From: Dyella acidisoli | GTDB taxonomy: Bacteria; Pseudomonadota; Gammaproteobacteria; Xanthomonadales; Rhodanobacteraceae | Length of the DNA stretch: 64,000 bases | Assembly: GCF_030160295.1 (NCBI RefSeq) | Contig: NZ_BSOB01000010.1 | Span: 626,320 to 690,319, forward strand | Direction of reading: 5' to 3' | Part shown: piece by piece, positions 1 to 64,000 of the stretch | How positions within the stretch are numbered: the stretch's first letter is position 1 | Layout: every line of letters begins with the position of its first letter | Notes under the pieces: generated by a model | The model's database searches: none | Told to the model about the DNA's origin: nothing | The model's input: only the letters and a program-made list of their open reading frames with translations | Translations under genes and position numbers: made by a program

Positions 1-126
1 AGTTGCCGCTTTTGCCGGTGTAGCCGTCGAAGGTGCGGTTGCCGTTGGCGTCGTATTCGTAATAGCCGCGCGTGCCGTTCTCGGTATCGACCATGTCGCG
101 CAGCAAGCCGTTGTTGTAATAGCTGG
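1..126 (-). pseudogene. Partial Rhs repeat gene copy, cut at 126 and running off the left edge
   Basis: These 126 bases are a close copy, with roughly ten scattered mismatches by eye, of bases 4443-4568 in the large rhs gene. Read on the minus strand they encode the same YD-repeat stretch (DANGNRTFDGYTGKSG). Similarity stops abruptly at 126, where the IS-related segment begins, so on the coding strand this copy lacks everything 5' of the junction. It continues left beyond the window, so its length and C-terminal domain cannot be seen. It is probably a second Rhs gene or a displaced Rhs fragment, as is common in rhs loci that recombine through their core repeats. Confidence 0.8.
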
Positions 127-133
127 GCAAGCG

Positions 134-180
134 GGGTCGTGGGTAGTTAAGCCACTTTAACTACTCACGGTCCCTTTTGG
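134..180. repeat. Direct repeat copy 1 with hairpin, left flank of IS remnant
   Basis: The block from 134 to 180 recurs almost unchanged at 521-567 in the same orientation. It contains a hairpin with 8-base arms GTAGTTAA and TTAACTAC around GCCACT. The arms extend outward to 12 pairs with one G-T pair. It is followed by a 19-base unit (170-188) repeated in tandem at 189-207. The two copies bracket the transposase remnant, so they may be IS ends, a small non-autonomous element, or a duplication made during insertion. Confidence 0.75.
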
Positions 181-183
181 CGG

Positions 184-411
184 TTACTGTCCCTTTTGGC
201 GGTTACTCAACAGTCGATCAAATGCTTTAAGTGGGGCTTTGACGCGTTCGGCATCGGGCCAAGAGCGTGCGACATCCATCAATGTCAGGCGCCGCCCTCG
301 TAGCAGCGCTTCAACGGAACGCACTAATACATGGTTTCGCAACGCATGCATTGCACCTAACGACCTGGACATACACTTCTGCAATACTCGACTCGCGCGC
401 ATGGGCGGCAC
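184..411 (-). pseudogene. IS4-family transposase remnant (N-terminal fragment)
   Basis: A 75-residue open frame resembles the N-terminus of IS4-type transposases, with the recognisable run RRLTLMDVARSWPDAERV followed by APLKAFDRLLSNR. Full-length members have several hundred residues including a DDE catalytic core. Here the frame ends right after the RLLSNR motif, inside the tandem repeat at 170-207, so no catalytic residues remain. It cannot encode an active transposase. Identification rests on recall of the family's N-terminal pattern, not on a search. It marks a past insertion between the two rhs-related segments. Confidence 0.6.
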
Positions 412-520
412 TCTTTATTGTGCTTGGTCGCCTTGAAGAATGCGCCATGCGCGCACTCTTACGCCACTCGGTACCGCTGTAAGTCGTTGATTGATCCACT
501 AGAAACGTGGGGAAACCTCA

Positions 521-567
521 GGGTCGTGGGTAGTTAAGCCACTTTAACTACTCACGGTCCCTTTTGG
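521..567. repeat. Direct repeat copy 2 with hairpin, right flank of IS remnant
   Basis: This is the second copy of the 134-180 block, with the same GTAGTTAA/TTAACTAC hairpin. It is followed by a short tandem TCCCTTTTGGGAG (558-570 and 571-583). Beyond it the AT-rich gene at 601-1101 starts immediately. The differing sequences next to TCCCTTTTGG at the two copies suggest that the boundary unit was amplified independently. Confidence 0.75.
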
Positions 568-600
568 GAGTCCCTTTTGGGAGCATTCGTCAGTAGCCAG

Positions 601-1101
601 TCAATTTACAAGACCTTTTGATGCCTTGAATCTAAGGCCAAGATAAAGCACTAAAAAAAACAAAATAGATATTAATGACCCAAATTTATTTCTATCTATT
701 ACAAAAGAAAAAATCGAAGCAAAATAAATAATTCCTTCAAATATAATTTCCTTCCAATTACACACATTAACATTTTTCACATAAACATTCATTCGCCTAA
801 ATGCCCTATATGAAATTAGAATAGAAGGAATTATAAAAATAATAAATAATCCCATACCACCATTTTCAAAACTTCTAGAATTAGTCGAATGATATGGCCA
901 AAATTTTTTATAAATTGAACTTAGATCAAAAATCCAATGATCAACAAAGGCATAAATTGAGGCGAAGACAGGAAGCAATCCAAACAACATAAAACCCATT
1001 GCCTGATATTTTCTTGAATCTTCATCACCCGATCTCGGCATGCGTGCGCATGCTAAAAATAAACAATCTAAAGCTTCCAATTTAAATCCTAATTTATTCA
1101 T
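601..1101 (-). CDS. AT-rich multipass membrane protein, probable immunity partner of the Rhs toxin
   Basis: This gene encodes 166 residues I do not recognise. The protein has about four hydrophobic segments (roughly residues 33-55, 80-102, 118-135 and 140-157) with a basic patch RAFRRMN between the second and third. The ATG at 1101 follows AAGGGG at a good distance. Its base composition is visibly A/T-rich against the GC-rich surroundings, which suggests horizontal transfer. It lies 75 bases downstream of the rhs gene on the same strand. That is the standard place for the cognate immunity gene of a polymorphic toxin, and membrane immunity proteins usually counter toxins that act on or from the envelope. 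The immunity role is inferred from position, size and composition only. Confidence 0.6.
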   Translation of the reverse strand: MNKLGFKLEALDCLFLACARMPRSGDEDSRKYQAMGFMLFGLLPVFASIYAFVDHWIFDLSSIYKKFWPYHSTNSRSFENGGMGLFIIFIIPSILISYRAFRRMNVYVKNVNVCNWKEIIFEGIIYFASIFSFVIDRNKFGSLISILFFLVLYLGLRFKASKGLVN

Positions 1102-1176
1102 TTCTTATCCCCTTGCGACGTATAAGATCACAATGGAGACCTCGCACCCTTTGCAAAGGATACGAGGCCCCACCAA

Positions 1177-4100
1177 TCAAGGAAGCTTAGGCATGTATTT
1201 TGACTGACGTCCAAACTGAATCAAATCATACATGCCGGCTGCTTGCTCGTGAGTAAGACCTGAACTCTCCCTTTGAATCTTTTGTATTCCAAATTCTCGA
1301 TTATCCGACCCCGTTGCCCACACTGCGCGCCATCCATTGATATATTTGCCAGCATTTCCTCCGAACGCAGGAGTGTAGTGGTAGCTCTGGGCTGACGTGT
1401 CCAAAATTGTCCAATCAGCTCCTAGCAACGCGCCGGGAAGTCCAAATTTGGAAAGGCCAAAAGACACCCCTCCCGTTACGGCAAAATGCCCTATATCCCC
1501 TCCATCAACAGGCTTATCTTGGTTCAAGAGCGAAAAACCCTCGATACCAGGAGCTGCAAACGAAGACCACAGACCAAACATCTTCATAGCAGGCACTGCC
1601 TTGCTCAAATTAACTCCAAAGGTTTTTGTCAAAGGACTACTTGCTATCCGTCCTGCGTCTGTATATAGCTCAATCACCGTCGGTATCGCGTTAATTCCCT
1701 TCCCTCCACCAGCAACCAGCAAAGAATCATAGATCGCTGGTCTAGCCAGGCTTACCCCAAAATTAAATCCCTTTTCACCTAGCGCCTGCACACCGGCAAA
1801 TGTAGTCCCGGCAGCAGTATTTCCAGCGCCCAGCCAGTCGTACAGCCCAAGGTTTTGCAAAGAGGCGTTGCCGATGTGAGGCTGCGGCTCATCAACGCCC
1901 CTACCCCAAGTTGCAAAACCATTAGAAGGTGCGCTCAAGTCGGATGCAGGCAATACATCACCTCGCACACCTGACAACGACACCTGTGAAGATGACCGGC
2001 TATAGGTCACAGCATCTCCCCTCACCCCTGCAAACGACGTATAGGTTGTCTGCGCACTTCCCGTCACTCCATCAAAAGGAGAACTCAGCACCACCGGCCC
2101 AATATCCGCAAACGTCAACTTATACGGATCAACCTCCAACGGCTGCGCCTCGAACGCAATCGGACTGACGATATCCCGAGCTGAGATCGCGATATTCGGC
2201 AACGCATCGCCGCTTCGGACAATCGCCGCCGCACTGAGTTTGCTCGCACTGCTTTGCTGACTCGACGCCTTCGACCTATCCGCAATACTCCCCGCAATGC
2301 TATTGCCAAGGGTCTGCCCTGCTGCGCTGTAGAGCAGGTTGTCCAGATTGCGCGACACGCTTTGGCCCGTCGCCGCGGTATAGGCCACGTTGCCAGCCAG
2401 GTTGCTGCTGTAATCGCGTGCCAGTTGGAATCCGCCGTTGTTGGTCACGCTTTTCGGCAGTTGGGTATCGACGACTTTGTTGAGACCGTAACTCACACCT
2501 GCGGCTACCGCACTGGCAGCGATGTTCTTCCAGCTGAAGCTTTGCAAGCCCGTGACGCTGCCCAGCACGTTGTTGGCGGCGCCAGCTGTAGCGCCGCGCG
2601 CCACGGCACCGAAGAAGTTACCGCTGTCGCGTGCCACTTCAGCGGCCGCGCCGCCCGGGGTCGTGGCGCTGCCGATGGCTCCCGCGCCGAAGGCTGACGC
2701 CGTGCCGTAGGTGACGCCGGCGCTCAACGCGTTGATGGCCACGCCTTTCCAGTTAAAGCCGTTTTGCGCGCCACCGGCGATCAGCACACCTTGGCTGGCA
2801 ATAGAGCCGACCGCGCCGCCGATGGCGCCACCGACGACACCCGCGGCAATACTGGCTGCCGTGGCGCCGAGTCCTGCCCCTGCGAAGGCGGGGGCAAGCG
2901 CGGTGATGGCAGCACCGGCGGTCACGGCGGTCGCCACCACGGCCACCACGATGGCGATGATCTGCAACGCACCACCACACCCACCGCCCTTGGGCTGCGG
3001 CGGTGGCGGCGCATCCGGAATTGTCGGATTGGTATTGCCAATCGCCTTACCCGCGTCATACGGCTTAAACGTGCTTGAGTTGTTGTGGATGTTCGTCACC
3101 TTGTTCGGCACGGTCAGCACCGTGTTCGCGATCAAGGGTTCGTTGAGGCTTAGGCCATTCGCATCGGCCAGCAGCCACCACAAGCTGCTGTCACCCCACA
3201 GCGCTTGCGCAATGGACGTGAGCGTGTCACCGGCATGCACGATGTAGCTGCCCGGTGCGGCCGTCGGATACAGGCTGTTGATCGGGGTGTAGTTGCTGTC
3301 GAAGTCCGCGCCCGCTACGGGACGAAAGCGCTTGTGGCTGGCATCGCTGTTGTCGAAGTTGCGTTGCGCCAGTTCCTGGGCATAGTCGATGCGCTCGACG
3401 CCGTCGTTGCCGACGTTGCCGATCTGGCGATCGTCCAGGTAGTAGTAGGCGTGCCAGCGGTTGCTGGTGGCGTTATCGATCTTGCCGGTTTGTTCGTTAT
3501 ACGTACCCAGCAGTTCGTCGCGCTGCAGGATTCTTCCTTCACCATCGGTTTGGTACGCAAACCCTCGTCCGCCTTCGACGTCGTAGGCGGCCTTGATGCG
3601 TCCGAAGCTGTCGTACTCGAACGCACTCAGGCCCGGTGCCCAGCCCTTCACGTCCTGGTTGCTGGCTTGCACCTTGATCGTGCTTTGCTTGGCGCTGTCG
3701 AACCACACGTAGTCGTAGGTGGTGGTGATGTACGTATGAGGGCTGCTGCCGTCGTTCTTGCTGTCGTAGTCGGCGTACGTGCTGCTGACGGTGCCGTCGG
3801 CTAATCGATGCGTGGTGGTCGTGGTGATGGTGTAGCGCGGCGCGATGTTGCCGTTGTCGTCCTTGGCGTTGATGTCCCAGGCGATGACTTTGTCTTGCAG
3901 CAGCAGGCTGTCGTTGTCCCAGGTGTGCCAGACCTCTTGCGTGACGAAGCGGTTGGCGTCGTATTCGATGTAGTGGATGACGCGGCCGGCCAAGTCGTTT
4001 TCACGCACGGCGATGCCCATCAGGCTGCCGTCCTGGTTCTTGAGTGTGGTGGTGGTGAGGTAGCCCTGCGCGTCGTAGGCGTAGCTTTCGGTATGGCCAT

Positions 4101-4690
4101 CGTACGCGTAGGTGGCGATCACGCGTTCGCCGAAGGTGTTGTAGGCGATGCTGACACCGTCGCCGCTGGTGCCTTGGTACACGTAGGTGCTGGTGTCCGT
4201 CGCACTCGATCCACGGCCATTGCTGAGCACGCCCATCGTCGTGGTGAAGCGGTTCATCGCGTCGTAGGCGTACCAGTAGTCCTGCACCTGGTTGGGTTGG
4301 CCGAAGGCGTCGTTGTAGGTCGACACCATGTGGATGCGGTTACCCACGGCGTCGTATTCGTACACGATGTTGTAGCGGGGGTCGGTGACCTTCACCAGGC
4401 GGTTGAGTGCGTCGTATTCGGCCACGCTTTGCTGGAACGCCCAGTTGCCGCTCTTGCCGGTGTAGCCGTCGAAGGTGCGGTTGCCGTTGGCGTCGTATTC
4501 GTAGTAACCGCGGGTACCGTTTTCGGTATCGACCATGTCGCGCAGCAGGCCGTTGTTGTAGTAGCTGTAGAAGGTGTTGCCCTGCTGCTTGAGCAGGCCG
4601 TTGTAGGTGTACAGGTAATCGGTGACGCGCCCGGCGATGTCGGTGTGCTGGGTGGTTTGGCCGAACACGGTATCAATTTCGACCAAGTCA
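1177..4690 (-). CDS. Rhs/YD-repeat polymorphic toxin with LysM domain, 5'-truncated
   Basis: The open frame extends to 4833, but recognisable Rhs sequence begins only near 4690. The first ~50 codons beyond that are antisense to the fliF remnant and have no Rhs character. Visible parts, numbered from 4833: YD repeats (many YxYDxxGN units) at about residues 60-500; a LysM-like domain (HAGDTLTSIAQALW) at about 528-575; a proline stretch and a Gly/Ala-rich hydrophobic region at about 610-730; then a variable C-terminus from about 1000 to 1218. I see no classical DPxG Rhs cleavage motif and no PAAR domain or signal peptide, so the N-terminal delivery part is missing. The C-terminal domain is not one I recognise. 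The AT-rich gene downstream probably encodes immunity. Such proteins act as contact-dependent or T6SS-delivered toxins; this copy may be an orphan tip reservoir. Confidence 0.75.
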
Positions 4691-5328
4691 GCCTTACCCG
4701 CGAATCCGATACAGCGCCGTCGTCCGATGCGAATGTGGCTGCGGTCATCCCGCCGCTTCCGACCAACGAGAAGCCAGGTCGCAAGATCAGTCTTCCGCCC
4801 TTGCCACCCAGTGGCCTGCCGTCGGCTGCGCAAAAGAAAACGCAGCGCACGCTTGAACAGGTCGTTTCCGCGCCCGGGTCCGTCAAACGTCTTTCGGTCG
4901 GTATTGTGTTAGACCGTGCACCGACCGCAGACGAATCCAAATCACTGCAAGCACTGGTCGCCGCTACGATCGGCATGGATGCCACCCGCGGCGACGTGTG
5001 CACGATCGCCGTTCGCGCCGATCAGCCTGCAGTAGCAAAGGTGCCTGCCCAACGCCAATCCTTACCGTCGGACAATGCAGCCGCTCCACCCGCAGCTCAA
5101 TCAGCAAGCGCGCCTGCTGCAATGTCTATCTCCCACAGCACGGCAGCGCCCCTGTGGGTATTGATTGCAGCGCTGCTATGCGGTGGCGTCGGTATCGGCT
5201 TGCTTCTCCGCGTGGTTTGGCCAGGACGAAAGCAACCCGCGCGCCTCACCGAGGATGAGCGCAAAGCGCTGGCGAATCGATTGCAGTTGCTGCTTAGCGA
5301 ACCGGAGCGAACCCATGCTCGATCCTAA
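4670..5328 (+). pseudogene. fliF: FliF (flagellar MS-ring) C-terminal remnant
   Basis: From about 4670 the plus strand encodes the C-terminal ~218 residues of FliF. It includes the ring-building segment (VKRLSVGIVLDRAP, then ATIGMDATRGDVC, matching the KRLSVAVxVD and GFDxxRGD pattern of FliF), a second membrane helix (PLWVLIAALLCGGVGIGLLL), and a short cytoplasmic tail where FliG normally binds. Full-length FliF has over 500 residues with another membrane helix near the N-terminus. Everything upstream is replaced by rhs DNA read from the other strand. There is no obvious start codon with a ribosome binding site at the junction, so this is most likely a broken gene. The downstream operon would have lost its native promoter. 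Confidence 0.8.
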
Positions 5329-5803
5329 GCAGGAGCGCGAGCTTCGTCGCGCGGTGGTCCAGCTCGATCGGTGTGGCATCGAGGACATCGAATGGATCTG
5401 GTCCACACTCAGCGACGACCAGCGTCGTCGTCTGAAGCCTTTGCTGGCCGCAGCTGGAACCCGCTGGAAAGCCTTGCTAGACGACGCCAGTGTGGCGCCG
5501 TTGCCGGATGCCGCAGAGGCGGACCAACAACGCATGGCTGCGCTTATCGAACGCCTGCCGATCGAAATCGGCAAGCGCGTGCTTGCCTGCATGGGTGATA
5601 CGCAACGACATGCGATGGTCGAACGGCTGTCTCCCGCCAAGTCGATCGCCGCCAAGCTGCCTGACGCATCCCGATGGATGACCGAACGTACGCAACGCTC
5701 GCTGCAGGTGGCAGCCAGTGCTTGCGCAAAGAGCATGCCGCTGTTGCACCAACGGAAAAAATCCGCGTGGCCGCGCTTCATGCAATGGATGGCACGCCGA
5801 TGA
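5315..5803 (+). CDS. Small protein in the fliG position
   Basis: This 162-residue protein starts at ATG 5315, after GGAG at 5304-5307, inside the end of the fliF remnant, and overlaps fliH by ATGA. FliG, the rotor protein that sits between FliF and the C-ring, is encoded here in ordinary flagellar operons but has about 330 residues. The N-terminal IEDIEWIWSTLSDDQRRRL and the later IERLPIEIGKRVLACM loosely recall helical repeats of FliG. I see no clear C-terminal torque-helix motif. It could be a minimal FliG, a decayed one, or an unrelated accessory protein. The assignment is by position; the sequence match is weak. Confidence 0.6.
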   Translation: MLDPKQERELRRAVVQLDRCGIEDIEWIWSTLSDDQRRRLKPLLAAAGTRWKALLDDASVAPLPDAAEADQQRMAALIERLPIEIGKRVLACMGDTQRHAMVERLSPAKSIAAKLPDASRWMTERTQRSLQVAASACAKSMPLLHQRKKSAWPRFMQWMARR

Positions 5804-6486
5804 ATGGCCTGGTGAAAGCCAACACAGTCGTCGTGACGCGCGAGCGCTACCAGACTGCGTTATCGTCCTCCGATTCGACGATGCACCGCCTTGATGCCTC
5901 AAGCGAAGTGCGCGAAATGGATGCATTGCGAGCACGCGTGGCCGACTTGGAACGACAGCTCGAAGACCTGTCGGGGACTCATGCCCGCCAGGAAACCGAA
6001 GCCTACGAACGCGGCGTCAGAGAGGGCGAGCAAGCGGCAGTTAAAACCATCCAGAAAGATCACAACGAACACATCGGTCTGCTCAAGCATGGCATCGAGC
6101 GCGCAGTGGCTCGCTTCGACGAAACGCTGGATGCCCTAATGCCGCTATCCCTCGATGTCGCCGAATCAGCATTGTCGTGCGTCATTGACCGACCCTCGCA
6201 CTACGCGCATTTGATCACGCAGACCGTCGAGCGACAGCTGCGTTATCTGGCGGCGGATACCGTACTGTCCATCGATGTGTCGTCCCACGATTTCCCTGCA
6301 AGCGCTGCTCTTGAAAATGGCCTTGCCGGCATACAGTCCCGCCACGGCTTGACCGTTACTGCAAAAGCCACGGCAGATGCCGGCACCTGCATCCTCCATC
6401 TGACGCTGGGACGAATCGACGCCAGCCTGACAACGCAACGGCAGCGCTTGGCGGCCATCTTCACCGAGTTGCGCAACGATGATTGA
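5800..6486 (+). CDS. fliH: Flagellar export ATPase regulator FliH
   Basis: FliH is the stator-like protein that binds the export ATPase FliI in the cytoplasm and links it to the C-ring. The 228-residue product starts at ATG 5800, overlapping the previous stop by four bases; the longer open frame upstream is shadow. Residues about 40-105 form a charged coiled coil (MDALRARVADLERQLEDL). A GxxxG-like face is not evident. The C-terminal half has the helical/beta layout of FliH, ending TQRQRLAAIFTELRND. It overlaps fliI by eight bases. Position between the fliG-slot gene and fliI supports the call more than sequence does, since FliH is poorly conserved. Confidence 0.8.
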   Translation: MNGLVKANTVVVTRERYQTALSSSDSTMHRLDASSEVREMDALRARVADLERQLEDLSGTHARQETEAYERGVREGEQAAVKTIQKDHNEHIGLLKHGIERAVARFDETLDALMPLSLDVAESALSCVIDRPSHYAHLITQTVERQLRYLAADTVLSIDVSSHDFPASAALENGLAGIQSRHGLTVTAKATADAGTCILHLTLGRIDASLTTQRQRLAAIFTELRNDD

Positions 6487-7795
6487 TTCCGCCGTCTATC
6501 ACTCGCGCTACATCCGTGCTTTCAGCGGCGCCGATACGGTTGCACGGCTCGGCACCGTCACACGCATCATGCCCACCTACATCGAAGCCGATGGCCCGGG
6601 TGTTGCGCTGGGTTCGTTTTGCATAGCCGGCAACGTGATGGCCGAGGTGGTCAAGGCGGAGCGTGGCCGGGTGACGCTGGCACCCTATGCACCGGTAGCC
6701 TCGCTATGCGTGGGCGACAGGGTCGAAGCTGTTCGCATAGGCACCGACGTTTCGGTCGGCCCCCATCTGCTGGGACGTGTCGTCGACCCGCTCGGCGCGC
6801 CCGTTGACGGCGGGCGCCCTATGCCGACGACAGGCGACCGTTGGCCGCTCGCAGGCATGGATACCGCCGCGCTCGATCGCGTTACGCCGACACAGCCGTT
6901 GGAAACAGGGTGTCGCGCCATCGACAGCTTGCTGACGCTGGGCATCGGACAGCGCGTCGGCATTTTTGCGGGAAGCGGTGTCGGGAAGACAACGCTATTA
7001 GGAGGGCTCGCCCGGCATATCAAAGCCGATATCTGCATCCTCTGCCTGGTGGGGGAACGTGGTCGCGAGGCGGATGAGTTTTGGCGTCATGCGTTGAATG
7101 ACGAAACGCGGAAGCGATCGGTGATGGTGGTGGCCACATCCGATCGGCCCGCTGTCATGCGTGCCCGCAGCGTGCCCTTGGCGCTCGCCTATGCGGAATA
7201 TTTCCGCGCGCAAGGCAAACATGTATTGCTGCTGATCGATTCGGTGACACGCTATGCACTAGCTTTGCGCGAAATCGGCCTGGCTGCGGGCGAACCGCCA
7301 ACTCTTCGTGCTTATACGCCGAGCGTGTTCGCGGCATTGCCGAAAATCGTCGAGCGGTGCGGCGCTCTGCGCCAAGGCGGCGCCAGCACGGCCATCATGA
7401 CCGTCCTGACGGAGACGGATGATATCGACGACCCAATGGCGGAAACGCTCCGCGCCCTGCTCGATGGACACATCGTGTTGACGCGCGCCATGGCCGAGCA
7501 AGGTCACTTTCCCGCCATCGATGTACCACGCAGCGTCAGCCGAGTCCTTCGACAAGTCACGACGCTCAATGAAAGGACGTTGGCAACGGAGGCAGTCGGA
7601 CAACTGTCGCTATACGACGCCTCTCGCACGTTGGTCGAATCGGGCCTGTATGTCGCCGGCAGCAACCCAGCGCTAGACCTCGCGCTGAAGACCCGTCCGG
7701 CATTGATACAGTTCCTGAAGCAGGACGTCAGCCTCTCGACATCGCGTGCGCAGGCGCTGACCGATCTGGCGGAACTGCTTGGTGAAACTGCATGA
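6479..7795 (+). CDS. fliI: Flagellum-specific ATPase FliI
   Basis: FliI hydrolyses ATP to unfold and feed substrates into the flagellar type III export gate. The 438 residues match the normal family length. The Walker A motif GSGVGKTT lies near residue 165. The Walker B strand VLLLIDS, followed by VTRYALALREI and GLAAGEPPT, is typical of type III secretion ATPases. The upstream DPLGAPVDG motif is a further family hallmark. All catalytic elements look intact, although the adjacent fliF is broken. The gene overlaps fliH (8 bases) and fliJ (ATGA), implying translational coupling within one operon. Confidence 0.95.
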   Translation: MIDSAVYHSRYIRAFSGADTVARLGTVTRIMPTYIEADGPGVALGSFCIAGNVMAEVVKAERGRVTLAPYAPVASLCVGDRVEAVRIGTDVSVGPHLLGRVVDPLGAPVDGGRPMPTTGDRWPLAGMDTAALDRVTPTQPLETGCRAIDSLLTLGIGQRVGIFAGSGVGKTTLLGGLARHIKADICILCLVGERGREADEFWRHALNDETRKRSVMVVATSDRPAVMRARSVPLALAYAEYFRAQGKHVLLLIDSVTRYALALREIGLAAGEPPTLRAYTPSVFAALPKIVERCGALRQGGASTAIMTVLTETDDIDDPMAETLRALLDGHIVLTRAMAEQGHFPAIDVPRSVSRVLRQVTTLNERTLATEAVGQLSLYDASRTLVESGLYVAGSNPALDLALKTRPALIQFLKQDVSLSTSRAQALTDLAELLGETA

Positions 7796-8244
7796 GCAGA
7801 TCATCACAGCGCCGCATGGCGCAGGACATCATGAAGCTTCGCGAGCTGCAGTGGGAACAGGCCCGCAGCCTTGCTCTTCGCGCGCACGCCGAAGCGATTC
7901 GCGGCGACGAAGACGCCCAGAACGCGCAAGAGGCCGCGCTTTCGTGCACCGAGCGCACCAGGCACGCATTGACTACCACCGGCGTTCTGTCTCCGCAGCT
8001 GATGGCTAGCTGGACCCGAACCACCGAACTTGCGCAAGGTCATTTGCGCCTTTGCCGCCAGAAGGCGTCGAGCGCGCATGCCGAATTGGAAGAGCAGATG
8101 AAAGCACTGCACCGGACGCAGGAACAACTGGATGCAGCCGAACGGCTCGCAAAGCGGTTCAAGCGTGCTGAGGACAGACATATCGAGGAGAAGCGATTGA
8201 GTGCGCTGGAAGACAGGCTACTTGCGCGCGGTGTGCAACCATGA
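7792..8244 (+). CDS. fliJ: Flagellar export chaperone FliJ
   Basis: FliJ is a small coiled-coil stalk protein that inserts into the FliI hexamer and couples it to the FlhA export gate. The product has 150 residues, is almost entirely helical and charged, and lacks proline-rich or hydrophobic segments. It has the heptad-rich stretch AELEEQMKALHRTQEQLDAA near residues 98-117. It overlaps fliI and fliK by ATGA. The call rests on length, coiled-coil character and gene order; sequence identity in this family is always low. Confidence 0.8.
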   Translation: MSRSSQRRMAQDIMKLRELQWEQARSLALRAHAEAIRGDEDAQNAQEAALSCTERTRHALTTTGVLSPQLMASWTRTTELAQGHLRLCRQKASSAHAELEEQMKALHRTQEQLDAAERLAKRFKRAEDRHIEEKRLSALEDRLLARGVQP

Positions 8245-8924
8245 AAATTCTCAACGCCACCGCAAGTACGTCGGAAGCTCATGGTCGTTACACCGCATCG
8301 AACGATGGCACGAACTTCCAGCAACTTATGCAAGGCATGGAAAAGGACATGTGGCCGGGAGCACGCCCTGGACCAAACCCCGTGTCCGTCCGGTCTGATC
8401 AGAAAGGCATGGGCAGTTCTTCAGCGACAGCTCCTTTCATAGGATTGAAGCCCGATCTCGCTGCTAACACCTTCCCTCCAGGTTTCGAGCCAGCTCAGCA
8501 ACAACCGCGCTACCTGCCTGTTATGCATGCGCCCGATGCCACACGCGATGTCATTCCGCCATACGTAGCGATGCACGATAGCGAACATGAAACGTTGCAG
8601 GACCTGTTCCAAGCAATGCCTTCATGCCTGATGCGCATGAATGATCTCGCTGAGGACAAGTCAGCTGATCTCTCCAATCGTCAGAGCGTCCCTTGCTCCG
8701 CTCGCGAAACGTCGGAGACGAAAGAGCCATATCGATTGACCGTTCTGAACCAAGCGAATGCACCCGCCATCGTCGTGCGCTACCCCGGCGATAACGAAGC
8801 CATTCAACGTCTCCGGCGCACCGTGCAGGAAGCGCTGGATCGACTCGGCATCGTACAGGCGTCATTGATCATCAATGGAACTGAATATCCCGCGCGGATG
8901 AAAGGAATCCAATATGGCCACTAA
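8241..8924 (+). CDS. fliK: Putative hook-length control protein FliK (short)
   Basis: FliK is an exported ruler that measures hook length and switches export specificity. This 227-residue product has a low-complexity, proline-containing N-terminal part. Its compact C-terminal region contains LRRTVQEALDRLGIVQASL and ends in NGTEYP, resembling the end of the FliK C-terminal domain. Most FliK proteins exceed 350 residues, so it is short. It lies between fliJ and flgD, as in Bacillus, and overlaps flgD by 11 bases. Identification is mainly by position. Confidence 0.6.
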   Translation: MKILNATASTSEAHGRYTASNDGTNFQQLMQGMEKDMWPGARPGPNPVSVRSDQKGMGSSSATAPFIGLKPDLAANTFPPGFEPAQQQPRYLPVMHAPDATRDVIPPYVAMHDSEHETLQDLFQAMPSCLMRMNDLAEDKSADLSNRQSVPCSARETSETKEPYRLTVLNQANAPAIVVRYPGDNEAIQRLRRTVQEALDRLGIVQASLIINGTEYPARMKGIQYGH

Positions 8925-9321
8925 TCCCATAAGCGCTGCTTCCGCGGCCAATGCCGGCGCCGGTGCGCTGGGCCTGGATATGCAGTCTTTGCTGCAGATC
9001 ATTTTGACCCAGCTGACATACCAGGACCCACTCAAACCCGTGGACAACTTCGAGTTCGTCTCGCAACTCGCGCAGTTCACCACGCTCGAACAAACCAGGC
9101 AGCTGACTGACAAGATCGACAGCCTGCTGCAGGTGCAGTCGGCCACGCAGACACTGGGGCTGCTCGGTCGAACCGTCGACGTGACCACTAATACGTCGGC
9201 CGTCAGCGGCGTCGTGAAAAGCATTTCGTTCGAAGGCGATCAGCCTGAATTGGTCATCGCAACACCCAACGGCGATTTCCTAACCAACGCCACCGTGTCC
9301 CAGATCAAGCAAGTTCGCTAG
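8914..9321 (+). CDS. flgD: Flagellar hook-cap protein FlgD (short form)
   Basis: FlgD caps the growing hook and directs polymerisation of FlgE outside the cell. The N-terminal export and capping region is clear: MQSLLQIILTQLTYQDPLKPVDN, shown here only in part as ILTQLTYQDPLKP, then EFVSQLAQFTTLEQ. The protein has only 135 residues, against about 220 in most gammaproteobacteria. It therefore keeps the conserved N-terminal region and a short beta tail but lacks the usual FlgD Tudor/FnIII-like domains. Short FlgD forms are known in Bacillus-type operons. It starts at ATG 8914 after AAAGGAAT and precedes flgE by nine bases. Confidence 0.88.
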   Translation: MATNPISAASAANAGAGALGLDMQSLLQIILTQLTYQDPLKPVDNFEFVSQLAQFTTLEQTRQLTDKIDSLLQVQSATQTLGLLGRTVDVTTNTSAVSGVVKSISFEGDQPELVIATPNGDFLTNATVSQIKQVR

Positions 9322-9330
9322 GAGCAGATC

Positions 9331-10527
9331 ATGCTGGAAAGCATCTATATCGGAATGAGCGGTTTGACGGCCTATTCCAAAGGCTTGCAAACCATCAGCA
9401 ATAACGTAGCCAATATGAATACGCCCGGCTTCAAGGCGACCACGCCGCGGTTTGCCGACCTGTTCTACGGCCAAGAATTCGCGCCAGGCCAAGCGGGAAC
9501 GACGTCGACCACGTACTTCGGCACCGGTGTGGAATATGGCTATGCGTCGATCGACTTCAGCCAGGGCGAAATTCGCCAAAGCGACGGCGATCTGGATCTT
9601 GCCATTCAGGGCAACGGCTTCCTCACCCTGCTCGATGGACAAAAGGCTCAATACGCGCGCACGGGACAATTCGTGGTGGGCGATGACGGTTATCTGGTCG
9701 ACAAAGTCACCGGTCTGCGTCTGGCCATGCTCAATTCTGCAGGAAAGCCTGAGGCGATCTCCCTCACTGACAAGACTATAAATCCGCCGGTAGCCACCAC
9801 ACTGGTGCAGTTCTCCGACAACCTCTCCTCAAGTGCTACCGACTTTTCCATTCCCAATGTCGTTGTGTACGACGGCAACGGTGATCAGCACACACTGACG
9901 ATCAACTTCAAGCCCGACAACAAGATCTTCCCGGGCCGCTGGGCCGTGACGGTGACCGACGAAAACGGAAGCGTCGTCCAACAGAGCGCCTTGCAATTTT
10001 TGGGCGGCATCCCGGAACCAGGCATGGACAGGATTGATGTCACCATGACGCCCACCGGTGGTGCGCCATTCACCTTTACGTTGGACTTCTCGAGCGGCGT
10101 GACCGGCTTTTCGTCCGGCTCAGTGTCCACGCTAAAGGTTGCCAGTGTGGATGGCTATGGCGCCGGCATCTTGTCTTCGCTTTATGTCGATGCCGACGGC
10201 GTACTGAATGTCGGCTATTCCAACGGGCAAAAACTTGAACTTGGCTCCGTTGCGCTGGCGAGCTTTACCGATACGCAACTGCTCACCCAGCAAGGCAATG
10301 GCCTATTCGACGCTTCACGCGCCTCGGCACCGCAATACACCACCAGCCGCGGCCCGGGTGTCGGACAGCTGATCTCTGGAGCGGTGGAAGCATCCAACGT
10401 CGATCTGTCGACCGAGTTTGGCCGGCTCATCCTTATCCAGCGCGGCTTTCAGGCTTCGTCCCAAGTGATCAGCACGGCCAATGAAATGATCATGCAGTTG
10501 TTCCAAATGCGGGGACAACAGGGATGA
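9331..10527 (+). CDS. flgE: Flagellar hook protein FlgE
   Basis: FlgE builds the extracellular hook joining basal body and filament. The 398-residue product opens with the rod/hook family N-terminus (YIGMSGLTAYSKGLQTISNN, then VANMNTPGFK) and ends with the matching C-terminal helix motif (GFQASSQVISTANEMIMQLF). These two ends coil together in assembled axial proteins. The middle beta-rich domains are of typical FlgE size. AGGAG precedes ATG 9331. The gene is intact and overlaps the FliM-like gene by ATGA. Confidence 0.93.
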   Translation: MLESIYIGMSGLTAYSKGLQTISNNVANMNTPGFKATTPRFADLFYGQEFAPGQAGTTSTTYFGTGVEYGYASIDFSQGEIRQSDGDLDLAIQGNGFLTLLDGQKAQYARTGQFVVGDDGYLVDKVTGLRLAMLNSAGKPEAISLTDKTINPPVATTLVQFSDNLSSSATDFSIPNVVVYDGNGDQHTLTINFKPDNKIFPGRWAVTVTDENGSVVQQSALQFLGGIPEPGMDRIDVTMTPTGGAPFTFTLDFSSGVTGFSSGSVSTLKVASVDGYGAGILSSLYVDADGVLNVGYSNGQKLELGSVALASFTDTQLLTQQGNGLFDASRASAPQYTTSRGPGVGQLISGAVEASNVDLSTEFGRLILIQRGFQASSQVISTANEMIMQLFQMRGQQG

Positions 10528-11330
10528 AGCCTGTCGGGAAACCTTGGCGGCCGACGTCTCCCTCGGATCTGCGCAGGATTCAAGGCACCCTGGCACGCGT
10601 CGTCGAGGCGTGGCTCCGCGATTGGATCGTGGCGCCGGACCCGGCAACTGTCCGGATATCGTTGATCAACGGGACGTTTCCCCCTTCACCGTCCTCCGAT
10701 GCTATCCGTTGGTCGCTCGGTGCATCGGTACGTCTAGCAGCTCCGTGGCGCGCATGGGACGTGCTGCTGCGAAAAATACTCGTGATGGACGCCGATATGC
10801 CCGCCTTTGCCGGCAATACCGTCGATGCGTTGCTCGAACCACTCCGCACGGAGCTGCAAGACGATCTGCTTCTGCGGCTGAGCGAGGCGCTGATGCTGGA
10901 ATCCGCAGTACCCATGACAGCTAGCCAAGAACCCGACATGGCAACCGAGGTTCAGCTGACCTGCATGCTTGATGATGCGCTGCCACTTTTCGATATGCAC
11001 TTCGCCGCACCATGGCGCTGGCTTGCACGAGAAGGCACGCAGCAAACCACATCCAATCATCCGCCCTTGCTCAAACGCGGCGAATCCCTCGCCGACACGC
11101 GCCTGAAGATCGCCGCCGTGCTTGGCCACTGCGAGATGTCCGCCGCCGACCTTGGCGGCCTGACGGTTGGCGACGTCATCACTACGCGCCAGCTGTTGAA
11201 CGAACCGCTCGACCTGGCGATGTTGAACGCGGATGGCACACTGGGACAAATTTTCGCTTGCGGCCGGCCTGTCCATAGGCATGGAAAAGCAAGCCTGCAA
11301 ATTACTTCTATCAAGGATATTTCCCAATGA
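10524..11330 (+). CDS. fliM: FliM-like SpoA (C-ring) protein
   Basis: This 268-residue product lies in the fliM slot immediately before fliN. Its C-terminal ~75 residues look like a SpoA/surface-presentation domain (DTRLKIAAVLGHCEMSAADL, GLTVGDVI, then a beta-rich tail), the fold shared by FliM, FliN and SctQ. The N-terminal part is divergent. I do not see the EIDALL CheY-binding peptide or the GGxG motif found at the start of normal FliM (about 330 residues). It may therefore build a C-ring that is not switched by CheY-P, or be closer to secretion-type SctQ. Both gene ends overlap neighbours by ATGA. Confidence 0.7.
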   Translation: MKPVGKPWRPTSPSDLRRIQGTLARVVEAWLRDWIVAPDPATVRISLINGTFPPSPSSDAIRWSLGASVRLAAPWRAWDVLLRKILVMDADMPAFAGNTVDALLEPLRTELQDDLLLRLSEALMLESAVPMTASQEPDMATEVQLTCMLDDALPLFDMHFAAPWRWLAREGTQQTTSNHPPLLKRGESLADTRLKIAAVLGHCEMSAADLGGLTVGDVITTRQLLNEPLDLAMLNADGTLGQIFACGRPVHRHGKASLQITSIKDISQ

Positions 11331-11656
11331 CTTCACAAGGAAGCGTGAAACAAATCAGCGTCATGCCCGTCGATCTACCCGAACACGTCGAACAAGCTCC
11401 AGACAAAAATTCCCCCTTGCCTTCGCGCGCACTGCTGGACGACATCAAGGTACGCGTCGACGTCAGCCTTGGCACAGCCGAGATGACAGTGAAGCAGCTC
11501 ATGTCGATCCAAAACGGATCGATCGTCGAGCTTGAGCAACAGCTTCATCAGGAGACTCACGTGCTTCTGAACGGTAAAGTTATTGCGCGAGGCGAAATCG
11601 TTGCGGTGAACGAGCATTTTGGCATTCGCATCACGCACGTTCTGGATGCGCAGTAA
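11327..11656 (+). CDS. fliN: Flagellar C-ring protein FliN
   Basis: FliN forms the lower C-ring and docks the FliH-FliI export complex. The product has 109 residues, normal for the family. After a variable lead it has the SpoA domain with diagnostic strands: LLDDIKVRVDVSLGTAEMTV, then LMSIQNGSIVELEQ and the closing VLLNGKVIARGEIVAVNEHF, GIRIT. It starts within the FliM-like stop codon and shares its own stop (TAATG) with fliO. It is one of the most confidently assigned members of this operon. Confidence 0.93.
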   Translation: MTSQGSVKQISVMPVDLPEHVEQAPDKNSPLPSRALLDDIKVRVDVSLGTAEMTVKQLMSIQNGSIVELEQQLHQETHVLLNGKVIARGEIVAVNEHFGIRITHVLDAQ

Positions 11657-12012
11657 TGCTGATCGACCCCATGCGCGCCGCAGCCGATTTCGCTCCCAAC
11701 GTGGTTGCCGCCCACGGCGGGATTGATGTCTTCAGAGTCGTCCTGGCGCTTTGTTTCTGTCTTGCACTCGGCATCGCGGCGGCGCTCTTGCTGAAGGCCC
11801 GATTCCGGCCGCACGCGAGTCGGCTCACGCGCGATCTGCACGTGGTGCAGTCGACGCGTATCGATTCGCGCACTTCCGTCCATCTCGTCCGATGCGCGGG
11901 TCGCGACGTGCTCATCGCATGCGGCCCGGCGGGCGTCGCGATGAGCCAATGGCCTAGCGACAGCACACCGCCCACAGAAGACAAGAGCATTACGCAGGAC
12001 ACGTCCCCATGA
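11656..12012 (+). CDS. fliO: Flagellar export membrane protein FliO
   Basis: FliO helps assemble the FliP ring of the export gate. The 118-residue product has one membrane helix at about residues 27-46 (VVLALCFCLALGIAAALLL). A small cytoplasmic domain follows, with the FliO pattern of basic residues, a strand, VHLVRCAGRDVLIACGPAGV and a disordered tail. The family is short and poorly conserved, so gene order between fliN and fliP carries much of the weight. It overlaps fliN by one base and fliP by ATGA. Confidence 0.82.
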   Translation: MLIDPMRAAADFAPNVVAAHGGIDVFRVVLALCFCLALGIAAALLLKARFRPHASRLTRDLHVVQSTRIDSRTSVHLVRCAGRDVLIACGPAGVAMSQWPSDSTPPTEDKSITQDTSP

Positions 12013-12794
12013 AGAAGGAGCTTATTCGCCACCTCGCCATGCTTCTCGTTGGGGTCCTCTTAACAGCAGTCAGCGTGCACGTCATGGCAGAAGCACCTGC
12101 CGGAGCCACGCTTGGCGCTTCGCCATCACTTGCTAACGCGTCTTTCAGCCAGACGTTTGGAGCAGGAACAACATCTGAAGCCATTCGTATCGCCACGCTG
12201 TTGACCATTCTCAGTATCGGCCCGGCGTTGATCGTTTCGATGACGGCCTTCATCCGTATTGTGATCGTGCTTTCGATGATCCGCCACGCGTTCGGCATGC
12301 CGGAAACACCACCGACTCCCGTGTTGATCAGCCTGGCGCTTTTCCTCACCGTGTTCGCCATGCTCCCGACCCTGGAAAAAGTGAACAGCGACGCATTGCA
12401 GCCTTTTATGAAAGGAAGCTTGACCGTGGAGCAGGCCCTGGACCGTGGCGCATCACCCATGCGCGACTTCATGCTGAAACAGGTTCGCCAGAATGAGCTC
12501 AAACTGATGTACGACATGTCGCACAAGCCGCCTCCCGCGTCGACGGATGACGTAAGCCTTCTTCAACTCACCCCTGCCTTCATCCTCAACGAGCTACGCA
12601 TCGCCTTCCAGATCGGGTTCGTGATCTTGCTGCCATTTCTTCTGATCGATCTGGTGGTGTCGAGCGTTCTTCTCTCGCTAGGCATGTTGATGGTTCCGCC
12701 TGCGACGATCTCGCTGCCCCTTAAAGTGCTGATGTTCGTACTGGTCGACGGATGGGGCTTGATCCTACAAGGCGTATTGCAAAGCTTTAGATGA
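12009..12794 (+). CDS. fliP: Flagellar export gate protein FliP
   Basis: FliP is the main pore-forming subunit of the flagellar type III export gate in the inner membrane. The product has 261 residues with an N-terminal signal/anchor, then the strongly conserved TLLTILSIGPALIVSMTAFI and RIVIVLSMIRHAFG. It also has the ELRIAFQIGFVILLPFLLID region and the SLGMLMVPPATISLPLK motif. It looks complete and functional. FliQ, FliR, FlhB and FlhA, which complete the gate, do not follow. The operon passes directly to a sigma factor, so those genes must be elsewhere if the system works. Confidence 0.95.
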   Translation: MKKELIRHLAMLLVGVLLTAVSVHVMAEAPAGATLGASPSLANASFSQTFGAGTTSEAIRIATLLTILSIGPALIVSMTAFIRIVIVLSMIRHAFGMPETPPTPVLISLALFLTVFAMLPTLEKVNSDALQPFMKGSLTVEQALDRGASPMRDFMLKQVRQNELKLMYDMSHKPPPASTDDVSLLQLTPAFILNELRIAFQIGFVILLPFLLIDLVVSSVLLSLGMLMVPPATISLPLKVLMFVLVDGWGLILQGVLQSFR

Positions 12795-13558
12795 GTGGTC
12801 AGCCGCTTCTCCCTGCCACAACACACGCTGCTGGGAGCGCCGACAAAGCCGAACTGGATACGCACTGGCTGTCCTTGCAATCCAGTGCGGATAGCGGCGC
12901 GCGCGAGACCATCTTTCAGCACTATCTTCCTTACGCGAAACGCATCGCCTCCCGAATCTATGCGACGCATGGTCGAGACGGCATCGACTACAACGACTTC
13001 GTACAACTTGCCTGTGTAGGGTTGCTGGAGTCGATCGATCGCTTCGATCCACAGCGCGGCATTTCTTTCAAGACCTACTGCACGCCGAGAATACGCGGCG
13101 CCATCCTGAATGGCATCGACAAATTTGGCGATGCACGCGAGCAGATGTCTTTCAGCAAGCGTGTACGACGAGAGCGACTGGAGTCTCTAACCGACGCGGA
13201 GTCGGAAGACTCGCAATTTACCTATCTCTCCTCGCTCGCCACAGGATTGGCCATTGGCTTCATGCTGGACGGCACGGGCATGTACTTCTCCGACAAAGAC
13301 TCCCCCAGTCCATACGGAAACAGCTATGAAAACGCCGCATGGGAACAGGCGCGTCTTGCGCTTCGGCGTGCCGTCGCGACGTTACCGGAAAAGGCGTCGA
13401 AGGTTATCCGTTATCACTATTTCGACCTGCTCTCTTTCGAACAGATCGCCAGCCTTCTTGGCCTGAGCAGAGGACGCGTCTCGCAGATTCATCGCGCGAG
13501 CCTCGAGGAACTCAAGAAGGTACTGCAACCGTCCCATTCCACAACTGTCACCGGGTAA
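12791..13558 (+). CDS. fliA: FliA/SigD-type flagellar sigma factor (sigma 28)
   Basis: This 255-residue alternative sigma factor would direct transcription of late flagellar genes. Region 2 is clear (DFVQLACVGLLESIDRFDPQ, then GISFKTYCTPRIRGAILNGI). Region 4 has a helix-turn-helix (LLSFEQIASLLGLSRGRVSQ). Its linker between regions 2 and 3 contains an unusual hydrophobic segment (SSLATGLAIGFMLDG) not typical of FliA. It overlaps fliP by ATGA, an uncommon place for fliA in gammaproteobacteria, where it normally follows flhF-fleN. No flgM anti-sigma gene is visible. I could not find a convincing sigma-28 promoter in the window. Confidence 0.88.
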   Translation: MSGQPLLPATTHAAGSADKAELDTHWLSLQSSADSGARETIFQHYLPYAKRIASRIYATHGRDGIDYNDFVQLACVGLLESIDRFDPQRGISFKTYCTPRIRGAILNGIDKFGDAREQMSFSKRVRRERLESLTDAESEDSQFTYLSSLATGLAIGFMLDGTGMYFSDKDSPSPYGNSYENAAWEQARLALRRAVATLPEKASKVIRYHYFDLLSFEQIASLLGLSRGRVSQIHRASLEELKKVLQPSHSTTVTG

Positions 13559-13561
13559 ATC

Positions 13562-14134
13562 ATGAACAACGCCTCTCGTTGCGATTCGGCCGTCATCGAC
13601 CACATCACCTTATTGATGCAGACCTCAGACGAAGAAGCGTTGACCGCTATCGACGACGCAATGACTCAATCGCCCTCGGATGCACGCCTGCATTTGCTGC
13701 GCGGTGCCATGCTTGCCCACCAAGCCCGATACGATGAGGCAATCACGGCATTGAGCCGCGCTGTGGTTTTGAATCCCACTCTGCACATGGCTCGCTTCAT
13801 GCTCGGTTATCTGGAAATAGTCGGGAATCGGCCCACCGAGGCCATCGCCATTTTTAGTCCTCTCACCGCCGACCACGGTGATGAGGCGATTCGCCTGTTT
13901 GCCACGGGACTGGTGAATCTGCTTGAAAATCGCCTGACGCTGGCGGCCAAAAATCTTCAGGCAGGCCTTGACCTATCGCCTGCCAGCCATCCGCTTGGAG
14001 GCTACGTCCACTCTGTACTGGAGGGCATAAAGGAAACGCTTGGCAGACGGAATGATGCGTCGCAGACAGCTCCAACGATCGAGCCAGGCGCAAACCATTT
14101 TTTATTGGCGGACTACCTTCATCGATCGCACTGA
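13562..14134 (+). CDS. TPR-repeat protein ending the flagellar operon
   Basis: The 190-residue product starts three bases after the sigma-factor stop. Two or three tetratricopeptide-like units are visible at about residues 35-120 (DARLHLLRGAMLAHQARYDE, AITALSRAVVLNPTLHMARF, then a third near GDEAIRLFATGLVNLLENRL). TPR proteins of this size often serve as type III secretion chaperones (LcrH/SycD type) or assembly scaffolds. Position at the end of this export operon fits a chaperone or regulator of secretion, but that is inference. There is no signal peptide or membrane segment. Confidence 0.7.
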   Translation: MNNASRCDSAVIDHITLLMQTSDEEALTAIDDAMTQSPSDARLHLLRGAMLAHQARYDEAITALSRAVVLNPTLHMARFMLGYLEIVGNRPTEAIAIFSPLTADHGDEAIRLFATGLVNLLENRLTLAAKNLQAGLDLSPASHPLGGYVHSVLEGIKETLGRRNDASQTAPTIEPGANHFLLADYLHRSH

Positions 14135-14167
14135 GCGGCCTTAGAGGAAAACCTGGACAACTCAAGT

Positions 14168-14184
14168 TACCCAGCAACTGGGTA
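14168..14184. other. Hairpin between the flagellar operon and the methyltransferase gene
   Basis: TACCCAG and CTGGGTA form a perfect seven-base stem with loop CAA, 34 bases after the TPR gene stop. No T run follows, so it is not a classical terminator. It may stabilise the 3' end of the flagellar transcript or lie in the leader of the methyltransferase mRNA. Confidence 0.5.
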
Positions 14185-14250
14185 TCGGAGTAACGTAGGA
14201 GTCAAGACTGATACTCGCTTCATAGTCCAATCAATGCTGGACACCTCGGC

Positions 14251-15081
14251 ATGAACAGCATCGCCACCGGCGACTTCCCGTATATCCACGGCTTCTCCGA
14301 AGATGAGCAGTCCCGACTGATGCGGCAGGCCCGCATGTTTGAGAGCACGTTGTTCAGTCACATCGATTACGGCGCTGCAACGCGCTTGCTGGAAGTTGGC
14401 TGCGGAGTTGGCGCACAGACAGAAATTTTGTTGCGGCGCTTTCCGGAGTTGCACGTTACCGGCATCGATCGATCGCCCGCTCAATTGGCGGCGGCCGAAC
14501 GCAACTTGGCTGCCAAAGTTTGGTGCGAAGCGCGCTATGCGTTGCGGCAGGCTGATGCAGCTGACCTGCCTTTTAACGATCGCAGCTTCGACGCAGCCTA
14601 TCTGTGCTGGGTGCTGGAACACATGCCCAGTCCCGCGCGCGTGCTCAGCGAGGTGCGCCGCGTACTCAGCCCCGGTGCGGTGATCTATGTCACTGAGGTG
14701 TTGAATTCCTCGTTCTTCCTCGATCCCTACTCGCCCAACCTGCTGCGCTACTGGATGGCGTTCAACGATCACCAATATGACAGCGGCGGCGATCCGTTCA
14801 TTGGAGCCAAGCTCGGCAATCTTCTGTTGGCGGGTGGCTATCGTGATGTGCAGACGGAAGTGAAGAACGTGCACTTGGATAACCGCCAGCCCGGACGCCG
14901 CAAGCAAATGATCGAGTTCTGGCAGGAAGTGCTGCTCTCCGCTGCTGAGCAACTCATGGCCAGTGGCAAAACCGACGTCGCCACGGTGGATGGTATGCGC
15001 GACGAACTGCAAGCAGTACGCAACGATCCCAACGCAGTGTTCTTCTTCGCCTTCGTACAGGCGCGCGCAACGGTCTACTGA
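14251..15081 (+). CDS. Class I SAM-dependent methyltransferase
   Basis: The 276-residue cytoplasmic enzyme would transfer a methyl group from S-adenosylmethionine to an unknown acceptor. Motif I is RLLEVGCGVGAQTEILL (about residue 47). The acidic residue of motif II is in VTGIDRSPAQLAAAERN. Motif III-IV appear as ADAADLPFNDRSFDAAYLCW and post-motif HMPSPARVLSEVRRVLSPGA, as in the methyltransferase 11 family. The substrate cannot be read from the sequence. It lies just upstream of the B12 riboswitch and metE, in a region devoted to the SAM cycle, but is not necessarily cotranscribed. Confidence 0.88.
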   Translation: MNSIATGDFPYIHGFSEDEQSRLMRQARMFESTLFSHIDYGAATRLLEVGCGVGAQTEILLRRFPELHVTGIDRSPAQLAAAERNLAAKVWCEARYALRQADAADLPFNDRSFDAAYLCWVLEHMPSPARVLSEVRRVLSPGAVIYVTEVLNSSFFLDPYSPNLLRYWMAFNDHQYDSGGDPFIGAKLGNLLLAGGYRDVQTEVKNVHLDNRQPGRRKQMIEFWQEVLLSAAEQLMASGKTDVATVDGMRDELQAVRNDPNAVFFFAFVQARATVY

Positions 15082-15149
15082 ACCACCGCACCCGGCATCG
15101 CCACTCGCAGGTTTGACGGCCGCGATGCCCAGGCGCTATCGTTCGCCCG

Positions 15150-15335
15150 CCGAGGTCTTTATCTCTTTATGCGAATAGAGAGATGAAATTAAAAGGGAAG
15201 CCGGTGTGAATCCGGCGCTGCCCCGCAGCGGTATGTGGAAACGATCTTCGCCATCAGCACTGGGTGTATGCCCGGGAAGCGGCGAACAGTAGGCGGCACG
15301 ATGTGCCTTGTCCACGAGCCCGAAGACCTGCCCCG
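15150..15335 (+). promoter_or_regulatory. Cobalamin (adenosylcobalamin) riboswitch upstream of metE
   Basis: The conserved core is clear: AAGCCGGTGTGAATCCGGCG at about 15198-15217, GCTGCCCCGCAGCGGTA after it, the CACTGGG box at 15258-15264 with GGGAAG downstream, and the closing GAAGACCTGCC at 15322-15332. Helix P1 can be checked directly: AGGTCTT (15153-15159) pairs with AAGACCT (15323-15329). In known cases cobalamin binding switches off the B12-independent methionine synthase, because MetH can then be used. That logic fits the downstream metE exactly. Confidence 0.93.
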
Positions 15336-15377
15336 GCCGAAGCCCACCGTTCGCAACGGCGTGCTTCGTACGACCTG

Positions 15378-15468
15378 GGATCTCCGCGGGGAGAATCCGG
15401 TACCGCGTCACGATATCGACGCGGCGCCCGCCTGCCCGCAGTCAACTCAGTTCGCCCGCGGGGGCGAA
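15378..15468 (+). promoter_or_regulatory. Probable expression platform of the metE riboswitch
   Basis: Between the aptamer and metE are two stable hairpins: one around TCTCC/GGAGA with loop GCGG (15381-15394, stem extended by flanking GGA/TCC), and TTCGCCC/GGGCGAA with loop GCGG (15451-15468). Neither is followed by a T tract. Control may therefore act through Rho or by blocking the metE ribosome binding site, rather than by an intrinsic terminator. Confidence 0.45.
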
Positions 15469-15552
15469 GGTCGACGGCGCGCGCCACGGGCCCAACCGCA
15501 GCTCACGCCTGCCTTCGTTCCTCTTTGCCATGCACCGCAATGAGGAATACAC

Positions 15553-17832
15553 ATGACACACACGACTTACCTTGGTTTTCCGCGCATTGGCCGTCGCCGT
15601 GAGTTGAAGCGCGCACTGGAAAATTACTGGCGCGACGGCGACGCCACTCCCCTGCTGGATACGGCACGCGATCTACGTCAGCGACATTGGCAGCTGGCGA
15701 GCGCGGCAGGCATGCAAACTGTCGCCGTCAATGACTTCTCGCTCTACGACCAGGTGCTCGACACCGCCGTGCTGTTCGATGCCGTGCCCGATCGCTATCG
15801 CCCTCTGCTGCACAAGGACCCGCTGGCCGGCTACTTTGCGATGGCACGCGGCAACGCCGAATTGCACGCGCTGGAGATGACCAAGTGGTTCGATACCAAC
15901 TACCACTACATCGTTCCGGAACTGCACGCTGGACAACGTTTTCAACTTACCGCCAATAAGCCGCTCAACGAATGGCTGGAAGCCCGTGCGCTGGGATTGA
16001 ATGCGCGCCCTGTGTTGCTCGGGCCGGTTTCATTTTTGCGCTTGTCCAAAACAGTCGATGGCAGCGATCCACTCAACCTTCTGGACGCACTTATTCCGGC
16101 GTACGCCGAACTGCTAAAGCAGCTGGCGCAAGCGGGCGTTCCCTGGGTCCAGTTGGATGAACCTTGCCTGGTGCAGGATCTGGATCTCGCGAGCCGACAC
16201 GCGTGCACCGTCGCATACAACACCCTGGCGACCAGCCCCTTGCCCAAACGATTGTTGACGACTTACTTCGGCGGCTTGGGCGACAATCTTGCACTTGCGA
16301 CTGACCTTCCCGTCGACGGACTGCATGTCGACCTGGTGCGCGCGCCGGAGCAACTGGACTCCATCTTGTCCGCGCTGCCTCGCCATTGCGTGCTGAGTGC
16401 CGGTGTCGTCGACGGGCGCGCTATCTGGCGCAGCGATCCACGGCGCGTCTTGCCACTGCTGGAGAAGATAGCGGCATCGCGCGGAACCGAGCGCCTGTGG
16501 CTGGCACCATCCTGTTCGCTGCTGCACATTCCGCTCGATGCTGCGCAGGAAACGTCCTTACCGCCCACACTGCGAAGCTGGCTCGCTTTCGCGAAACAGA
16601 AGCTTGAAGAGCTTCGCCTCTATGCCGATGCACTGAACGGCAGCGATTCTGCCAAACAAGCATTGGTCGAACAGACCTTCCTATTGGCGACACGCAAACA
16701 CGAACCCGGCGTGCATCGAAACGATGTTCGTAACCGAGTTCACACATTGAGTGCACAAGCCATGCAGCGGCGTTCAAGCCTCAAACATCGCCTGCAAGTC
16801 CAGGCCGATGCGCTGGCACTGCCGCCGCTGCCCACCACCACCATTGGCTCATTCCCGCAAACCGATGCGCTGCGTAGTGCGCGCGCCGAGCACCGAGCGG
16901 GACGCATCGACGAAAACACCTACGAAACTGTGTTACGCGAGGAAATCGAGCGTGTCATTCGTTTCCAGGAACGCATCGGCCTCGATGTGCTGGTGCATGG
17001 CGAGCCCGAGCGGAACGACATGGTGGAATACTTCGGCGAACAGCTCGACGGCTTCGCTTTCACGCGACACGGTTGGGTTCAAAGCTACGGCTCACGCTGC
17101 GTGAAACCTCCCATTATCTGGGGCGATGTATCACGCCCTCACCCCATGACCGTGCGCTGGTCACGCTATGCGCAATCACTCACCGACAAGCCCGTCAAAG
17201 GCATGTTGACCGGTCCGGTGACGGTGCTGCAGTGGTCGTTCGTGCGTGATGATCTGCCGCGAGAACAGGTTTGCCTGCAATTGGCGCTCGCGCTGAGAGA
17301 CGAGGTGCACGATCTGGAAACCGCGGGCATCCGCGTCATCCAGATCGACGAACCCGCGCTGCGCGAAGGCCTGCCGATTCGCCACGCAGAACACGCCGCC
17401 TATCTCGACTGGGCCGTCCGCTGCTTCCGCATTGCCGCGAGCGGCATCCGCGACACGACGCAGATCCACACGCACATGTGTTACAGCGAATTCAACGACA
17501 TTATCGAAGCTGTCGCTGCGCTTGATGCCGACGTGATCTCCATCGAAAGCAGCCGTTCTCGCATGGAGCTGCTGCGGGCGTTTGAGGATTTTCGCTATCC
17601 GGGCAGCATCGGCCCAGGCGTGTACGACATTCACTCGCCACGCGTGCCCTCACAGGAGGAAATGGTCGAACTGCTGGAACGGGCCCTGACCGTGCTCGAA
17701 CCTGGGCAGCTGTGGGTCAATCCCGACTGTGGCCTCAAGACGCGCGGCTGGAAGGAAGTGGAGCCCACCTTGATTGCAATGGTGAATGCGGCGAAAGCCC
17801 TGCGCGCTGCGTTGGCCGAGAGCGAGGCTTGA
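15553..17832 (+). CDS. metE: Cobalamin-independent methionine synthase MetE
   Basis: MetE transfers a methyl group from methyltetrahydrofolate polyglutamate to homocysteine, making methionine without B12. The 759 residues match the full-length family. The N-terminal half carries the folate-binding duplicate (YLGFPRIGRRRELKRALE). The C-terminal catalytic half has the zinc ligands in HTHMCYSEFNDI and in WVNPDCGLKTRGW, plus TIGSFPQT and DVLVHGEPERNDMVEYF. GGAATACAC precedes ATG 15553. The upstream cobalamin riboswitch should repress it when B12 is present. It is followed by metK, whose product uses the methionine. Confidence 0.97.
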   Translation: MTHTTYLGFPRIGRRRELKRALENYWRDGDATPLLDTARDLRQRHWQLASAAGMQTVAVNDFSLYDQVLDTAVLFDAVPDRYRPLLHKDPLAGYFAMARGNAELHALEMTKWFDTNYHYIVPELHAGQRFQLTANKPLNEWLEARALGLNARPVLLGPVSFLRLSKTVDGSDPLNLLDALIPAYAELLKQLAQAGVPWVQLDEPCLVQDLDLASRHACTVAYNTLATSPLPKRLLTTYFGGLGDNLALATDLPVDGLHVDLVRAPEQLDSILSALPRHCVLSAGVVDGRAIWRSDPRRVLPLLEKIAASRGTERLWLAPSCSLLHIPLDAAQETSLPPTLRSWLAFAKQKLEELRLYADALNGSDSAKQALVEQTFLLATRKHEPGVHRNDVRNRVHTLSAQAMQRRSSLKHRLQVQADALALPPLPTTTIGSFPQTDALRSARAEHRAGRIDENTYETVLREEIERVIRFQERIGLDVLVHGEPERNDMVEYFGEQLDGFAFTRHGWVQSYGSRCVKPPIIWGDVSRPHPMTVRWSRYAQSLTDKPVKGMLTGPVTVLQWSFVRDDLPREQVCLQLALALRDEVHDLETAGIRVIQIDEPALREGLPIRHAEHAAYLDWAVRCFRIAASGIRDTTQIHTHMCYSEFNDIIEAVAALDADVISIESSRSRMELLRAFEDFRYPGSIGPGVYDIHSPRVPSQEEMVELLERALTVLEPGQLWVNPDCGLKTRGWKEVEPTLIAMVNAAKALRAALAESEA

Positions 17833-17837
17833 GTCGT

Positions 17838-17908
17838 TCATAGGCTGGGATGACAATCCAAGCTCCTTTTTTGGCTTCTTGATGCTGGGATTTTCATCCC
17901 GGCCTACG
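17838..17908. repeat. Paired-hairpin intergenic repeat, family 1 (copy A)
   Basis: The element begins TAGGCTGGGATGACAATCC and ends GATTTTCATCCCGGCCTACG. Imperfect hairpins near each end are arranged head to head with a short spacer. It has the same outer plan (TAGGxTGGGAT ... ATCCCxxCCTA) as the repeats near 23521, 30350 and 47423. Such REP-like elements are typically mobilised by RAYT transposases; none is seen here. Confidence 0.65.
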
Positions 17909-18108
17909 CGGTTCCCGAAGAGGTGCGGGCGAACGCCCGCACCTCACAAAGCTTTCCCGTCGCTTTCCATCCACCTCATTTGGCCGTCTATTTGCCGCCC
18001 CACGTCTGCCGCCGCCTGAACCCCTGCCGCCCCGTCACATAGCTATGCCAGACTGGGCAGTGAAACCCGCCCGCAGTGCGTGTATCATGCGCAATTCCCC
18101 TTTCCATC

Positions 18109-18128
18109 TCTTTATCCGTAAAGAAGGA
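18109..18128 (+). promoter_or_regulatory. Hairpin overlapping the metK ribosome binding region
   Basis: TCTTTA (18109-18114) and TAAAGA (18119-18124) form a perfect six-base stem with loop TCCG. The purine-rich AAGAAGGA that should serve as ribosome binding site overlaps its 3' arm. It could modulate metK translation. No known SAM riboswitch class is recognisable in the ~300 bases between metE and metK, which otherwise hold only the repeat at 17838-17908. Confidence 0.35.
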
Positions 18129-18139
18129 TATAAGCCACG

Positions 18140-19339
18140 ATGAGCAACTACCTCTTCACCTCCGAATCGGTCTCCGAAGGCCATCCGGACAAAGTCGCTG
18201 ACCAGATCTCTGACGCCGTGCTAGACGCGATCCTCGCCCAGGATCAGCGCGCCCGCGTGGCCTGCGAAACCATGGTGAAGACCGGCGTGGCGATCGTCGC
18301 CGGCGAAATCACCACCAGCGCCTGGATCGACCTGGAAGCGCTGACCCGCAAGGTGATCGTGGACATCGGCTACGACTCCAGCGAGGTCGGTTTCGACGGC
18401 GAGACCTGCGGCGTGCTGAACCTGATCGGCAAGCAGTCGCCGGACATCAACCAGGGTGTGGACCGCAAGAAGCCCGAAGAACAGGGCGCCGGCGACCAGG
18501 GCCTGATGTTCGGCTACGCCACCAACGAAACCAAAGATTTCATGCCGGCGGCGATCTACTACTCGCACCGCCTGGTGGAACAGCAGGCCAAGGTCCGCAA
18601 GAAGAAGAACTCCCCGCTGCCCTGGCTGCGTCCGGACGCCAAGAGTCAGGTCACCCTGCGCTATGAAAACGGCGAAGCCACCGCGATCGACGCCGTCGTG
18701 CTGTCCACCCAGCACGATCCGAGCGTGAAGCAGAAGGATCTGGTCGAAGCCGTGCGCGAGCACATCCTGAAGCCCGTGCTGCCGACCAAGTTGCTGCACA
18801 AGGGCACCAAGTTCCACATCAACCCAACTGGCAAGTTCGTGATCGGTGGCCCGGTGGGCGACTGCGGTCTGACCGGCCGCAAGATCATCGTCGACACCTA
18901 CGGCGGCTGGGCCCGTCACGGTGGCGGCGCGTTCTCGGGTAAGGATCCGTCCAAGGTGGACCGTTCGGCCGCTTACGCCGCGCGCTACGTGGCCAAGAAC
19001 ATCGTAGCCGCCGGCATCGCCGACCGCTGCGAAGTGCAGGTGAGCTACGCCATCGGCGTGGCCGAACCCACCTCGATCTCGGTCACCACCTTCGGCACCG
19101 GCAAGATCGCCGACGATAAGATCGAGAAGCTGATCCGCAAGCACTTCGACCTGCGTCCGTACGGCATCATCAAGATGCTGGACTTGATCCACCCGATGTA
19201 CCAACAGACCGCCAGCTACGGCCACTTCGGCCGCACGCCGTACGAAGTGAAGGGTCCGGATGGCAAGACCTACACGGCGTTCTCCTGGGAGAAGACCGAC
19301 AAGGCTGAGGCGCTGCGCGAAGACGCCAAGCTCAAGTAA
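18140..19339 (+). CDS. metK: S-adenosylmethionine synthetase MetK
   Basis: MetK condenses methionine and ATP to S-adenosylmethionine, releasing phosphate and pyrophosphate in the cytoplasm. The 399 residues are close to the family length. Signatures: [18 protein letters not shown] at the N-terminus, [12 protein letters not shown] in the ATP/methionine site, [20 protein letters not shown] with the phosphate loop, and [18 protein letters not shown] near the end. AGAAGGA precedes ATG 18140. A strong terminator follows. It sits between metE and, some 7 kb on, ahcY, so most of the activated-methyl cycle is encoded locally. Confidence 0.98.
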
Positions 19340-19365
19340 GCACGGCGCCCTATGCTCCAAACAAA

Positions 19366-19393
19366 AACCCCGCGGCATGCCGCGGGGTTTTTT
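19366..19393 (+). terminator. Rho-independent terminator after metK
   Basis: AAACCCCGCGGCA and TGCCGCGGGGTTT form a long perfect palindromic stem (19366-19391), continued by a run of T bases. The A-rich 5' side would let it work in both directions, also for the convergent carboxypeptidase gene. Confidence 0.9.
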
Positions 19394-19462
19394 CATAGGG
19401 GCTTTTTATAAGGCTGCGTGCGATGCCAACATCACATTCTCGACGCCGCTTGACGGCGCGAA

Positions 19463-20548
19463 TCAGTCTTTCTTGTCAGCTGACGAAGCCAGCAGCACCT
19501 TCTTGTGCTTGCGGTGCGAAAGATGGGTCGTGGATTTGGAATGGGACTTGGCCACTCGGGGGCAATTCGTACCGCGATGCGGTGTGCAACCGCGGCTGCG
19601 GTGATGCGCCGGGGCCGTTTCGTCTGCCTCTGCCGTGTCGATCGGCGAGAGTGCGGCCAGTACACGGCGGGTAGTGCTGCGCACGCCGGCCTGGGCGACC
19701 ACAGCGTCCGGCGTCGGCTGGTTGTCGAAGCCGTCGTCGAGCAAGCGAGTCATCAAGTTGTCGCGTGAGGAGGCGGAACGGCCGCCCAGCACCACTGCAA
19801 ACAAGCGACGTCCATCGTGCACCGCGGTGGATGCCAGGTTGAAACCCGAAGCGTCCGTGAAACCCGTCTTCAAGCCATCCATACCCGGATAGCGATCCAT
19901 CAAGTTGTTGTGCCCGCGAATCAGCTGGCCACGGAACACGAATTCCTTGGTCGAGAAATAGTGCGCGTACTGAGGGAAGTCGCGGTACAGCGCCATGGCG
20001 AGCTTGGCCATGTCACGCGCTGTGGATGTGTTGTTCGGGTCGGGCAGGCCACTGGCATTGGCAAAATGCGTGGCGCTCATGCCAAGCAAAGCGGCCTGGG
20101 CCGTCATCATCTCGGCGAAATGCCCCTCGTTATCGCCCAGGCCTTCTGCGATGACGCTGGCGGCATCGTTGGCGGACTTGGTCACCATGCCGAGGATGCA
20201 ATCGTTCACCGAGATAGTTTGACCGGCGCGCAGGCCCAGCTTGGTCGGCGCACGGGACGCATCCCAACTGGAAACCGGCAGTTCCTGATCCACCTTCAGC
20301 TTGCCGTTCTGCAGCGCCTGAAAGGTAAGGTAGAGCGTCATCATCTTGGTGAGCGAGGCGGGGTAGTTCTGCTCGTCCGCATTGACGGCGCTGAGCACTT
20401 CACCGGTCGCCGGGTCGATCACGATGGCTGCATAGCCTGCATGCGCAGCACCGGCAAAGCCAATAAGACCGCACAAAAACAGCGCAGCGAACAAGCTCCA
20501 CAGCCGGTTCCGCAACCGCAATGGCTGATTGAATTGGATGTTCGCCAC
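19463..20548 (-). CDS. Serine-type D-alanyl-D-alanine carboxypeptidase (PBP5/6 family)
   Basis: These periplasmic enzymes trim the terminal D-Ala from peptidoglycan stem peptides and so limit cross-linking. The 361-residue product begins at a GTG at 20548 with a signal peptide (LFAALFLCGLIGFAGAAHA). The three penicillin-binding motifs are present: SLTK in YPASLTKMMTLY, SAN in VTKSANDAASVIAEG, and KTG in MDGLKTGFTDASG. A basic, Ser/His-rich tail (HHRSRGC, KSTTHLSHRKHKKV) replaces the C-terminal beta domain and amphipathic anchor of E. coli PBP5. It may thus be soluble or bind the wall differently. It is divergent from uup. Confidence 0.92.
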   Translation of the reverse strand: MANIQFNQPLRLRNRLWSLFAALFLCGLIGFAGAAHAGYAAIVIDPATGEVLSAVNADEQNYPASLTKMMTLYLTFQALQNGKLKVDQELPVSSWDASRAPTKLGLRAGQTISVNDCILGMVTKSANDAASVIAEGLGDNEGHFAEMMTAQAALLGMSATHFANASGLPDPNNTSTARDMAKLAMALYRDFPQYAHYFSTKEFVFRGQLIRGHNNLMDRYPGMDGLKTGFTDASGFNLASTAVHDGRRLFAVVLGGRSASSRDNLMTRLLDDGFDNQPTPDAVVAQAGVRSTTRRVLAALSPIDTAEADETAPAHHRSRGCTPHRGTNCPRVAKSHSKSTTHLSHRKHKKVLLASSADKKD

Positions 20549-20663
20549 GGCCTTTCACTCCCAGCACCGCGGACCTACCCCCGCGTTGCGCAACCTTAAT
20601 GCATGGCGATGGTGATTGCCAGAGGAAACACTTTAATCGGCCACGTTAAGTACATGTTTTTTC

Positions 20664-20694
20664 AAATTTTACCGACCTCCGCGCCGTAAAATTT
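20664..20694. promoter_or_regulatory. Operator-like inverted repeat between the carboxypeptidase gene and uup
   Basis: AAATTTTAC (20664-20672) and GTAAAATTT (20686-20694) are perfect nine-base inverted repeats with a 13-base GC-rich spacer, so the arm centres are 22 bases apart, about two helical turns. The site is in the AT-rich part of the 266-base divergent promoter region. It resembles a dimeric repressor or activator site; the protein is unknown. Confidence 0.5.
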
Positions 20695-20814
20695 CGTTAA
20701 ACGTGCGTGACGATCGGTTCAGTGCTTTATCGACATTTGGCGCCTGCTTCTTTAAGGCAACCTTTCAGTCGAACAGGACAAGGAAAGCAAAGAGCGAGCC
20801 AGTAGAATGGCGCC

Positions 20815-22695
20815 ATGCCTCTTATCCAACTCCAGCGTGTCGACTTCAGCGTCGGCGGCCCCCTTCTGCTCGAACACGTCGACCTAGCCATCGACGCCAA
20901 CGAGCGCGTGTGCATCGTCGGTCGCAACGGCGAAGGCAAGTCCACTCTCATGAAATTGATCGCCGGGGAATTGCAGCCCGACGACGGTGAAGTGCGTGTG
21001 CAAAGCGGTGTGGTTGTTGCGCGCATGGCGCAAGAAGTGCCGCAAGATACGTCAGGCAGCGTGTTCGACGTGGTCGCGGATGGACTGGGTGATCTCGGCC
21101 ACCTGCTTGCGCGCTATCACCATCTGCTCGCCGAAGGTCAGCTCGACGAACTCGGCGAAGTGCAAAACCAAATTGAAGCGCGGCATGGTTGGGATCTGGA
21201 TCGCCGCGTCACTGACGTTCTGACGAAACTTGAGCTTCCTGCCGAAACCGATTTCGCTGCGCTGTCTGGCGGCATGAAGCGTCGTGTCTTGCTTGCACAA
21301 GCCTTGGTGCGCAAGCCGGATGTGCTGCTGTTGGACGAACCGACCAACCACTTGGATATCGAAGCCATCGGCTGGCTTGAAGGCTTTCTCAAGCAGTTCG
21401 ACGGCAGCATCGTCTTCGTCACGCATGACCGTAGTTTTCTGCGTACGCTCGCTACGCGTATCGTCGAAATCGATCGTGGCCAGCTCACCAGTTGGCCAGG
21501 CGATTACGACAATTACCTGCGCCGCCGCGAAGAACGACTGCATGCCGAAGCGCAAGCGAATGCGCTATTCGACAAGAAACTCGCGCAAGAAGAAGTATGG
21601 ATTCGCCAGGGCATCAAGGCGCGCCGCACCCGCAACGAAGGTCGCGTGCGTGCGTTGAAAGCGCTACGCCGCGAACGCTCGGAACGGCGCGAACTCGGTG
21701 GCGCCGCGAAAATGTCGCTGGCCAACGCACAGGCCTCTGGCAAAAAAGTCATCGAACTCGAACGCGTGCATCAAGCTTATGGTGGACGCGTGCTGATCGA
21801 CGAACTCAACACCGCGATCATGCGCGGCGACCGCGTCGGCATCATCGGTCCGAATGGTGCGGGCAAGAGCACGCTGCTGAAAATCCTGCTTGGCGACCTG
21901 AAACCGCAACGCGGTGAGGTCAATCTGGGAACCGGATTGGAGATCGCCTACTTCGATCAGCATCGCGCACAGCTCAACGACACGCTAAACGCGCTGGACA
22001 ACGTCGCGGAAGGCCGCGAATACATCGAGCTCAACGGGCAGCGCAAACACATCATCGGTTATCTGCAGGATTTTCTTTTTTCGCCCGAACGCGCCCGCGC
22101 ACCCATCACGCGACTTTCTGGCGGCGAACGTAATCGCCTGCTGTTGGCCAAGCTGTTCGCGCAGCCATCTAATTTACTGGTCATGGACGAACCAACCAAT
22201 GATCTCGACGTGGAAACACTCGAGCTGTTGGAAGAACTGCTTACCGAGTACAAAGGCACGCTTCTGCTCGTTTCACATGATCGCGAATTTCTCGACAACG
22301 TGGTCTCCAGCACGCTGGTGCTGGAAGGCGACGGCAAGGTAGGCGAATACGTGGGCGGCTACAGCGATTGGCTGCGGCAGAAGCCGGTAGATCGCGCTTC
22401 CGCTGAAGCGCCTTCGCCCACGTCAAAGCCAACCAAGGCTGAGACACCCACGATTGCAACGAGCAGCGAAAAACCCAAGCGCAAACTCAGCTACAAGGAT
22501 GCGCGCGAACTGGAACAATTGCCTGCACGCATCGAGCAATTAGAAGTCGAGATCGCAAAGCGCGCCGAAGCAATGAACGATCCTTCGTTCTATCAGCAGG
22601 ACAACTCGTCGATTCAGAAGGCGAATGACGCGCTCGCAAAAGCACAGGCGGAGCTGGAATTGGCCTATGCGCGATGGGCGGAGTTGGAAGGCTAG
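20815..22695 (+). CDS. uup: ABC-F family ATPase Uup
   Basis: ABC-F proteins are soluble, with two ATP-binding cassettes and no membrane domain; most act on ribosomes, and Uup is linked to ribosome function and to suppressing transposon excision. In these 626 residues the Walker A motifs are GRNGEGKST (about 39) and GPNGAGKST (about 347). The signature motifs are LSGGMKRRVLL and LSGGERNRLLL, with LLLDEPTNHLDIEA and LVMDEPTNDLDVET as Walker B regions. A long charged linker lies between the cassettes. The C-terminal region after KLSYKDARELEQLPARIEQL is a coiled coil typical of Uup rather than EttA. Confidence 0.93.
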   Translation: MPLIQLQRVDFSVGGPLLLEHVDLAIDANERVCIVGRNGEGKSTLMKLIAGELQPDDGEVRVQSGVVVARMAQEVPQDTSGSVFDVVADGLGDLGHLLARYHHLLAEGQLDELGEVQNQIEARHGWDLDRRVTDVLTKLELPAETDFAALSGGMKRRVLLAQALVRKPDVLLLDEPTNHLDIEAIGWLEGFLKQFDGSIVFVTHDRSFLRTLATRIVEIDRGQLTSWPGDYDNYLRRREERLHAEAQANALFDKKLAQEEVWIRQGIKARRTRNEGRVRALKALRRERSERRELGGAAKMSLANAQASGKKVIELERVHQAYGGRVLIDELNTAIMRGDRVGIIGPNGAGKSTLLKILLGDLKPQRGEVNLGTGLEIAYFDQHRAQLNDTLNALDNVAEGREYIELNGQRKHIIGYLQDFLFSPERARAPITRLSGGERNRLLLAKLFAQPSNLLVMDEPTNDLDVETLELLEELLTEYKGTLLLVSHDREFLDNVVSSTLVLEGDGKVGEYVGGYSDWLRQKPVDRASAEAPSPTSKPTKAETPTIATSSEKPKRKLSYKDARELEQLPARIEQLEVEIAKRAEAMNDPSFYQQDNSSIQKANDALAKAQAELELAYARWAELEG

Positions 22696-22702
22696 CCGCA
22701 GA

Positions 22703-22766
22703 TTGGGGTGCAAACCCCAACATCGCCATGTATGTCTTGATCGGGAAGTTGGGGTTTGCACCCCAA
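22703..22766. repeat. Paired-hairpin repeat between uup and the UPF0114 gene (copy B)
   Basis: TTGGGGT/ACCCCAA with loop GCAA (22703-22720) and the same arms with loop TTGC (22749-22766) stand head to head, 28 bases apart; the second is the exact reverse complement of the first. The genes on either side are convergent, so the element may also end transcription from both sides. Confidence 0.75.
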
Positions 22767-22773
22767 CCTATGA

Positions 22774-23409
22774 TCAATGTTCCTCAGTGATCTTCGCCAT
22801 ATGCGCGTGCATGATGCGATCCGTCCAGGCAATACCGATCGCTGAAAAAATAAAGGCCACATGGATGATGGTTTGCCACATTACACCCACCGGTGTCAGC
22901 GTGGCGCACTTGAGTACACTGCCGGCTTCATCCGCCTGCGCAATGCTGGCAAGCACCTCCGGCGAACAGAATGGCAAGCCGTTCAAAGTACCTGCTGCGA
23001 TGAACGTCTTGAGCAAGTGAATGGATGAAATGCCGATGATCGCCATCGCCAGTTTCACCTTCAGCATGGATGCATTCACGTGTGAAAGCCATTCCGGTTG
23101 ATCCGGATGACCTTCCAAGCCCAGCCGCGACACAAAGGTCTCGTAACCGCCTACGATCACCATGATCAGCAAGTTCGAAATCATCACCACGTCGATCAGA
23201 CCAAGCACGATCAGCATGATCTCCTGCTCGCCCAGGCTCGGCGCTTCGTGAATCAGGTGCCACAGCTCCTTGCCGAACAGATACACATAGACACATTGCG
23301 CCACGATCAGGCCGACATACAGCGGCAATTGCAGCCAGCGAGAGCTGAAAATCAGCAGTGGTAGCGCGCCGAGGCGACGTCGAGTGTAAAGAGGTTGGTC
23401 CATCTGCAT
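22774..23409 (-). CDS. UPF0114 family membrane protein (YqhA-like)
   Basis: This predicted inner-membrane protein of unknown function belongs to the YqhA/UPF0114 family. About four hydrophobic segments are visible: LPLYVGLIVAQCVYVYLF, IMLIVLGLIDVVMISNLLI, LAMAIIGISSIHLLKTFI, and a C-terminal VMWQTIIHVAFIFSAIGIAW. Family features include SRWLQLPLYVGL and the motif GGYETFVSR. At 211 residues from the ATG at 23409 it is longer than E. coli YqhA (about 164). An upstream TTG at 23448 is possible but has no better ribosome binding site. It is convergent with uup. Confidence 0.82.
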   Translation of the reverse strand: MQMDQPLYTRRRLGALPLLIFSSRWLQLPLYVGLIVAQCVYVYLFGKELWHLIHEAPSLGEQEIMLIVLGLIDVVMISNLLIMVIVGGYETFVSRLGLEGHPDQPEWLSHVNASMLKVKLAMAIIGISSIHLLKTFIAAGTLNGLPFCSPEVLASIAQADEAGSVLKCATLTPVGVMWQTIIHVAFIFSAIGIAWTDRIMHAHMAKITEEH

Positions 23410-23520
23410 TTTCCGTTGGAAGAGAAAATTCCTAATCTGCCGCCACAATTCCCGCAGAAGCGGTAATGACGACCTGAAAATTCAGGGATGCGTTGACTTA
23501 TTCAACACTGCTGGCGAAAC

Positions 23521-23585
23521 GAGTGGGATGAAATCCCAGCATTCACTGCATCATCCGATGCTTGGATTTCATCCCAACCTACGAG
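23521..23585. repeat. Paired-hairpin repeat, family 1 (copy C)
   Basis: TGGGATGAAATCCCA (23524-23538) and TTGGATTTCATCCCAA (23562-23577) form two small hairpins in opposite orientation, ending CCTACG. It lies downstream of ppc and has the same layout as copies at 17838, 30350 and 47423. Confidence 0.7.
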
Positions 23586-23595
23586 GCCTGTGAAG

Positions 23596-26301
23596 TTAGC
23601 CAGTATTTTGCAAACCCTGCGCGACACCGTTGACACATGCCACCAGCGAACGCAGCAGATGATCGTCGCTGCGATCACTAGCGCGCCAACGCTGCAATAG
23701 ATCGACCTGCAGCAAGCTCATCGGATCAACATAAGGATTGCGCAGGCGTATTGAAAGCGAGAGACGCGGATCGTCGCGCAACAGCTCCTCGCTGTGCTTC
23801 AACTTAAGCAGCCAGCGACGGGTACGTTCGAATTCTTCGCGAATCATGCCAAAGAAGGTGTCGTGCAAAGGACCCGCTAGCTTGGAGAACGCATCGGCGA
23901 TATCGAGATCGCACTTGGCCAGCACCATTTCAACGTCATCGAGTGCATTGGCGAAGAACGGCCAATCACGCGCCATTTCCTGCAATGTCTCTTCGCCATG
24001 CTTTGCGGCGGCATCTTCGAGCGCAGTGCCCAGACCGTACCAGCCGGTGATGATCGAGCGACACTGCGTCCAGGCGAACACCCATGGAATGGCACGCAGG
24101 TCTTCCACGCCGCGCATGCTGCGTCGGCGTGAAGGACGTGAGCCGAGCGCCATCTGTTCGATCACGTCGATCGGTGTGGCTGCGCGAAAATAGTCGACGA
24201 AGCCTTCGCGGTCGACGAAGGCGCGATAGGCACGCCGGCTTTCCGCGGCCATGGCAGTCATGATGTCGCGCCAATTCGCTTCGCGTGCTTCTTCATCGCG
24301 TGGACGCATGCTGGCACGCATCACTGCGCCCACGGTCTGCTCCAGATTGCGCAATGCCAGCGCGCGAATACCGTATTTGCGATGGATCACTTCGCCCTGC
24401 TCGGTCACACGCAGGATGCCGCTTACCGAACCGCGCGGCGACGACATCAGCGCTGGCGTAATACGTGCACCGCCGCGGCTGGCCGAACCGCCGCGGCCGT
24501 GGAAGAACGCCAGACGGATGCCGGCCTGCTGCGCCACCTCAAGCAATTCCACCTGCGCACGCTGCAGGCCCCAACGCGAGGCCAGGGTGCCGCCGTCCTT
24601 TCCGCTGTCGGAATAACCGAGCATGACCCATTGGCAATCGTCACGCACGCGCAGGTGTGCGCGATAAACCGGGTCATCGAGCAAAGCGCGCAGCGTGCTG
24701 GGCGCGTTCTTCAAGTCGTCGACGGTTTCGAACAGCGGCGCAATGTCGAGCGGCACATGCTCTGCTGACGTGAAGCCGCCATATCGCGCCAACGCCAGCA
24801 CCGCCAGCACGTCTGCAGCAGAGCGCGCCATACTGATGATGTACAGGCCAATCGCGTTGACGCCGTAGCGTTGACGGGATTCATGCAGTGTCGCGAACAC
24901 CGCTTGCAGCGATGCGGCTTGCGCATCGTCGGTTTTTTCCAGCGCCCGCTCGCCACTCGCATAGGAACGTAGTGCAGTAATGCGTTCCGCCGGTGCACGT
25001 TGAGTCCAGCTTTCATCGCGCAACAATGCAGCGAGAGCATCGTCATGCACACGCGAATCCTGGCGCACGTCCAAGCGCGCCATGTGGAAGCCGAAGGTGC
25101 GCACACGCCAGATCAGGCGGCGCACGGCATACGCACCTGCGTTGAGACCGCGATGATCGATCAAGCCATGCACGATCAGCAGCAGATCGTCGAGCAATTC
25201 CTCGGCGGAGTGATAGCCTTCTTCATTGCCATCATCCAGCGTCGCTTCAAGACGCGCACCAATCAAGGTGAGCAAGCAGCGATAAGGCATATCCGCATGC
25301 CGCGGGCGAATCGTCGCTGCAGCACGCGGAAATTGTTCGCGATAATCGGCCAGTCGCTTCAGCAACGACGCTTCGAACTGCACGCGATCGGCCGTCTGAC
25401 TGAGCTGCCGCGCGAGTCCATCGACGTCGGCGATGTAATGCTCCAACACGTGTGCACGCTGCGTAGCGAGGCTATTGGCGATAGTCTCGGCGCCGACGTT
25501 TGGATTGCCGTCCATGTCGCCGCCCACCCAGGTGGCGAAACTCAGCAGGCGCGGCAACGGCACGGCAACTCCGTACACCTCCTGCAACGCATCGGCGAGC
25601 AGTTCGTAGAACGCCGGCACGATGCGGTAGATCGGATTGGCAAGATAAAAGCCAACGTGATGATGCTCGTCCTGCACGCTGGGACGGATTGGCGACGCTT
25701 CGGCCGTCTGCCAGCCGGCGGAAAGCGCCATGAAGATGCGGTCATCGTCTTCCTTGCGTTCTTGCGGCGTGCGGGTGGGGTCGAAGTTGTCGACCAGGGC
25801 GCGCACAACTGCCTGTTCCTTTTCAAGCAGCGAGCGGCGTATCGCTTCAGTGGGATGCGCAGTGAATACGGGCTCGACTTTCAGCTTGTATAGCCATTGC
25901 AGCAATTCATCGGCGCTTACGCCTTGCGCTTTCAGGTGCTGCAGCACATCGAGCAGCGATTCCGGCTGTGCGGTGCCGCTTTCGCGCTGATAGTCGCGAC
26001 GACGGCGGATGCGATGCACTCGCTCGGCGGTGTTCACGGCCTGAAAATACGTAGCGAACGCGCGAGCCAGCGCTTCCGCTTCTTCAGCATCTAACCCAGC
26101 CAACGATTCGGCCAGATCGTCCGCGGCGTGCCCCTCGCGACGACGGCGAATGGAAGCGGTACGTACCTGCTCCACGCGCTGGAAAAATCCCTCGCCCCCC
26201 TGTTCGGCCAACATGCGTCCCACCATCGCGCCGAGCCGGTGCACGTCTTCGCGCAGCGGGCCGTCGTGGGGCAGGAATTCGGGGTCGCGAGTAGCTTCCA
26301 T
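23596..26301 (-). CDS. ppc: Phosphoenolpyruvate carboxylase
   Basis: This cytoplasmic enzyme adds bicarbonate to phosphoenolpyruvate to make oxaloacetate and replenish the citric acid cycle. The 901 residues match the family. The catalytic histidine lies in VFTAHPTEAIRRSLLEK. Other hallmarks are WVGGDMDGNPNV, the glycine loop in FFHGRGGSASRGGARI, the catalytic lysine region MLGYSDSGKDGG, and the C-terminal LRNPYVDPMSLLQVDLLQRW. The start ATG at 26301 is followed by a typical N-terminus (EFLPHDGPLREDVHRLG). It is divergent from ahcY across a 240-base gap that contains the SAH riboswitch. Confidence 0.97.
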   Translation of the reverse strand: MEATRDPEFLPHDGPLREDVHRLGAMVGRMLAEQGGEGFFQRVEQVRTASIRRRREGHAADDLAESLAGLDAEEAEALARAFATYFQAVNTAERVHRIRRRRDYQRESGTAQPESLLDVLQHLKAQGVSADELLQWLYKLKVEPVFTAHPTEAIRRSLLEKEQAVVRALVDNFDPTRTPQERKEDDDRIFMALSAGWQTAEASPIRPSVQDEHHHVGFYLANPIYRIVPAFYELLADALQEVYGVAVPLPRLLSFATWVGGDMDGNPNVGAETIANSLATQRAHVLEHYIADVDGLARQLSQTADRVQFEASLLKRLADYREQFPRAAATIRPRHADMPYRCLLTLIGARLEATLDDGNEEGYHSAEELLDDLLLIVHGLIDHRGLNAGAYAVRRLIWRVRTFGFHMARLDVRQDSRVHDDALAALLRDESWTQRAPAERITALRSYASGERALEKTDDAQAASLQAVFATLHESRQRYGVNAIGLYIISMARSAADVLAVLALARYGGFTSAEHVPLDIAPLFETVDDLKNAPSTLRALLDDPVYRAHLRVRDDCQWVMLGYSDSGKDGGTLASRWGLQRAQVELLEVAQQAGIRLAFFHGRGGSASRGGARITPALMSSPRGSVSGILRVTEQGEVIHRKYGIRALALRNLEQTVGAVMRASMRPRDEEAREANWRDIMTAMAAESRRAYRAFVDREGFVDYFRAATPIDVIEQMALGSRPSRRRSMRGVEDLRAIPWVFAWTQCRSIITGWYGLGTALEDAAAKHGEETLQEMARDWPFFANALDDVEMVLAKCDLDIADAFSKLAGPLHDTFFGMIREEFERTRRWLLKLKHSEELLRDDPRLSLSIRLRNPYVDPMSLLQVDLLQRWRASDRSDDHLLRSLVACVNGVAQGLQNTG

Positions 26302-26404
26302 GGGGCCTCCGTTGGGTCAGTTCCCTAGCCTACCGAATTTATGCGGCACTGCGGCAATCCATTCGTCATAAGGAACGTTCTATGGATAGAATGGGCGTCT
26401 TCGC

Positions 26405-26475
26405 CGAGGGGCGCTGCGACCGTGGGAATGCACGGCCAGGCTCGGTGGATGCTTCGACTGTAACGGCGCTCATGA
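26405..26475 (+). promoter_or_regulatory. S-adenosylhomocysteine (SAH) riboswitch upstream of ahcY
   Basis: The conserved core is readable: CCGAGGGGCGCTGCGACCG at 26405, a stem CCGTG/CACGG, CCAGGCTCGG closing helix P1 (CCGAG with CTCGG), and AACGGCGCTCA at the 3' end. GGGCGC in the 5' part pairs with GCGCTC near 26466-26471, the pseudoknot typical of this class. SAH binding is known to raise expression of SAH hydrolase, which removes SAH. Confidence 0.92.
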
Positions 26476-26516
26476 CGCGAATTGTCGCGTCGGCCTGGCC
26501 TTCCGGGCCGGGTTTT
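26474..26516 (+). promoter_or_regulatory. Expression platform hairpins of the ahcY riboswitch
   Basis: Two hairpins follow the aptamer at once: GACGCGA/TCGCGTC with loop ATTG (26474-26491), and CCTGGCC/GGCCGGG with loop TTCCG (26494-26512) followed by TTTT. The second looks like an intrinsic terminator, so transcriptional control is likely. The first overlaps the aptamer's 3' end by two bases and could compete with it. Confidence 0.6.
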
Positions 26517-26544
26517 CCCCATGAGACTCGGAGACATCCCTCCC

Positions 26545-27978
<1,434 letters not shown>

Positions 27979-27992
27979 TCGCTCCACGCTCC

Positions 27993-28026
27993 CTCTCCCC
28001 CATCTTTGATCAAGGATGGGGGAGAG
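27993..28026. repeat. GGGGAGAG-type hairpin repeat, family 3, after ahcY
   Basis: CTCTCCCCCATC (27993-28004) pairs with GATGGGGGAGAG (28015-28026). The trailing TTGGGGTGAGGGG is shared with copies near 39531 and 60950. It lies 14 bases past the ahcY stop and could protect or end the transcript, though no T tract follows. Confidence 0.7.
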
Positions 28027-28066
28027 GATTGGGGTGAGGGGCCAACCTCGCCGCAATACTTGATAG

Positions 28067-28143
28067 ATCGTCGCCCCGGCGAAGGCCGGGGCCCAGCGAC
28101 TTAAAGCGAAAGACACTGGATCCCGGCCTTCGCCGGGACGACG
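28067..28143. repeat. CCGGCGAAGGCCGG-type REP repeat, family 2
   Basis: Two hairpins built on CCCCGGCGAAGGCCGGGG and CCCGGCCTTCGCCGGG face each other, flanked by CGTCG and CGACG. Similar units occur at 43542-43624, 53116-53157 and 60791-60914. This sequence type is widespread in proteobacterial intergenic DNA. Confidence 0.8.
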
Positions 28144-28178
28144 AATCCTAAGCAACAAGCATCACTGAGCAATGCGCC

Positions 28179-30314
28179 TCAATAGCGCAAACCAAGATTC
28201 GCTTTTTGCACAGCATCGACAAATCCCGCAAACGGAATATCGGTCACCCCCACCAACCCGATATGGCTGTTCTCCCCATCGATCAACCTCCCCGTCACCG
28301 GCTGATCGACGTACTCGAACCAATGCGTACCCACGATTGCCGGATCGCTCGCTGCAGCCTGCACGAAGCGCGCATACGCCGCACCGCGCTGCTCCTCTGC
28401 CCACACTGAAACAACACCCTTGCCGAACGGTCCGCGATCATACGAACCAAAATGGAACTCGGTGATCAGCACCGGCTTGTCGAGCTTGTGTATGGCGTTG
28501 AGATCAACACCATGCTGCGGCAGATCCGCATAGACGTTGAAGCTGATCACGTCGCAATACTGTGCACACGCCGCTACGGCTTCCGGCGTATTCACCGCAA
28601 AGCGTCCACCCAGGAAAAGATGATGCGGATCGTGGCGATGCATGGCTGCTGCGACGACGCTGAAGTATTGATCGGCATAGTGACGTAACCACGCACTGTA
28701 ATCTTCGGCGATGGCGGGGTGCGCTGCATTGGGTTCTGGCGCAGGAAAATTCGTGGCGTCTAACGCAGACCAATCGCCAAGCGTGATGCCCCATGCGGAA
28801 GCCAGCTTCGAGGCTGCACCGTATTTCTTCTTCAATGTGGCGATAAACGCCTGCTTGGCCGCACTGCGCGCTTCGCCGCACAACGTGCCCATCGCCAAGC
28901 CCCAGCGTCCTTGCGGCCCTTGTCCTGCCCACGCCAGTTCGTTATCGGCAAAGTAGCCGAGCAGCCAAGGATCGTCGTGCGACGACGCGGCCGCATTCGC
29001 AACAGCGTGCTCGACTGCTTGCACGAAGCGCGGATCGAACGGATCGGGCATGCGTCCCCAATAATCGAAGCCGCTGGAGACATTGCCGAACTCGCCGTTG
29101 ATGTAGATCGGCAAGGTATAGGCCACGCGGTGCAGCTTGCCCAGCGCATCGTCACTCCAATTGCCGAGCGTGTTGAAACCCCAAGCTTGCAGCCGATCGA
29201 GCGTGCGCTTGCGCCAATCGGGCAGCCCATTTGAACCATCTAAGCGATAGAGATTCGCCGCATAGAAGTCAAACCAGCGGCCGTTATTCGCACCGATACC
29301 CGCACTCGCACCCCGCTCGGCGTCGCGGCTATCGCTGGAACCGTAGAAGGCGCTCCACGGCGATTGATCCGGCGGCAGATCCGCGAACATGTATTCGCGC
29401 CCCTGTACATAGGTGCGCGTGTCGGCGGCGGTCACTGTGTTGATACCCAGCGAAAAGAACGCATGCCCATCCGGCGTTACCAGCCACCAACGGCCATTCG
29501 CCTTTTGCGTGTGGAACCAACCAGTGCGCGTCAATGCGATGTTCTGACGGCCACCGTAAGCATCCAAGACGTGGCGCTCAGCCAACTGCGCCAATAGTCG
29601 TTGCTGCTCTTGAGCGTGCGCACTGCGCAAAGCCGCATCGCTATCGATCTTTTCCGGCCAGTGTCCACGCGTGTACTGCCCCCACTGATCGACGATGTTG
29701 CGATAAGCATCTTGCAAGACCGAATCGCCCGCGCTCGTTTCCATCTTGCCCAGTAAAAGTTGCTGGACAGCCTGCGGCGCCGGCATGCTGAGGCGGACCT
29801 CGCGCACCTGCGCAAGATCGATCGCTCCTTCCACCGTTGTCGCAACGAAGACGGCACTCGCACGATCCTCGAATGGCATTGGCGGGCCTGCTTGCATGCC
29901 GAATGCACGTGGCGAGGTTGCGTGCAAAGGAATCACCAAGGCTTGCGCAGGACCTGCCGGCAGACCAACAACAGCACGCAGGTGTTGTCCGGCGGCACCA
30001 TCGACATTCACCTCAAGCGTCACTGCCCAAGGCATCGCGTTCTGCACCTGGATCTGTAGCGCACCCTGCCCTGCCCAATTCCATGAACCGGCTGCAGAGG
30101 TGATGACGATCTGCGGCTGACTTACCGGTTGAAACGCATAACGCTGCAACGGCGTGCCATGCGCATCGCGCTCAACTTGGCCGATGCGCTGCACTTGCTG
30201 CAATTGAACTTTCGCCGACGCAGATGAAATCGCAAGATCTGCAATATCAGCAGCAGTGCTATCGAACGACAACACCCCCAGTACTGCGCCTGCAAATAGC
30301 GTGATCGTTTTCAT
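28179..30314 (-). CDS. Secreted glycoside hydrolase, GH50/beta-agarase-like
   Basis: From the ATG at 30314 the product has 711 residues and begins with a signal peptide (MKTITLFAGAVLGVLSF). A beta-sandwich-like N-terminal region spans about residues 20-190. The catalytic barrel then starts with GRWWLVTPDGHAFFSLGINT, a pattern of the GH50 agarase-like group. Likely catalytic glutamates are in FADNELAW (acid/base) and VLITEFHFGS (nucleophile), at the ends of the usual barrel strands. Agarase activity itself is not established; relatives in soil bacteria may act on other galactans or plant polysaccharides. A GH67 alpha-glucuronidase gene lies 5 kb away, which fits a plant-litter habit. Confidence 0.75.
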   Translation of the reverse strand: MKTITLFAGAVLGVLSFDSTAADIADLAISSASAKVQLQQVQRIGQVERDAHGTPLQRYAFQPVSQPQIVITSAAGSWNWAGQGALQIQVQNAMPWAVTLEVNVDGAAGQHLRAVVGLPAGPAQALVIPLHATSPRAFGMQAGPPMPFEDRASAVFVATTVEGAIDLAQVREVRLSMPAPQAVQQLLLGKMETSAGDSVLQDAYRNIVDQWGQYTRGHWPEKIDSDAALRSAHAQEQQRLLAQLAERHVLDAYGGRQNIALTRTGWFHTQKANGRWWLVTPDGHAFFSLGINTVTAADTRTYVQGREYMFADLPPDQSPWSAFYGSSDSRDAERGASAGIGANNGRWFDFYAANLYRLDGSNGLPDWRKRTLDRLQAWGFNTLGNWSDDALGKLHRVAYTLPIYINGEFGNVSSGFDYWGRMPDPFDPRFVQAVEHAVANAAASSHDDPWLLGYFADNELAWAGQGPQGRWGLAMGTLCGEARSAAKQAFIATLKKKYGAASKLASAWGITLGDWSALDATNFPAPEPNAAHPAIAEDYSAWLRHYADQYFSVVAAAMHRHDPHHLFLGGRFAVNTPEAVAACAQYCDVISFNVYADLPQHGVDLNAIHKLDKPVLITEFHFGSYDRGPFGKGVVSVWAEEQRGAAYARFVQAAASDPAIVGTHWFEYVDQPVTGRLIDGENSHIGLVGVTDIPFAGFVDAVQKANLGLRY

Positions 30315-30347
30315 CTGCAACTTACAACACAGGACGTGAGCCAGTGA

Positions 30348-30410
30348 GTAGGCTGGGATGATAATCCCAGCATTGCAATGTATGCACTGAGATCGCCATC
30401 CCAGCCTATG
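30348..30410. repeat. Paired-hairpin repeat, family 1 (copy D), overlapping the permease stop
   Basis: The left hairpin is GCTGGGAT/ATCCCAGC around GATA (30352-30371); the right end reads CCATCCCAGCCTATG. The CTA in that right end (30406-30408) is the TAG stop codon of the permease gene on the minus strand, so the element supplies the end of that reading frame. Confidence 0.75.
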
Positions 30411-31746
30411 CACTCGCGCGCTGCTTGCCCCACCTACGCCACATCGCATATACGGGCACGCCAAACGCGATGATCACCAGGCTCATGCCAGCATCACGCG
30501 GCGTATCAATTACCGTGGCGATGATCACGCCAAGCACCGTGCATACGAATACGAACGGCAGCACGGGATACAGCGGCACGCGATAAGGCGAGCTCTGCGC
30601 CCCAAATTGGCGCCGATACCAGAACAACGTGGCGATGCCAAACGCATGACCCAGCCATTCGCCCACCGTGGTGTAGTTGACCAGCTGATCGAAGGTGCCG
30701 GTAAGAATCAGCACGATGGCCCATAGACCCAACACCGCCAGCGCAACTTGCGGTGCACGCCAGCGCGCATCGATCTGCCCTACTGAGCGGAAAAACATTC
30801 CATCCGAACCCATCGTCTGCAGTACACGCGCACCACCGGCAATGGCAATGCTGCAGTACCCGAACGTAGAGCAAGCAATGCCGATGGCCATGATCGTGGC
30901 GCCATGCGGTCCGAAGATATGGCTCATCAGATCTGCAGCAGGCGCCTTGCTCGCAGCCAGGCCCTCATGCCCCAGGCCGACGAGATAAGCGATATTCGCT
31001 AGGACGTAGCACACCACGACGCCCACCAGGCCCAGCGTGAGCGCACGCGGCAAGGTGCGCTGCGGATCGCGCACTTCGCCCGCCATGTCGTTCAAGTAGT
31101 GAAAGCCGCCATAGGTGAACAACACCGGCAATACGGCCCCAATCCACGCGCTACCGGATACCTGATGCGCAGTATCCACCGCCAGCACGCCCCCCAGATG
31201 CCCATGTGCCAGCACCAGCCCCGCCACCAACAGCATGGAGATCGCTGCCAGCTTCAGCAGCGTAAAAACATTCACCAACAATGAACCAGCACGGATGCCG
31301 AACAGGTTGACGCCGACGATGAAGAAAATCGCGCCTACCGCGACCGGTTTCACCCACAGCGCCGGCGCACTCACAGCTCGACAGGCATAGTCAGCAAACG
31401 TAACGGCCACCGCCGCCACGCTGCCGGGGTAGTTGATCAGCGCCATGGTCCAGCCGAACAGAAAGGCCGGCAGCGCGCCGAAGGCTTCGCGCAAGTAAAG
31501 ATAAATGCCGCCTGCGTGCGGACGCCGCGCGCCGAGCTCGCCGTAACAAAGCACGCCGGCCAATGTGAGCAAACCACCCAGTACCCATAGCGCGAGCAAC
31601 GGCAAGCCGGACGATGTTCGCTCGGCGACCGTGGCAGGTGTGCGGAAAATGCCGCTGCCAATGACGCCGCCGACCACAATGGCAGCGCCGCTCCAAATGC
31701 CGAGCCGGCGCAGGTACGAAGAGGATGGGGAGGTTTCGTCGGTCAT
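30406..31746 (-). CDS. APC-superfamily amino acid permease
   Basis: An inner-membrane transporter of 446 residues with about 12 hydrophobic segments. The N-terminal motif IWSGAAIVVGGVIGSGIFRT is the substrate-binding GxxIGSGIF helix of APC amino acid exchangers. RRPHAGGIYLYLREAFGALP is the second family motif, as in LAT/SteT-like transporters. The substrate is unknown. I chose the ATG at 31746 (MTDETSPSSS); an in-frame ATG at 31758 is equally possible. The gene is divergent from the ATP-grasp gene, and its stop codon lies inside repeat copy D. Confidence 0.88.
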   Translation of the reverse strand: MTDETSPSSSYLRRLGIWSGAAIVVGGVIGSGIFRTPATVAERTSSGLPLLALWVLGGLLTLAGVLCYGELGARRPHAGGIYLYLREAFGALPAFLFGWTMALINYPGSVAAVAVTFADYACRAVSAPALWVKPVAVGAIFFIVGVNLFGIRAGSLLVNVFTLLKLAAISMLLVAGLVLAHGHLGGVLAVDTAHQVSGSAWIGAVLPVLFTYGGFHYLNDMAGEVRDPQRTLPRALTLGLVGVVVCYVLANIAYLVGLGHEGLAASKAPAADLMSHIFGPHGATIMAIGIACSTFGYCSIAIAGGARVLQTMGSDGMFFRSVGQIDARWRAPQVALAVLGLWAIVLILTGTFDQLVNYTTVGEWLGHAFGIATLFWYRRQFGAQSSPYRVPLYPVLPFVFVCTVLGVIIATVIDTPRDAGMSLVIIAFGVPVYAMWRRWGKQRASA

Positions 31747-31912
31747 GGTTGCCGACATTAACCCGAGTCGCTGTCCGCTGTCCGGTGACCTTTGCCCTAT
31801 GGCGCGTCGGCAGCGCACCATGCACGTGCTCCTAGTCACATTGACACGCCGAAATCCGTCCTCCGATACTTGGCAGGTCACGCGCCATGACCAACGCTAC
31901 GCTGGCGCATCG

Positions 31913-32000
31913 GCCCCGAGGGGTGCTGCGACGGATATTGAACAGGCTCTCTATCCGCCACGCTCGGGTCGCCGACCACTCACAATGAACAAGGGCGCCC
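31913..32000 (+). promoter_or_regulatory. SAH-riboswitch-like element upstream of the ATP-grasp gene
   Basis: CCCCGAGGGGTGCTGCGACGG (31914 onward) matches the start of the ahcY riboswitch with one base changed in GAGGGGCGCTGCGACG. A variable stem GGATA/TATCC follows, then CCACGCTCGG closes P1 (CCGAG 31916-31920 with CTCGG 31963-31967). GGGTGC (31920-31925) pairs in full with GCGCCC (31995-32000), matching the pseudoknot of the ahcY copy with compensated bases. It lies 26 bases before ATG 32026. Assignment is by eye; a covariance search with the SAH riboswitch model would decide. Confidence 0.72.
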
Positions 32001-32020
32001 ACCCCAATTATTTGGAGGTG
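32000..32020 (+). promoter_or_regulatory. Hairpin sequestering the ATP-grasp ribosome binding site
   Basis: CACCCCAA (32000-32007) pairs with TTGG-A-GGTG (32012-32020, one bulged A), with loop TTAT. The hairpin covers the strong GGAGG at 32014-32018, six to seven bases from ATG 32026. CACCCC could instead pair with GGGGTG (31919-31924) in the aptamer, so ligand binding might decide whether the site is open. This suggests control of translation. Confidence 0.55.
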
Positions 32021-32025
32021 TTCCC

Positions 32026-32931
32026 ATGTCTGTTTCTCGTTTTCGCCTTGCCGTTGCTTCGTCCAGGCAATTCCCGACCGTCCATCAGGATGACGTTCAT
32101 CTGCTAGCTACGCTCAACCGTCTGGGGGTAGAGACGACGGTTTGCGTCTGGAACGATCCGCACGTCGATTGGACGTCTTTCGATGCAGTTCTGATTCGCA
32201 CCATCTGGGATTACTTCGAGCACTACACGGCCTTCTGCGCCTGGCTCGATATGCTCGATCGACTAGGCGTCATTACCATCAACGATACGCACACGCTGCG
32301 TTGGAACAGCGATAAACGTTATCTGCTCGAGCTAGAGCAGCAAGGCGTGCCCGTTATTCCGACACGCGTTGCGCAGGGTGGCAGCTTGCAGGAAACACTG
32401 TCCCCCATGCTGGAACACGACGTAGTCATCAAACCGACCGTCAGCGGCGGTGCGTGGCATACCGTGCGGGGCAAGGTGGGTACAGCCGATTTCCAGCATG
32501 CCATCGAGCAGCTGCCGAACAAGCTCGACTATCTGGTGCAACCCTTTGTGCCGGAGATTGCGAGCCACGGCGAATGGTCGCTGATGTTTTTCGACAACGC
32601 TTACAGCCATGCCGTACTCAAGCGTCCGACTACGGGCGACTATCGTGTGCAGGAACAGCATGGTGGCCGTACTGACCAAGCCACACCCGATGACCACATA
32701 GTGAAAGCCGCAAGCAAGACGCTGGCAGCCACCGCTGCATTAGGGCATCGCGATTTGGCTTATGCGCGAGTCGATGGTGTGGTGGCGAACGGGCAGTTCC
32801 TGGTGATGGAACTGGAAGTAATCGAACCGTCGCTGTTCCTAACGGGTAGACCCGAAGCGGCCGAACGATTCGCACAGCTTCTTGTTGAGCGTCTGCAAAG
32901 TCTTCCGAGCGAGGCGCGTCGGCTGGGGTGA
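32026..32931 (+). CDS. ATP-grasp ligase of unknown substrate (RimK/glutathione-synthetase-like)
   Basis: The 301-residue cytoplasmic enzyme has an ATP-grasp layout: an N-terminal domain (VLIRTIWDYFEHYTAF), a lysine in DVVIKPTVSGGAWHT, the adenine-binding LVQPFVPEI, a GDYRVQEQHGG loop like that of RimK, and the metal-binding acidic end VMELEVIEPSLFL. Such enzymes join a carboxylate to an amine or thiol through an acyl phosphate. It resembles DcsG-type proteins from D-cycloserine clusters, but no such cluster is present. It begins with GGAGGTG and ATG 32026 directly behind an SAH-riboswitch-like element, so it probably responds to SAH. That is an unusual connection and suggests a role near sulfur or methyl metabolism. 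Confidence 0.8.
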   Translation: MSVSRFRLAVASSRQFPTVHQDDVHLLATLNRLGVETTVCVWNDPHVDWTSFDAVLIRTIWDYFEHYTAFCAWLDMLDRLGVITINDTHTLRWNSDKRYLLELEQQGVPVIPTRVAQGGSLQETLSPMLEHDVVIKPTVSGGAWHTVRGKVGTADFQHAIEQLPNKLDYLVQPFVPEIASHGEWSLMFFDNAYSHAVLKRPTTGDYRVQEQHGGRTDQATPDDHIVKAASKTLAATAALGHRDLAYARVDGVVANGQFLVMELEVIEPSLFLTGRPEAAERFAQLLVERLQSLPSEARRLG

Positions 32932-32988
32932 GGCGAATTTCGCTCACCTCGCTTCTTAGCGTCGAAGTTCAACACATCATGATGTGCC

Positions 32989-33015
32989 CCCTCCCCTACT
33001 GCACGTAGGGGAGGG
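32989..33015. repeat. Hairpin repeat between convergent genes
   Basis: CCCTCCCCTAC (32989-32999) pairs perfectly with GTAGGGGAGGG (33005-33015) around TGCAC. It lies between the convergent ATP-grasp and DJ-1/PfpI genes and is related to the hairpins at 55721-55744 and 55851-55875. It may act as a bidirectional transcript end. Confidence 0.7.
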
Positions 33016-33039
33016 AACTGTATGTCGCAACCTACATGC

Positions 33040-33720
33040 TCAGGCACGTAGCAACGTCAGCACTGCCTTTGCAGCATCCTCCGACGACGCCGGATTCTGC
33101 CCAGTGACCAGATTGCCATCGGTGATGGCATAAGCCTGCCAGTCGGCCTTGCTCGAATAGTGTCCACCGTTGGCCTTGAGCATGTCTTCAACCAGGAACG
33201 GCACGATGTTGGTCAAGCCCACTGCCGCCTCCTCGCTATTGGTGAAGCCAGTGACAGATTTGCCGTGCACCAGCGGCTGACCATCATCGCGCTTAGTGTG
33301 ACGAAACACTGCCGGCGCATGGCACACCGCACCCACCGGCTTGCCCGCCGCATAGGTACGCTCAATCAAGCGAATCGAATCCTTATCCTCCGCCAAGTCC
33401 CACAGCGGCCCATGACCGCCCGGATAGAAAACGGCGTCGTACTCGCCCTTGGCCGCTCCAGCAAGCTTGAGCGTAGACGCTAGCGCGGCCGTCGCAGTGG
33501 CGTCAGCACGGAAGCGCCGAGTCGCTTCAGTCTGCGCATCGGGCGCGTCGCTCTTGGGATCAAGCGGCGGCTGGCCACCCTTAGGCGAGGCAAGCACGAT
33601 CTGCGCACCAGCGTCCTTGAACGCGTAGTACGGCACAGCGAATTCCTCCAGCCAGAACCCGGTTTTATGGCCGGTATTGCCCAACTGGTCGTGCGATGTC
33701 AGCACCATCAAAATCTTCAT
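33040..33720 (-). CDS. DJ-1/PfpI family protein (class I glutamine amidotransferase-like)
   Basis: The 226-residue protein belongs to the DJ-1/PfpI superfamily, close to the Hsp31-type branch. The nucleophile elbow is GAVCHAPAVF, with the catalytic cysteine near residue 131. YDAVFYPGGHGPLWDL supplies the glycine-rich oxyanion region, and an early glutamate lies in GFWLEEFAVPYYAF. Members act as glyoxalases, chaperones or deglycases in stress; the specific activity cannot be read here. Start ATG 33720 follows AAAGGAG (minus strand). No partner gene is adjacent on the same strand. Confidence 0.88.
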   Translation of the reverse strand: MKILMVLTSHDQLGNTGHKTGFWLEEFAVPYYAFKDAGAQIVLASPKGGQPPLDPKSDAPDAQTEATRRFRADATATAALASTLKLAGAAKGEYDAVFYPGGHGPLWDLAEDKDSIRLIERTYAAGKPVGAVCHAPAVFRHTKRDDGQPLVHGKSVTGFTNSEEAAVGLTNIVPFLVEDMLKANGGHYSSKADWQAYAITDGNLVTGQNPASSEDAAKAVLTLLRA

Positions 33721-33927
33721 GAATTACTCCTTTGCAAGAAAACCCGTTCATTCCGAGCCGACGAACGGCAAGTGTTCCTGATCTGTGGGTGCACTCGCCG
33801 TGCTCAATCCCCATGGTAGGAATGAGCAGACAATCCGCTGGATTGGGTAGACAAGCCGTTCAAGTTCGTTGATACCGAGCCACCAACCAGAGCATCCTTT
33901 AGGCACTGACCTACCCTACCCATTACT

Positions 33928-35031
33928 GTGTCCTTACCCACGCGCAAAATCCTTCACGTCGACATGGATGCGTTCTACGCGTCCGTGGAGCAGCGTGACG
34001 ATCCGTCATTGCGTGGCAAACCGGTGGTGGTCGCCTGGCGTGGCGCGCGCTCGGTGGTGTGCGCCGCGAGTTACGAAGCGCGCAAGTTCGGCGTGCGCTC
34101 AGCCATGCCGGCAGTGCGTGCGGGGCGGCTGTGTCCGCAAGCGATCTTCGTACCGCCGGATTTCGTGCGCTATAAAGCCGCCTCACGGCACGTGCGCGAG
34201 ATCTTTGCGCGGCATACAGATTTGATCGAACCGCTTTCGCTGGACGAAGCCTATCTCGACGTCACGGAAACAAAGACAAACCTGCCTTCCGCCACCGCCA
34301 CCGCGGAGGCCATACGCACGGCCATTCGCGAAGAAACCCAACTCACCGCTTCAGCGGGCGTGGCACCGAACAAGTTTCTCGCCAAGATTGCTTCGGACTG
34401 GAACAAGCCCGACGGCTTGTTCGTGATTCGCCCGCATCAGGTGCTCGCCTTTCTCGCACCGCTGCCGGTGGGCCGTCTGCCCGGCGTGGGCAAGGTGATG
34501 GATGCGAGGCTGGAAGCACTCAGCATCAAGACGGTGGGCGATTTGCGTGCATTACAGCTGCTCGAATTGGAACAACGCTTCGGTCGCTGGGGGCGTCGCC
34601 TGCATGAGCTTTCGCTGGGTATCGACGATCATGCAGTGCAACCCAACCAGCTCACCTTGCAGGTGTCATCCGAAGATACGTTCGAGCACGATCTCACGTT
34701 GGACGAACTCGAACCGCACATTCGCTATCTGGCGGAGAAAACCTGGGCGGCGCATCAACGGGAAGCGCAGCGAGGTCGTATCGCGCGCACCATTGTGCTG
34801 AAACTGAAGACTGCCGATTTTCACACCCTTACCCGCAGCCTTACGCCATCCCTGCACCCGCGCTCGGCGAGCGAGCTGGCCAACGTGGCCTGCGCATTGC
34901 GCGAGCGCGTGGAACGCCCCCCCGATACCCGCTATCGACTTGTGGGTGTTGGGCTTTCTGGATTCGTGGATCGGGACAGCTTCATTGCACAAAGCGACCT
35001 CTTCGACAACGCGTCATTGGATCAGTCATGA
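33928..35031 (+). CDS. dinB: DNA polymerase IV (DinB)
   Basis: A Y-family translesion polymerase that copies damaged templates without proofreading. The 367 residues contain the two catalytic carboxylate motifs, ILHVDMDAFYASVEQRD near the start and LSLDEAYLDVTE at about residue 105. The helix-hairpin-helix LPVGRLPGVGKVMDARL and the C-terminal little-finger domain follow. It starts with GTG at 33928; the preceding sequence has no strong ribosome binding site. No LexA box is obvious in the 200 bases upstream. Its stop overlaps the start of the GH67 gene by ATGA, an odd coupling of a DNA repair gene with a secreted glycosidase. Confidence 0.95.
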   Translation: MSLPTRKILHVDMDAFYASVEQRDDPSLRGKPVVVAWRGARSVVCAASYEARKFGVRSAMPAVRAGRLCPQAIFVPPDFVRYKAASRHVREIFARHTDLIEPLSLDEAYLDVTETKTNLPSATATAEAIRTAIREETQLTASAGVAPNKFLAKIASDWNKPDGLFVIRPHQVLAFLAPLPVGRLPGVGKVMDARLEALSIKTVGDLRALQLLELEQRFGRWGRRLHELSLGIDDHAVQPNQLTLQVSSEDTFEHDLTLDELEPHIRYLAEKTWAAHQREAQRGRIARTIVLKLKTADFHTLTRSLTPSLHPRSASELANVACALRERVERPPDTRYRLVGVGLSGFVDRDSFIAQSDLFDNASLDQS

Positions 35032-37199
35032 ACGCCTTCTTGCGCGCATGGGTAACGCTCTTTCTGATGCTGATCACGCTGCTATGCGCAGCGCCCACAC
35101 GTGCCGAAGATGGTTATGACCTGTGGCTGCGCTACCGCCTGCTCGCGCCCGAACAAGCAAAGCTTTACCAGGATCATGCCTCCGAGCTGATCATTGGCCA
35201 TGCCACTTCGACCCAAAGTGCTACTCGTAGCGAATTGCAGCGCGGTTTGAACGGGTTGCTAGGTCGCGACATATCGCTGTCGGATACCGTTACCCGCGAT
35301 GGCGCCATCATCGTCGGCACACCCGCATCATCCGCACTGATCGCCCGCCTTTCCCTCAACACTCAAAGCCTGGGAAACGAGAGCTATCTGATTCGCAGTG
35401 TCGTCGTGGATGGCCACGCGGCAACCGTTATTGCAGGTCGTGAAGATATCGGCGCGCTGTATGGTGCCTTTCACTTCCTGCGTCTGCTGCAGACCGGGCG
35501 GCCGATCGACCATCTCGATCTGCACGAATCACCACGCGTGAAACTGCGCGTGCTCAATCACTGGGATTATCTCAACGGCCAGGTCGAACGCGGCTATGCG
35601 GGCGCTTCGATCTGGGATTGGTGGAAATTGCCGGACTGGCGTGACCCTCGTTACACCGACTATGCGCGCGCCAACGCCTCGATCGGCATCAATGGCACAG
35701 TACTCGACAACGTCAACGCAGGCGCCACGATCCTCACGCCCGTCTATCTGGAAAAGGTCGCGGCACTAGCCGATGTGTTTCGACCTTATGGCATCCGCGT
35801 GTATCTGAGTATCCGCTTCAGCGCACCGATGGAGATAGGTGGCTTGAAAACAGCGGACCCGCTCGACCCGCAAGTGCAAGCCTGGTGGCGTGCAAAGGCG
35901 GATGAGATCTACAAGCGGATTCCGGATTTCGGCGGTTTTCTAGTCAAAGCGAATTCCGAAGGCCAGCCTGGCCCCGAAGATTACAAACGCACGCACGCTG
36001 ACGGCGCCAATATGCTTGCCGATGCACTCGCACCACATGGCGGCGTGGTGATGTGGCGAGCCTTTGTCTATTCGCAGACGAATCCGGAAGATCGCGCCAA
36101 GCAGGCGTATGACGAGTTCAAGCCGTTGGATGGGCGCTTTCATGCCAATGTGCTCATACAGGTGAAGAATGGTCCCGTGGATTTCCAGCCGAGAGAGCCT
36201 TTCCATCCACTGTTCGGCGCCATGCCGAAGACGCCGTTGATGATGGAATTTGAGATCACCAAGGAATACCTCGGTTTCGCGACGCACCTGGTCTATCTCG
36301 GACCATTGTTCGAAGAGGTACTGTCAGCCGATACGATGGCGCACGGCAAAGGTTCCACCGTGGCCAAAGTGATCGATGGTTCGCTTGAAGGGCACACGCT
36401 GACGGGCATGGCTGGCGTGGCGAATATCGGCACTGATCGCAACTGGAGCGGCTCGGATTTCAATCAAGCTAACTGGTACGTGTTCGGCCGGCTTGCCTGG
36501 AATCCGACTTTATCCTCACGCGTTATCGCCGAGGAATGGGTGCGAATGACTTTCAGCAACAACGAAGCCTTCGTCAAACCCGTGGTCGACATGATGATGG
36601 GTTCGCGCGAAGCAGCCGTGGATTACATGACCCCGCTTGGGCTGCTGCATCTGATGGGGCCTGGTCATCACTACGGCCCTGCGCCGTGGGACGCCAGCGA
36701 ATCACAAGCGGATTGGCGACCTGTCTACTACCACCACGCGGATCGTCTTGGCATCGGTTTTGATCGCACCCGTACAGGCAGCGATGCCGTGGCGCAGTAT
36801 GCACCTGCGCTTGCTGCGCAGTTCAACGATATCAAACAAACGCCTGAGCAGTATCTGCTCTATTTCCATCACGTCCCGTGGGATTACCGCATGCGTTCCG
36901 GCCAGACGCTGTGGTCCGAACTGATATCGCATTACACGCAAGGTGTCGATGACATAAAGCAGATGCGCGAAACGTGGAGCCAATTGGAGGGCTATATCGA
37001 CGCAGAACGCTACCACCAGGTTGCCACCTTCCTTGCCATCCAGGAAAAGGAAGCGCAGTGGTGGCGGGATGCCTGCGTCGCCTACTTTCAAAACGCTTCC
37101 GGCCTGCCTCTTCCGACCGGGTACGCACCTCCAGCGCATTCGCTCAATTATTACGAATCGCTGTCGTTTCCCTATGTACCGGGTTTTTCGTCATGGTGA
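35028..37199 (+). CDS. aguA: GH67 alpha-glucuronidase, exported
   Basis: The enzyme removes 4-O-methyl-glucuronic acid from the ends of xylan oligosaccharides. The 723 residues fit GH67. A signal peptide (TLFLMLITLLCAAPTRAE) precedes the mature protein. Catalytic groups as known for bacterial GH67 enzymes are seen: the acid glutamate in VKANSEGQPGP, an aspartate in KNGPVDFQPREPFHP and the glutamate in LMMEFEITKEYLG. The WKLPDWRDPRYTDYARANAS motif is family-typical. It begins inside the dinB stop codon, suggesting cotranscription. No other xylanolytic gene is adjacent; the GH50-like gene is about 5 kb upstream on the other strand. Confidence 0.93.
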   Translation: MNAFLRAWVTLFLMLITLLCAAPTRAEDGYDLWLRYRLLAPEQAKLYQDHASELIIGHATSTQSATRSELQRGLNGLLGRDISLSDTVTRDGAIIVGTPASSALIARLSLNTQSLGNESYLIRSVVVDGHAATVIAGREDIGALYGAFHFLRLLQTGRPIDHLDLHESPRVKLRVLNHWDYLNGQVERGYAGASIWDWWKLPDWRDPRYTDYARANASIGINGTVLDNVNAGATILTPVYLEKVAALADVFRPYGIRVYLSIRFSAPMEIGGLKTADPLDPQVQAWWRAKADEIYKRIPDFGGFLVKANSEGQPGPEDYKRTHADGANMLADALAPHGGVVMWRAFVYSQTNPEDRAKQAYDEFKPLDGRFHANVLIQVKNGPVDFQPREPFHPLFGAMPKTPLMMEFEITKEYLGFATHLVYLGPLFEEVLSADTMAHGKGSTVAKVIDGSLEGHTLTGMAGVANIGTDRNWSGSDFNQANWYVFGRLAWNPTLSSRVIAEEWVRMTFSNNEAFVKPVVDMMMGSREAAVDYMTPLGLLHLMGPGHHYGPAPWDASESQADWRPVYYHHADRLGIGFDRTRTGSDAVAQYAPALAAQFNDIKQTPEQYLLYFHHVPWDYRMRSGQTLWSELISHYTQGVDDIKQMRETWSQLEGYIDAERYHQVATFLAIQEKEAQWWRDACVAYFQNASGLPLPTGYAPPAHSLNYYESLSFPYVPGFSSW

Positions 37200-37311
37200 C
37201 GTCGCATAAGTGACGATTTAGCAATACATCGCCCACCCTTATCACGACAAGTGTTTCCGGGCAGCTCAGGACTGGTTAGGCTTGGTAACCCTTTTGTCCT
37301 GGAGCTGCGCC

Positions 37312-37986
37312 ATGCATCTGGAGTTTCCCAAGGAACCGTTGAAGACCCTCAACGACTTCCTCAAGCATTATCTGATGATCGTGCTCAGTATCCTCACCGC
37401 GTTGGGACTTGAGGCATGGATTGAACATGCGCACCACGCGCACGCGGCCGATATCGGCAGACAGCAGATCGAAGCGGAGATTCGCAGCAATCTGTCGTCG
37501 GTGCAGGCCAGTCTTGAGCAGGATACCGAGCAATTGAAGCGACTCGACAAGATCCGCACCGGCGTGATCAATGATCTCAAGTCACACCTGCCAGATGACG
37601 TGATCAAGCAGCACATCCTCGCCCAGGCTGGCGACAACTTCGATTTGAATATGAACTTCCCCACCCTGCGTCATGAAGCCTGGGATGTCACGGTGGCAAA
37701 TCAATCAGCCAGTTGGATGGATTCCGAACGCATGCAACGGTATTCCGCCGTCTATGCCAGTCAACGCGATGCCATCACCAACATGACCGAAAACACGGCC
37801 CTGCTAACGAGCGACATGCATCTGGCCAACGTGGTCGCCGACCTGCAGACCGGAGAAGTACAGCCTCGCGAATTTCTGCATACCGTCAGCCAGATGACGG
37901 CTCTGCAACAGCAAGCGGTGAATGACCTTAAGACACTCGAAAAGCGGCTCGGTGACGCGCTAGCAACCAAGCCAAACTCCGTTTGA
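37312..37986 (+). CDS. Membrane-anchored coiled-coil protein of unknown function
   Basis: I do not recognise this 224-residue protein. From ATG 37312 (preceded by GGAGC) it has an amphipathic start and one membrane helix at about residues 19-35 (YLMIVLSILTALGLEAWI). A long helical domain follows with heptad-like segments (IRSNLSSVQASLEQDTEQLK, MTALQQQAVNDLKTLEKRL). The layout suggests a cytoplasmic-membrane protein with a soluble helical domain. Similar short proteins in related bacteria stay uncharacterised. A bidirectional terminator follows. Confidence 0.75.
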   Translation: MHLEFPKEPLKTLNDFLKHYLMIVLSILTALGLEAWIEHAHHAHAADIGRQQIEAEIRSNLSSVQASLEQDTEQLKRLDKIRTGVINDLKSHLPDDVIKQHILAQAGDNFDLNMNFPTLRHEAWDVTVANQSASWMDSERMQRYSAVYASQRDAITNMTENTALLTSDMHLANVVADLQTGEVQPREFLHTVSQMTALQQQAVNDLKTLEKRLGDALATKPNSV

Positions 37987-38006
37987 ATGCAACATTCTTA
38001 AAAAAA

Positions 38007-38028
38007 AGCCCGGAAACCGGGCTTTTTT
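38007..38028. terminator. Bidirectional terminator between the coiled-coil gene and lpdA
   Basis: AGCCCGG (38007-38013) pairs with CCGGGCT (38017-38023) around AAA, followed by TTTTTT on the plus strand and preceded by eight A bases, which become T8 on the minus strand. It can end transcription from both sides. Confidence 0.9.
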
Positions 38029-38050
38029 GTTATTGCATGAAAAACATGCC

Positions 38051-39871
38051 TTATTTCTTCTTTTTCGGCATGTACAGATCGGTAATGGTGCCTTCGTAAA
38101 TCTCAGCCGCCATACCCACCGATTCGCTCAGCGTCGGATGCGGATGGATGGTGAGGCCGATGTCGGCTGCTTCCGCTCCCATCTCGATCGCCAACGCGAT
38201 TTCCGAAATGAGATCACCGGCGTGCGGACCGACGATGGCGCCGCCCACCACGCGATGGGTTTCTTCGTCGAACAGCAGCTTGGTAAAGCCCTCGGTGCGA
38301 TCGATGCCGATGGCGCGACCGCTGGCTACCCACGGGAATTTGCCCACGCCGATCTTCAGGCCCTTTTCCTTCGCTTCACGCTCGGTGACGCCAACCCAGG
38401 CGATTTCCGGATCGGTGTAGGCAACCGAGGGAATCACGCGTGCATCGAAATGGCTCTTCTGGCCGGCAACGACTTCGGCGGCAACCTTCGCTTCGTGCGT
38501 GGCCTTGTGCGCCAGCATCGGCTGGCCGACCAAGTCGCCGATGGCGAAGATATGCGACACGTTGGTGCGCATCTGCGCGTCGACGTTGATAAAGCCGCGC
38601 TCCGTAACAGCGACACCAGCCTTGTCGGCACCGATCTTGTTGCCGTTGGCCGAGCGGCCTACTGACACCAATACGCGATCGAACACGGTGGTTTCCGGAA
38701 TGCTTTCGCCTTCGTAGCTGACCTCGATGCCTTTCTTGGTGGCTTTCGCTTCCACCACCTTGGTCTTGAGGTGCACGCCCTTGAGCTTGCTGTTCAAACG
38801 CTTGGCGAGCGGCTTGATCAGGTCGGCATCCGAGCCCGGAATGATTTGGTCCATGAATTCGACCACGGTTACTTCGCTGCCGAGCGCGGAATACACCGTG
38901 GCCATTTCCAGGCCGATGATGCCGCCGCCAACCACGAGCAACTTAGCGGGAACATCTTTCAGTTCCAGCGCGCCGGTGGAATCCATGATGCGATCGTCGT
39001 CCCACGGGAACGCGGGCAGACGTACGGCCTGCGAACCGGCGGCGATGATGGCGTATTCGAAACGCAGCAGCTTCTTGCCTTCAGCCGTTTCGATTTCCAT
39101 TTCATTCGGCGACACGAAGGTGCCCACACCCTGCACGGTGCGCACCTTGCGTTGCTTGGCCATGCTGGCGAGGCCACCGGTAAGCTGGCCAACCACCTTG
39201 TCCTTGAAGCTGCGCAGCTTGTCGAGGTCAAGTTTGGGCTTGCCGAAGCTCACGCCGTGCGCGGCCATGGCTTCCGCTTCGTCGATCACTGCTGCGGCAT
39301 GCAACAGCGCCTTTGAAGGAATGCAGCCGACGTTGAGGCACACGCCGCCGAGCTTGGCATAGCGTTCCACCAATACGGTATCGACGCCCAGATCAGCCGC
39401 GCGGAACGCGGCGGTGTAACCGCCCGGACCGGAACCGAGCACGACGAGTTTGCACTCGATGTCTGCGGGTCTTCCTGATGATGCCGCTGCTTGCGGCACG
39501 TTCGCCTCCTCTCCCCTCCGGGGAGAGGATTGAGGTGAGGGGCTGGGGCTCGCCGGAGTGCTTGGCGAGGTTGACCCCTCACCCCGACCCTCTCCCCGAA
39601 GGGGAGAGGGAGATGGGGCTGCGGCTTCGCCAGCAACTTCGAGGATCGCGATGATCGCGCCTTCTGACACTTCATCACCCAGCTTGAGCTTCATCTCCTT
39701 GATGACGCCGGAAGCACTGGCTGGAATTTCCATCGTCGCCTTGTCCGACTCCAGCGTGATAAGGCTTTGTTCCTTCGTCACGCTGTCGCCGGCTTTCACC
39801 ATCACCTCGATCACCGGCACGCCTTCGTGACCGCCGATGTCGGGAACCTTCAATTCGATCGTAGTAGCCAT
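38051..39871 (-). CDS. lpdA: Dihydrolipoamide dehydrogenase (PDH E3) with N-terminal lipoyl domain
   Basis: E3 reoxidises the dihydrolipoyl groups of pyruvate dehydrogenase with FAD and passes electrons to NAD. The 606 residues comprise a lipoyl domain (residues about 1-80, lipoylated lysine in [11 protein letters not shown]), a linker, then the full FAD/NAD flavoenzyme. The redox-active pair is in [17 protein letters not shown] and the C-terminal active-site region in [12 protein letters not shown]. The linker (about residues 88-121) is encoded by an inserted family-3 hairpin repeat read in frame ([23 protein letters not shown]). Tethered lipoyl-E3 fusions are typical of xanthomonads and neisserias. 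It follows aceF by 20 bases in one operon. Confidence 0.95.
39508..39610. repeat. Family 3 paired-hairpin repeat inserted in frame within lpdA
   Basis: Two hairpins, CCTCTCCCC/GGGGAGAGG with loop TCC (39508-39528) and CCCTCTCCCC/GGGGAGAGGG with loop GAA (39588-39610), flank TGAGGTGAGGGG and CCCCTCACCCC. This is the same element as in intergenic DNA near 27993 and 60950, but here it lies within codons for the linker between lipoyl and flavoprotein domains, with the reading frame kept open. Confidence 0.85.
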
Positions 39872-39891
39872 GATCTAACGTTCTCCTTGCG

Positions 39892-41256
39892 TCAGAGCAG
39901 CAGGCGGCGGATGTCGCCGAGCTGCGTGGCAAGGAAGGACGCGAAGCGCGCGGCCACAGCGCCATCGATCACGCGATGGTCGTAGCTGAGCGACAGCGGC
40001 AGGATCAGGCGCGGTGCGAATTCCTTGCCGTTCCACACCGGTTTGGTCTGCGCCTTGGACACACCAAGAATCGCCACTTCCGGCGCGTTGACGATCGGCG
40101 TAAACGCCGTGCCGCCGATGCCGCCGAGCGAGGAGATGGAGAAGCAGCCGCCGGACATGTCGGCCGGTCCAAGCTTCTTGTCGCGCGCCTTCTTGGAGAT
40201 CTCGCCGAGTTCGTTGGCAAGATCAAGCAGGCCCTTCTTGTCGCAGTCGCGGATCACCGGCACGACCAGGCCATCGGGCGTATCCACCGCGATGCCGATG
40301 TGGAAGTACTTCTTGAGGATGAGCTTCTCGCCGCTTGCATCCAGCGAGGCGTTGAACTGCGGGAATTTCTTCAGCGCCGCAACCACCGCCTTGATCTGGA
40401 ACACCAGCGGGGTGATCTTGAGATCTTTGTTCTCTTCGCCGAGCTTTTTGCGGAAAGCTTCCAGCTCGGTGATGTCGGCATCTTCGTGCTGGGTGACGTG
40501 CGGGATCATCGCCCAGTTGCGGGCGAGGTTCTGGCCGGAAATCTTCTGGATGCGGGTAAGCGGCTTCTCTTCCACTTCGCCGAACTTGGCGAAATCCACC
40601 TTCGGCCATGGCAACAGGTTGAGGCCACCACCAGCCGCCACCGGTGCACCTTCCACGGGACGTGCGCCGGAAGCGAGCGCGTGCTTGACGTAGGCAGCGA
40701 CGTCTTCGCGCACGATGCGACCGCTGCGACCACTGCCCTTCACCTGATGGATGTCCACGCCCAGCTCACGCGCAAAGGCGCGGATGGCCGGCGTGGCGTA
40801 CGGCGCATCGCCCGGCATCACCAGCTTGGCGTCGAACGGCGGGCGGGCCTGCGGCGCCACGTCGCCTTCCGGGGCATTGCCCGGCAGCACACTGCGACCG
40901 CCGATCGGGGCGGGCTCTTCCTTTACTTGAGGAGCCGGCGCGGGGGCCGGAGCAGGTGCGGGTGCAGGGGTCGGTGCTGGGGCTTTTGCGGCAGGTGCGG
41001 GGGCGGCAGCACCATCTGCGGCTTCGATGATGGCGATCAGGGCACCTTCGGAAACCTCATCACCCACCTTCAGCTTCACTTCCTTGACCACGCCGGCGAA
41101 GGGCGCGGGCACTTCCATGGTGGCCTTGTCGGACTCAAGCGTGATCAGGCTTTGATCCTTCTCGACGGTATCGCCGGGCTTGATCATCACTTCGATGACG
41201 GGCACATCCGCGTGTCCGCCGATATCCGGGACGCGGGCTTCTTTCAGGTCAGCCAT
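39892..41256 (-). CDS. aceF: Pyruvate dehydrogenase E2, dihydrolipoyllysine acetyltransferase
   Basis: E2 transfers the acetyl group from E1-bound intermediate through its lipoyl arm to coenzyme A, forming the core of the PDH complex. The 454 residues contain one lipoyl domain (lysine in [11 protein letters not shown]), an Ala/Pro linker (residues about 85-112), and a peripheral subunit-binding domain ([32 protein letters not shown]). The catalytic domain ends in [15 protein letters not shown] with the active-site histidine and aspartate. E. coli has three lipoyl domains here; this organism has one on E2 and one on E3. It is the first gene of an aceF-lpdA operon; aceE is 16 kb away. Confidence 0.95.
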
Positions 41257-41370
41257 GATTTCTCCTGCGGAACGAAGGCAGCCGCGGGGGAGGAGAAGGC
41301 GGCCGCAAGGCTTCCATCATAGCAACCGGCAACCCTTCACGAACATGGTAAAGACGCCAAAGAATGCCAT

Positions 41371-41386
41371 CCGCATACGTATGCGG
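41371..41386. promoter_or_regulatory. Palindrome upstream of aceF, shared with the aceE upstream region
   Basis: CCGCATACGTATGCGG is a perfect 16-base palindrome, about 118 bases before the aceF start. Its core CATACGTATGCG recurs exactly at 60683-60694 upstream of aceE. A common operator for the split PDH genes is plausible; it differs from the E. coli PdhR site (AATTGGT/ACCAATT). Confidence 0.5.
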
Positions 41387-41396
41387 CGGAATTGTC

Positions 41397-42236
41397 CTAC
41401 TTATCTGTCTTTGCTGACTCCATGACCACGCGCACCTCACGGTGCGGATAGGGCATGTGGATGCCTTCGGCCTGGAAGTTCTCTTTCACCGCACGCAGCA
41501 GATCGGTCTGCGCGGGCCAAAAGTCGTCCACGGCGGCATGACCGCGCAGCAGCAGATATACGGCGCTGTCACCCAGGGAGTCGGTCCAGACGGTGGGGGC
41601 CGGATCTTTCAGGATGCGCGGATCAGCAGCAAACAGACGCCGTACCACTGCGATGGCCGTGCCGATGTCGTCGTCGTAGCTGATGCCCACGCGCAGCTCG
41701 AAACGCCGCGTACCGCGCCGGCTGAAATTGACGATGGCATCCGCACCGATCTTCGCGTTGGGCACGAACGCTTCGCGATTGTCCGCAAATATCAACTGGG
41801 TGTGCATCAAGTTGATGCCTTGCACCGTGCCGTCGACTCCGCCAGCGCTGATGAAATCACCCACTTTGAAGGGCCGGAACACAATCAGCAGCACGCCCCA
41901 GGCGAGATTGCTCAGCGATCCCTGCAGGGCAAGGCCGATCGCCAGGCCGCCCGCACCCAATGCCGCAAGCAGCGGTGCGCTCGGCACGCCTGCGGTCTGC
42001 AGAGCGATCACAATCAGCACGGCGATCAACACGCCATACAGCAGATTGCGGAGAAAGCCGCTCAGCGTAGGGTCCATCGATGCACGATGCATTGCGCGCT
42101 GTACAAAGTTCGCCAGGCGCGCAGCGAGCCAGCTGCCGATGAGCAACACCAGCAACGCGCCGATCAAGGACGGCGCATGGTTGATGAAAAATGTACGCAG
42201 ATCGTCGCGGGTAAGACTTAATAGGTGTTCGAACAT
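41397..42236 (-). CDS. Small mechanosensitive channel (MscS family)
   Basis: MscS channels in the inner membrane open under tension to release solutes during osmotic downshock. From the ATG at 42236 the product has 279 residues with three membrane helices. The third is the Gly/Ala pore helix (LLAALGAGGLAIGLALQGSL, then SNLAWGVLLIVFRPFKVGD), the strongest family signature. The beta and alpha/beta cytoplasmic domains follow (VPNAKIGADAIVNFSRRGTR). Length is normal for the simplest MscS type. An upstream in-frame ATG at 42263 lacks a better ribosome binding site. It is upstream of aceF on the same strand with a 140-base gap. Confidence 0.92.
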   Translation of the reverse strand: MFEHLLSLTRDDLRTFFINHAPSLIGALLVLLIGSWLAARLANFVQRAMHRASMDPTLSGFLRNLLYGVLIAVLIVIALQTAGVPSAPLLAALGAGGLAIGLALQGSLSNLAWGVLLIVFRPFKVGDFISAGGVDGTVQGINLMHTQLIFADNREAFVPNAKIGADAIVNFSRRGTRRFELRVGISYDDDIGTAIAVVRRLFAADPRILKDPAPTVWTDSLGDSAVYLLLRGHAAVDDFWPAQTDLLRAVKENFQAEGIHMPYPHREVRVVMESAKTDK

Positions 42237-42481
42237 GACGCAGTCCCTGGCAAGACTGCGCAAAGCCTAGCAGCCGCGCATGTCCATTGCAGGTGCTGGC
42301 CTATCCCCGCTTGTGCATCGCAGCTCGACAAGGTCGCGCAAGAAGCCCATATAGCCGGAGCCCGCCAATGCTTGGGCAGGGGACAATTCGATGAGTCATG
42401 ACTTCGGCGGCAATGCACTGCCGGAGCGGTACGTGTTGGTGCGCGCAATACGCAACCTTTCATTGACCGGAGACTATTGCC

Positions 42482-43531
42482 ATGTTTGTCAGAAAGACGA
42501 TCTTTGTGCGTTCAGTTCTTGCCGTTCTCGCATGCACCGCGTGCGCAGCGGGATTTTCTTCCCAAGTATCAGCTGCTACCACGCTGATCTTCAGCCCTTA
42601 CAAAGACATCACCGTCGACATGAACTGGCGTAACGACGTGATGCAAACCGCCGCTTCCGGCACATCCCTGCCCTTGGTCGGCACCGGCAGTTTCTACACT
42701 ACACAAGAACCCAACCTGGGTGCTGTCACGCTGTCCTTTGCAACCGGTGCGTGCGGTAGCGAAAGCTGGGCAGGGCTTTCCGCTGCTGCGTTTACGTCGG
42801 CCAACATCGGTGCCTTGTCCAATGCCGGTCTCAACTACGTGATTTCCACGGGCGGGGCCGGTGGTGTGTTTATCTGTGCTACGCCAAGTGCCTTCGCCAG
42901 CTTTATCGCCAGCTACTACACACCGCAGATGGTCGGCGTGGATTTCGATATCGAAAGCACGCAGACGCAAGCGGACATCCAGCAACTGGTCGCGGATGTG
43001 GCGGCAGTGCAAACGCAATATCCAAACCTGCGCTTTTCCTTCACGGTCGCCACACTGGCAGCATCCGATGGCAGTTATGCGGGCATCAACACACTAGGCC
43101 AACAAGTGGTGCAGGCGATCCAGGCATCCAGCCCTGCCCTCACCAACTACACCATCAACCTTATGGCGATGGATTACGGCAAGGCTGCGTCATCCAGCTG
43201 CGTGCTGGTGAATGGTGCGTGCGAAATGGGGCAATCGGCGATTCAAGCGGTGCAAAACCTGGAACATACCTACGGCATTGCTCCCGCGCACATCGAGCTG
43301 ACGCCGATGATCGGCCAGAACAACACCTCCGGCGAAATCACCACAGTGAGCGACGTCGATACCGTCACCAGTTACGCCATCACCCATGGGCTGGCCGGCT
43401 TGCACTACTGGTCACTGGATCGCGATACGCCGTGTTCGAGCAAGAAGTCCGTGTCGAATTCGTGCAATGGCGTGAGCGGGTCTACATCGCTGCAATACAC
43501 GAATGAATTTTTGAAGGATCTCGGGCGCTAG
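42482..43531 (+). CDS. Secreted GH18-like protein (chitinase-type barrel)
   Basis: The 349-residue product has a signal peptide (SVLAVLACTACAAGFSSQVSA) and a GH18-type catalytic strand: VGVDFDIES, matching the DxDxE core of chitinases with glutamate as acid. Other barrel-like parts are LMAMDYGKAAS and IELTPMIGQNN, and the final GLHYWSLDRDTPC resembles the closing tryptophan strand of the fold. This pattern belongs to the bacterial chitinase group that includes proteins of about 300-350 residues. Chitinase activity is likely but not proved. GGAGAC precedes ATG 42482. It is monocistronic, followed by a family-2 repeat. Confidence 0.85.
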   Translation: MFVRKTIFVRSVLAVLACTACAAGFSSQVSAATTLIFSPYKDITVDMNWRNDVMQTAASGTSLPLVGTGSFYTTQEPNLGAVTLSFATGACGSESWAGLSAAAFTSANIGALSNAGLNYVISTGGAGGVFICATPSAFASFIASYYTPQMVGVDFDIESTQTQADIQQLVADVAAVQTQYPNLRFSFTVATLAASDGSYAGINTLGQQVVQAIQASSPALTNYTINLMAMDYGKAASSSCVLVNGACEMGQSAIQAVQNLEHTYGIAPAHIELTPMIGQNNTSGEITTVSDVDTVTSYAITHGLAGLHYWSLDRDTPCSSKKSVSNSCNGVSGSTSLQYTNEFLKDLGR

Positions 43532-43541
43532 GCATCTATCA

Positions 43542-43624
43542 CCGTCGTCCCGGCGAAGGCCGGGACCCAGCGACTCGTAGATCACCCACGCCACTGGGCC
43601 CCGGCCTTCGCCGGGGCGACGGTG
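43542..43624. repeat. CCGGCGAAGGCCGG-type REP repeat, family 2
   Basis: CGTCGTCCCGGCGAAGGCC and the opposite CCCCGGCCTTCGCCGGGGCG form two facing hairpins about 30 bases apart. It lies just past the GH18-like gene, in the convergent interval before the DUF2884 gene. Confidence 0.8.
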
Positions 43625-43651
43625 AGGGGAAGGTGACGCCCCCTCAATAAG

Positions 43652-43679
43652 TAAAAAAAAGCCCGGCGGGGAACCGGGC
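43652..43679 (-). terminator. Rho-independent terminator of the DUF2884 gene
   Basis: On the minus strand GCCCGG (43679-43674) and CCGGGC (43666-43661) form a stem followed by a run of eight T bases (43660-43653). Confidence 0.88.
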
Positions 43680-43732
43680 GTGTGACTGTCCATGCCTTAG
43701 GGGGAGCATGGCGGGGGTGATGCGCCAGGTGA

Positions 43733-44539
43733 CTAGCGCTGGGCGTATTGGCTCGCCTTGTCGGAACGATCCATGTCTTGGGAAATCAACTGCAGACGCT
43801 CGCCATTGGGCAAGCGGAACTGAAATTGCTGTTGCAGTTGCTCCAGCTGACTGAAGTGCGGACACAGCGCTTCCGCGCGTTGCCCCAGTTTGTCAGCCGG
43901 TGCATTCACAGCCTTGTCGAGCGTGGCATCCAGTGCATCGGTACGCGCCTGCAGCGCGGCGAGCCGGGTCGAATCGCCACTTAGCGCGTCTTTCACTACA
44001 TCGGCGGTGACGTTGCTCACCAGGTCGGCAACGGTTTTTTGCAGGTGGTGATCGAACAGATCGTCCGCATCCCCGGCTTTCCAGATGCCGTGAGCAAGCG
44101 TGCCCTCAATGTGCTGCATGGCTTCGTTATGCTGTTCGCGCAATTCGCCCAGCAAACGCGTACGTTCGTCGCCATTTTCGGACAATGTGGCGACCATCGT
44201 GGTGAGCGCGGAATAGCCGATCTCGACACCATCGCGGGCAATCGCGGTGACAGCCGGCACCAACTCGCGCACTTGCTCTTCATAGTCACGCAGGCGCGCC
44301 GCATCCGCCGCAGAAACGGACACGTTCCGGCCATCCACCTGCAACACGCCTTCGTGCATGAATATCTTGGAGGGCGTGCCACTGCTGCGAGTGAATGCGA
44401 TGCCGCTGGCTTCCACCTGCACGTCATAGTCGCTATTGAAGGAGCACGACAGATGGTGCGAATGACTGCCCGTTGCGTGCACGCCACCGGCCGCGGCGAA
44501 CGCTAGCATCGTTGCGAATGAAAGCATGTGACGGCGCAT
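43733..44539 (-). CDS. DUF2884 family exported protein (YggN-like), paralog 1
   Basis: The product is a 268-residue exported protein of the DUF2884/YggN family, whose function is unknown. From ATG 44539, with GGGAGGG upstream, it starts with a signal peptide (MLSFATMLAFAAAGGVHA). The CSFNSDYDVQVEASGIAFTR opening of the mature protein and the C-terminal cysteine in EALCPHFSQLEQLQQQFQF are shared with the second copy at 49027-49779 (CHATSSYDLTVQPGRLVF; ALCPDIQRLAELQQGI). Two conserved cysteines could form a disulfide in the periplasm. The open frame upstream of 44539 overlaps the divergent flavoprotein leader and is not used. Confidence 0.82.
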   Translation of the reverse strand: MRRHMLSFATMLAFAAAGGVHATGSHSHHLSCSFNSDYDVQVEASGIAFTRSSGTPSKIFMHEGVLQVDGRNVSVSAADAARLRDYEEQVRELVPAVTAIARDGVEIGYSALTTMVATLSENGDERTRLLGELREQHNEAMQHIEGTLAHGIWKAGDADDLFDHHLQKTVADLVSNVTADVVKDALSGDSTRLAALQARTDALDATLDKAVNAPADKLGQRAEALCPHFSQLEQLQQQFQFRLPNGERLQLISQDMDRSDKASQYAQR

Positions 44540-44760
44540 GTGCAATCCCTCCCGGGACGTGAACCGAAATGGTTCTTGTGCGCTTGGATGCGCATCCCTG
44601 TGCATAGGGTTTAACGCGCCACCACTTGTCAGCATGGGCCGTACGTCACCCCATGCCATCGGTCATGACAAGCCGCCATGACCATTGGCGCAGCGCACAT
44701 AGGCAAACGCCCGGGTGCGCGATAAGTTGGCGACTGGATCGCGCGACTCAGGGGTTAGCT

Positions 44761-46416
44761 ATGCCATCCACCGATGTGATCGTGATCGGCGCCGGTTTGG
44801 CCGGCTTGGTCGCGGCCACGGAGCTGACCGACGCCGGTCGGCGCGTCGTGGTTGTCGAGCAGGAACCGGAACAGAGCCTGGGCGGGCAGGCGTTCTGGTC
44901 ATTCGGTGGTTTGTTCTTCGTCAATTCCCCGGAACAGCGCCGCATGGGCGTACGCGACTCGCATGCACTGGCGCTGGCGGATTGGATGGGTACCGCCGCG
45001 TTCGACCGACCGGAAGATCATTGGCCGCGCCGCTGGGCTGAAGCCTACGTGGATTTTGCCGCCGGCGAGAAACGCGCCTGGCTGCACCACATTGGCATGC
45101 GCTGGTTTCCGGTGGTGGGTTGGGCCGAACGCGGTGGTTACGGCGCGATGGGCCATGGCAATTCCGTGCCGCGTTTCCATGTGACCTGGGGTACCGGGCC
45201 AGGCGTGCTGGAACCGTTTGTGCGACGTGTGCGTGAAGCACAGGCGAAAGGTCTGCTGAACTTCGCCTTCCGTCATCGCGTAGATGGGCTGATCGTTGAA
45301 AACGGTAGTGTGGTCGGCGTGCATGGCGCGCATCTCGCAGACGACACTATCGAACGAGGCAAGCCCAGTTCACGCGACGTCATCAGCGATTTCGAATGGC
45401 GCGCGCAGGCGGTGATCGTGGCGTCCGGCGGTATCGGCGGTAATCATGATCTGGTCCGCAAGAACTGGCCGCAGCATCTGGGTGCGCCGCCATCGCACAT
45501 GCTGTGCGGCGTGCCTGCACATGTGGATGGACGCATGCTGGGTATCAGCGAATCGGCCGGCGCGCGGCTGATCAACCGTGATCGCATGTGGCACTACGTG
45601 GAAGGCATCGAGAACTGGGATCCGATCTGGCCGATGCACGCCATCCGCATTCTGCCCGGCCCTTCCTCGCTGTGGTTCGACGCGGGCGGCAATCGCCTGC
45701 CCGGTCCGCTATGGCCCGGCTTCGACACTATGGGCACGCTCGAACATCTGCGCCGCACCGGTTTCGACTACAGCTGGTTCATTCTCGACCAGCAGATCAT
45801 TCGGCGCGAGTTCGCGCTATCGGGTTCCGAACAGAATCCCGACCTTACCGGCAAGAGTTGGCGACAAGTGGCCAAGCGTGCCGTCGGCAAACAAGCGCCC
45901 GCACCGGTGGAGGCCTTTAAACGCCATGGTCGCGACTTCATCGTGCGCGACAATCTGGACGATCTGGTCGTCGGCATGAACGCGCTTGCCGGCAGCCAAC
46001 TGCTCGACGTTGCGCATTTGCGCGAGGAAATCGAAGCGCGCGATCGGCAGCTCGATAATCCGTTCGCGAAAGACGGCCAGGTGATGGCGATTCACAACGC
46101 GCGGCGCTATCGCGGTGATCGCCTGGTGCGTGTGGCAAAACCGCACCGCATCCTCGATCCAGCGAATGGTCCGCTCATCGCGGTACGGCTGCACATCCTT
46201 ACACGCAAGACGCTTGGCGGATTGGAAACCGATCTTGACGCGCGAGTGCTGGGGCACGATGGCCAACCTTTGCGCGGTCTTTACGCGGTCGGGGAAGCAG
46301 CTGGCTTCGGCGGTGGCGGCTTGCATGGCTACCGCGCGCTGGAAGGCAGTTTTCTCGGTGGCTGCCTGTTTTCCGGCCGCGTGGCTGGGCGCGCCGCCGC
46401 TGCCGCGGTCGCATGA
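44761..46416 (+). CDS. FAD-binding dehydrogenase (fumarate reductase/ketosteroid-dehydrogenase-like flavoprotein)
   Basis: The 551-residue flavoprotein starts at ATG 44761 directly before DVIVIGAGLAGLVAATELTD, the FAD-binding Rossmann fold. VVVVEQEPEQSLGGQAFWSF closes the dinucleotide site. The C-terminal FAD element reads GLYAVGEAAGFGGGGLHGYR. The middle resembles the predicted FAD-binding dehydrogenase group related to fumarate reductase and 3-ketosteroid dehydrogenases, without heme or iron-sulfur motifs. It has no signal peptide. The substrate is unknown. It overlaps the next gene by ATGA, so the two enzymes are probably made together. Confidence 0.85.
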   Translation: MPSTDVIVIGAGLAGLVAATELTDAGRRVVVVEQEPEQSLGGQAFWSFGGLFFVNSPEQRRMGVRDSHALALADWMGTAAFDRPEDHWPRRWAEAYVDFAAGEKRAWLHHIGMRWFPVVGWAERGGYGAMGHGNSVPRFHVTWGTGPGVLEPFVRRVREAQAKGLLNFAFRHRVDGLIVENGSVVGVHGAHLADDTIERGKPSSRDVISDFEWRAQAVIVASGGIGGNHDLVRKNWPQHLGAPPSHMLCGVPAHVDGRMLGISESAGARLINRDRMWHYVEGIENWDPIWPMHAIRILPGPSSLWFDAGGNRLPGPLWPGFDTMGTLEHLRRTGFDYSWFILDQQIIRREFALSGSEQNPDLTGKSWRQVAKRAVGKQAPAPVEAFKRHGRDFIVRDNLDDLVVGMNALAGSQLLDVAHLREEIEARDRQLDNPFAKDGQVMAIHNARRYRGDRLVRVAKPHRILDPANGPLIAVRLHILTRKTLGGLETDLDARVLGHDGQPLRGLYAVGEAAGFGGGGLHGYRALEGSFLGGCLFSGRVAGRAAAAAVA

Positions 46417-47426
46417 CGTCGCCGCCCAGCATTGCCATCTATGGTGCCGGCATGGTCGGTAACTATCTGGGTGGCCGTTTGCATGGGCACGCGCGGGTTC
46501 GTTTCATTGGGCGTTCGCGTGTGGTGTCCGTGTTGAAGGAACACGGACTCACGATCAGTGATTTGCATGGTCATCGCCGGCATATTCCAGGGACGGATAT
46601 TGATGTCGCCACGCAAGCCAGCGCTACGCTTAACGTCGATGCTGTGCTCGTTACGGTGAAATCTGCAGCAACCATGGACGTCGCGCACGAACTGGCCGAG
46701 GTGCTTGCACCCGGAACGCTCGTGATCAGTTTTCAGAACGGCGTGCGCAACACGGCGGATTTGCGTGCGGCGCTGCCGGCATGCCACGTATTGGCCGGCA
46801 TGGTGCCATTCAATGTGGCGCAGCCGGAACCGGCGCATTTCCATCAGGGCTCATCGGGTGAATTGATGGTGGAACGTTCTGCAGCGCTTTTGCCCGCCTT
46901 GCGTTCCGCGTTCAATGCCGGCGGGCTGCCGCTGCAATTGTGCGACGACATGCAGGCCGTGTTGTGGGCGAAATTGCTGATCAACCTCAACAATGCCCTC
47001 AATGCATTGAGCGGCTTGCCGCTGCGCGAAGAGTTGGCGCAACGAGCCTGGCGACAATGCCTTGCCTTGCTGCAGCGGGAAGGATTGCACGTGCTGGATG
47101 CAGTTGGCATTCGTCCCGCCCAAGTCACCGCCCTACCCGCTCGTTGGCTCCCGGCCGTACTCTCGCTGCCCAATGCGCTGTTTTACCGTATTGCCGCGCG
47201 CATGCTGGCGATCGATCCGCTGGCGCGCTCCTCCATGTGGGACGATCTGCAGGCGGGACGGCGTACGGAAGTGGATTACATCAACGGCGAGCTTGTCGCG
47301 CTGGCGAAATCGAGAGGACTGCGCGCACCGGCGAATGCACGCATCGTTGCGCTCATCAGGGAAGCGGAGCAGTCATACGTTAGCTGGGAGGCACAGGCGC
47401 TGTTGAAGACACTACGCGATTTGTAG
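46413..47426 (+). CDS. Ketopantoate reductase family protein (PanE/ApbA-like)
   Basis: The 337-residue NADP-dependent reductase has the N-terminal IAIYGAGMVGNYLGGRL dinucleotide fold and the ApbA/PanE C-terminal helical domain (LWAKLLINLNNALNALSGLP, SSMWDDLQAGRRTEVDYING). The catalytic lysine and asparagine in AKLLINLNN are conserved. True PanE makes pantoate for coenzyme A; many paralogs reduce other 2-oxo acids. Coupling to the FAD dehydrogenase suggests a paralog in a catabolic or redox pair. Its TAG stop (47424-47426) lies inside the terminal GTAGG of repeat copy E, so its extreme C-terminus was shaped by that insertion. Confidence 0.85.
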   Translation: MTSPPSIAIYGAGMVGNYLGGRLHGHARVRFIGRSRVVSVLKEHGLTISDLHGHRRHIPGTDIDVATQASATLNVDAVLVTVKSAATMDVAHELAEVLAPGTLVISFQNGVRNTADLRAALPACHVLAGMVPFNVAQPEPAHFHQGSSGELMVERSAALLPALRSAFNAGGLPLQLCDDMQAVLWAKLLINLNNALNALSGLPLREELAQRAWRQCLALLQREGLHVLDAVGIRPAQVTALPARWLPAVLSLPNALFYRIAARMLAIDPLARSSMWDDLQAGRRTEVDYINGELVALAKSRGLRAPANARIVALIREAEQSYVSWEAQALLKTLRDL

Positions 47427-47499
47427 GTTGGGTTAGCACAGCGTAACCCAACAATGTCGCTCCGAATACGTTGGGTTACGCTGCGCTAACCCAACCTAC
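47423..47499. repeat. Paired-hairpin repeat, family 1 (copy E), overlapping the PanE-like stop
   Basis: GTAGGTTGGGTTAGCACAG and CTGCGCTAACCCAACCTAC are nearly exact reverse complements at the two ends, each also able to fold on itself (TTGGGTTA with TAACCCAA, loops of about ten bases). The first TAG is the stop codon of the upstream gene. Confidence 0.85.
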
Positions 47500-47504
47500 G
47501 GATG

Positions 47505-47837
47505 CTAGCGCGCCACATCCTCGATATGCGCGACCTTTCCACCAACCATGGTGAACGTGGTGATGCGCCCTTCGCGCTGGTATTGCCACTTCTCGCCCTT
47601 GTCTTTTGCGCTGGCCGACTTGCCTTTGCTGTTGCTGGACGATTTCGCCTTGGCTTTGTCATTCTTGCTCTTGCTTGAGCTGGATGCCTTCGCACGTACA
47701 GATGGCTCTCCCAACAGTGCCTTGACGCGTGCACCACTATCGCCCACCGCCAGCACCTGACTACCCACGCGCAGGCTTTGCAGCGCATGTGCACTGAAAC
47801 TTACGACCAGCAAGGTGAGAAAAAAATAACGACGCAT
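47505..47837 (-). CDS. DUF2845-type exported protein with Ser/Lys insert
   Basis: The product has 110 residues with a signal peptide (FFLTLLVVSFSAHA). It has the pattern LRVGSQVLAVGDSGARVKAL, then LGEPS, and a closing beta pair (WQYQREGRITTFTMVGGKVA) like DUF2845 proteins, which resemble small SmpA/OmlA-type domains. Family members carry a cysteine pair in the first motif; it is absent here. A highly charged Ser/Lys/Ala insert (residues about 50-82, SSSSKSKNDKAKAKSSSNSK) separates the halves. Function unknown. It is convergent with the PanE-like gene across repeat E. Confidence 0.65.
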   Translation of the reverse strand: MRRYFFLTLLVVSFSAHALQSLRVGSQVLAVGDSGARVKALLGEPSVRAKASSSSKSKNDKAKAKSSSNSKGKSASAKDKGEKWQYQREGRITTFTMVGGKVAHIEDVAR

Positions 47838-47887
47838 GACCTGCTCCTTGTCGTGACATAAACCAATTCCGTGATGGTGATCGGCGT

Positions 47888-48472
47888 TCAGAACCCCGCG
47901 CCGGGTTCAGCAAGATAGGTTAGCTCTTTCGGCGTGCATGCCCTGCCGAGCAACGCGTTGCGATGTGGAAAGCGACCGAAGCGCGCGATCACCGCCTCGT
48001 GCCGTCGAGCATAGTCGAGAAAATCAGTGTAGGGATGGCGCACTTCGATGGGTATGTTCTCGCACAGGGCTTCGAACAGAGCGACGCATTGCCGCTGCAT
48101 CAGCATATCTTCGGCATGTTCAAGCGGCATGTAAGCGAAGACGCGCTGCATCGGCTGCAGTTGTCGGTCGTAACCTTCCTCGATGCCCCACAGCGCCAGT
48201 TGTTGCGCAAGAGGATCCTGACCCCACGCTCGCGGATCGTTGCGATAAAGATTGCGTGAAAACTGATCCAGCACGATCAGCAAGGCCAGCCATCCTCGAG
48301 GTGTATCGGCCCAATGCTTGAGCTTGCCTTCCGTAGCCAAGCGGAATGTTTCGCCGAACCGGACGCGGATCGCCGCATCGAATTCCGGACACGTGGCAAA
48401 CCAATCTTGCTGGTGCGCAGGGTCGAACCAGAATGTCAGGACCGCCAGCGCTTCTCCTGGCGGATTTGTCAC
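47888..48472 (-). CDS. DUF924 family protein
   Basis: A 194-residue soluble protein of the conserved DUF924 family, made of TPR-like helices. The family pattern is evident: VLTFWFDPAHQQDWF at the start, GWLALLIVLDQFSRNLYRND in the middle, and MPLEHAEDMLMQRQCVALFE later, ending with RFPHRNALLGR. No catalytic function is established. GGAG-like signals precede ATG 48472. The stop of the upstream ferritin-like gene (48475) is only two bases away, so these two genes are likely cotranscribed. Confidence 0.88.
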   Translation of the reverse strand: MTNPPGEALAVLTFWFDPAHQQDWFATCPEFDAAIRVRFGETFRLATEGKLKHWADTPRGWLALLIVLDQFSRNLYRNDPRAWGQDPLAQQLALWGIEEGYDRQLQPMQRVFAYMPLEHAEDMLMQRQCVALFEALCENIPIEVRHPYTDFLDYARRHEAVIARFGRFPHRNALLGRACTPKELTYLAEPGAGF

Positions 48473-48474
48473 GA

Positions 48475-48912
48475 TCAGTGCCCGAAGCCGATAGCCTTGG
48501 CCAGGCTATGCATGTCCAGGTCGATCGAATGCAGGCGCGGCAACTGGCGATGCAGTTCGGCGCTCATGTCGCTCGGTCCGACGCGTGCAATGACGCGCTC
48601 AAACGAACGCAGCAGACTTTGCTCATGGCGCGCCAACAGGCGTATCCAGGCGTCATCGGTGCGTGGCATCAAGGCATCGAAACCAAAACGCACAGCGCCG
48701 ACCATGCGGCGGCGGGTGGCCGGGGTGCCTTCATGGTTGCGGATTTGCGCCTGCAACTCGGCGATCACCAGGGTCAGGGATTGCGCTTCTTCATCCAGCA
48801 CGGTGCGCAACCCAGGTTCGCTCACTCGCATCGCCGCATGGCGATACAGCGCGCGCAGCTCGATGCTGCGACGGATCAGACCATTGCATAGATGTTGAAT
48901 AGCGAACGACAC
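48475..48912 (-). CDS. DUF2383-like ferritin-fold protein
   Basis: The 145-residue protein looks like a four-helix ferritin-like domain of the DUF2383/PA2169 type. Helices carry the pattern LRTVLDEEAQSLTLVIAELQ and IRLLARHEQSLLRSFERVIA, with acidic and histidine residues at helix positions that in relatives may bind metal. There is no signal peptide. Function is unknown, with a stress or metal role often proposed for the family. It precedes the DUF924 gene by two bases in an apparent operon. Confidence 0.7.
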   Translation of the reverse strand: MSFAIQHLCNGLIRRSIELRALYRHAAMRVSEPGLRTVLDEEAQSLTLVIAELQAQIRNHEGTPATRRRMVGAVRFGFDALMPRTDDAWIRLLARHEQSLLRSFERVIARVGPSDMSAELHRQLPRLHSIDLDMHSLAKAIGFGH

Positions 48913-49026
48913 GGCGCCGCCTCCTGGTTGAGCTTGTCTTTAGGAAGACGGGGTCATGTTGCAGGACAAGCACTTAGCGGCGGATAAATCGGCCTGCCTT
49001 GGTTAGGCTTTGCTCAGCTAAGGCTT

Positions 49027-49779
49027 TCATTGACCGATCTGCACGAGATTCAACGGACGGCCGTTGCTTGCGCGGATCCCCTGCTGCAACTCGGCAAGGC
49101 GCTGGATATCCGGACATAGCGCCTGGATTTCGGGACGCAGCACCTGCAGCCGCTGCTGCAAACGCGGCTGAAACCCGGTAGTGAGGTTCGCAGCCTGCTC
49201 ACGCAGCGTGGCGGCCTGCTGCAAATCGCCGTTCATGGCCGCACTGATGGCCTGCTGGCCCATGGCCGAAGCGAGCAAAGGGCCGATGTCGCTAATGATC
49301 TGGTTGGCGTACTGGTCGGCGGCGTCGCCATGCCAGTCATGCGTGCTCTGGCTGGCGGCGACACGCTGATGAAGATCGGCCGCGTGCGTTTGCAGCCTGC
49401 GCTGCAGCTCCGCGCGGGTATCGGCGTCGAGATTCAGGCCGCTCGATTCATCCTGCACAGCTTGCACCGCAACATCCACGCCGTGATGGATGACCCGCTT
49501 CACGCGCGGCACCAGGGCAACCGCCTCGCGCTGAAACAGGGCAAGGCGGTCCTGGTCTTCGGCGTTGAGCGATACGGTTTGACCATCCGTCTGCAACGTG
49601 CCCGATTCAATGACCACACGCGTGGGCGCAGGCTCAGTGCGATCGAAGACCAGCCGACCCGGCTGTACGGTGAGGTCGTAGCTGCTGGTCGCGTGGCAGA
49701 CCTGCGACAAATCCTGTGCATGCAGGCTGCCGCACGCGAACGCAAGCATCCAGGCAGCGAGCAGGCGGGTCGAACGCAT
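49027..49779 (-). CDS. DUF2884 family exported protein (YggN-like), paralog 2
   Basis: A 250-residue exported protein with signal peptide (MRSTRLLAAWMLAFACGSLHA) from ATG 49779. The mature part begins CHATSSYDLTVQPGRLVFDR and continues with VVIESGTLQTDGQTVSLNAE, aligning by eye with paralog 1 at 43733-44539. The C-terminal IQALCPDIQRLAELQQGIRA keeps the second cysteine. The longer frame to 49908 overlaps the upstream membrane-protein gene and is unlikely. Two copies within 6 kb suggest an old duplication separated by later insertions. Confidence 0.82.
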   Translation of the reverse strand: MRSTRLLAAWMLAFACGSLHAQDLSQVCHATSSYDLTVQPGRLVFDRTEPAPTRVVIESGTLQTDGQTVSLNAEDQDRLALFQREAVALVPRVKRVIHHGVDVAVQAVQDESSGLNLDADTRAELQRRLQTHAADLHQRVAASQSTHDWHGDAADQYANQIISDIGPLLASAMGQQAISAAMNGDLQQAATLREQAANLTTGFQPRLQQRLQVLRPEIQALCPDIQRLAELQQGIRASNGRPLNLVQIGQ

Positions 49780-49844
49780 AGATACATTTCCGTTGGGCTT
49801 GAGGCCTGACAGCGATAAAGCGCAACGGGATAACTGCGGCTGAA

Positions 49845-50375
49845 TCAGCCGGCACGCGGCCGGAATTGCAGCCGGACGGCGGGCTGACCGAGCTGCCAGG
49901 CGAGCCATAGCAGTAGTGGAATGGGGATTACTTGCAACACCATCTCAATCAGCAGAGGGCGTTTCAAATCCCCCATCTGCGCCTGGATGGATGCGGCAAG
50001 CTGATCCAGCCCATTCCATTGATGCCATACCTGCATGGCGCAATAGGCAAGCCACACGCTCAGCGCCAGCGCCACCGTGCGCAGCACCGAACGTGCCCAG
50101 GTTTGGCGCAGGATGCATCCCGCACAGGCGACGATCACGACGAACGACGCGACGAGGTAACCGAGCGCCCAATTCAGCATGCCGTGCAACACGTTGGCGT
50201 TTTCAGTGTCGCCTGCAGGCAGGGTTTGCAACGCACCCCACAGCTTCTGCACGTGAATGATGTATTGCGAGCCGAGAAAACCGGCCACCAGCAGCATCAC
50301 CCACGTGATCATGCGCCACAACGCGAAACCAGCTTTTTTCCTGCGCAAATCCGAATCGAAGCGGGATATCAGCAT
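49845..50375 (-). CDS. Four-helix membrane protein of unknown function
   Basis: The 176-residue product has four hydrophobic segments: MITWVMLLVAGFLGSQYIIH, LNWALGYLVASFVVIVACAG, VLRTVALALSVWLAYCAMQV and IEMVLQVIPIPLLLWLAWQL. I recognise no family motif. Its start overlaps the end of the peroxiredoxin gene (TGATG), so the two are translationally coupled. A periplasmic peroxiredoxin made with a membrane protein invites the idea of a shared envelope redox role, but no redox motif (such as CxxC) is seen. Confidence 0.75.
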   Translation of the reverse strand: MLISRFDSDLRRKKAGFALWRMITWVMLLVAGFLGSQYIIHVQKLWGALQTLPAGDTENANVLHGMLNWALGYLVASFVVIVACAGCILRQTWARSVLRTVALALSVWLAYCAMQVWHQWNGLDQLAASIQAQMGDLKRPLLIEMVLQVIPIPLLLWLAWQLGQPAVRLQFRPRAG

Positions 50376-50926
50376 CAGGTCGCAGCCTTCTTCAGCGTAT
50401 CGAGATCGGCCATCACCTGCGCGGCATTTTCCTTGGGATCGACATCGCGGTAGATCTTGGCGATCTTGCCATTGGGATCGATCAGGAATGTAGTGCGCTT
50501 GGCGAAGTGCAGGCCGATAGCAGAAGTCAGCACGCCATAGCTGATGGCCACGTGACGGTTGGTGTCGGCCAGCAGCGGGAACGGCACATGGTATTTCGCG
50601 GCGAATTCGGCATGCGACTTCACGTTGTCCAGGCTCACGCCGACGACGTCTGCGCCAGACTGGCGCAATTTGATGACTTCATCGCGGAAGGTGCAGACCT
50701 CGGTGGTACAGCCGGGCGTGAAATCCTTCGGATAGAAGTAGAGCACCAGCCAGTGCCCGTGATAGTCGGCCGGACTGCGCCAATGGCCGTTCTGATCCAG
50801 CAAGCGGAAAGCGGGGGTTACCTGGCCGACCTGCGGATCACCTTGCACGCCGGTGCCGGCCAACGCAGGAATTGCTGGTATACCCAGCAGGCCGATCACT
50901 GCAAGCAAAGTCAGCAGGCGACGCAT
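50375..50926 (-). CDS. Periplasmic peroxiredoxin (BCP/PrxQ type)
   Basis: This thiol peroxidase reduces hydrogen peroxide and organic peroxides. The 183 residues start at ATG 50926 with a signal peptide (LLTLLAVIGLLGIPAIPALA), so unlike cytoplasmic BCP it is exported. The active site FTPGCTTEVCTFRDE has the peroxidatic cysteine and a resolving cysteine five residues on, the PrxQ arrangement. The helper threonine/arginine region is kept (TFLIDPNGKIAKIY). The periplasmic electron donor is unknown. A terminator-like hairpin lies upstream at 50985-51008. It is coupled to the four-helix membrane gene. Confidence 0.92.
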   Translation of the reverse strand: MRRLLTLLAVIGLLGIPAIPALAGTGVQGDPQVGQVTPAFRLLDQNGHWRSPADYHGHWLVLYFYPKDFTPGCTTEVCTFRDEVIKLRQSGADVVGVSLDNVKSHAEFAAKYHVPFPLLADTNRHVAISYGVLTSAIGLHFAKRTTFLIDPNGKIAKIYRDVDPKENAAQVMADLDTLKKAAT

Positions 50927-50984
50927 GAATATCACTTCCCGGGCAAAAGACCGTGAAGGAGTATACGCTGCCGCATGACAAGCA

Positions 50985-51009
50985 AAAGGCGCCTCGCGGC
51001 GCCTTTTGC
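50985..51009. terminator. Terminator hairpin between the secreted-protein gene and the peroxiredoxin gene
   Basis: AAAAGGCGCC and GGCGCCTTTT form a symmetric stem around TCGC. It lies just past the stop of the gene at 51030-51488 on the minus strand, with T bases on that strand as well. Confidence 0.8.
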
Positions 51010-51029
51010 GGAACAGACCAACCTGCTGC

Positions 51030-51488
51030 TTAGCGAGCCGGCTTGATATCGAACTTGCTGATCGCCACGCCCAGATTGATGCCCTCACCGGTGCCGGTCA
51101 GCGCGATGGACGTGGTGCCCTTGGTCAGCACCTGTGCCGTACCGCTTCTCACCACACCGCCCGATGCTTCTGCTTGGGCGTAGCTGCCAAAGACGTCCTT
51201 GATGCCATAGACGTGGCTGATATCACCATCGCCGGTCACGTGGAACTTGCCCGCGGTCAGACCACCACCATGCATGTTGATGACGACGGCCGCTTTCTGC
51301 CCGTTATTGCATCTGACCTCTCCGTGGCCTTCGGCGTGCTCATAAATCGCCGACCATCCGGACAAGCTGTAGGTCAGATGGCACTTCACGGGCGCCTCAT
51401 CCGCTCGCGCCGACTGGGTAGGCAGGCCACTCATCGCACCGGCGCAAAGCAACAGGGCGGCAGTCAGTCCAAAGGTACGCTTGTTCAT
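51030..51488 (-). CDS. Small secreted protein of unknown function (weakly DUF992-like)
   Basis: A 152-residue product with signal peptide (FGLTAALLLCAGAMSGLPTQ) and two cysteines (VKCHLTYSL, EVRCNNGQ). The C-terminal half (GGVVRSGTAQVLTKGTTSIA, LTGTGEGINLGVAI) faintly recalls the DUF992 family, a group of small exported beta-rich proteins. The similarity is from memory and may be chance. GGAG precedes ATG 51488 on the minus strand. It has its own terminator, so it is probably monocistronic. Confidence 0.7.
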   Translation of the reverse strand: MNKRTFGLTAALLLCAGAMSGLPTQSARADEAPVKCHLTYSLSGWSAIYEHAEGHGEVRCNNGQKAAVVINMHGGGLTAGKFHVTGDGDISHVYGIKDVFGSYAQAEASGGVVRSGTAQVLTKGTTSIALTGTGEGINLGVAISKFDIKPAR

Positions 51489-51709
51489 AGAGGAGTCTCC
51501 TTACACATGGCATGGATCAGCCATGCCGTGGTGAAAGTGTCGGATTGGTCAACTGAACAGATAGCAAGCACCCACACAGGCATTCAGGATAGGCAAGCTC
51601 CCGTGAGGTGGGCGTACAGGCATCGCCTATTGTTTCCCTTTGCTTGATGCTTAACTAACGAAGCGCCGCGCAGACTGAATTCGTGGGCGCTTTGACCATG
51701 GAGAAAAAA

Positions 51710-52126
51710 ATGCCCAGGTATTCGCTGGTCGGCTACGACAGTTCGGACACTTCGCAACGCGCATTCCGCTTCGCCATGGATCTGGCGCGAGCTTGCAAGG
51801 GCCGGGTGCGGGTGGTTTCAGTGCTGCAGGTCACCCAGGGCGGAGCCGATGCCTGCGCGCTGATGATGACCGACTCGGCCAGCGAACGAACACGGGAACT
51901 GCAGCAGGAACTACATATCCTGGACCCGGATACCGATGCCCTGGTCGACTTGGAAATCACCCACGGCAGCCCGGGCGATGTCCTGTTAGGCCAAGTGCGC
52001 CAACATCCCATCGACCACATCGTGATCGGCCACACCGAACGCGGCGCTCTTGGCCGCTGGCTGCTGGGCTCGGTATCCGAGGACGTGCTGGCTGGCGCCC
52101 ACGTTCCCGTGACGGTGGTGCGGTAG
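51710..52126 (+). CDS. Universal stress protein (UspA family)
   Basis: The 138-residue cytoplasmic protein is a single Usp domain. From ATG 51710, with GGAG seven bases upstream, it starts RYSLVGYDSSDTSQRAFRFA. The nucleotide-binding end is IDHIVIGHTERGALGRWLLG followed by SVSEDVLAGAHVPVTVVR, the Gx2Gx9GS-type pattern of ATP-binding members. In-frame starts at 51683 and 51698 are possible but less well placed. Such proteins are typically induced on growth arrest or oxidative stress; the gene stands next to peroxiredoxin and ferritin-like genes. Confidence 0.9.
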   Translation: MPRYSLVGYDSSDTSQRAFRFAMDLARACKGRVRVVSVLQVTQGGADACALMMTDSASERTRELQQELHILDPDTDALVDLEITHGSPGDVLLGQVRQHPIDHIVIGHTERGALGRWLLGSVSEDVLAGAHVPVTVVR

Positions 52127-52265
52127 AGGCCTGCCCTCCCGGCACTCGTTCTTACGACTCCCGTGATCGCATAGCTAGCATTAATCCGCTCCAGCGTTCA
52201 CCATTTATCCTGTTGTCCTTGATCTGTCACAGATCGGATAGTCTTTTTTGCACAGGAAACCGCAC

Positions 52266-53090
52266 GTGGACTACAGCACCGTCCTGCCCTGGACTCTGGA
52301 AAGTCTAAATTTCGCAAACATCGATATTGCCCGTGTGCGGCATGACGAAAATCTGTTTCTGCTGCTCTGCAGCGCCTCGTTCGTCGAGAGTGGCTCGGAT
52401 CTGTATACCAGCAACCTGATCGAGCACTTCGACGGCGACCTGGAACTGCAAGGCTGGCTGCGCGAGCACTGGGAGCACGAGGAACTGCAGCACGGTCGCG
52501 CGCTGGCTGCCTATGTGCGCCACGTATGGCCGGAATTCGACTGGGATGCCGGCTTCCAGGCATTCTGGAAAGACTACGGCGCGCTCTGCACCAACGAGCA
52601 ATTGGAACCCTCGCGCGGGCTGGAACTGGCTGCACGCTGCGTAGTGGAAACCGGCACCGCCAGCCTTTATCGCGCCTTGAACGACATCGTCGACGAACCG
52701 GTGCTCAAGCAGCTCACCAATCACATCAAGAGCGACGAAGTACGCCACTTCAAGCACTTCTACCAAGCCTTCCAACGCTACCGCGAGCAGGAAAAGCTGG
52801 GGCGCTACAAAGTGTTCCGCGCCATCCTGCGCCGCCTCAACGAAATCCGGAACGAAGACAGCGATATCGCGCTACGCCACGTTTTCAACCAGTGCTATCC
52901 GCAGCACAAGGACGACAACGCGCAGTTCCACAAGGTCGCAGGCCCAGCGCAGGCTTTGTTGCGCAGGCACATCCCGGCGGAGATGACGGTGAAGATGCTG
53001 CTCAAGCCGCTGAACCTTCCGCCACGACTGCAGCAGGCCGTAGAAAAGCCGCTGGCGAAAATCAGCGAGAAGCTGTTTTTGCAGGCATAA
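52266..53090 (+). CDS. Ferritin-like diiron protein of unknown substrate
   Basis: The 274-residue product has two ExxH-type iron-binding motifs on helices: EHWEHEELQHG (about residue 75) and SDEVRHFKHF (about 165), with further glutamates in SFVESGSDLY and VVETGTASLYRAL. That set of four helices with E, ExxH, E, ExxH is the diiron centre shared by ferritin-like oxygenases and acyl-ACP desaturases. I take the GTG at 52266, preceded by AGGAAAC. The C-terminal ~70 residues are basic and helical. It may be an oxidase, desaturase or hydroxylase; the substrate is not evident. A long perfect hairpin follows. Confidence 0.82.
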   Translation: MDYSTVLPWTLESLNFANIDIARVRHDENLFLLLCSASFVESGSDLYTSNLIEHFDGDLELQGWLREHWEHEELQHGRALAAYVRHVWPEFDWDAGFQAFWKDYGALCTNEQLEPSRGLELAARCVVETGTASLYRALNDIVDEPVLKQLTNHIKSDEVRHFKHFYQAFQRYREQEKLGRYKVFRAILRRLNEIRNEDSDIALRHVFNQCYPQHKDDNAQFHKVAGPAQALLRRHIPAEMTVKMLLKPLNLPPRLQQAVEKPLAKISEKLFLQA

Positions 53091-53115
53091 CGCGCTTGCG
53101 GAAATGCCAGTTCAC

Positions 53116-53157
53116 CTCACCGTCATTCCGGCGAAGGTTCGCCGGAATGACGGTGAG
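53116..53157. repeat. Single long hairpin of the family 2 repeat type
   Basis: CTCACCGTCATTCCGGCGA (53116-53134) and TCGCCGGAATGACGGTGAG (53139-53157) form a perfect 19-base stem with loop AGGT. It lies between two convergent genes and could end both transcripts. The family's usual second hairpin is absent. Confidence 0.85.
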
Positions 53158-53197
53158 GAACTGCACACCTCTTGCGCTACTGAGATGCGATGAGCGA

Positions 53198-53470
53198 TCA
53201 ACGCGAAACAGTTTTCTCCGCCTCCCGCTCATGCTGCTCCTCGCGCGTCTCCGGCTCTGGCCAGTGATACCAATCGCGATGCAGCGAGAACTTCTTGCAC
53301 GCAAGGCAAGCAGTGATCTCCCAGCGATAACTACAGCCCGGGCAGACACCACCGGTCCAGAACGTATTCCATACCGTGCCGCAGCCGCCCATCTTTGGCG
53401 TGCACAGCCAGCGGCTGGTACCTAGCGGACGCCAGGCGCACTGGGGGCAATAGATTTCAGGCTCGCTCAC
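53198..53470 (-). CDS. Small zinc-ribbon protein
   Basis: A 90-residue protein with four cysteine pairs or knuckles: IYCPQCAW, WLCTPKMGGCGTVW, GGVCPGCSYRW and ACLACKKFS. It could bind two zinc ions as a rubredoxin-like or zinc-ribbon fold. The tail is acidic and charged. The start is GTG at 53470, six bases after the stop of the lipoprotein gene, so the two are likely cotranscribed. No enzymatic motif is seen; it might bind nucleic acid or protein. Confidence 0.72.
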   Translation of the reverse strand: MSEPEIYCPQCAWRPLGTSRWLCTPKMGGCGTVWNTFWTGGVCPGCSYRWEITACLACKKFSLHRDWYHWPEPETREEQHEREAEKTVSR

Positions 53471-53476
53471 CGCGCC

Positions 53477-53950
53477 TCACTGCCCGTTGTTGGGGGCCGA
53501 CGGGTTGCCTGCATTGTCGCGCGGCACGCTGTCGATGTGGCGCTGGCTTGCTTGTTCCAGCTTGAACTGCGTCAGGTTGATCGGGCGAATCTGCTTGATG
53601 ATGCAGGGAATGTACGGCCGCCCGGTCAGCACTTTGTCGAAGCCGGTCTGCACTTCGCTGGCGAAGCTGGTCAGGCCAATGAAGTTGGTGAAAGTGAGGT
53701 TGTTGCACGGCCACACGTCGAGCAGATAGGCCTTGCTGGGCAGCGTATAGATCACCAACTGGGTATCGCTGAGTGGCTCCCACGAATAAATCTGCATGCC
53801 CAGTACAAGGCGGAAGCTGCGTACCGGCGCACCGGCGGCAGCGCTGTATGCCTGCTGGCGCTGCTGCAAACGCTGCGCATAAGGAACGCTTTCGCACGAC
53901 GCCAGCAGCACGCCTATAAGCACGAGCGCCAGAATCCGAAGCTTGCCCAT
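53477..53950 (-). CDS. Lipoprotein of the DUF6491 type
   Basis: From ATG 53950, with GGAGG upstream on the minus strand, the 157-residue product has a lipoprotein signal (ILALVLIGVLLASCES) with lipid-attachment cysteine near residue 20. The body shows the pattern YSWEPLSDTQLVIYTLPSKA, YLLDVWPCNNLTFTNFIG and CIIKQIRPINLTQFKL. This matches small lipoproteins common in Xanthomonadales annotated as DUF6491. Two cysteines could pair. Function unknown. It precedes the zinc-ribbon gene. Confidence 0.75.
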   Translation of the reverse strand: MGKLRILALVLIGVLLASCESVPYAQRLQQRQQAYSAAAGAPVRSFRLVLGMQIYSWEPLSDTQLVIYTLPSKAYLLDVWPCNNLTFTNFIGLTSFASEVQTGFDKVLTGRPYIPCIIKQIRPINLTQFKLEQASQRHIDSVPRDNAGNPSAPNNGQ

Positions 53951-54013
53951 GACACCTGCCTCCTTGATCTGGATAACCGCCATAACGCGTGAGCGCATGG
54001 GCGGTGCACGCGC

Positions 54014-54748
54014 TTACTTTTTGCCTACCGCCTGCCACTTGGATGGATCGTAGCCACCGGTTTCGAACACCAGTTCCTGCTTGCCACCATCCTGCATTTC
54101 CACGTCCATCGTGATGCGCTTGGTCTTTTCCATGGCAGTGATGAAGGCCTTGTCGTCGCGAATGAAGGCGGCCGGCTCGCCCGTCGTCGGCAAGAACGCG
54201 CGCAGCGGATGCGGTTTGCCGTCGAACTGCGCCTGGATCGTGCAATTGCCCTTGCATACGAAACCGTGGCCGTTGCCGAACAGGAACACGCTCTGACCCC
54301 ATTGCGTGTGCCGGCGCAGCACCAGTCGCACTGCACGGTCACCACCGGGACGCGAGCTGTAAAGGCTGGCGGTCGACTGCGTGCCCCCTTCCATCGGGCC
54401 AACCTGGTAGGTCCACAGTCCGGTAAGGCGCCGCTTGTCGGCGGCTTCTTTTGCACGCTGTTCGACGTCCGGCAGTGTCTGTTGCACCTCCTTGGCGGCA
54501 TCGCTGGTGGGGAACTGTTTGACGATCGCCTCGCCAAGTTGGGCGGCCATCTCGTCGTTCTTCATCTGCAGCATTTGGCGATAGGTTTGCAGCTGCCGAT
54601 TTGCCTCGTCGGCCATCTGTTGTGCCTGGGCCTTGGCGGCATCCTGCGGCGACGGCGTGTTTTGATCCTGCTGCGAACAGGCGGCCAGGAACAGCAAGCC
54701 GCTTGCGGCGGTTGCAACAAAGGCATGACGAAAAGGCGAACGGATCAT
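54014..54748 (-). CDS. Lipoprotein of unknown function with coiled-coil N-terminal region
   Basis: The 244-residue product from ATG 54748 has a lipoprotein signal ending FLAACSQQ. A helical Gln/Ala-rich segment (DAAKAQAQQMADEANRQLQT) continues to about residue 85. A beta-rich domain then begins GLWTYQVGPMEGGTQSTASL and contains a CKGNC knuckle. I do not recognise the C-terminal domain. The longer frame to 54838 overlaps the LytTR gene and lacks a good start. It may share a transcript with the LytTR gene 68 bases upstream. Confidence 0.72.
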   Translation of the reverse strand: MIRSPFRHAFVATAASGLLFLAACSQQDQNTPSPQDAAKAQAQQMADEANRQLQTYRQMLQMKNDEMAAQLGEAIVKQFPTSDAAKEVQQTLPDVEQRAKEAADKRRLTGLWTYQVGPMEGGTQSTASLYSSRPGGDRAVRLVLRRHTQWGQSVFLFGNGHGFVCKGNCTIQAQFDGKPHPLRAFLPTTGEPAAFIRDDKAFITAMEKTKRITMDVEMQDGGKQELVFETGGYDPSKWQAVGKK

Positions 54749-54815
54749 CGTCAGCTCGATCCCTATGAAGAAGAGGTCTCTAGCTTGGAACCAGCCCCCA
54801 CCCCGATGCAACCAT

Positions 54816-55688
54816 CTACGCGGCCGTGGACTGACCAAAGCGATCGCGTAACGCCGCGCGGTAACGCCGGCTGCACGGAAGCTTCATGCCATCTTGCATG
54901 GCTAGACGCGCGTCACCGGTATCCAGCGGTTCTATCTCGGACAGGAAATCCAAGTTGACTACGTAACTGCGATGCACGCGCATGAAACGCTGTGCGTCCA
55001 GCCGCGCCTCGATGCCGGCCATGGTGGCGCGCAGCGGGTAATCACGGCCACGCACGTGCAGGTTCACGTAGTTGCCCGACGCCTGCAGCCATTCGATCTC
55101 GCGCGCAGCCAGCAAAAATTCCTTGCCGAGCTTACGCACCAGGAAGCGCTCCGGCTGCTCGACCGGCTCCACCGGCGGCCCCACATCGGGTTCAGCCAAC
55201 AGGCGCGCTTCGCCCTGGAAGCGCATCACCCAAAAGCGGTAAAGCGCTACACATACAAGTATCCAAAAATACGAGCGCACGTCCTTGAGGTATTCGTACC
55301 CGAAGTCCGGCAACCACCCGCCCGGAAAGTAGTGGTGCCCGGCCATGACATACACGAGCTTGCGCAACGCCACCATGCCGCCGACATGCAGCACGCTGAA
55401 GATCACGCTGTAGATCAGATGCCTCGGCAAATTCTGCTGCCAAGTTTCGAAACGGATCGGCCAACGCCGCGAGGCCCACACCAACGCAGGTATCAAAGCC
55501 AGCATCACCACGCCGCTGCTCGCTTCCCACGTCCATGGCTCCCAGCGGGGAAAGCCCGGATGATCCATGACAGAGATGATGCCGTTGAGCACAACGTTGA
55601 TGGCAAAGAACACCGGCCAGAAGCCGAGCTCGAATGAGCGTCGCCAGCGTTGGAAGCTTTCGAAGGTGAAGCCGTGTGTGGTCCGCAT
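54816..55688 (-). CDS. Membrane-bound LytTR-family transcriptional regulator
   Basis: The 290-residue protein joins four N-terminal membrane helices (residues about 23-155: FFAINVVLNGIISVM, SSGVVMLALIPALVW, LIYSVIFSVLHVGGMVAL, SYFWILVCVALYRFWVM) to a C-terminal LytTR DNA-binding domain (about 185-285). The latter has REIEWLQASGNYVNLHVRGR, MRVHRSYVVNLDFLSEIEPL and LPCSRRYRAALRDRF, all typical. There is no receiver domain, so the membrane part probably senses a signal directly. LytTR proteins bind tandem 9-base sites; none was identified here. The target may be adjacent genes. Confidence 0.9.
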   Translation of the reverse strand: MRTTHGFTFESFQRWRRSFELGFWPVFFAINVVLNGIISVMDHPGFPRWEPWTWEASSGVVMLALIPALVWASRRWPIRFETWQQNLPRHLIYSVIFSVLHVGGMVALRKLVYVMAGHHYFPGGWLPDFGYEYLKDVRSYFWILVCVALYRFWVMRFQGEARLLAEPDVGPPVEPVEQPERFLVRKLGKEFLLAAREIEWLQASGNYVNLHVRGRDYPLRATMAGIEARLDAQRFMRVHRSYVVNLDFLSEIEPLDTGDARLAMQDGMKLPCSRRYRAALRDRFGQSTAA

Positions 55689-55720
55689 TCGGCAGATTTT
55701 ACATAGCGCGGCAGGCTGCT

Positions 55721-55876
55721 CCCTCCCCTGCGTACAGGGGAGGGCTGAGGCGGGGTTGCTCGAGCTTGTCGCGCCATTTGAATACGACGCGAGAGTGCCT
55801 CACCCCACCCTACCTCCTCCGGCTTGCCGAAGGAGAAGAGAGGGCATGCTCCCCTACTACACGCAGGGGAGGGGAC
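55721..55876. repeat. Compound hairpin repeat region upstream of the MFS gene
   Basis: This region contains CCCTCCCCTG/CAGGGGAGGG with loop CGTA (55721-55744), a CTCCTCCGGCTTGCCGAAGGAG-type hairpin near 55815-55835, and CTCCCCT...AGGGGAG around 55851-55876. GAGTGCCTCACCCCACCCTA resembles the family-3 CCTCACCCCACCC motif. It fills most of the 281-base divergent interval between the LytTR regulator and the MFS gene. Confidence 0.7.
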
Positions 55877-55969
55877 TATGTGCAGCAAGCTCGTGAGAGA
55901 GTTTGATCAAGGTCGCTTTGCGAGATCGCCGCAGCTCCAGATAATGCTGCTTCTAGACAAGGACCCCGC

Positions 55970-57208
55970 ATGTCTTCCTCCCCCGCGCCGCGCTCCGCGG
56001 ACTCGCTGCTCAACCATCCGGCCTACGTTGCCTTCTGGTGCGCACGCACCGCTTCAACCTTCGGCTTCCAGATGCTATCCGTGGCCGTGGGCTGGCAGAT
56101 TTACGCCATCACCGGGCGCGCCTTCGATCTGGGCCTGATCGGCCTGGTGCAATTCTTTCCTTCCGTCTTGCTGGCCCTGCCGGCAGGTCATCTGGCCGAT
56201 CAGTTCGACCGTCGGCGGATCGTGCTGATCGGACAGATCGTGGAATGGATAGCGGTCGTGCTGCTGACCACGCTGACCTTGCTGCATGCGATCGATGAGA
56301 TGGGCATTCTGTTGCTGATCTTCATCATCAGCACAGCCAAGGCATTCGAGTCGCCGTCGCTACAGTCGATGGTTCCGGCGCTGGTGCCGCCTTCCCTGCT
56401 TCCACGCGCCATGGCGGTGAATGGTTCGGCCATGCAGGCAGCGATGATCATGGGACCTGCGCTCGGTGGCCTGCTTTATGTCGCGGGTCCCGGTGTGGTG
56501 TATGCGGTGGCTGCGGTGTTGTATTTGATTTCCGCCGTGATGGTGTCGCGGCTGCGCTATGAGCAGGCACCGCCGAAGCGTGAACCGGCTACGCTCAAAA
56601 CGTTGTTCGCCGGCGTGCACTTCATTCGCGAACGCAAAGACGTGCTCGGCGTGATTTCGCTGGATCTGTTCGCTGTGTTGCTGGGCGGTGCAACCGCACT
56701 GCTGCCGATCTTCGCCAAGGACATCCTGCATACCGGCCCCTGGGGCTTGGGCCTGCTGCGTGCCGCGCCGGCGGTGGGCGCCTTGCTGATGTCGTTCTGG
56801 CTTGCACGTCACAACATGGAACGCAACGTGGGCAAGATCATGTTTGCGTCAGTGGCCGGCTTTGGCGTGGCGACGCTGGTGTTCGCGCTATCGAACGTGT
56901 TGTGGCTGTCACTGCTGGCTTTGTTCGCGTTGGGCGCGTTCGACATGGTGAGCATGGTGATCCGCGGTTCGCTGGTGCAACTGGATACCCCCGATGCGAT
57001 GCGCGGCCGCGTAAGTGCGGTGAATGCGATTTTCATCAACACGTCCAATCAGCTCGGGGAATTTGAATCTGGCATGGTTGCCGCATGGCTGGGTGCAGTC
57101 GGTTCGGCGGTGGTCGGCGGCATCGGTACGCTGGTGGTCGTGGGGTTGTGGATAGTGATGTTTCCGACGCTTCGGCGGCGCCAGCGGCTGCATAGGGAAG
57201 GGTCCTGA
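55970..57208 (+). CDS. Major facilitator superfamily exporter (EntS-like)
   Basis: The inner-membrane transporter has 412 residues and about 12 hydrophobic segments. The MFS loop 2-3 motif is GHLADQFDRRRIVLIGQ. The remainder resembles the MFS_3 group that includes the enterobactin exporter EntS and other drug or siderophore exporters (ALVPPSLLPRAMAVNGSAMQ, MIMGPALGGLLYVAGPG; RGSLVQLDTPDAMRGRVSAV). No siderophore genes are adjacent, so the substrate is unknown. It is divergent from the LytTR regulator, which is a possible controller. Confidence 0.88.
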   Translation: MSSSPAPRSADSLLNHPAYVAFWCARTASTFGFQMLSVAVGWQIYAITGRAFDLGLIGLVQFFPSVLLALPAGHLADQFDRRRIVLIGQIVEWIAVVLLTTLTLLHAIDEMGILLLIFIISTAKAFESPSLQSMVPALVPPSLLPRAMAVNGSAMQAAMIMGPALGGLLYVAGPGVVYAVAAVLYLISAVMVSRLRYEQAPPKREPATLKTLFAGVHFIRERKDVLGVISLDLFAVLLGGATALLPIFAKDILHTGPWGLGLLRAAPAVGALLMSFWLARHNMERNVGKIMFASVAGFGVATLVFALSNVLWLSLLALFALGAFDMVSMVIRGSLVQLDTPDAMRGRVSAVNAIFINTSNQLGEFESGMVAAWLGAVGSAVVGGIGTLVVVGLWIVMFPTLRRRQRLHREGS

Positions 57209-57422
57209 TTCTCAGGCCGACTCGCCAGGAACGGTGGGTGACCGAGCACTTGCATGGGATACCTCCGTCCCGTATCCGGCTTACTTCCAGCTGCCGCATG
57301 GCATCATTTCAAAACCCGCCAGTAGTGACGAAAATCAAGGGCTCAACGTGCACAATCGGTTAACGTGCCACTCACGTGACCGCTGGCAAGGTCAATCACC
57401 CGGATATTGGAGGAAGAACGCC

Positions 57423-57737
57423 ATGAGCAGGCAAGCCGACATCGAACGCCGACTCGACCACCTTGGTAACCGTGTGCGCGAGTACGCAGACGGTGCCGTT
57501 GACACTGCCGATGACTGGCTCTCCCGAGGACGCCGCGCCGTAGGCCGGTTTAGCCGTAGCGACGCCCGCAAGCGCATTGCGCGCCGCGCTGAAGATCTTG
57601 CAGACGAAGCCAACTATCAGTACCGCCGTTTGCGGCGCCATGCGGGCCGGCATCCGGTTGCCACGGCGGCGATCGTGGCGGGTACGGTGGGCGCGCTGTT
57701 CCTGTTGTATCGCGCGTTGCGCCGGGACGAAGAATGA
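57423..57737 (+). CDS. DUF883/ElaB-like membrane-anchored basic protein
   Basis: A 104-residue product starting at ATG 57423 behind GGAGGAAG. A long basic helical part (IERRLDHLGNRVREYADGAV, ARKRIARRAEDLADEANYQY) leads to a C-terminal membrane helix (HPVATAAIVAGTVGALFLLY), followed by RALRRDEE. This resembles the ElaB/YqjD/DUF883 group, tail-anchored proteins that in E. coli bind ribosomes in stationary phase. Here the N-terminal part is more basic than in those proteins. A bidirectional terminator follows. Confidence 0.7.
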   Translation: MSRQADIERRLDHLGNRVREYADGAVDTADDWLSRGRRAVGRFSRSDARKRIARRAEDLADEANYQYRRLRRHAGRHPVATAAIVAGTVGALFLLYRALRRDEE

Positions 57738-57770
57738 CTCGCGCTGGAGTGCAAAACCCGGCATAAAAAA

Positions 57771-57795
57771 AGCCCGCCTTTCGGCGGGCTTTTTC
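57771..57795. terminator. Bidirectional terminator between the DUF883-like gene and aceE
   Basis: AGCCCGCC (57771-57778) and GGCGGGCT (57783-57790) form a stem around TTTC, with T5 on the plus side and A7 before the stem, giving a T run on the minus strand for aceE. Confidence 0.9.
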
Positions 57796-57796
57796 A

Positions 57797-60490
57797 TTAC
57801 ACGGTCTGCGGATTCGGCTTTTCCGGATCGAGCTTGTATTCGCGGATCGCGCGCGCCACGTCCTTGGCGTTGACCTTGCCTTCCTTCGCCAGCGCAGCCA
57901 GCGCGGCATGGGCAATCCAATAACGATCCACCTCGAAGAAGCTGCGCAGATGTTCGCGCGTATCCGAGCGGCCAAAGCCATCGGTACCGAGCACGGTGTA
58001 GTGCATGCCATCCGGCATGAACGCACGGATCTGATCGGCGTATTCGCGCACGTAATCGGTAGCCGCAACCGCCGGCCCTTGGCGGCCCTGCAGCAAGCCT
58101 GTGACGTACGGCACGCGCTGCGTGCTTTCCGGATGCAGACGATTCCAGCGCTCGGCGTCGAAGCCATCGCGGCGCACTTCGATGAAGCTCGGCACCGACC
58201 AGATGTCCGCGCTGACGCCGAAATCCTTCTCCAACAGTTCTGCCGCTGCGATCACTTCGCGCAGGATGGTGCCCGAACCGAGCAATTGCACGCGCGGCTC
58301 GCCCTTCTTCGGCTTGCCGGCATCCTTGAACAGGTACATGCCCTTGACGATGCCTTCCTCGACGCCTTGCGGCAGATCGGGGTGGGCATAGTTCTCATTC
58401 ATCACGGTGATGTAGTAGTACACGTCTTCCTGCTCTTCGAGCATGCGACGCGTGCCGTCCTGCATGATCACCGCCACTTCGCAGGAGAAAGTCGGGTCAT
58501 ATGCACGCACATTCGGAATAGAGCCTGCCATCAGATGCGAATGGCCATCTTCGTGCTGCAAGCCTTCGCCATTGAGCGTGGTGCGGCCGGACGTACCGCC
58601 GATCAGGAAGCCGCGCGAACGCATGTCGCCCGCTGCCCAAGCCAAGTCGCCGATGCGCTGGAAGCCGAACATCGAGTAATAGATGAAGAACGGCAGCATC
58701 GGCTGGTTGCTGATGCTGTAGCTGGTCGCCGCCGCCATCCACGCGGCCATGCCGCCGGCTTCTGAGATGCCTTCCTGCAGCACCTGGCCCTTCTGGTCTT
58801 CGCGGTAATACAGCAACTGGTCGGCGTCCTGCGGACGGTATTTCTGGCCGAACGGCGCATAGATACCGATCTGGCGGAACATGCCTTCCATGCCGAAAGT
58901 GCGCGCTTCGTCGGCGACGATCGGCACCACACGCGGGCCAATGGCCTTGTCACGCAGCAAGAGATTCATGCCGCGCACCAGCGCCATGGTGGTGGAGATT
59001 TCGCGATCGCCCGTGCCCTTGGTGATCTGCTCGAACGCGGCCAGGTCCGGTGCCTTGAGCTTCACATCGGAATGGCGACGACGCTGCGGCAGCGAACCGC
59101 CGAGCATCTTGCGGCGCTCGAGCATGTACTGCACTTCCGGCGAATCCTTGCCGGGGTGGTAGTACGGCACGTCCTTGAGCTTCTCGTCCGACACTGGAAT
59201 GTTGAAGCGATCACGGAAGTGACGCACGGCTTCGTCGTCCAGCTTTTTCTGCTGGTGCGTGGGGTTCTGCGATTCACCGGCCGCGCCCATGCCGTAGCCC
59301 TTCACCGTCTTGGCGAGGATTACGGTGGGCATGCCCTTGGTGTTCGTCGCCGCGTGATAAGCCGCGTACACCTTGTGCGGATCGTGGCCGCCGCGGTTGA
59401 GGCGCCAGATGTCGTCGTCGCTGAGGTTGGCGACCATCTCGCGCGTCTCCGGATATTTGCCGAAGAAATGCTCGCGCGTGTACGCACCACCGAAGGCTTT
59501 GCACGCCTGATATTCGCCGTCGATGGTTTCCATCATCAGCTTGCGCAGCACGCCGTTCTTGTCACGTGCGAGGAGCGGATCCCAGTAGCTGCCCCAGACC
59601 ACCTTGATGGCGTTCCAGCCGGCGCCGCGGAACACGCCTTCCAGTTCCTGGATGATCTTGCCGTTGCCGCGCACCGGACCGTCGAGGCGCTGCAGGTTGC
59701 AGTTGATCACGAAGATCAGGTTGTCCAAGCCCTCGCGGCCGGCCAACGAAATCGCGCCCAGCGATTCGGGCTCGTCGCACTCGCCATCGCCCATGAAGCA
59801 CCAGATCTTGCGGTCGGTCTTGGGCATCAGGCCGCGGTGTTCCAGGTACTTCCAGAACTGCGCCTGATAGATCGCCTGGATCGGACCCAGGCCCATCGAT
59901 ACCGTCGGCACCTGCCAGTAATCGGGCATCAGCCACGGATGCGGATACGAGGACAAACCGCGGCCACGACCCGCCACTTCCATGCGGAACAGGTCGAGCT
60001 GTTCGTCGCTGATGCGGCCTTCGAGGAACGAGCGCGCATAGATGCCCGGGCTGGAGTGGCCCTGATGGAACACCAGGTCGCCCGGATGATCCGCACTCGG
60101 CGCGCGCCAGAAGTGATTGAAACCTACGTCATAAAGCGTGGCGGACGATGCAAAGCTGGCGATGTGGCCACCCAGTTCGCCCGGCTTGCGGTTGGCGCGC
60201 ACCACCATCGCCATGGCGTTCCAGCGGATGAGCGTGCGGATGCGCCATTCCATCGCGGCATCGCCGGACATCTTCGCTTCCAGATGCGGCGGAATGGTGT
60301 TGACGTATTCAGTGGTGGGATCGAACGGCAGATAGCCGCCCGAACGACGCGTGGAGTCGACAAGCCGCTCCAACAGGAAGTGTGCGCGCTCGGTGCCTTC
60401 GCGATCGATGACGGCGTTGAGCGATTCGACCCATTCCTGGGTTTCGGTGGGGTCGAGGTCCTGATGGAGGATATCGTCGAGCTGATCCAT
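57797..60490 (-). CDS. aceE: Pyruvate dehydrogenase E1 component (homodimeric)
   Basis: E1 decarboxylates pyruvate with thiamine diphosphate and passes the acetyl group to the lipoyl arm of E2. From ATG 60490 the product has 897 residues, the full length of the gammaproteobacterial alpha2-type enzyme. Signatures: VFHQGHSSPGIYARSFLEGR with the catalytic histidine, IWCFMGDGECDEPESLGAIS and the following VINCNLQRLDGPVRGN for thiamine diphosphate and magnesium binding, and GTDGFGRSDTREHLRSFFEV near the end. In most relatives aceE, aceF and lpd form one operon; here aceE stands alone, 16 kb from aceF-lpdA. Confidence 0.97.
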   Translation of the reverse strand: MDQLDDILHQDLDPTETQEWVESLNAVIDREGTERAHFLLERLVDSTRRSGGYLPFDPTTEYVNTIPPHLEAKMSGDAAMEWRIRTLIRWNAMAMVVRANRKPGELGGHIASFASSATLYDVGFNHFWRAPSADHPGDLVFHQGHSSPGIYARSFLEGRISDEQLDLFRMEVAGRGRGLSSYPHPWLMPDYWQVPTVSMGLGPIQAIYQAQFWKYLEHRGLMPKTDRKIWCFMGDGECDEPESLGAISLAGREGLDNLIFVINCNLQRLDGPVRGNGKIIQELEGVFRGAGWNAIKVVWGSYWDPLLARDKNGVLRKLMMETIDGEYQACKAFGGAYTREHFFGKYPETREMVANLSDDDIWRLNRGGHDPHKVYAAYHAATNTKGMPTVILAKTVKGYGMGAAGESQNPTHQQKKLDDEAVRHFRDRFNIPVSDEKLKDVPYYHPGKDSPEVQYMLERRKMLGGSLPQRRRHSDVKLKAPDLAAFEQITKGTGDREISTTMALVRGMNLLLRDKAIGPRVVPIVADEARTFGMEGMFRQIGIYAPFGQKYRPQDADQLLYYREDQKGQVLQEGISEAGGMAAWMAAATSYSISNQPMLPFFIYYSMFGFQRIGDLAWAAGDMRSRGFLIGGTSGRTTLNGEGLQHEDGHSHLMAGSIPNVRAYDPTFSCEVAVIMQDGTRRMLEEQEDVYYYITVMNENYAHPDLPQGVEEGIVKGMYLFKDAGKPKKGEPRVQLLGSGTILREVIAAAELLEKDFGVSADIWSVPSFIEVRRDGFDAERWNRLHPESTQRVPYVTGLLQGRQGPAVAATDYVREYADQIRAFMPDGMHYTVLGTDGFGRSDTREHLRSFFEVDRYWIAHAALAALAKEGKVNAKDVARAIREYKLDPEKPNPQTV

Positions 60491-60682
60491 GGAAGTCTCC
60501 GCGGCGCCGGCGCCGCTTTGCGGTGGGTGCACGTCGCCGGGGCAGCGACGAAGTCGATGCTTCGGTCCGGCGGCTAGGGCCGGCACGGAACAGGAGAGGA
60601 CCGCGTGGCGTGTTCGCCGGAGGACGAGCTAACCGTTCGATTCTAGCCCCGGGGCAGTGGTCTCGCCAATTGTCGGACCATA

Positions 60683-60694
60683 CATACGTATGCG
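60683..60694. promoter_or_regulatory. CATACGTATGCG site upstream of aceE, shared with aceF
   Basis: This is the same 12 bases as 41374-41385 upstream of aceF, here about 193 bases before the aceE start. The central CATACGTATG is a perfect 10-base palindrome. The two sites could bind the same regulator and coordinate separate PDH operons. Confidence 0.45.
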
Positions 60695-60790
60695 AAGGGT
60701 TTGCAGTGGCGCACCACAGCGGGTGAGTAGTTGTGCCTGCCTCTTTATCAGATCACTGGAGCCACCCACTTTTCGTAAGGCAAAGACTTA

Positions 60791-60914
60791 CCTCACCGTC
60801 ATTCCGGCGAAGGCCGGAATTCAGTGCAAATACGTTGTGCGAAGCACTCGAAATCGATTTATGTGTCCTTCGGACGCATGCTTAGACTGGATTCCGGCCT
60901 TCGCCGGAATGACG
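60791..60914. repeat. CCGGCGAAGGCCGG-type REP repeat, family 2, in the aceE-maeB gap
   Basis: CTCACCGTCATTCCGGCGAA followed by GGCCGGAATTC, and the opposite GATTCCGGCCTTCGCCGGAA with TGACG, form two facing hairpins about 75 bases apart. This is the largest copy of this family here. The 510-base interval 60491-61000 also contains the possible aceE promoter region, the 60683 site and the family-3 hairpin at 60961. Confidence 0.8.
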
Positions 60915-60950
60915 TGCGGAACCTTTACGGTTTCCTCGCAAGATTGCCCC

Positions 60951-60983
60951 CTCACCCCAACCCTCTCCCCGGAGGGGAGAGGG
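60951..60983. repeat. Family 3 hairpin repeat after maeB
   Basis: CTCACCCCAA is followed by CCCTCTCCCC (60961-60970) and GGGGAGAGGG (60974-60983) around GGA. The unit matches the second half of the element inside lpdA. It sits 17 bases past the maeB stop and may act as a transcript end. Confidence 0.8.
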
Positions 60984-61000
60984 AGCGGATTGCGGAGCGA

Positions 61001-63289
61001 TCAGCTCCGCTCAGTTTGAGCCGCACGAATCTGCGCATCCACCACCGCGATCGCCGTCATGTTCACCACGCGACGCACGGTGGAGGAAGGCGTGAGGATG
61101 TGCGCCGGCTTGTCCACGCCCATCAGAATCGGGCCGACCGCCACGCCATCGGTCATCACGCGCACCATGTTGTAGGCGATGTTGGCAGCGTCGAGGTTGG
61201 GCATCACGAACAGGTTGGCGCGTCCACTCAATGTGGTGCTCGGGAGTATGCGACGGCGGATTTCCTCATCCCACGCAGTATCGCCCTGCATTTCGCCATC
61301 CATTTCCAGGTGCGGTGCGCGCGTGCGCAGGATCTTCCATACCTCGCGCATCTTCGCCGCGCTGGCATTCTCGTGACTGCCGAAGTTCGAATGCGAAAGC
61401 AGTGCTACCTTCGGCTCAACCCCGAACAGCTTCAGACGATAGCTGGCCTGCAGCGTTGCTTCAGCGATTTGCTCGGCGGACGGATCGCACTGCACGTGCG
61501 TATCCAGGAAGAACCACGTGCCTTTATCGTTGATCACCGCGGTCATGGCCGAGGTGCACTGCACACCCGGATCAAGGCCGAATACGCTGCGGATGTAGCC
61601 AAGCTTCTTGTGATAACGCCCGACCAGTCCGCAGATCAGCGCATCGGCTTCGCCGCGCTTGACCATCATCGAGCCGATCAAGGTGGGACGTGAACGCATC
61701 AGGTTCTTGGCCGCCGCCGGCGTCACGCCACGACGTTCGGTAAGCGCGTGGTATTGCTGCCAGTAGTCGTTGAAGCGCGGATCGTCGTTGATGTTGGTGA
61801 GTTCGAAATCCACGCCTGCACGCATGCGCAGGCCCAGGCGCTCGATACGTGTTTCGATCACGTCCGGACGGCCGATCAGGATCGGATACGCCAGCTTCTC
61901 GTCGACCACTGTCTGTACTGCGCGCAGTACGGTTTCTTCCTCGCCCTCGGCGTACACCACGCGCTTGCGATCGTTGCGTGCACGCTCGTAGACCGGCTTC
62001 ATGATCAAACCGGTGCGGTAGATGAACTGACTGAGTTTCTCGATATAGGCGTCCATGTCCTCGATCGGGCGCGTGGCCACGCCCGAATCCATCGCAGCCT
62101 GCGCGACGGCGGGCGCCAACATGACCAGCAGGCGTGGATCGAATGGACGCGGAATCAGGTATTCGGCACCGAACGTAGGCGCTTCACCGCCGTAGGCGCC
62201 AGCAAGATCGCTTGCTTCCATCTGCGCCAGCGCGGCGATGGCGCGCACGCATGCCAGCTTCATCGCTTCGTTGATGCCGGTGGCACCCACGTCCAGCGCG
62301 CCGCGGAAGATGTACGGGAAGCACACCGCATTGTTGACCTGGTTCGGATAGTCCGAACGACCGGTCGCGATAATGCAATCCGGGCGCACCTGCTTGGCAT
62401 CTTCCGGCAATATTTCTGGATTCGGATTGGCCAGCGCCAGGATGATCGGCTGCTTGGCCATGGTGGCGACCATTTCCGGCTTCAAAATACCGCCAGCCGA
62501 CAAGCCGAGGAAAACGTCCGCGCCTTGCACGATCTCCGCCAGCGTGCGCGCCTCGGTATCGCGCGCATAACGCAGCTTGTCCGGATCCATGTGGCCACGC
62601 CCGGTGTAAAGCACACCCTCGCGATCGAATGCCAAAATGTGTTCCGGGTTCACGCCCAATGCAACGAGCATGTCCAAGCAGGCAATGCCTGCGGCGCCAA
62701 CGCCAGTGGTGGCGACTTTTACGTCTTCGATGTTCTTGCCGACGATCTTCAGCGCGTTGATCACGGCGGCGCCGACGATGATGGCTGTTCCGTGCTGGTC
62801 ATCATGGAATACCGGAATCTTCATCCGTTCGCGCAATTTGCGCTCAACAATGAAGCACTCCGGTGCCTTGATGTCTTCCAGGTTGATGCCGCCGAAGGTA
62901 GGTTCCATCGCGGCGATGATGTCCACCAGCTTGTCGGGATCGCGCTCATTGAGCTCGATATCGAACACATCGATGCCGGCGAATTTCTGGAACAGCACAC
63001 CCTTGCCTTCCATCACCGGCTTGCCGGCGAGCGGGCCGATGTCACCCAGCCCCAGCACGGCAGTGCCGTTGGTGATCACGGCCACTAGGTTGGCGCGCGC
63101 GGTGTAAAGGCTGGCGTCTTGTGGATTTTCGACGATCGCTTCACAGGCATAAGCCACGCCCGGCGAATACGCCAGCGACAGATCACGCTGTGTGACCAGG
63201 GGCGTGGTGGGCGTGACCTTGATCTTGCCGGGGCGCGGTACGCGGTGATATTCGAGGGCGGCTTGGCGGAAGTCGTCGGAATGAGCCAT
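61001..63289 (-). CDS. maeB: NADP-dependent malic enzyme with phosphotransacetylase-like domain
   Basis: MaeB oxidatively decarboxylates malate to pyruvate and supplies NADPH. From ATG 63289 the 762-residue product has the malic domain first (SLAYSPGVAYACEAIVENPQ, FQKFAGIDVFDIEL). Next is the NAD(P) fold (VATTGVGAAGIACLDMLVAL), and from about residue 430 a C-terminal phosphotransacetylase-like regulatory domain (KRVVYAEGEEETVLRAVQTV; FVMPNLDAANIAYNMVRV). This large fused architecture is standard for MaeB, which is controlled by acetyl-CoA. It and aceE work around the pyruvate node, with ppc also in the window. No operon partner is seen. Confidence 0.96.
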   Translation of the reverse strand: MAHSDDFRQAALEYHRVPRPGKIKVTPTTPLVTQRDLSLAYSPGVAYACEAIVENPQDASLYTARANLVAVITNGTAVLGLGDIGPLAGKPVMEGKGVLFQKFAGIDVFDIELNERDPDKLVDIIAAMEPTFGGINLEDIKAPECFIVERKLRERMKIPVFHDDQHGTAIIVGAAVINALKIVGKNIEDVKVATTGVGAAGIACLDMLVALGVNPEHILAFDREGVLYTGRGHMDPDKLRYARDTEARTLAEIVQGADVFLGLSAGGILKPEMVATMAKQPIILALANPNPEILPEDAKQVRPDCIIATGRSDYPNQVNNAVCFPYIFRGALDVGATGINEAMKLACVRAIAALAQMEASDLAGAYGGEAPTFGAEYLIPRPFDPRLLVMLAPAVAQAAMDSGVATRPIEDMDAYIEKLSQFIYRTGLIMKPVYERARNDRKRVVYAEGEEETVLRAVQTVVDEKLAYPILIGRPDVIETRIERLGLRMRAGVDFELTNINDDPRFNDYWQQYHALTERRGVTPAAAKNLMRSRPTLIGSMMVKRGEADALICGLVGRYHKKLGYIRSVFGLDPGVQCTSAMTAVINDKGTWFFLDTHVQCDPSAEQIAEATLQASYRLKLFGVEPKVALLSHSNFGSHENASAAKMREVWKILRTRAPHLEMDGEMQGDTAWDEEIRRRILPSTTLSGRANLFVMPNLDAANIAYNMVRVMTDGVAVGPILMGVDKPAHILTPSSTVRRVVNMTAIAVVDAQIRAAQTERS

Positions 63290-63524
63290 CGGATGTTTGC
63301 AACGAATGGGAATGGGGACAGGGCCGCGTCGCGGCATGCCGCAGATGGTAGCACCCGCCAGCAGGTGGTACTGGGCACTGGGAATAGCTAAAAAGTAGTA
63401 CCTAATGCGCGATTTACGTAGGTGTCATGCCCGCAGGGTTCTTGATGCAGCGCGACAGAAGACATTGCCTCTCGTGAATAAAGCCCTGGATACTCACTGC
63501 CATGACAATGCTGTGACGAAGCAT

Positions 63525-64000
63525 ATGACGACCCGCCTCGCCAAGATCCTGCTGCCGCTCGTGCTTGCTGCGTTCGCCTTCATCGTGACGTTCGACAACA
63601 TCGTCGACTACGACTCCAACTTCTTGTTCGTGCAGCATGTGCTGTCGATGGATACGACCTTCCCGGGCAATGCATTGATGGGCCGCGCCATCACCAGCCC
63701 CGTGATGTGGCAAGCGAGCTACTGGCTGATCATTGCTTCGGAAGGCGCTACCTGCTTGCTGTTGCTCAGCGGGACGGTTGCCCTATGGCGTGCTCGCCAT
63801 CAGAACAGTGCCCGCTTCAACACCGCGAAAAGCCTGGTCACCGCCGGATGTGTGATGGGCTTTCTGGTGTGGTTCTTCGGCTTCATGGTGGTCGGCGGGG
63901 AATGGTTCGCCATGTGGCAATCGAAAACCTGGAACGGACAGGAGGGTGCCTTCCGGTTCTACATGGCGATCCTGGGTGTGCTGATCTTTGTCAACCAGCC
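63525..64000 (+). CDS. DUF2165 family small integral membrane protein, 3' end beyond window
   Basis: From ATG 63525 (an in-frame GTG at 63513 is also possible) the frame stays open to the right edge, giving the first ~158 residues. Hydrophobic helices are LLPLVLAAFAFIVTFDNIVD, SYWLIIASEGATCLLLLSGT and GCVMGFLVWFFGFMVVGGEW. The motif GGEWFAMWQSKTWNGQEGAF is characteristic of DUF2165, a predicted four-helix membrane family of unknown function. Family members usually have about 160-170 residues, so only the last helix end is missing. It is divergent from maeB across a 235-base gap in which I see no convincing promoter element. Confidence 0.82.
   Translation, partial: MTTRLAKILLPLVLAAFAFIVTFDNIVDYDSNFLFVQHVLSMDTTFPGNALMGRAITSPVMWQASYWLIIASEGATCLLLLSGTVALWRARHQNSARFNTAKSLVTAGCVMGFLVWFFGFMVVGGEWFAMWQSKTWNGQEGAFRFYMAILGVLIFVNQ

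Follow-up and report, generated by a model that had tools for sequence, protein, structure and literature searches.

Most SAH riboswitches described so far belong to SAM-cycle genes. Their targets in Proteobacteria comprise ahcY, metF, metH, COG1189, PF04020 and COG1385 according to the available text of Leyn 2014 (PMC4239095), in which Xanthomonadales are represented by four genomes, and PF04993 has been added in the available text of Sun 2013 (PMC3766115). In the crystal structure, as presented in the accessible part of PMC7057144, the adenine of SAH is located between C16 and A29 and is bonded by G15, C46 meets the homocysteine tail of SAH, and ahcY is stated there to be up-regulated by SAH riboswitches. 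Neither an ATP-grasp gene nor an MFS exporter is named among the SAH targets in the available text of PMC4239095 and PMC3766115, and nothing closer was found in further literature, including the accessible parts of PMC7057144 and PMC7357161. No paper in the literature searched (subscription papers and supplementary tables lay outside the search) combined the terms 'SAH riboswitch' and 'ATP-grasp'. Judged by this literature, the ATP-grasp gene studied here is an undescribed SAH riboswitch target, and the statement of an earlier, sequence-only reading of this DNA that no link between this riboswitch and such a ligase had been described agrees with what was found.

The window analyzed, i.e. the whole stretch of 64,000 nucleotides from Dyella acidisoli, was searched with the Rfam covariance model RF01057 (SAH). 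A match at 31912-32007 scored 43.4 bits, above the gathering threshold of 37 (E = 1e-4 for the 64-kb window), and a match at 26400-26478 with 54.9 bits represents the ordinary SAH riboswitch of ahcY, which was used for comparison (the aptamers, their genes and all leader features given below lie on the plus strand). The ahcY gene, encoding SAH hydrolase, occupies 26482-27978 as the ORF was listed, and translation may actually begin further inside it. RF01057 matched no other site in the 5.34-Mb assembly, where the ATP-grasp leader had E = 2.0e-6. Its aptamer match ends 18 nt before the gene for the 301-aa ATP-grasp protein (32026-32931), and the core pattern occurred once in the window and in none of 100 dinucleotide shuffles. 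Membership of the ATP-grasp leader in the SAH riboswitch family is virtually certain. The sequence-only reading had proposed an SAH-riboswitch-like element at this site, with an Rfam covariance search as a check, and the score above the gathering threshold bears it out; the conserved blocks that it had quoted as common to both leaders are present in the sequence, the GAGGGGTGCTGCGACG block of the ATP-grasp leader being located at 31918-31933. Elsewhere in the window, a cobalamin riboswitch was identified at 15136-15349 (108.2 bits).

The aptamer shares P1, P2, the pseudoknot, G15/C16/A29 and a short distance to the start codon with the known SAH riboswitches (RF01057; ahcY, metF, metH), and it differs from them by C30/G46 instead of G30/C46, by a U11.G50 wobble and by the ATP-grasp target. 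As had been claimed before, the P1 arms pair (CCCGAG at 31915-31920 with CTCGGG at 31963-31968); P2 is formed by 31932-31937 and 31952-31957, and both stems were assigned from the RF01057 alignment and from covariation in 32 orthologous leaders. The pseudoknot consists of the 5' strand GGGUGC (31921-31926, with U11 at 31924), which pairs in 32/32 aligned leaders and is invariant, and the 3' strand GCGCCC (31995-32000), the last base of which is common to a hairpin hiding the Shine-Dalgarno (SD) sequence. The claim that the pseudoknot is kept by different bases stood insofar as GGGTGC/GCGCCC is present; it had to be mended in detail, as each of the two pseudoknots contains one wobble, U.G (31924/31997) in the ATP-grasp leader and G.U in the ahcY leader. 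Aptamer position numbers were mapped onto the window via a reference sequence. The adenine-pocket bases G15, C16 and A29 are kept (31928 G, 31929 C, 31960 A). Compared with the consensus, the leader carries a joint change at position 30 (31961, G to C) and position 46 (31993, C to G), where the consensus C meets the amino-acid part of SAH in structure 3NPQ; the sequence-only reading had not noticed this change. The consensus C at 46 is thus absent, and the two bases are complementary in both cases (C/G in the ATP-grasp leader, G/C in the consensus). C46 was counted as a variable rather than a defining base, given that G46 also occurs in 29 ahcY/metH leaders. With the swapped 30/46 couple and U11, the leader is a variant form (U11, C30, G46) rather than the simple repeat of the ahcY element for which the earlier reading had taken it.

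Within the 32 aligned ATP-grasp leaders, 93.6% of the named-pair cells pair. Covariation in P1/P2, with both sides changed in 7 of 19 named pairs, was reached by 0 of 500 shuffles, and the number of pair types was matched by 8 of 500. Pairing is lost at the two outermost named P1 positions in 15 and 10 of the 32 leaders, respectively. Neither the pseudoknot nor the 30/46 couple varies among these leaders, so that this set proves nothing about their pairing.

Within the family, the variant form separates the ATP-grasp from the ahcY leaders: U11/C30/G46 was found in 32/34 of them, whereas all 31 ahcY leaders, each confirmed upstream of ahcY, have C11/G30/C46. The two departing ATP-grasp leaders are L067, which keeps C30/G46 with an inserted G replacing U11, and L083, in which the core is decayed. 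The latter (5891-5985, G009) has retained the CAAGGGCGCCC block and the SD hairpin. When 82 cores from the leaders of ahcY, metH, exporter, adenosine deaminase and ATP-grasp genes were pooled, the 30/46 couple was G/C in 27, C/G in 55 and mixed in none. This set includes 26 ahcY leaders found by Rfam, and its row L164, marked ATP-grasp, is really the ahcY site of the locus; five longer cores, all from family ahcY leaders, lie outside the 82-core set and inside the 31-leader count. Since most of the C/G cores were found by a pattern that demands C30 and G46, among whose loci mixed pairs cannot appear, the fair comparison is that of 31/31 ahcY leaders with G/C versus 32/32 ATP-grasp leaders with C/G. 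The behavior of positions 30 and 46 would fit a base pair. U11 together with G30/C46 was found by pattern search in 0/369 genomes of the class, and a second class-level pattern search hit 1/369, namely the genome of the window; both searches say little because the family contributes only 2/369 genomes, the window's own included. If U11 weakens the pseudoknot, this could set a higher threshold.

Among the matches listed, 142/147 genomes of the family had at least one RF01057 match. The window protein has 42 family orthologs including itself, distributed over 41 genomes (G145 has two) and 54-100% identical to it; beyond these, there is a clear drop, no further full-length match among those listed exceeding 37% identity. 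The leader was present in 34/42 orthologs, in 33 by the motif (66-107 nt upstream of the start codon as called) and in L067 by its 3' block. In the remaining eight, no match was obtained with a covariance model built from the leaders at E values up to 1. Alignment and model comprised 32 of the 34 leaders, without L067 and L083 with their departing cores; these two matched the model at E = 1.7e-18 and 3.7e-16, respectively, while the match of the window itself is by construction. Thirteen further genomes had two SAH matches, and in 12 of them the second was located just before the ATP-grasp ortholog (among the matches listed). In the other one, G138, both precede ahcY; the SAH sites fetched from G032, G059, G101 and G138 (L105-L109) are ahcY leaders. 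The leader also precedes Lysobacter orthologs, four with 51-54% identity (L129, L166, L168, L183) and one with 41% identity over 54 readable residues (L200), so that the search for the leader in orthologs, which the sequence-only reading had put forward as a further check, turned out in its favor. A gene tree of 54 rows places the orthologs in a single clade, separate from eight relatives at 30-37% identity (100/98). On this tree, the leader needs 6 changes versus a mean of 14 when shuffled, a result compatible with an early gain followed by about five losses. When 10 ATP-grasp leaders were scanned with RF01057, only three reached the gathering threshold; Rfam's model undervalues the ATP-grasp leaders.

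Upstream of the aptamer, a sigma-70-like promoter, TTGACA-18 nt-GATACT, was identified at 31841-31870 (one found versus 0.2 expected in shuffles), giving a predicted leader length of about 150 nt; the region before the G115 ortholog (L034) can be read in the same way, as TTGACA/GATACT. No terminator-like site was found on the plus strand, which makes translational control the natural reading. The SD sequence GGAGG (32014-32018) lies within a hairpin predicted in the minimum-energy fold (32000-32020; 32000-32007 with 32012-32020). In 34/34 minimum-energy folds, inspected by eye, the SD region was at least partly paired with bases in or right after the 3' strand of the pseudoknot. Base 32000 of the window starts the SD hairpin and ends the pseudoknot, L078-like leaders share two such bases, and in Rhodanobacter-type leaders the main SD stem lies beside the pseudoknot strand with no shared base. 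The mean SD pairing probability of the 34 leaders was 0.80 versus 0.53 with the arm shuffled. It was above the leader's own shuffle mean in 32 and below it in two, and it reached the 5% level in eight, the window not being among them (0.79 versus 0.55, with 22% of the shuffles as high). In any single leader, the SD hairpin gives a weak signal.

In the mechanism proposed, the SD sequence would be held, without SAH, in the hairpin whose 5' arm starts inside the 3' strand of the pseudoknot. SAH would favor the pseudoknot, by which the shared base or bases would be reclaimed and the SD sequence freed, and the ATP-grasp gene would be switched on together with ahcY when SAH is present. As judged from the leader sequences, the element probably turns its gene on.

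As position 46 is a contact base, a new ligand had initially been suggested, and the C30/G46 form was therefore searched across species, using one genome per species. The search yielded 102 stretches with 80 readable loci, from which the target genes were counted. Downstream genes were ATP-grasp in 33 loci (32 by BLAST, L147 by its first residues), ahcY in 16, metH in 13, a Bcr/CflA-like MFS exporter in 10, adenosine deaminase and a MOSC protein in two each, and a methyltransferase and an M24 peptidase in one each; two loci (L124, L154) end too early for the target to be named. Of the 29 ahcY/metH loci with C30/G46, 28 belong to Actinobacteria by record title, and L175 is from the gammaproteobacterium Allopseudospirillum. 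Once the 30/46 swap had been found before ahcY/metH, nearly all in Actinobacteria, an altered ligand, which had seemed well supported as long as the comparison stayed within the family, was demoted as the main reading. U11 was present in 32/33 ATP-grasp loci (L149 has C11), 10/10 exporter loci and the peptidase locus versus 0/29 ahcY/metH loci; no target other than these three (the exporters being those of Roseateles and relatives) was preceded by U11 in the loci read.

The C30/G46 leaders of ahcY, metH and adenosine deaminase resemble the window leader in the 30/46 swap, a P2 ending in CGG/CCG and the AAGGGCGC block, and differ from it by C11 and by targets of the SAM cycle or adenosine; the 3' end of their pseudoknot is GCGCCT or GCGCTC in 28/31 and GCGCCC in 3/31. 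The exporter leaders share U11, C30, G46 and GCGCCC with the window leader and differ in that the downstream gene encodes an MFS exporter. Two of two exporter leaders scanned with RF01057 were above gathering, and no relative of the window protein was found in the exporter loci by tblastn. These loci (L126, L128, L139, L153, L157, L161, L172, L181, L188, L193) are from Roseateles, Pelomonas and related Burkholderiales. In Actinobacteria, the C11/C30/G46 form precedes adenosine deaminase genes at L178 (3878-3936) and L190 (5211-5272), a target that suits adenosine, the other AhcY product. At L163 (1450-1511), L189 (983-1042) and L198 (2380-2440), the C11/C30/G46 form is located before genes for MOSC-domain proteins (two) and a UbiE-like methyltransferase (one). 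An M24-family peptidase gene, and not an ATP-grasp gene, lies further downstream of the U11 form at L199 (4974-5035, Rudaea sp. 3F27F6).

Because C30/G46 also precedes ahcY and metH, SAH remains the likeliest ligand, and on the basis of these comparisons the ATP-grasp leader would very probably sense SAH. An altered ligand was retained as a rival on account of U11. By this explanation, the ligand preference of the U11/C30/G46 form has shifted, be it to another adenine compound with a different tail or to SAH at a higher threshold, and the form governs a regulon of its own composed of ATP-grasp genes in Rhodanobacteraceae and Lysobacter and the Bcr/CflA-like exporter in Roseateles and relatives. 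The contact that C46 makes with the homocysteine tail in the crystal (PMC7057144, accessible part), the split between ahcY and ATP-grasp leaders in the family, the distribution of U11 over ATP-grasp and exporter versus ahcY/metH loci, and its absence with G30/C46 from the 369 class genomes argue for it. However, with 29 ahcY/metH loci behind the same swap, the pocket change is compatible with SAH sensing, U11 is a pseudoknot base four positions away from the closest named contact and only turns C-G into U.G, and one ATP-grasp leader does with C11; we consider a changed ligand preference improbable. Even less credit is due to the view that the ATP-grasp leader serves no function at its gene, being a relic of the ahcY element or copied from it by chance, which would account for a score 11.5 bits below that of the ahcY copy and for the eight of 42 orthologs lacking the leader. 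Against it stand a core that is invariant in 32 leaders whose proteins are 54-72% identical to that of the window, the covariation in P1/P2, and the constancy across genera of the bases that set it apart from the ahcY copy, leaving this view very improbable.

The window protein matched solved ATP-grasp enzymes over its whole length, and there is little doubt from its sequence that it is an ATP-grasp ligase. On sequence grounds, it forms a clade of its own within the DcsG/RimK/GshB fold group. Its scores with the NCBIfam models were 190.4 bits for DcsG (NF058666, cut-off 360), 29.7 bits for the RimK family (TIGR00768, cut-off 143) and 26.0 bits for glutathione synthase (TIGR01380, cut-off 299); for RimK, LysX/ArgX and GshB together, it reached 24-31 bits versus cut-offs of 143-299, with identities of 14-20%. 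DcsG, the D-cycloserine synthetase (PDB 6jil), is without the YRVQ...GG loop that is invariant in the window clade; the DcsG structure paper was not found in the literature searched. The joint claim that the leader is an SAH riboswitch, senses SAH and turns on a gene that encodes an ATP-grasp ligase appears likely. The enzyme would couple an ATP-activated carboxylate to an amine (or thiol). The AhcY reaction is reversible; the substrate might come from SAH turnover and most simply be homocysteine, whereby AhcY would be pulled forward, but a substrate derived from SAH or homocysteine is only a tentative assignment, and a rather unlikely one.

A reasonable possibility, though short of probable, is that the enzyme plays no part in SAH breakdown and serves a methylation-heavy pathway, by making a small product or by modifying a protein, with SAH signaling that the pathway is running. 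The best-characterized relatives (DcsG, RimK, LysX/ArgX, GshB) do not act on SAH or homocysteine by their PDB/NCBIfam titles, and the only recurrent neighbors are an amino-acid permease on the opposite strand (27/42 loci) and dinB (27/42), both re-tested; these give no link to SAH control. (The neighbor homology groups include many antisense ORFs and were used only for these two genes.) Such a pathway would sit less well with the finding that neither a methyltransferase nor a biosynthetic cluster recurs within about 6 kb of the gene. The true target could also be dinB (DNA polymerase IV) as an operon partner, the ATP-grasp gene being a passenger: where present, dinB lies downstream in the same direction, and in 10 loci (L068-L073, L090, L091, L093, L102) it follows 10-56 nt past the stop codon, a spacing at which it may share the ATP-grasp transcript. 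In the window, however, 997 nt and an opposing DJ-1/PfpI gene separate the ATP-grasp gene from dinB (33928-35031), and dinB is absent from 15/42 loci (up to 6 kb on each side), 11 of which have the leader, so that dinB as the target is scarcely credible.

The preferred reading, an SAH-sensing leader on the ligase gene, suggests that many Dyella, Rhodanobacter and Lysobacter relatives make an extra ATP-grasp enzyme when SAH accumulates. A more speculative and unlikely extension is that the U11/C30/G46 form constitutes a functional SAH riboswitch subclass of its own, in which the threshold is shifted or the tail recognized differently, and which two lineages have put before overflow genes: in Rhodanobacteraceae and Lysobacter an ATP-grasp ligase that conjugates an SAH-derived amino acid, for instance homocysteine, and in Roseateles and relatives a Bcr/CflA-like exporter for a compound of this kind. 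If true, these overflow genes would provide a further sink in addition to AhcY and methionine synthase. The variant form is also a natural experiment in which a ligand-touching base has been swapped with or without a change in specificity. The leader, kept on the ligase gene by two bacterial families, ties the enzyme to SAH and offers a handle on its function, since knowing the ligand of the regulator narrows the chemistry to be tested.
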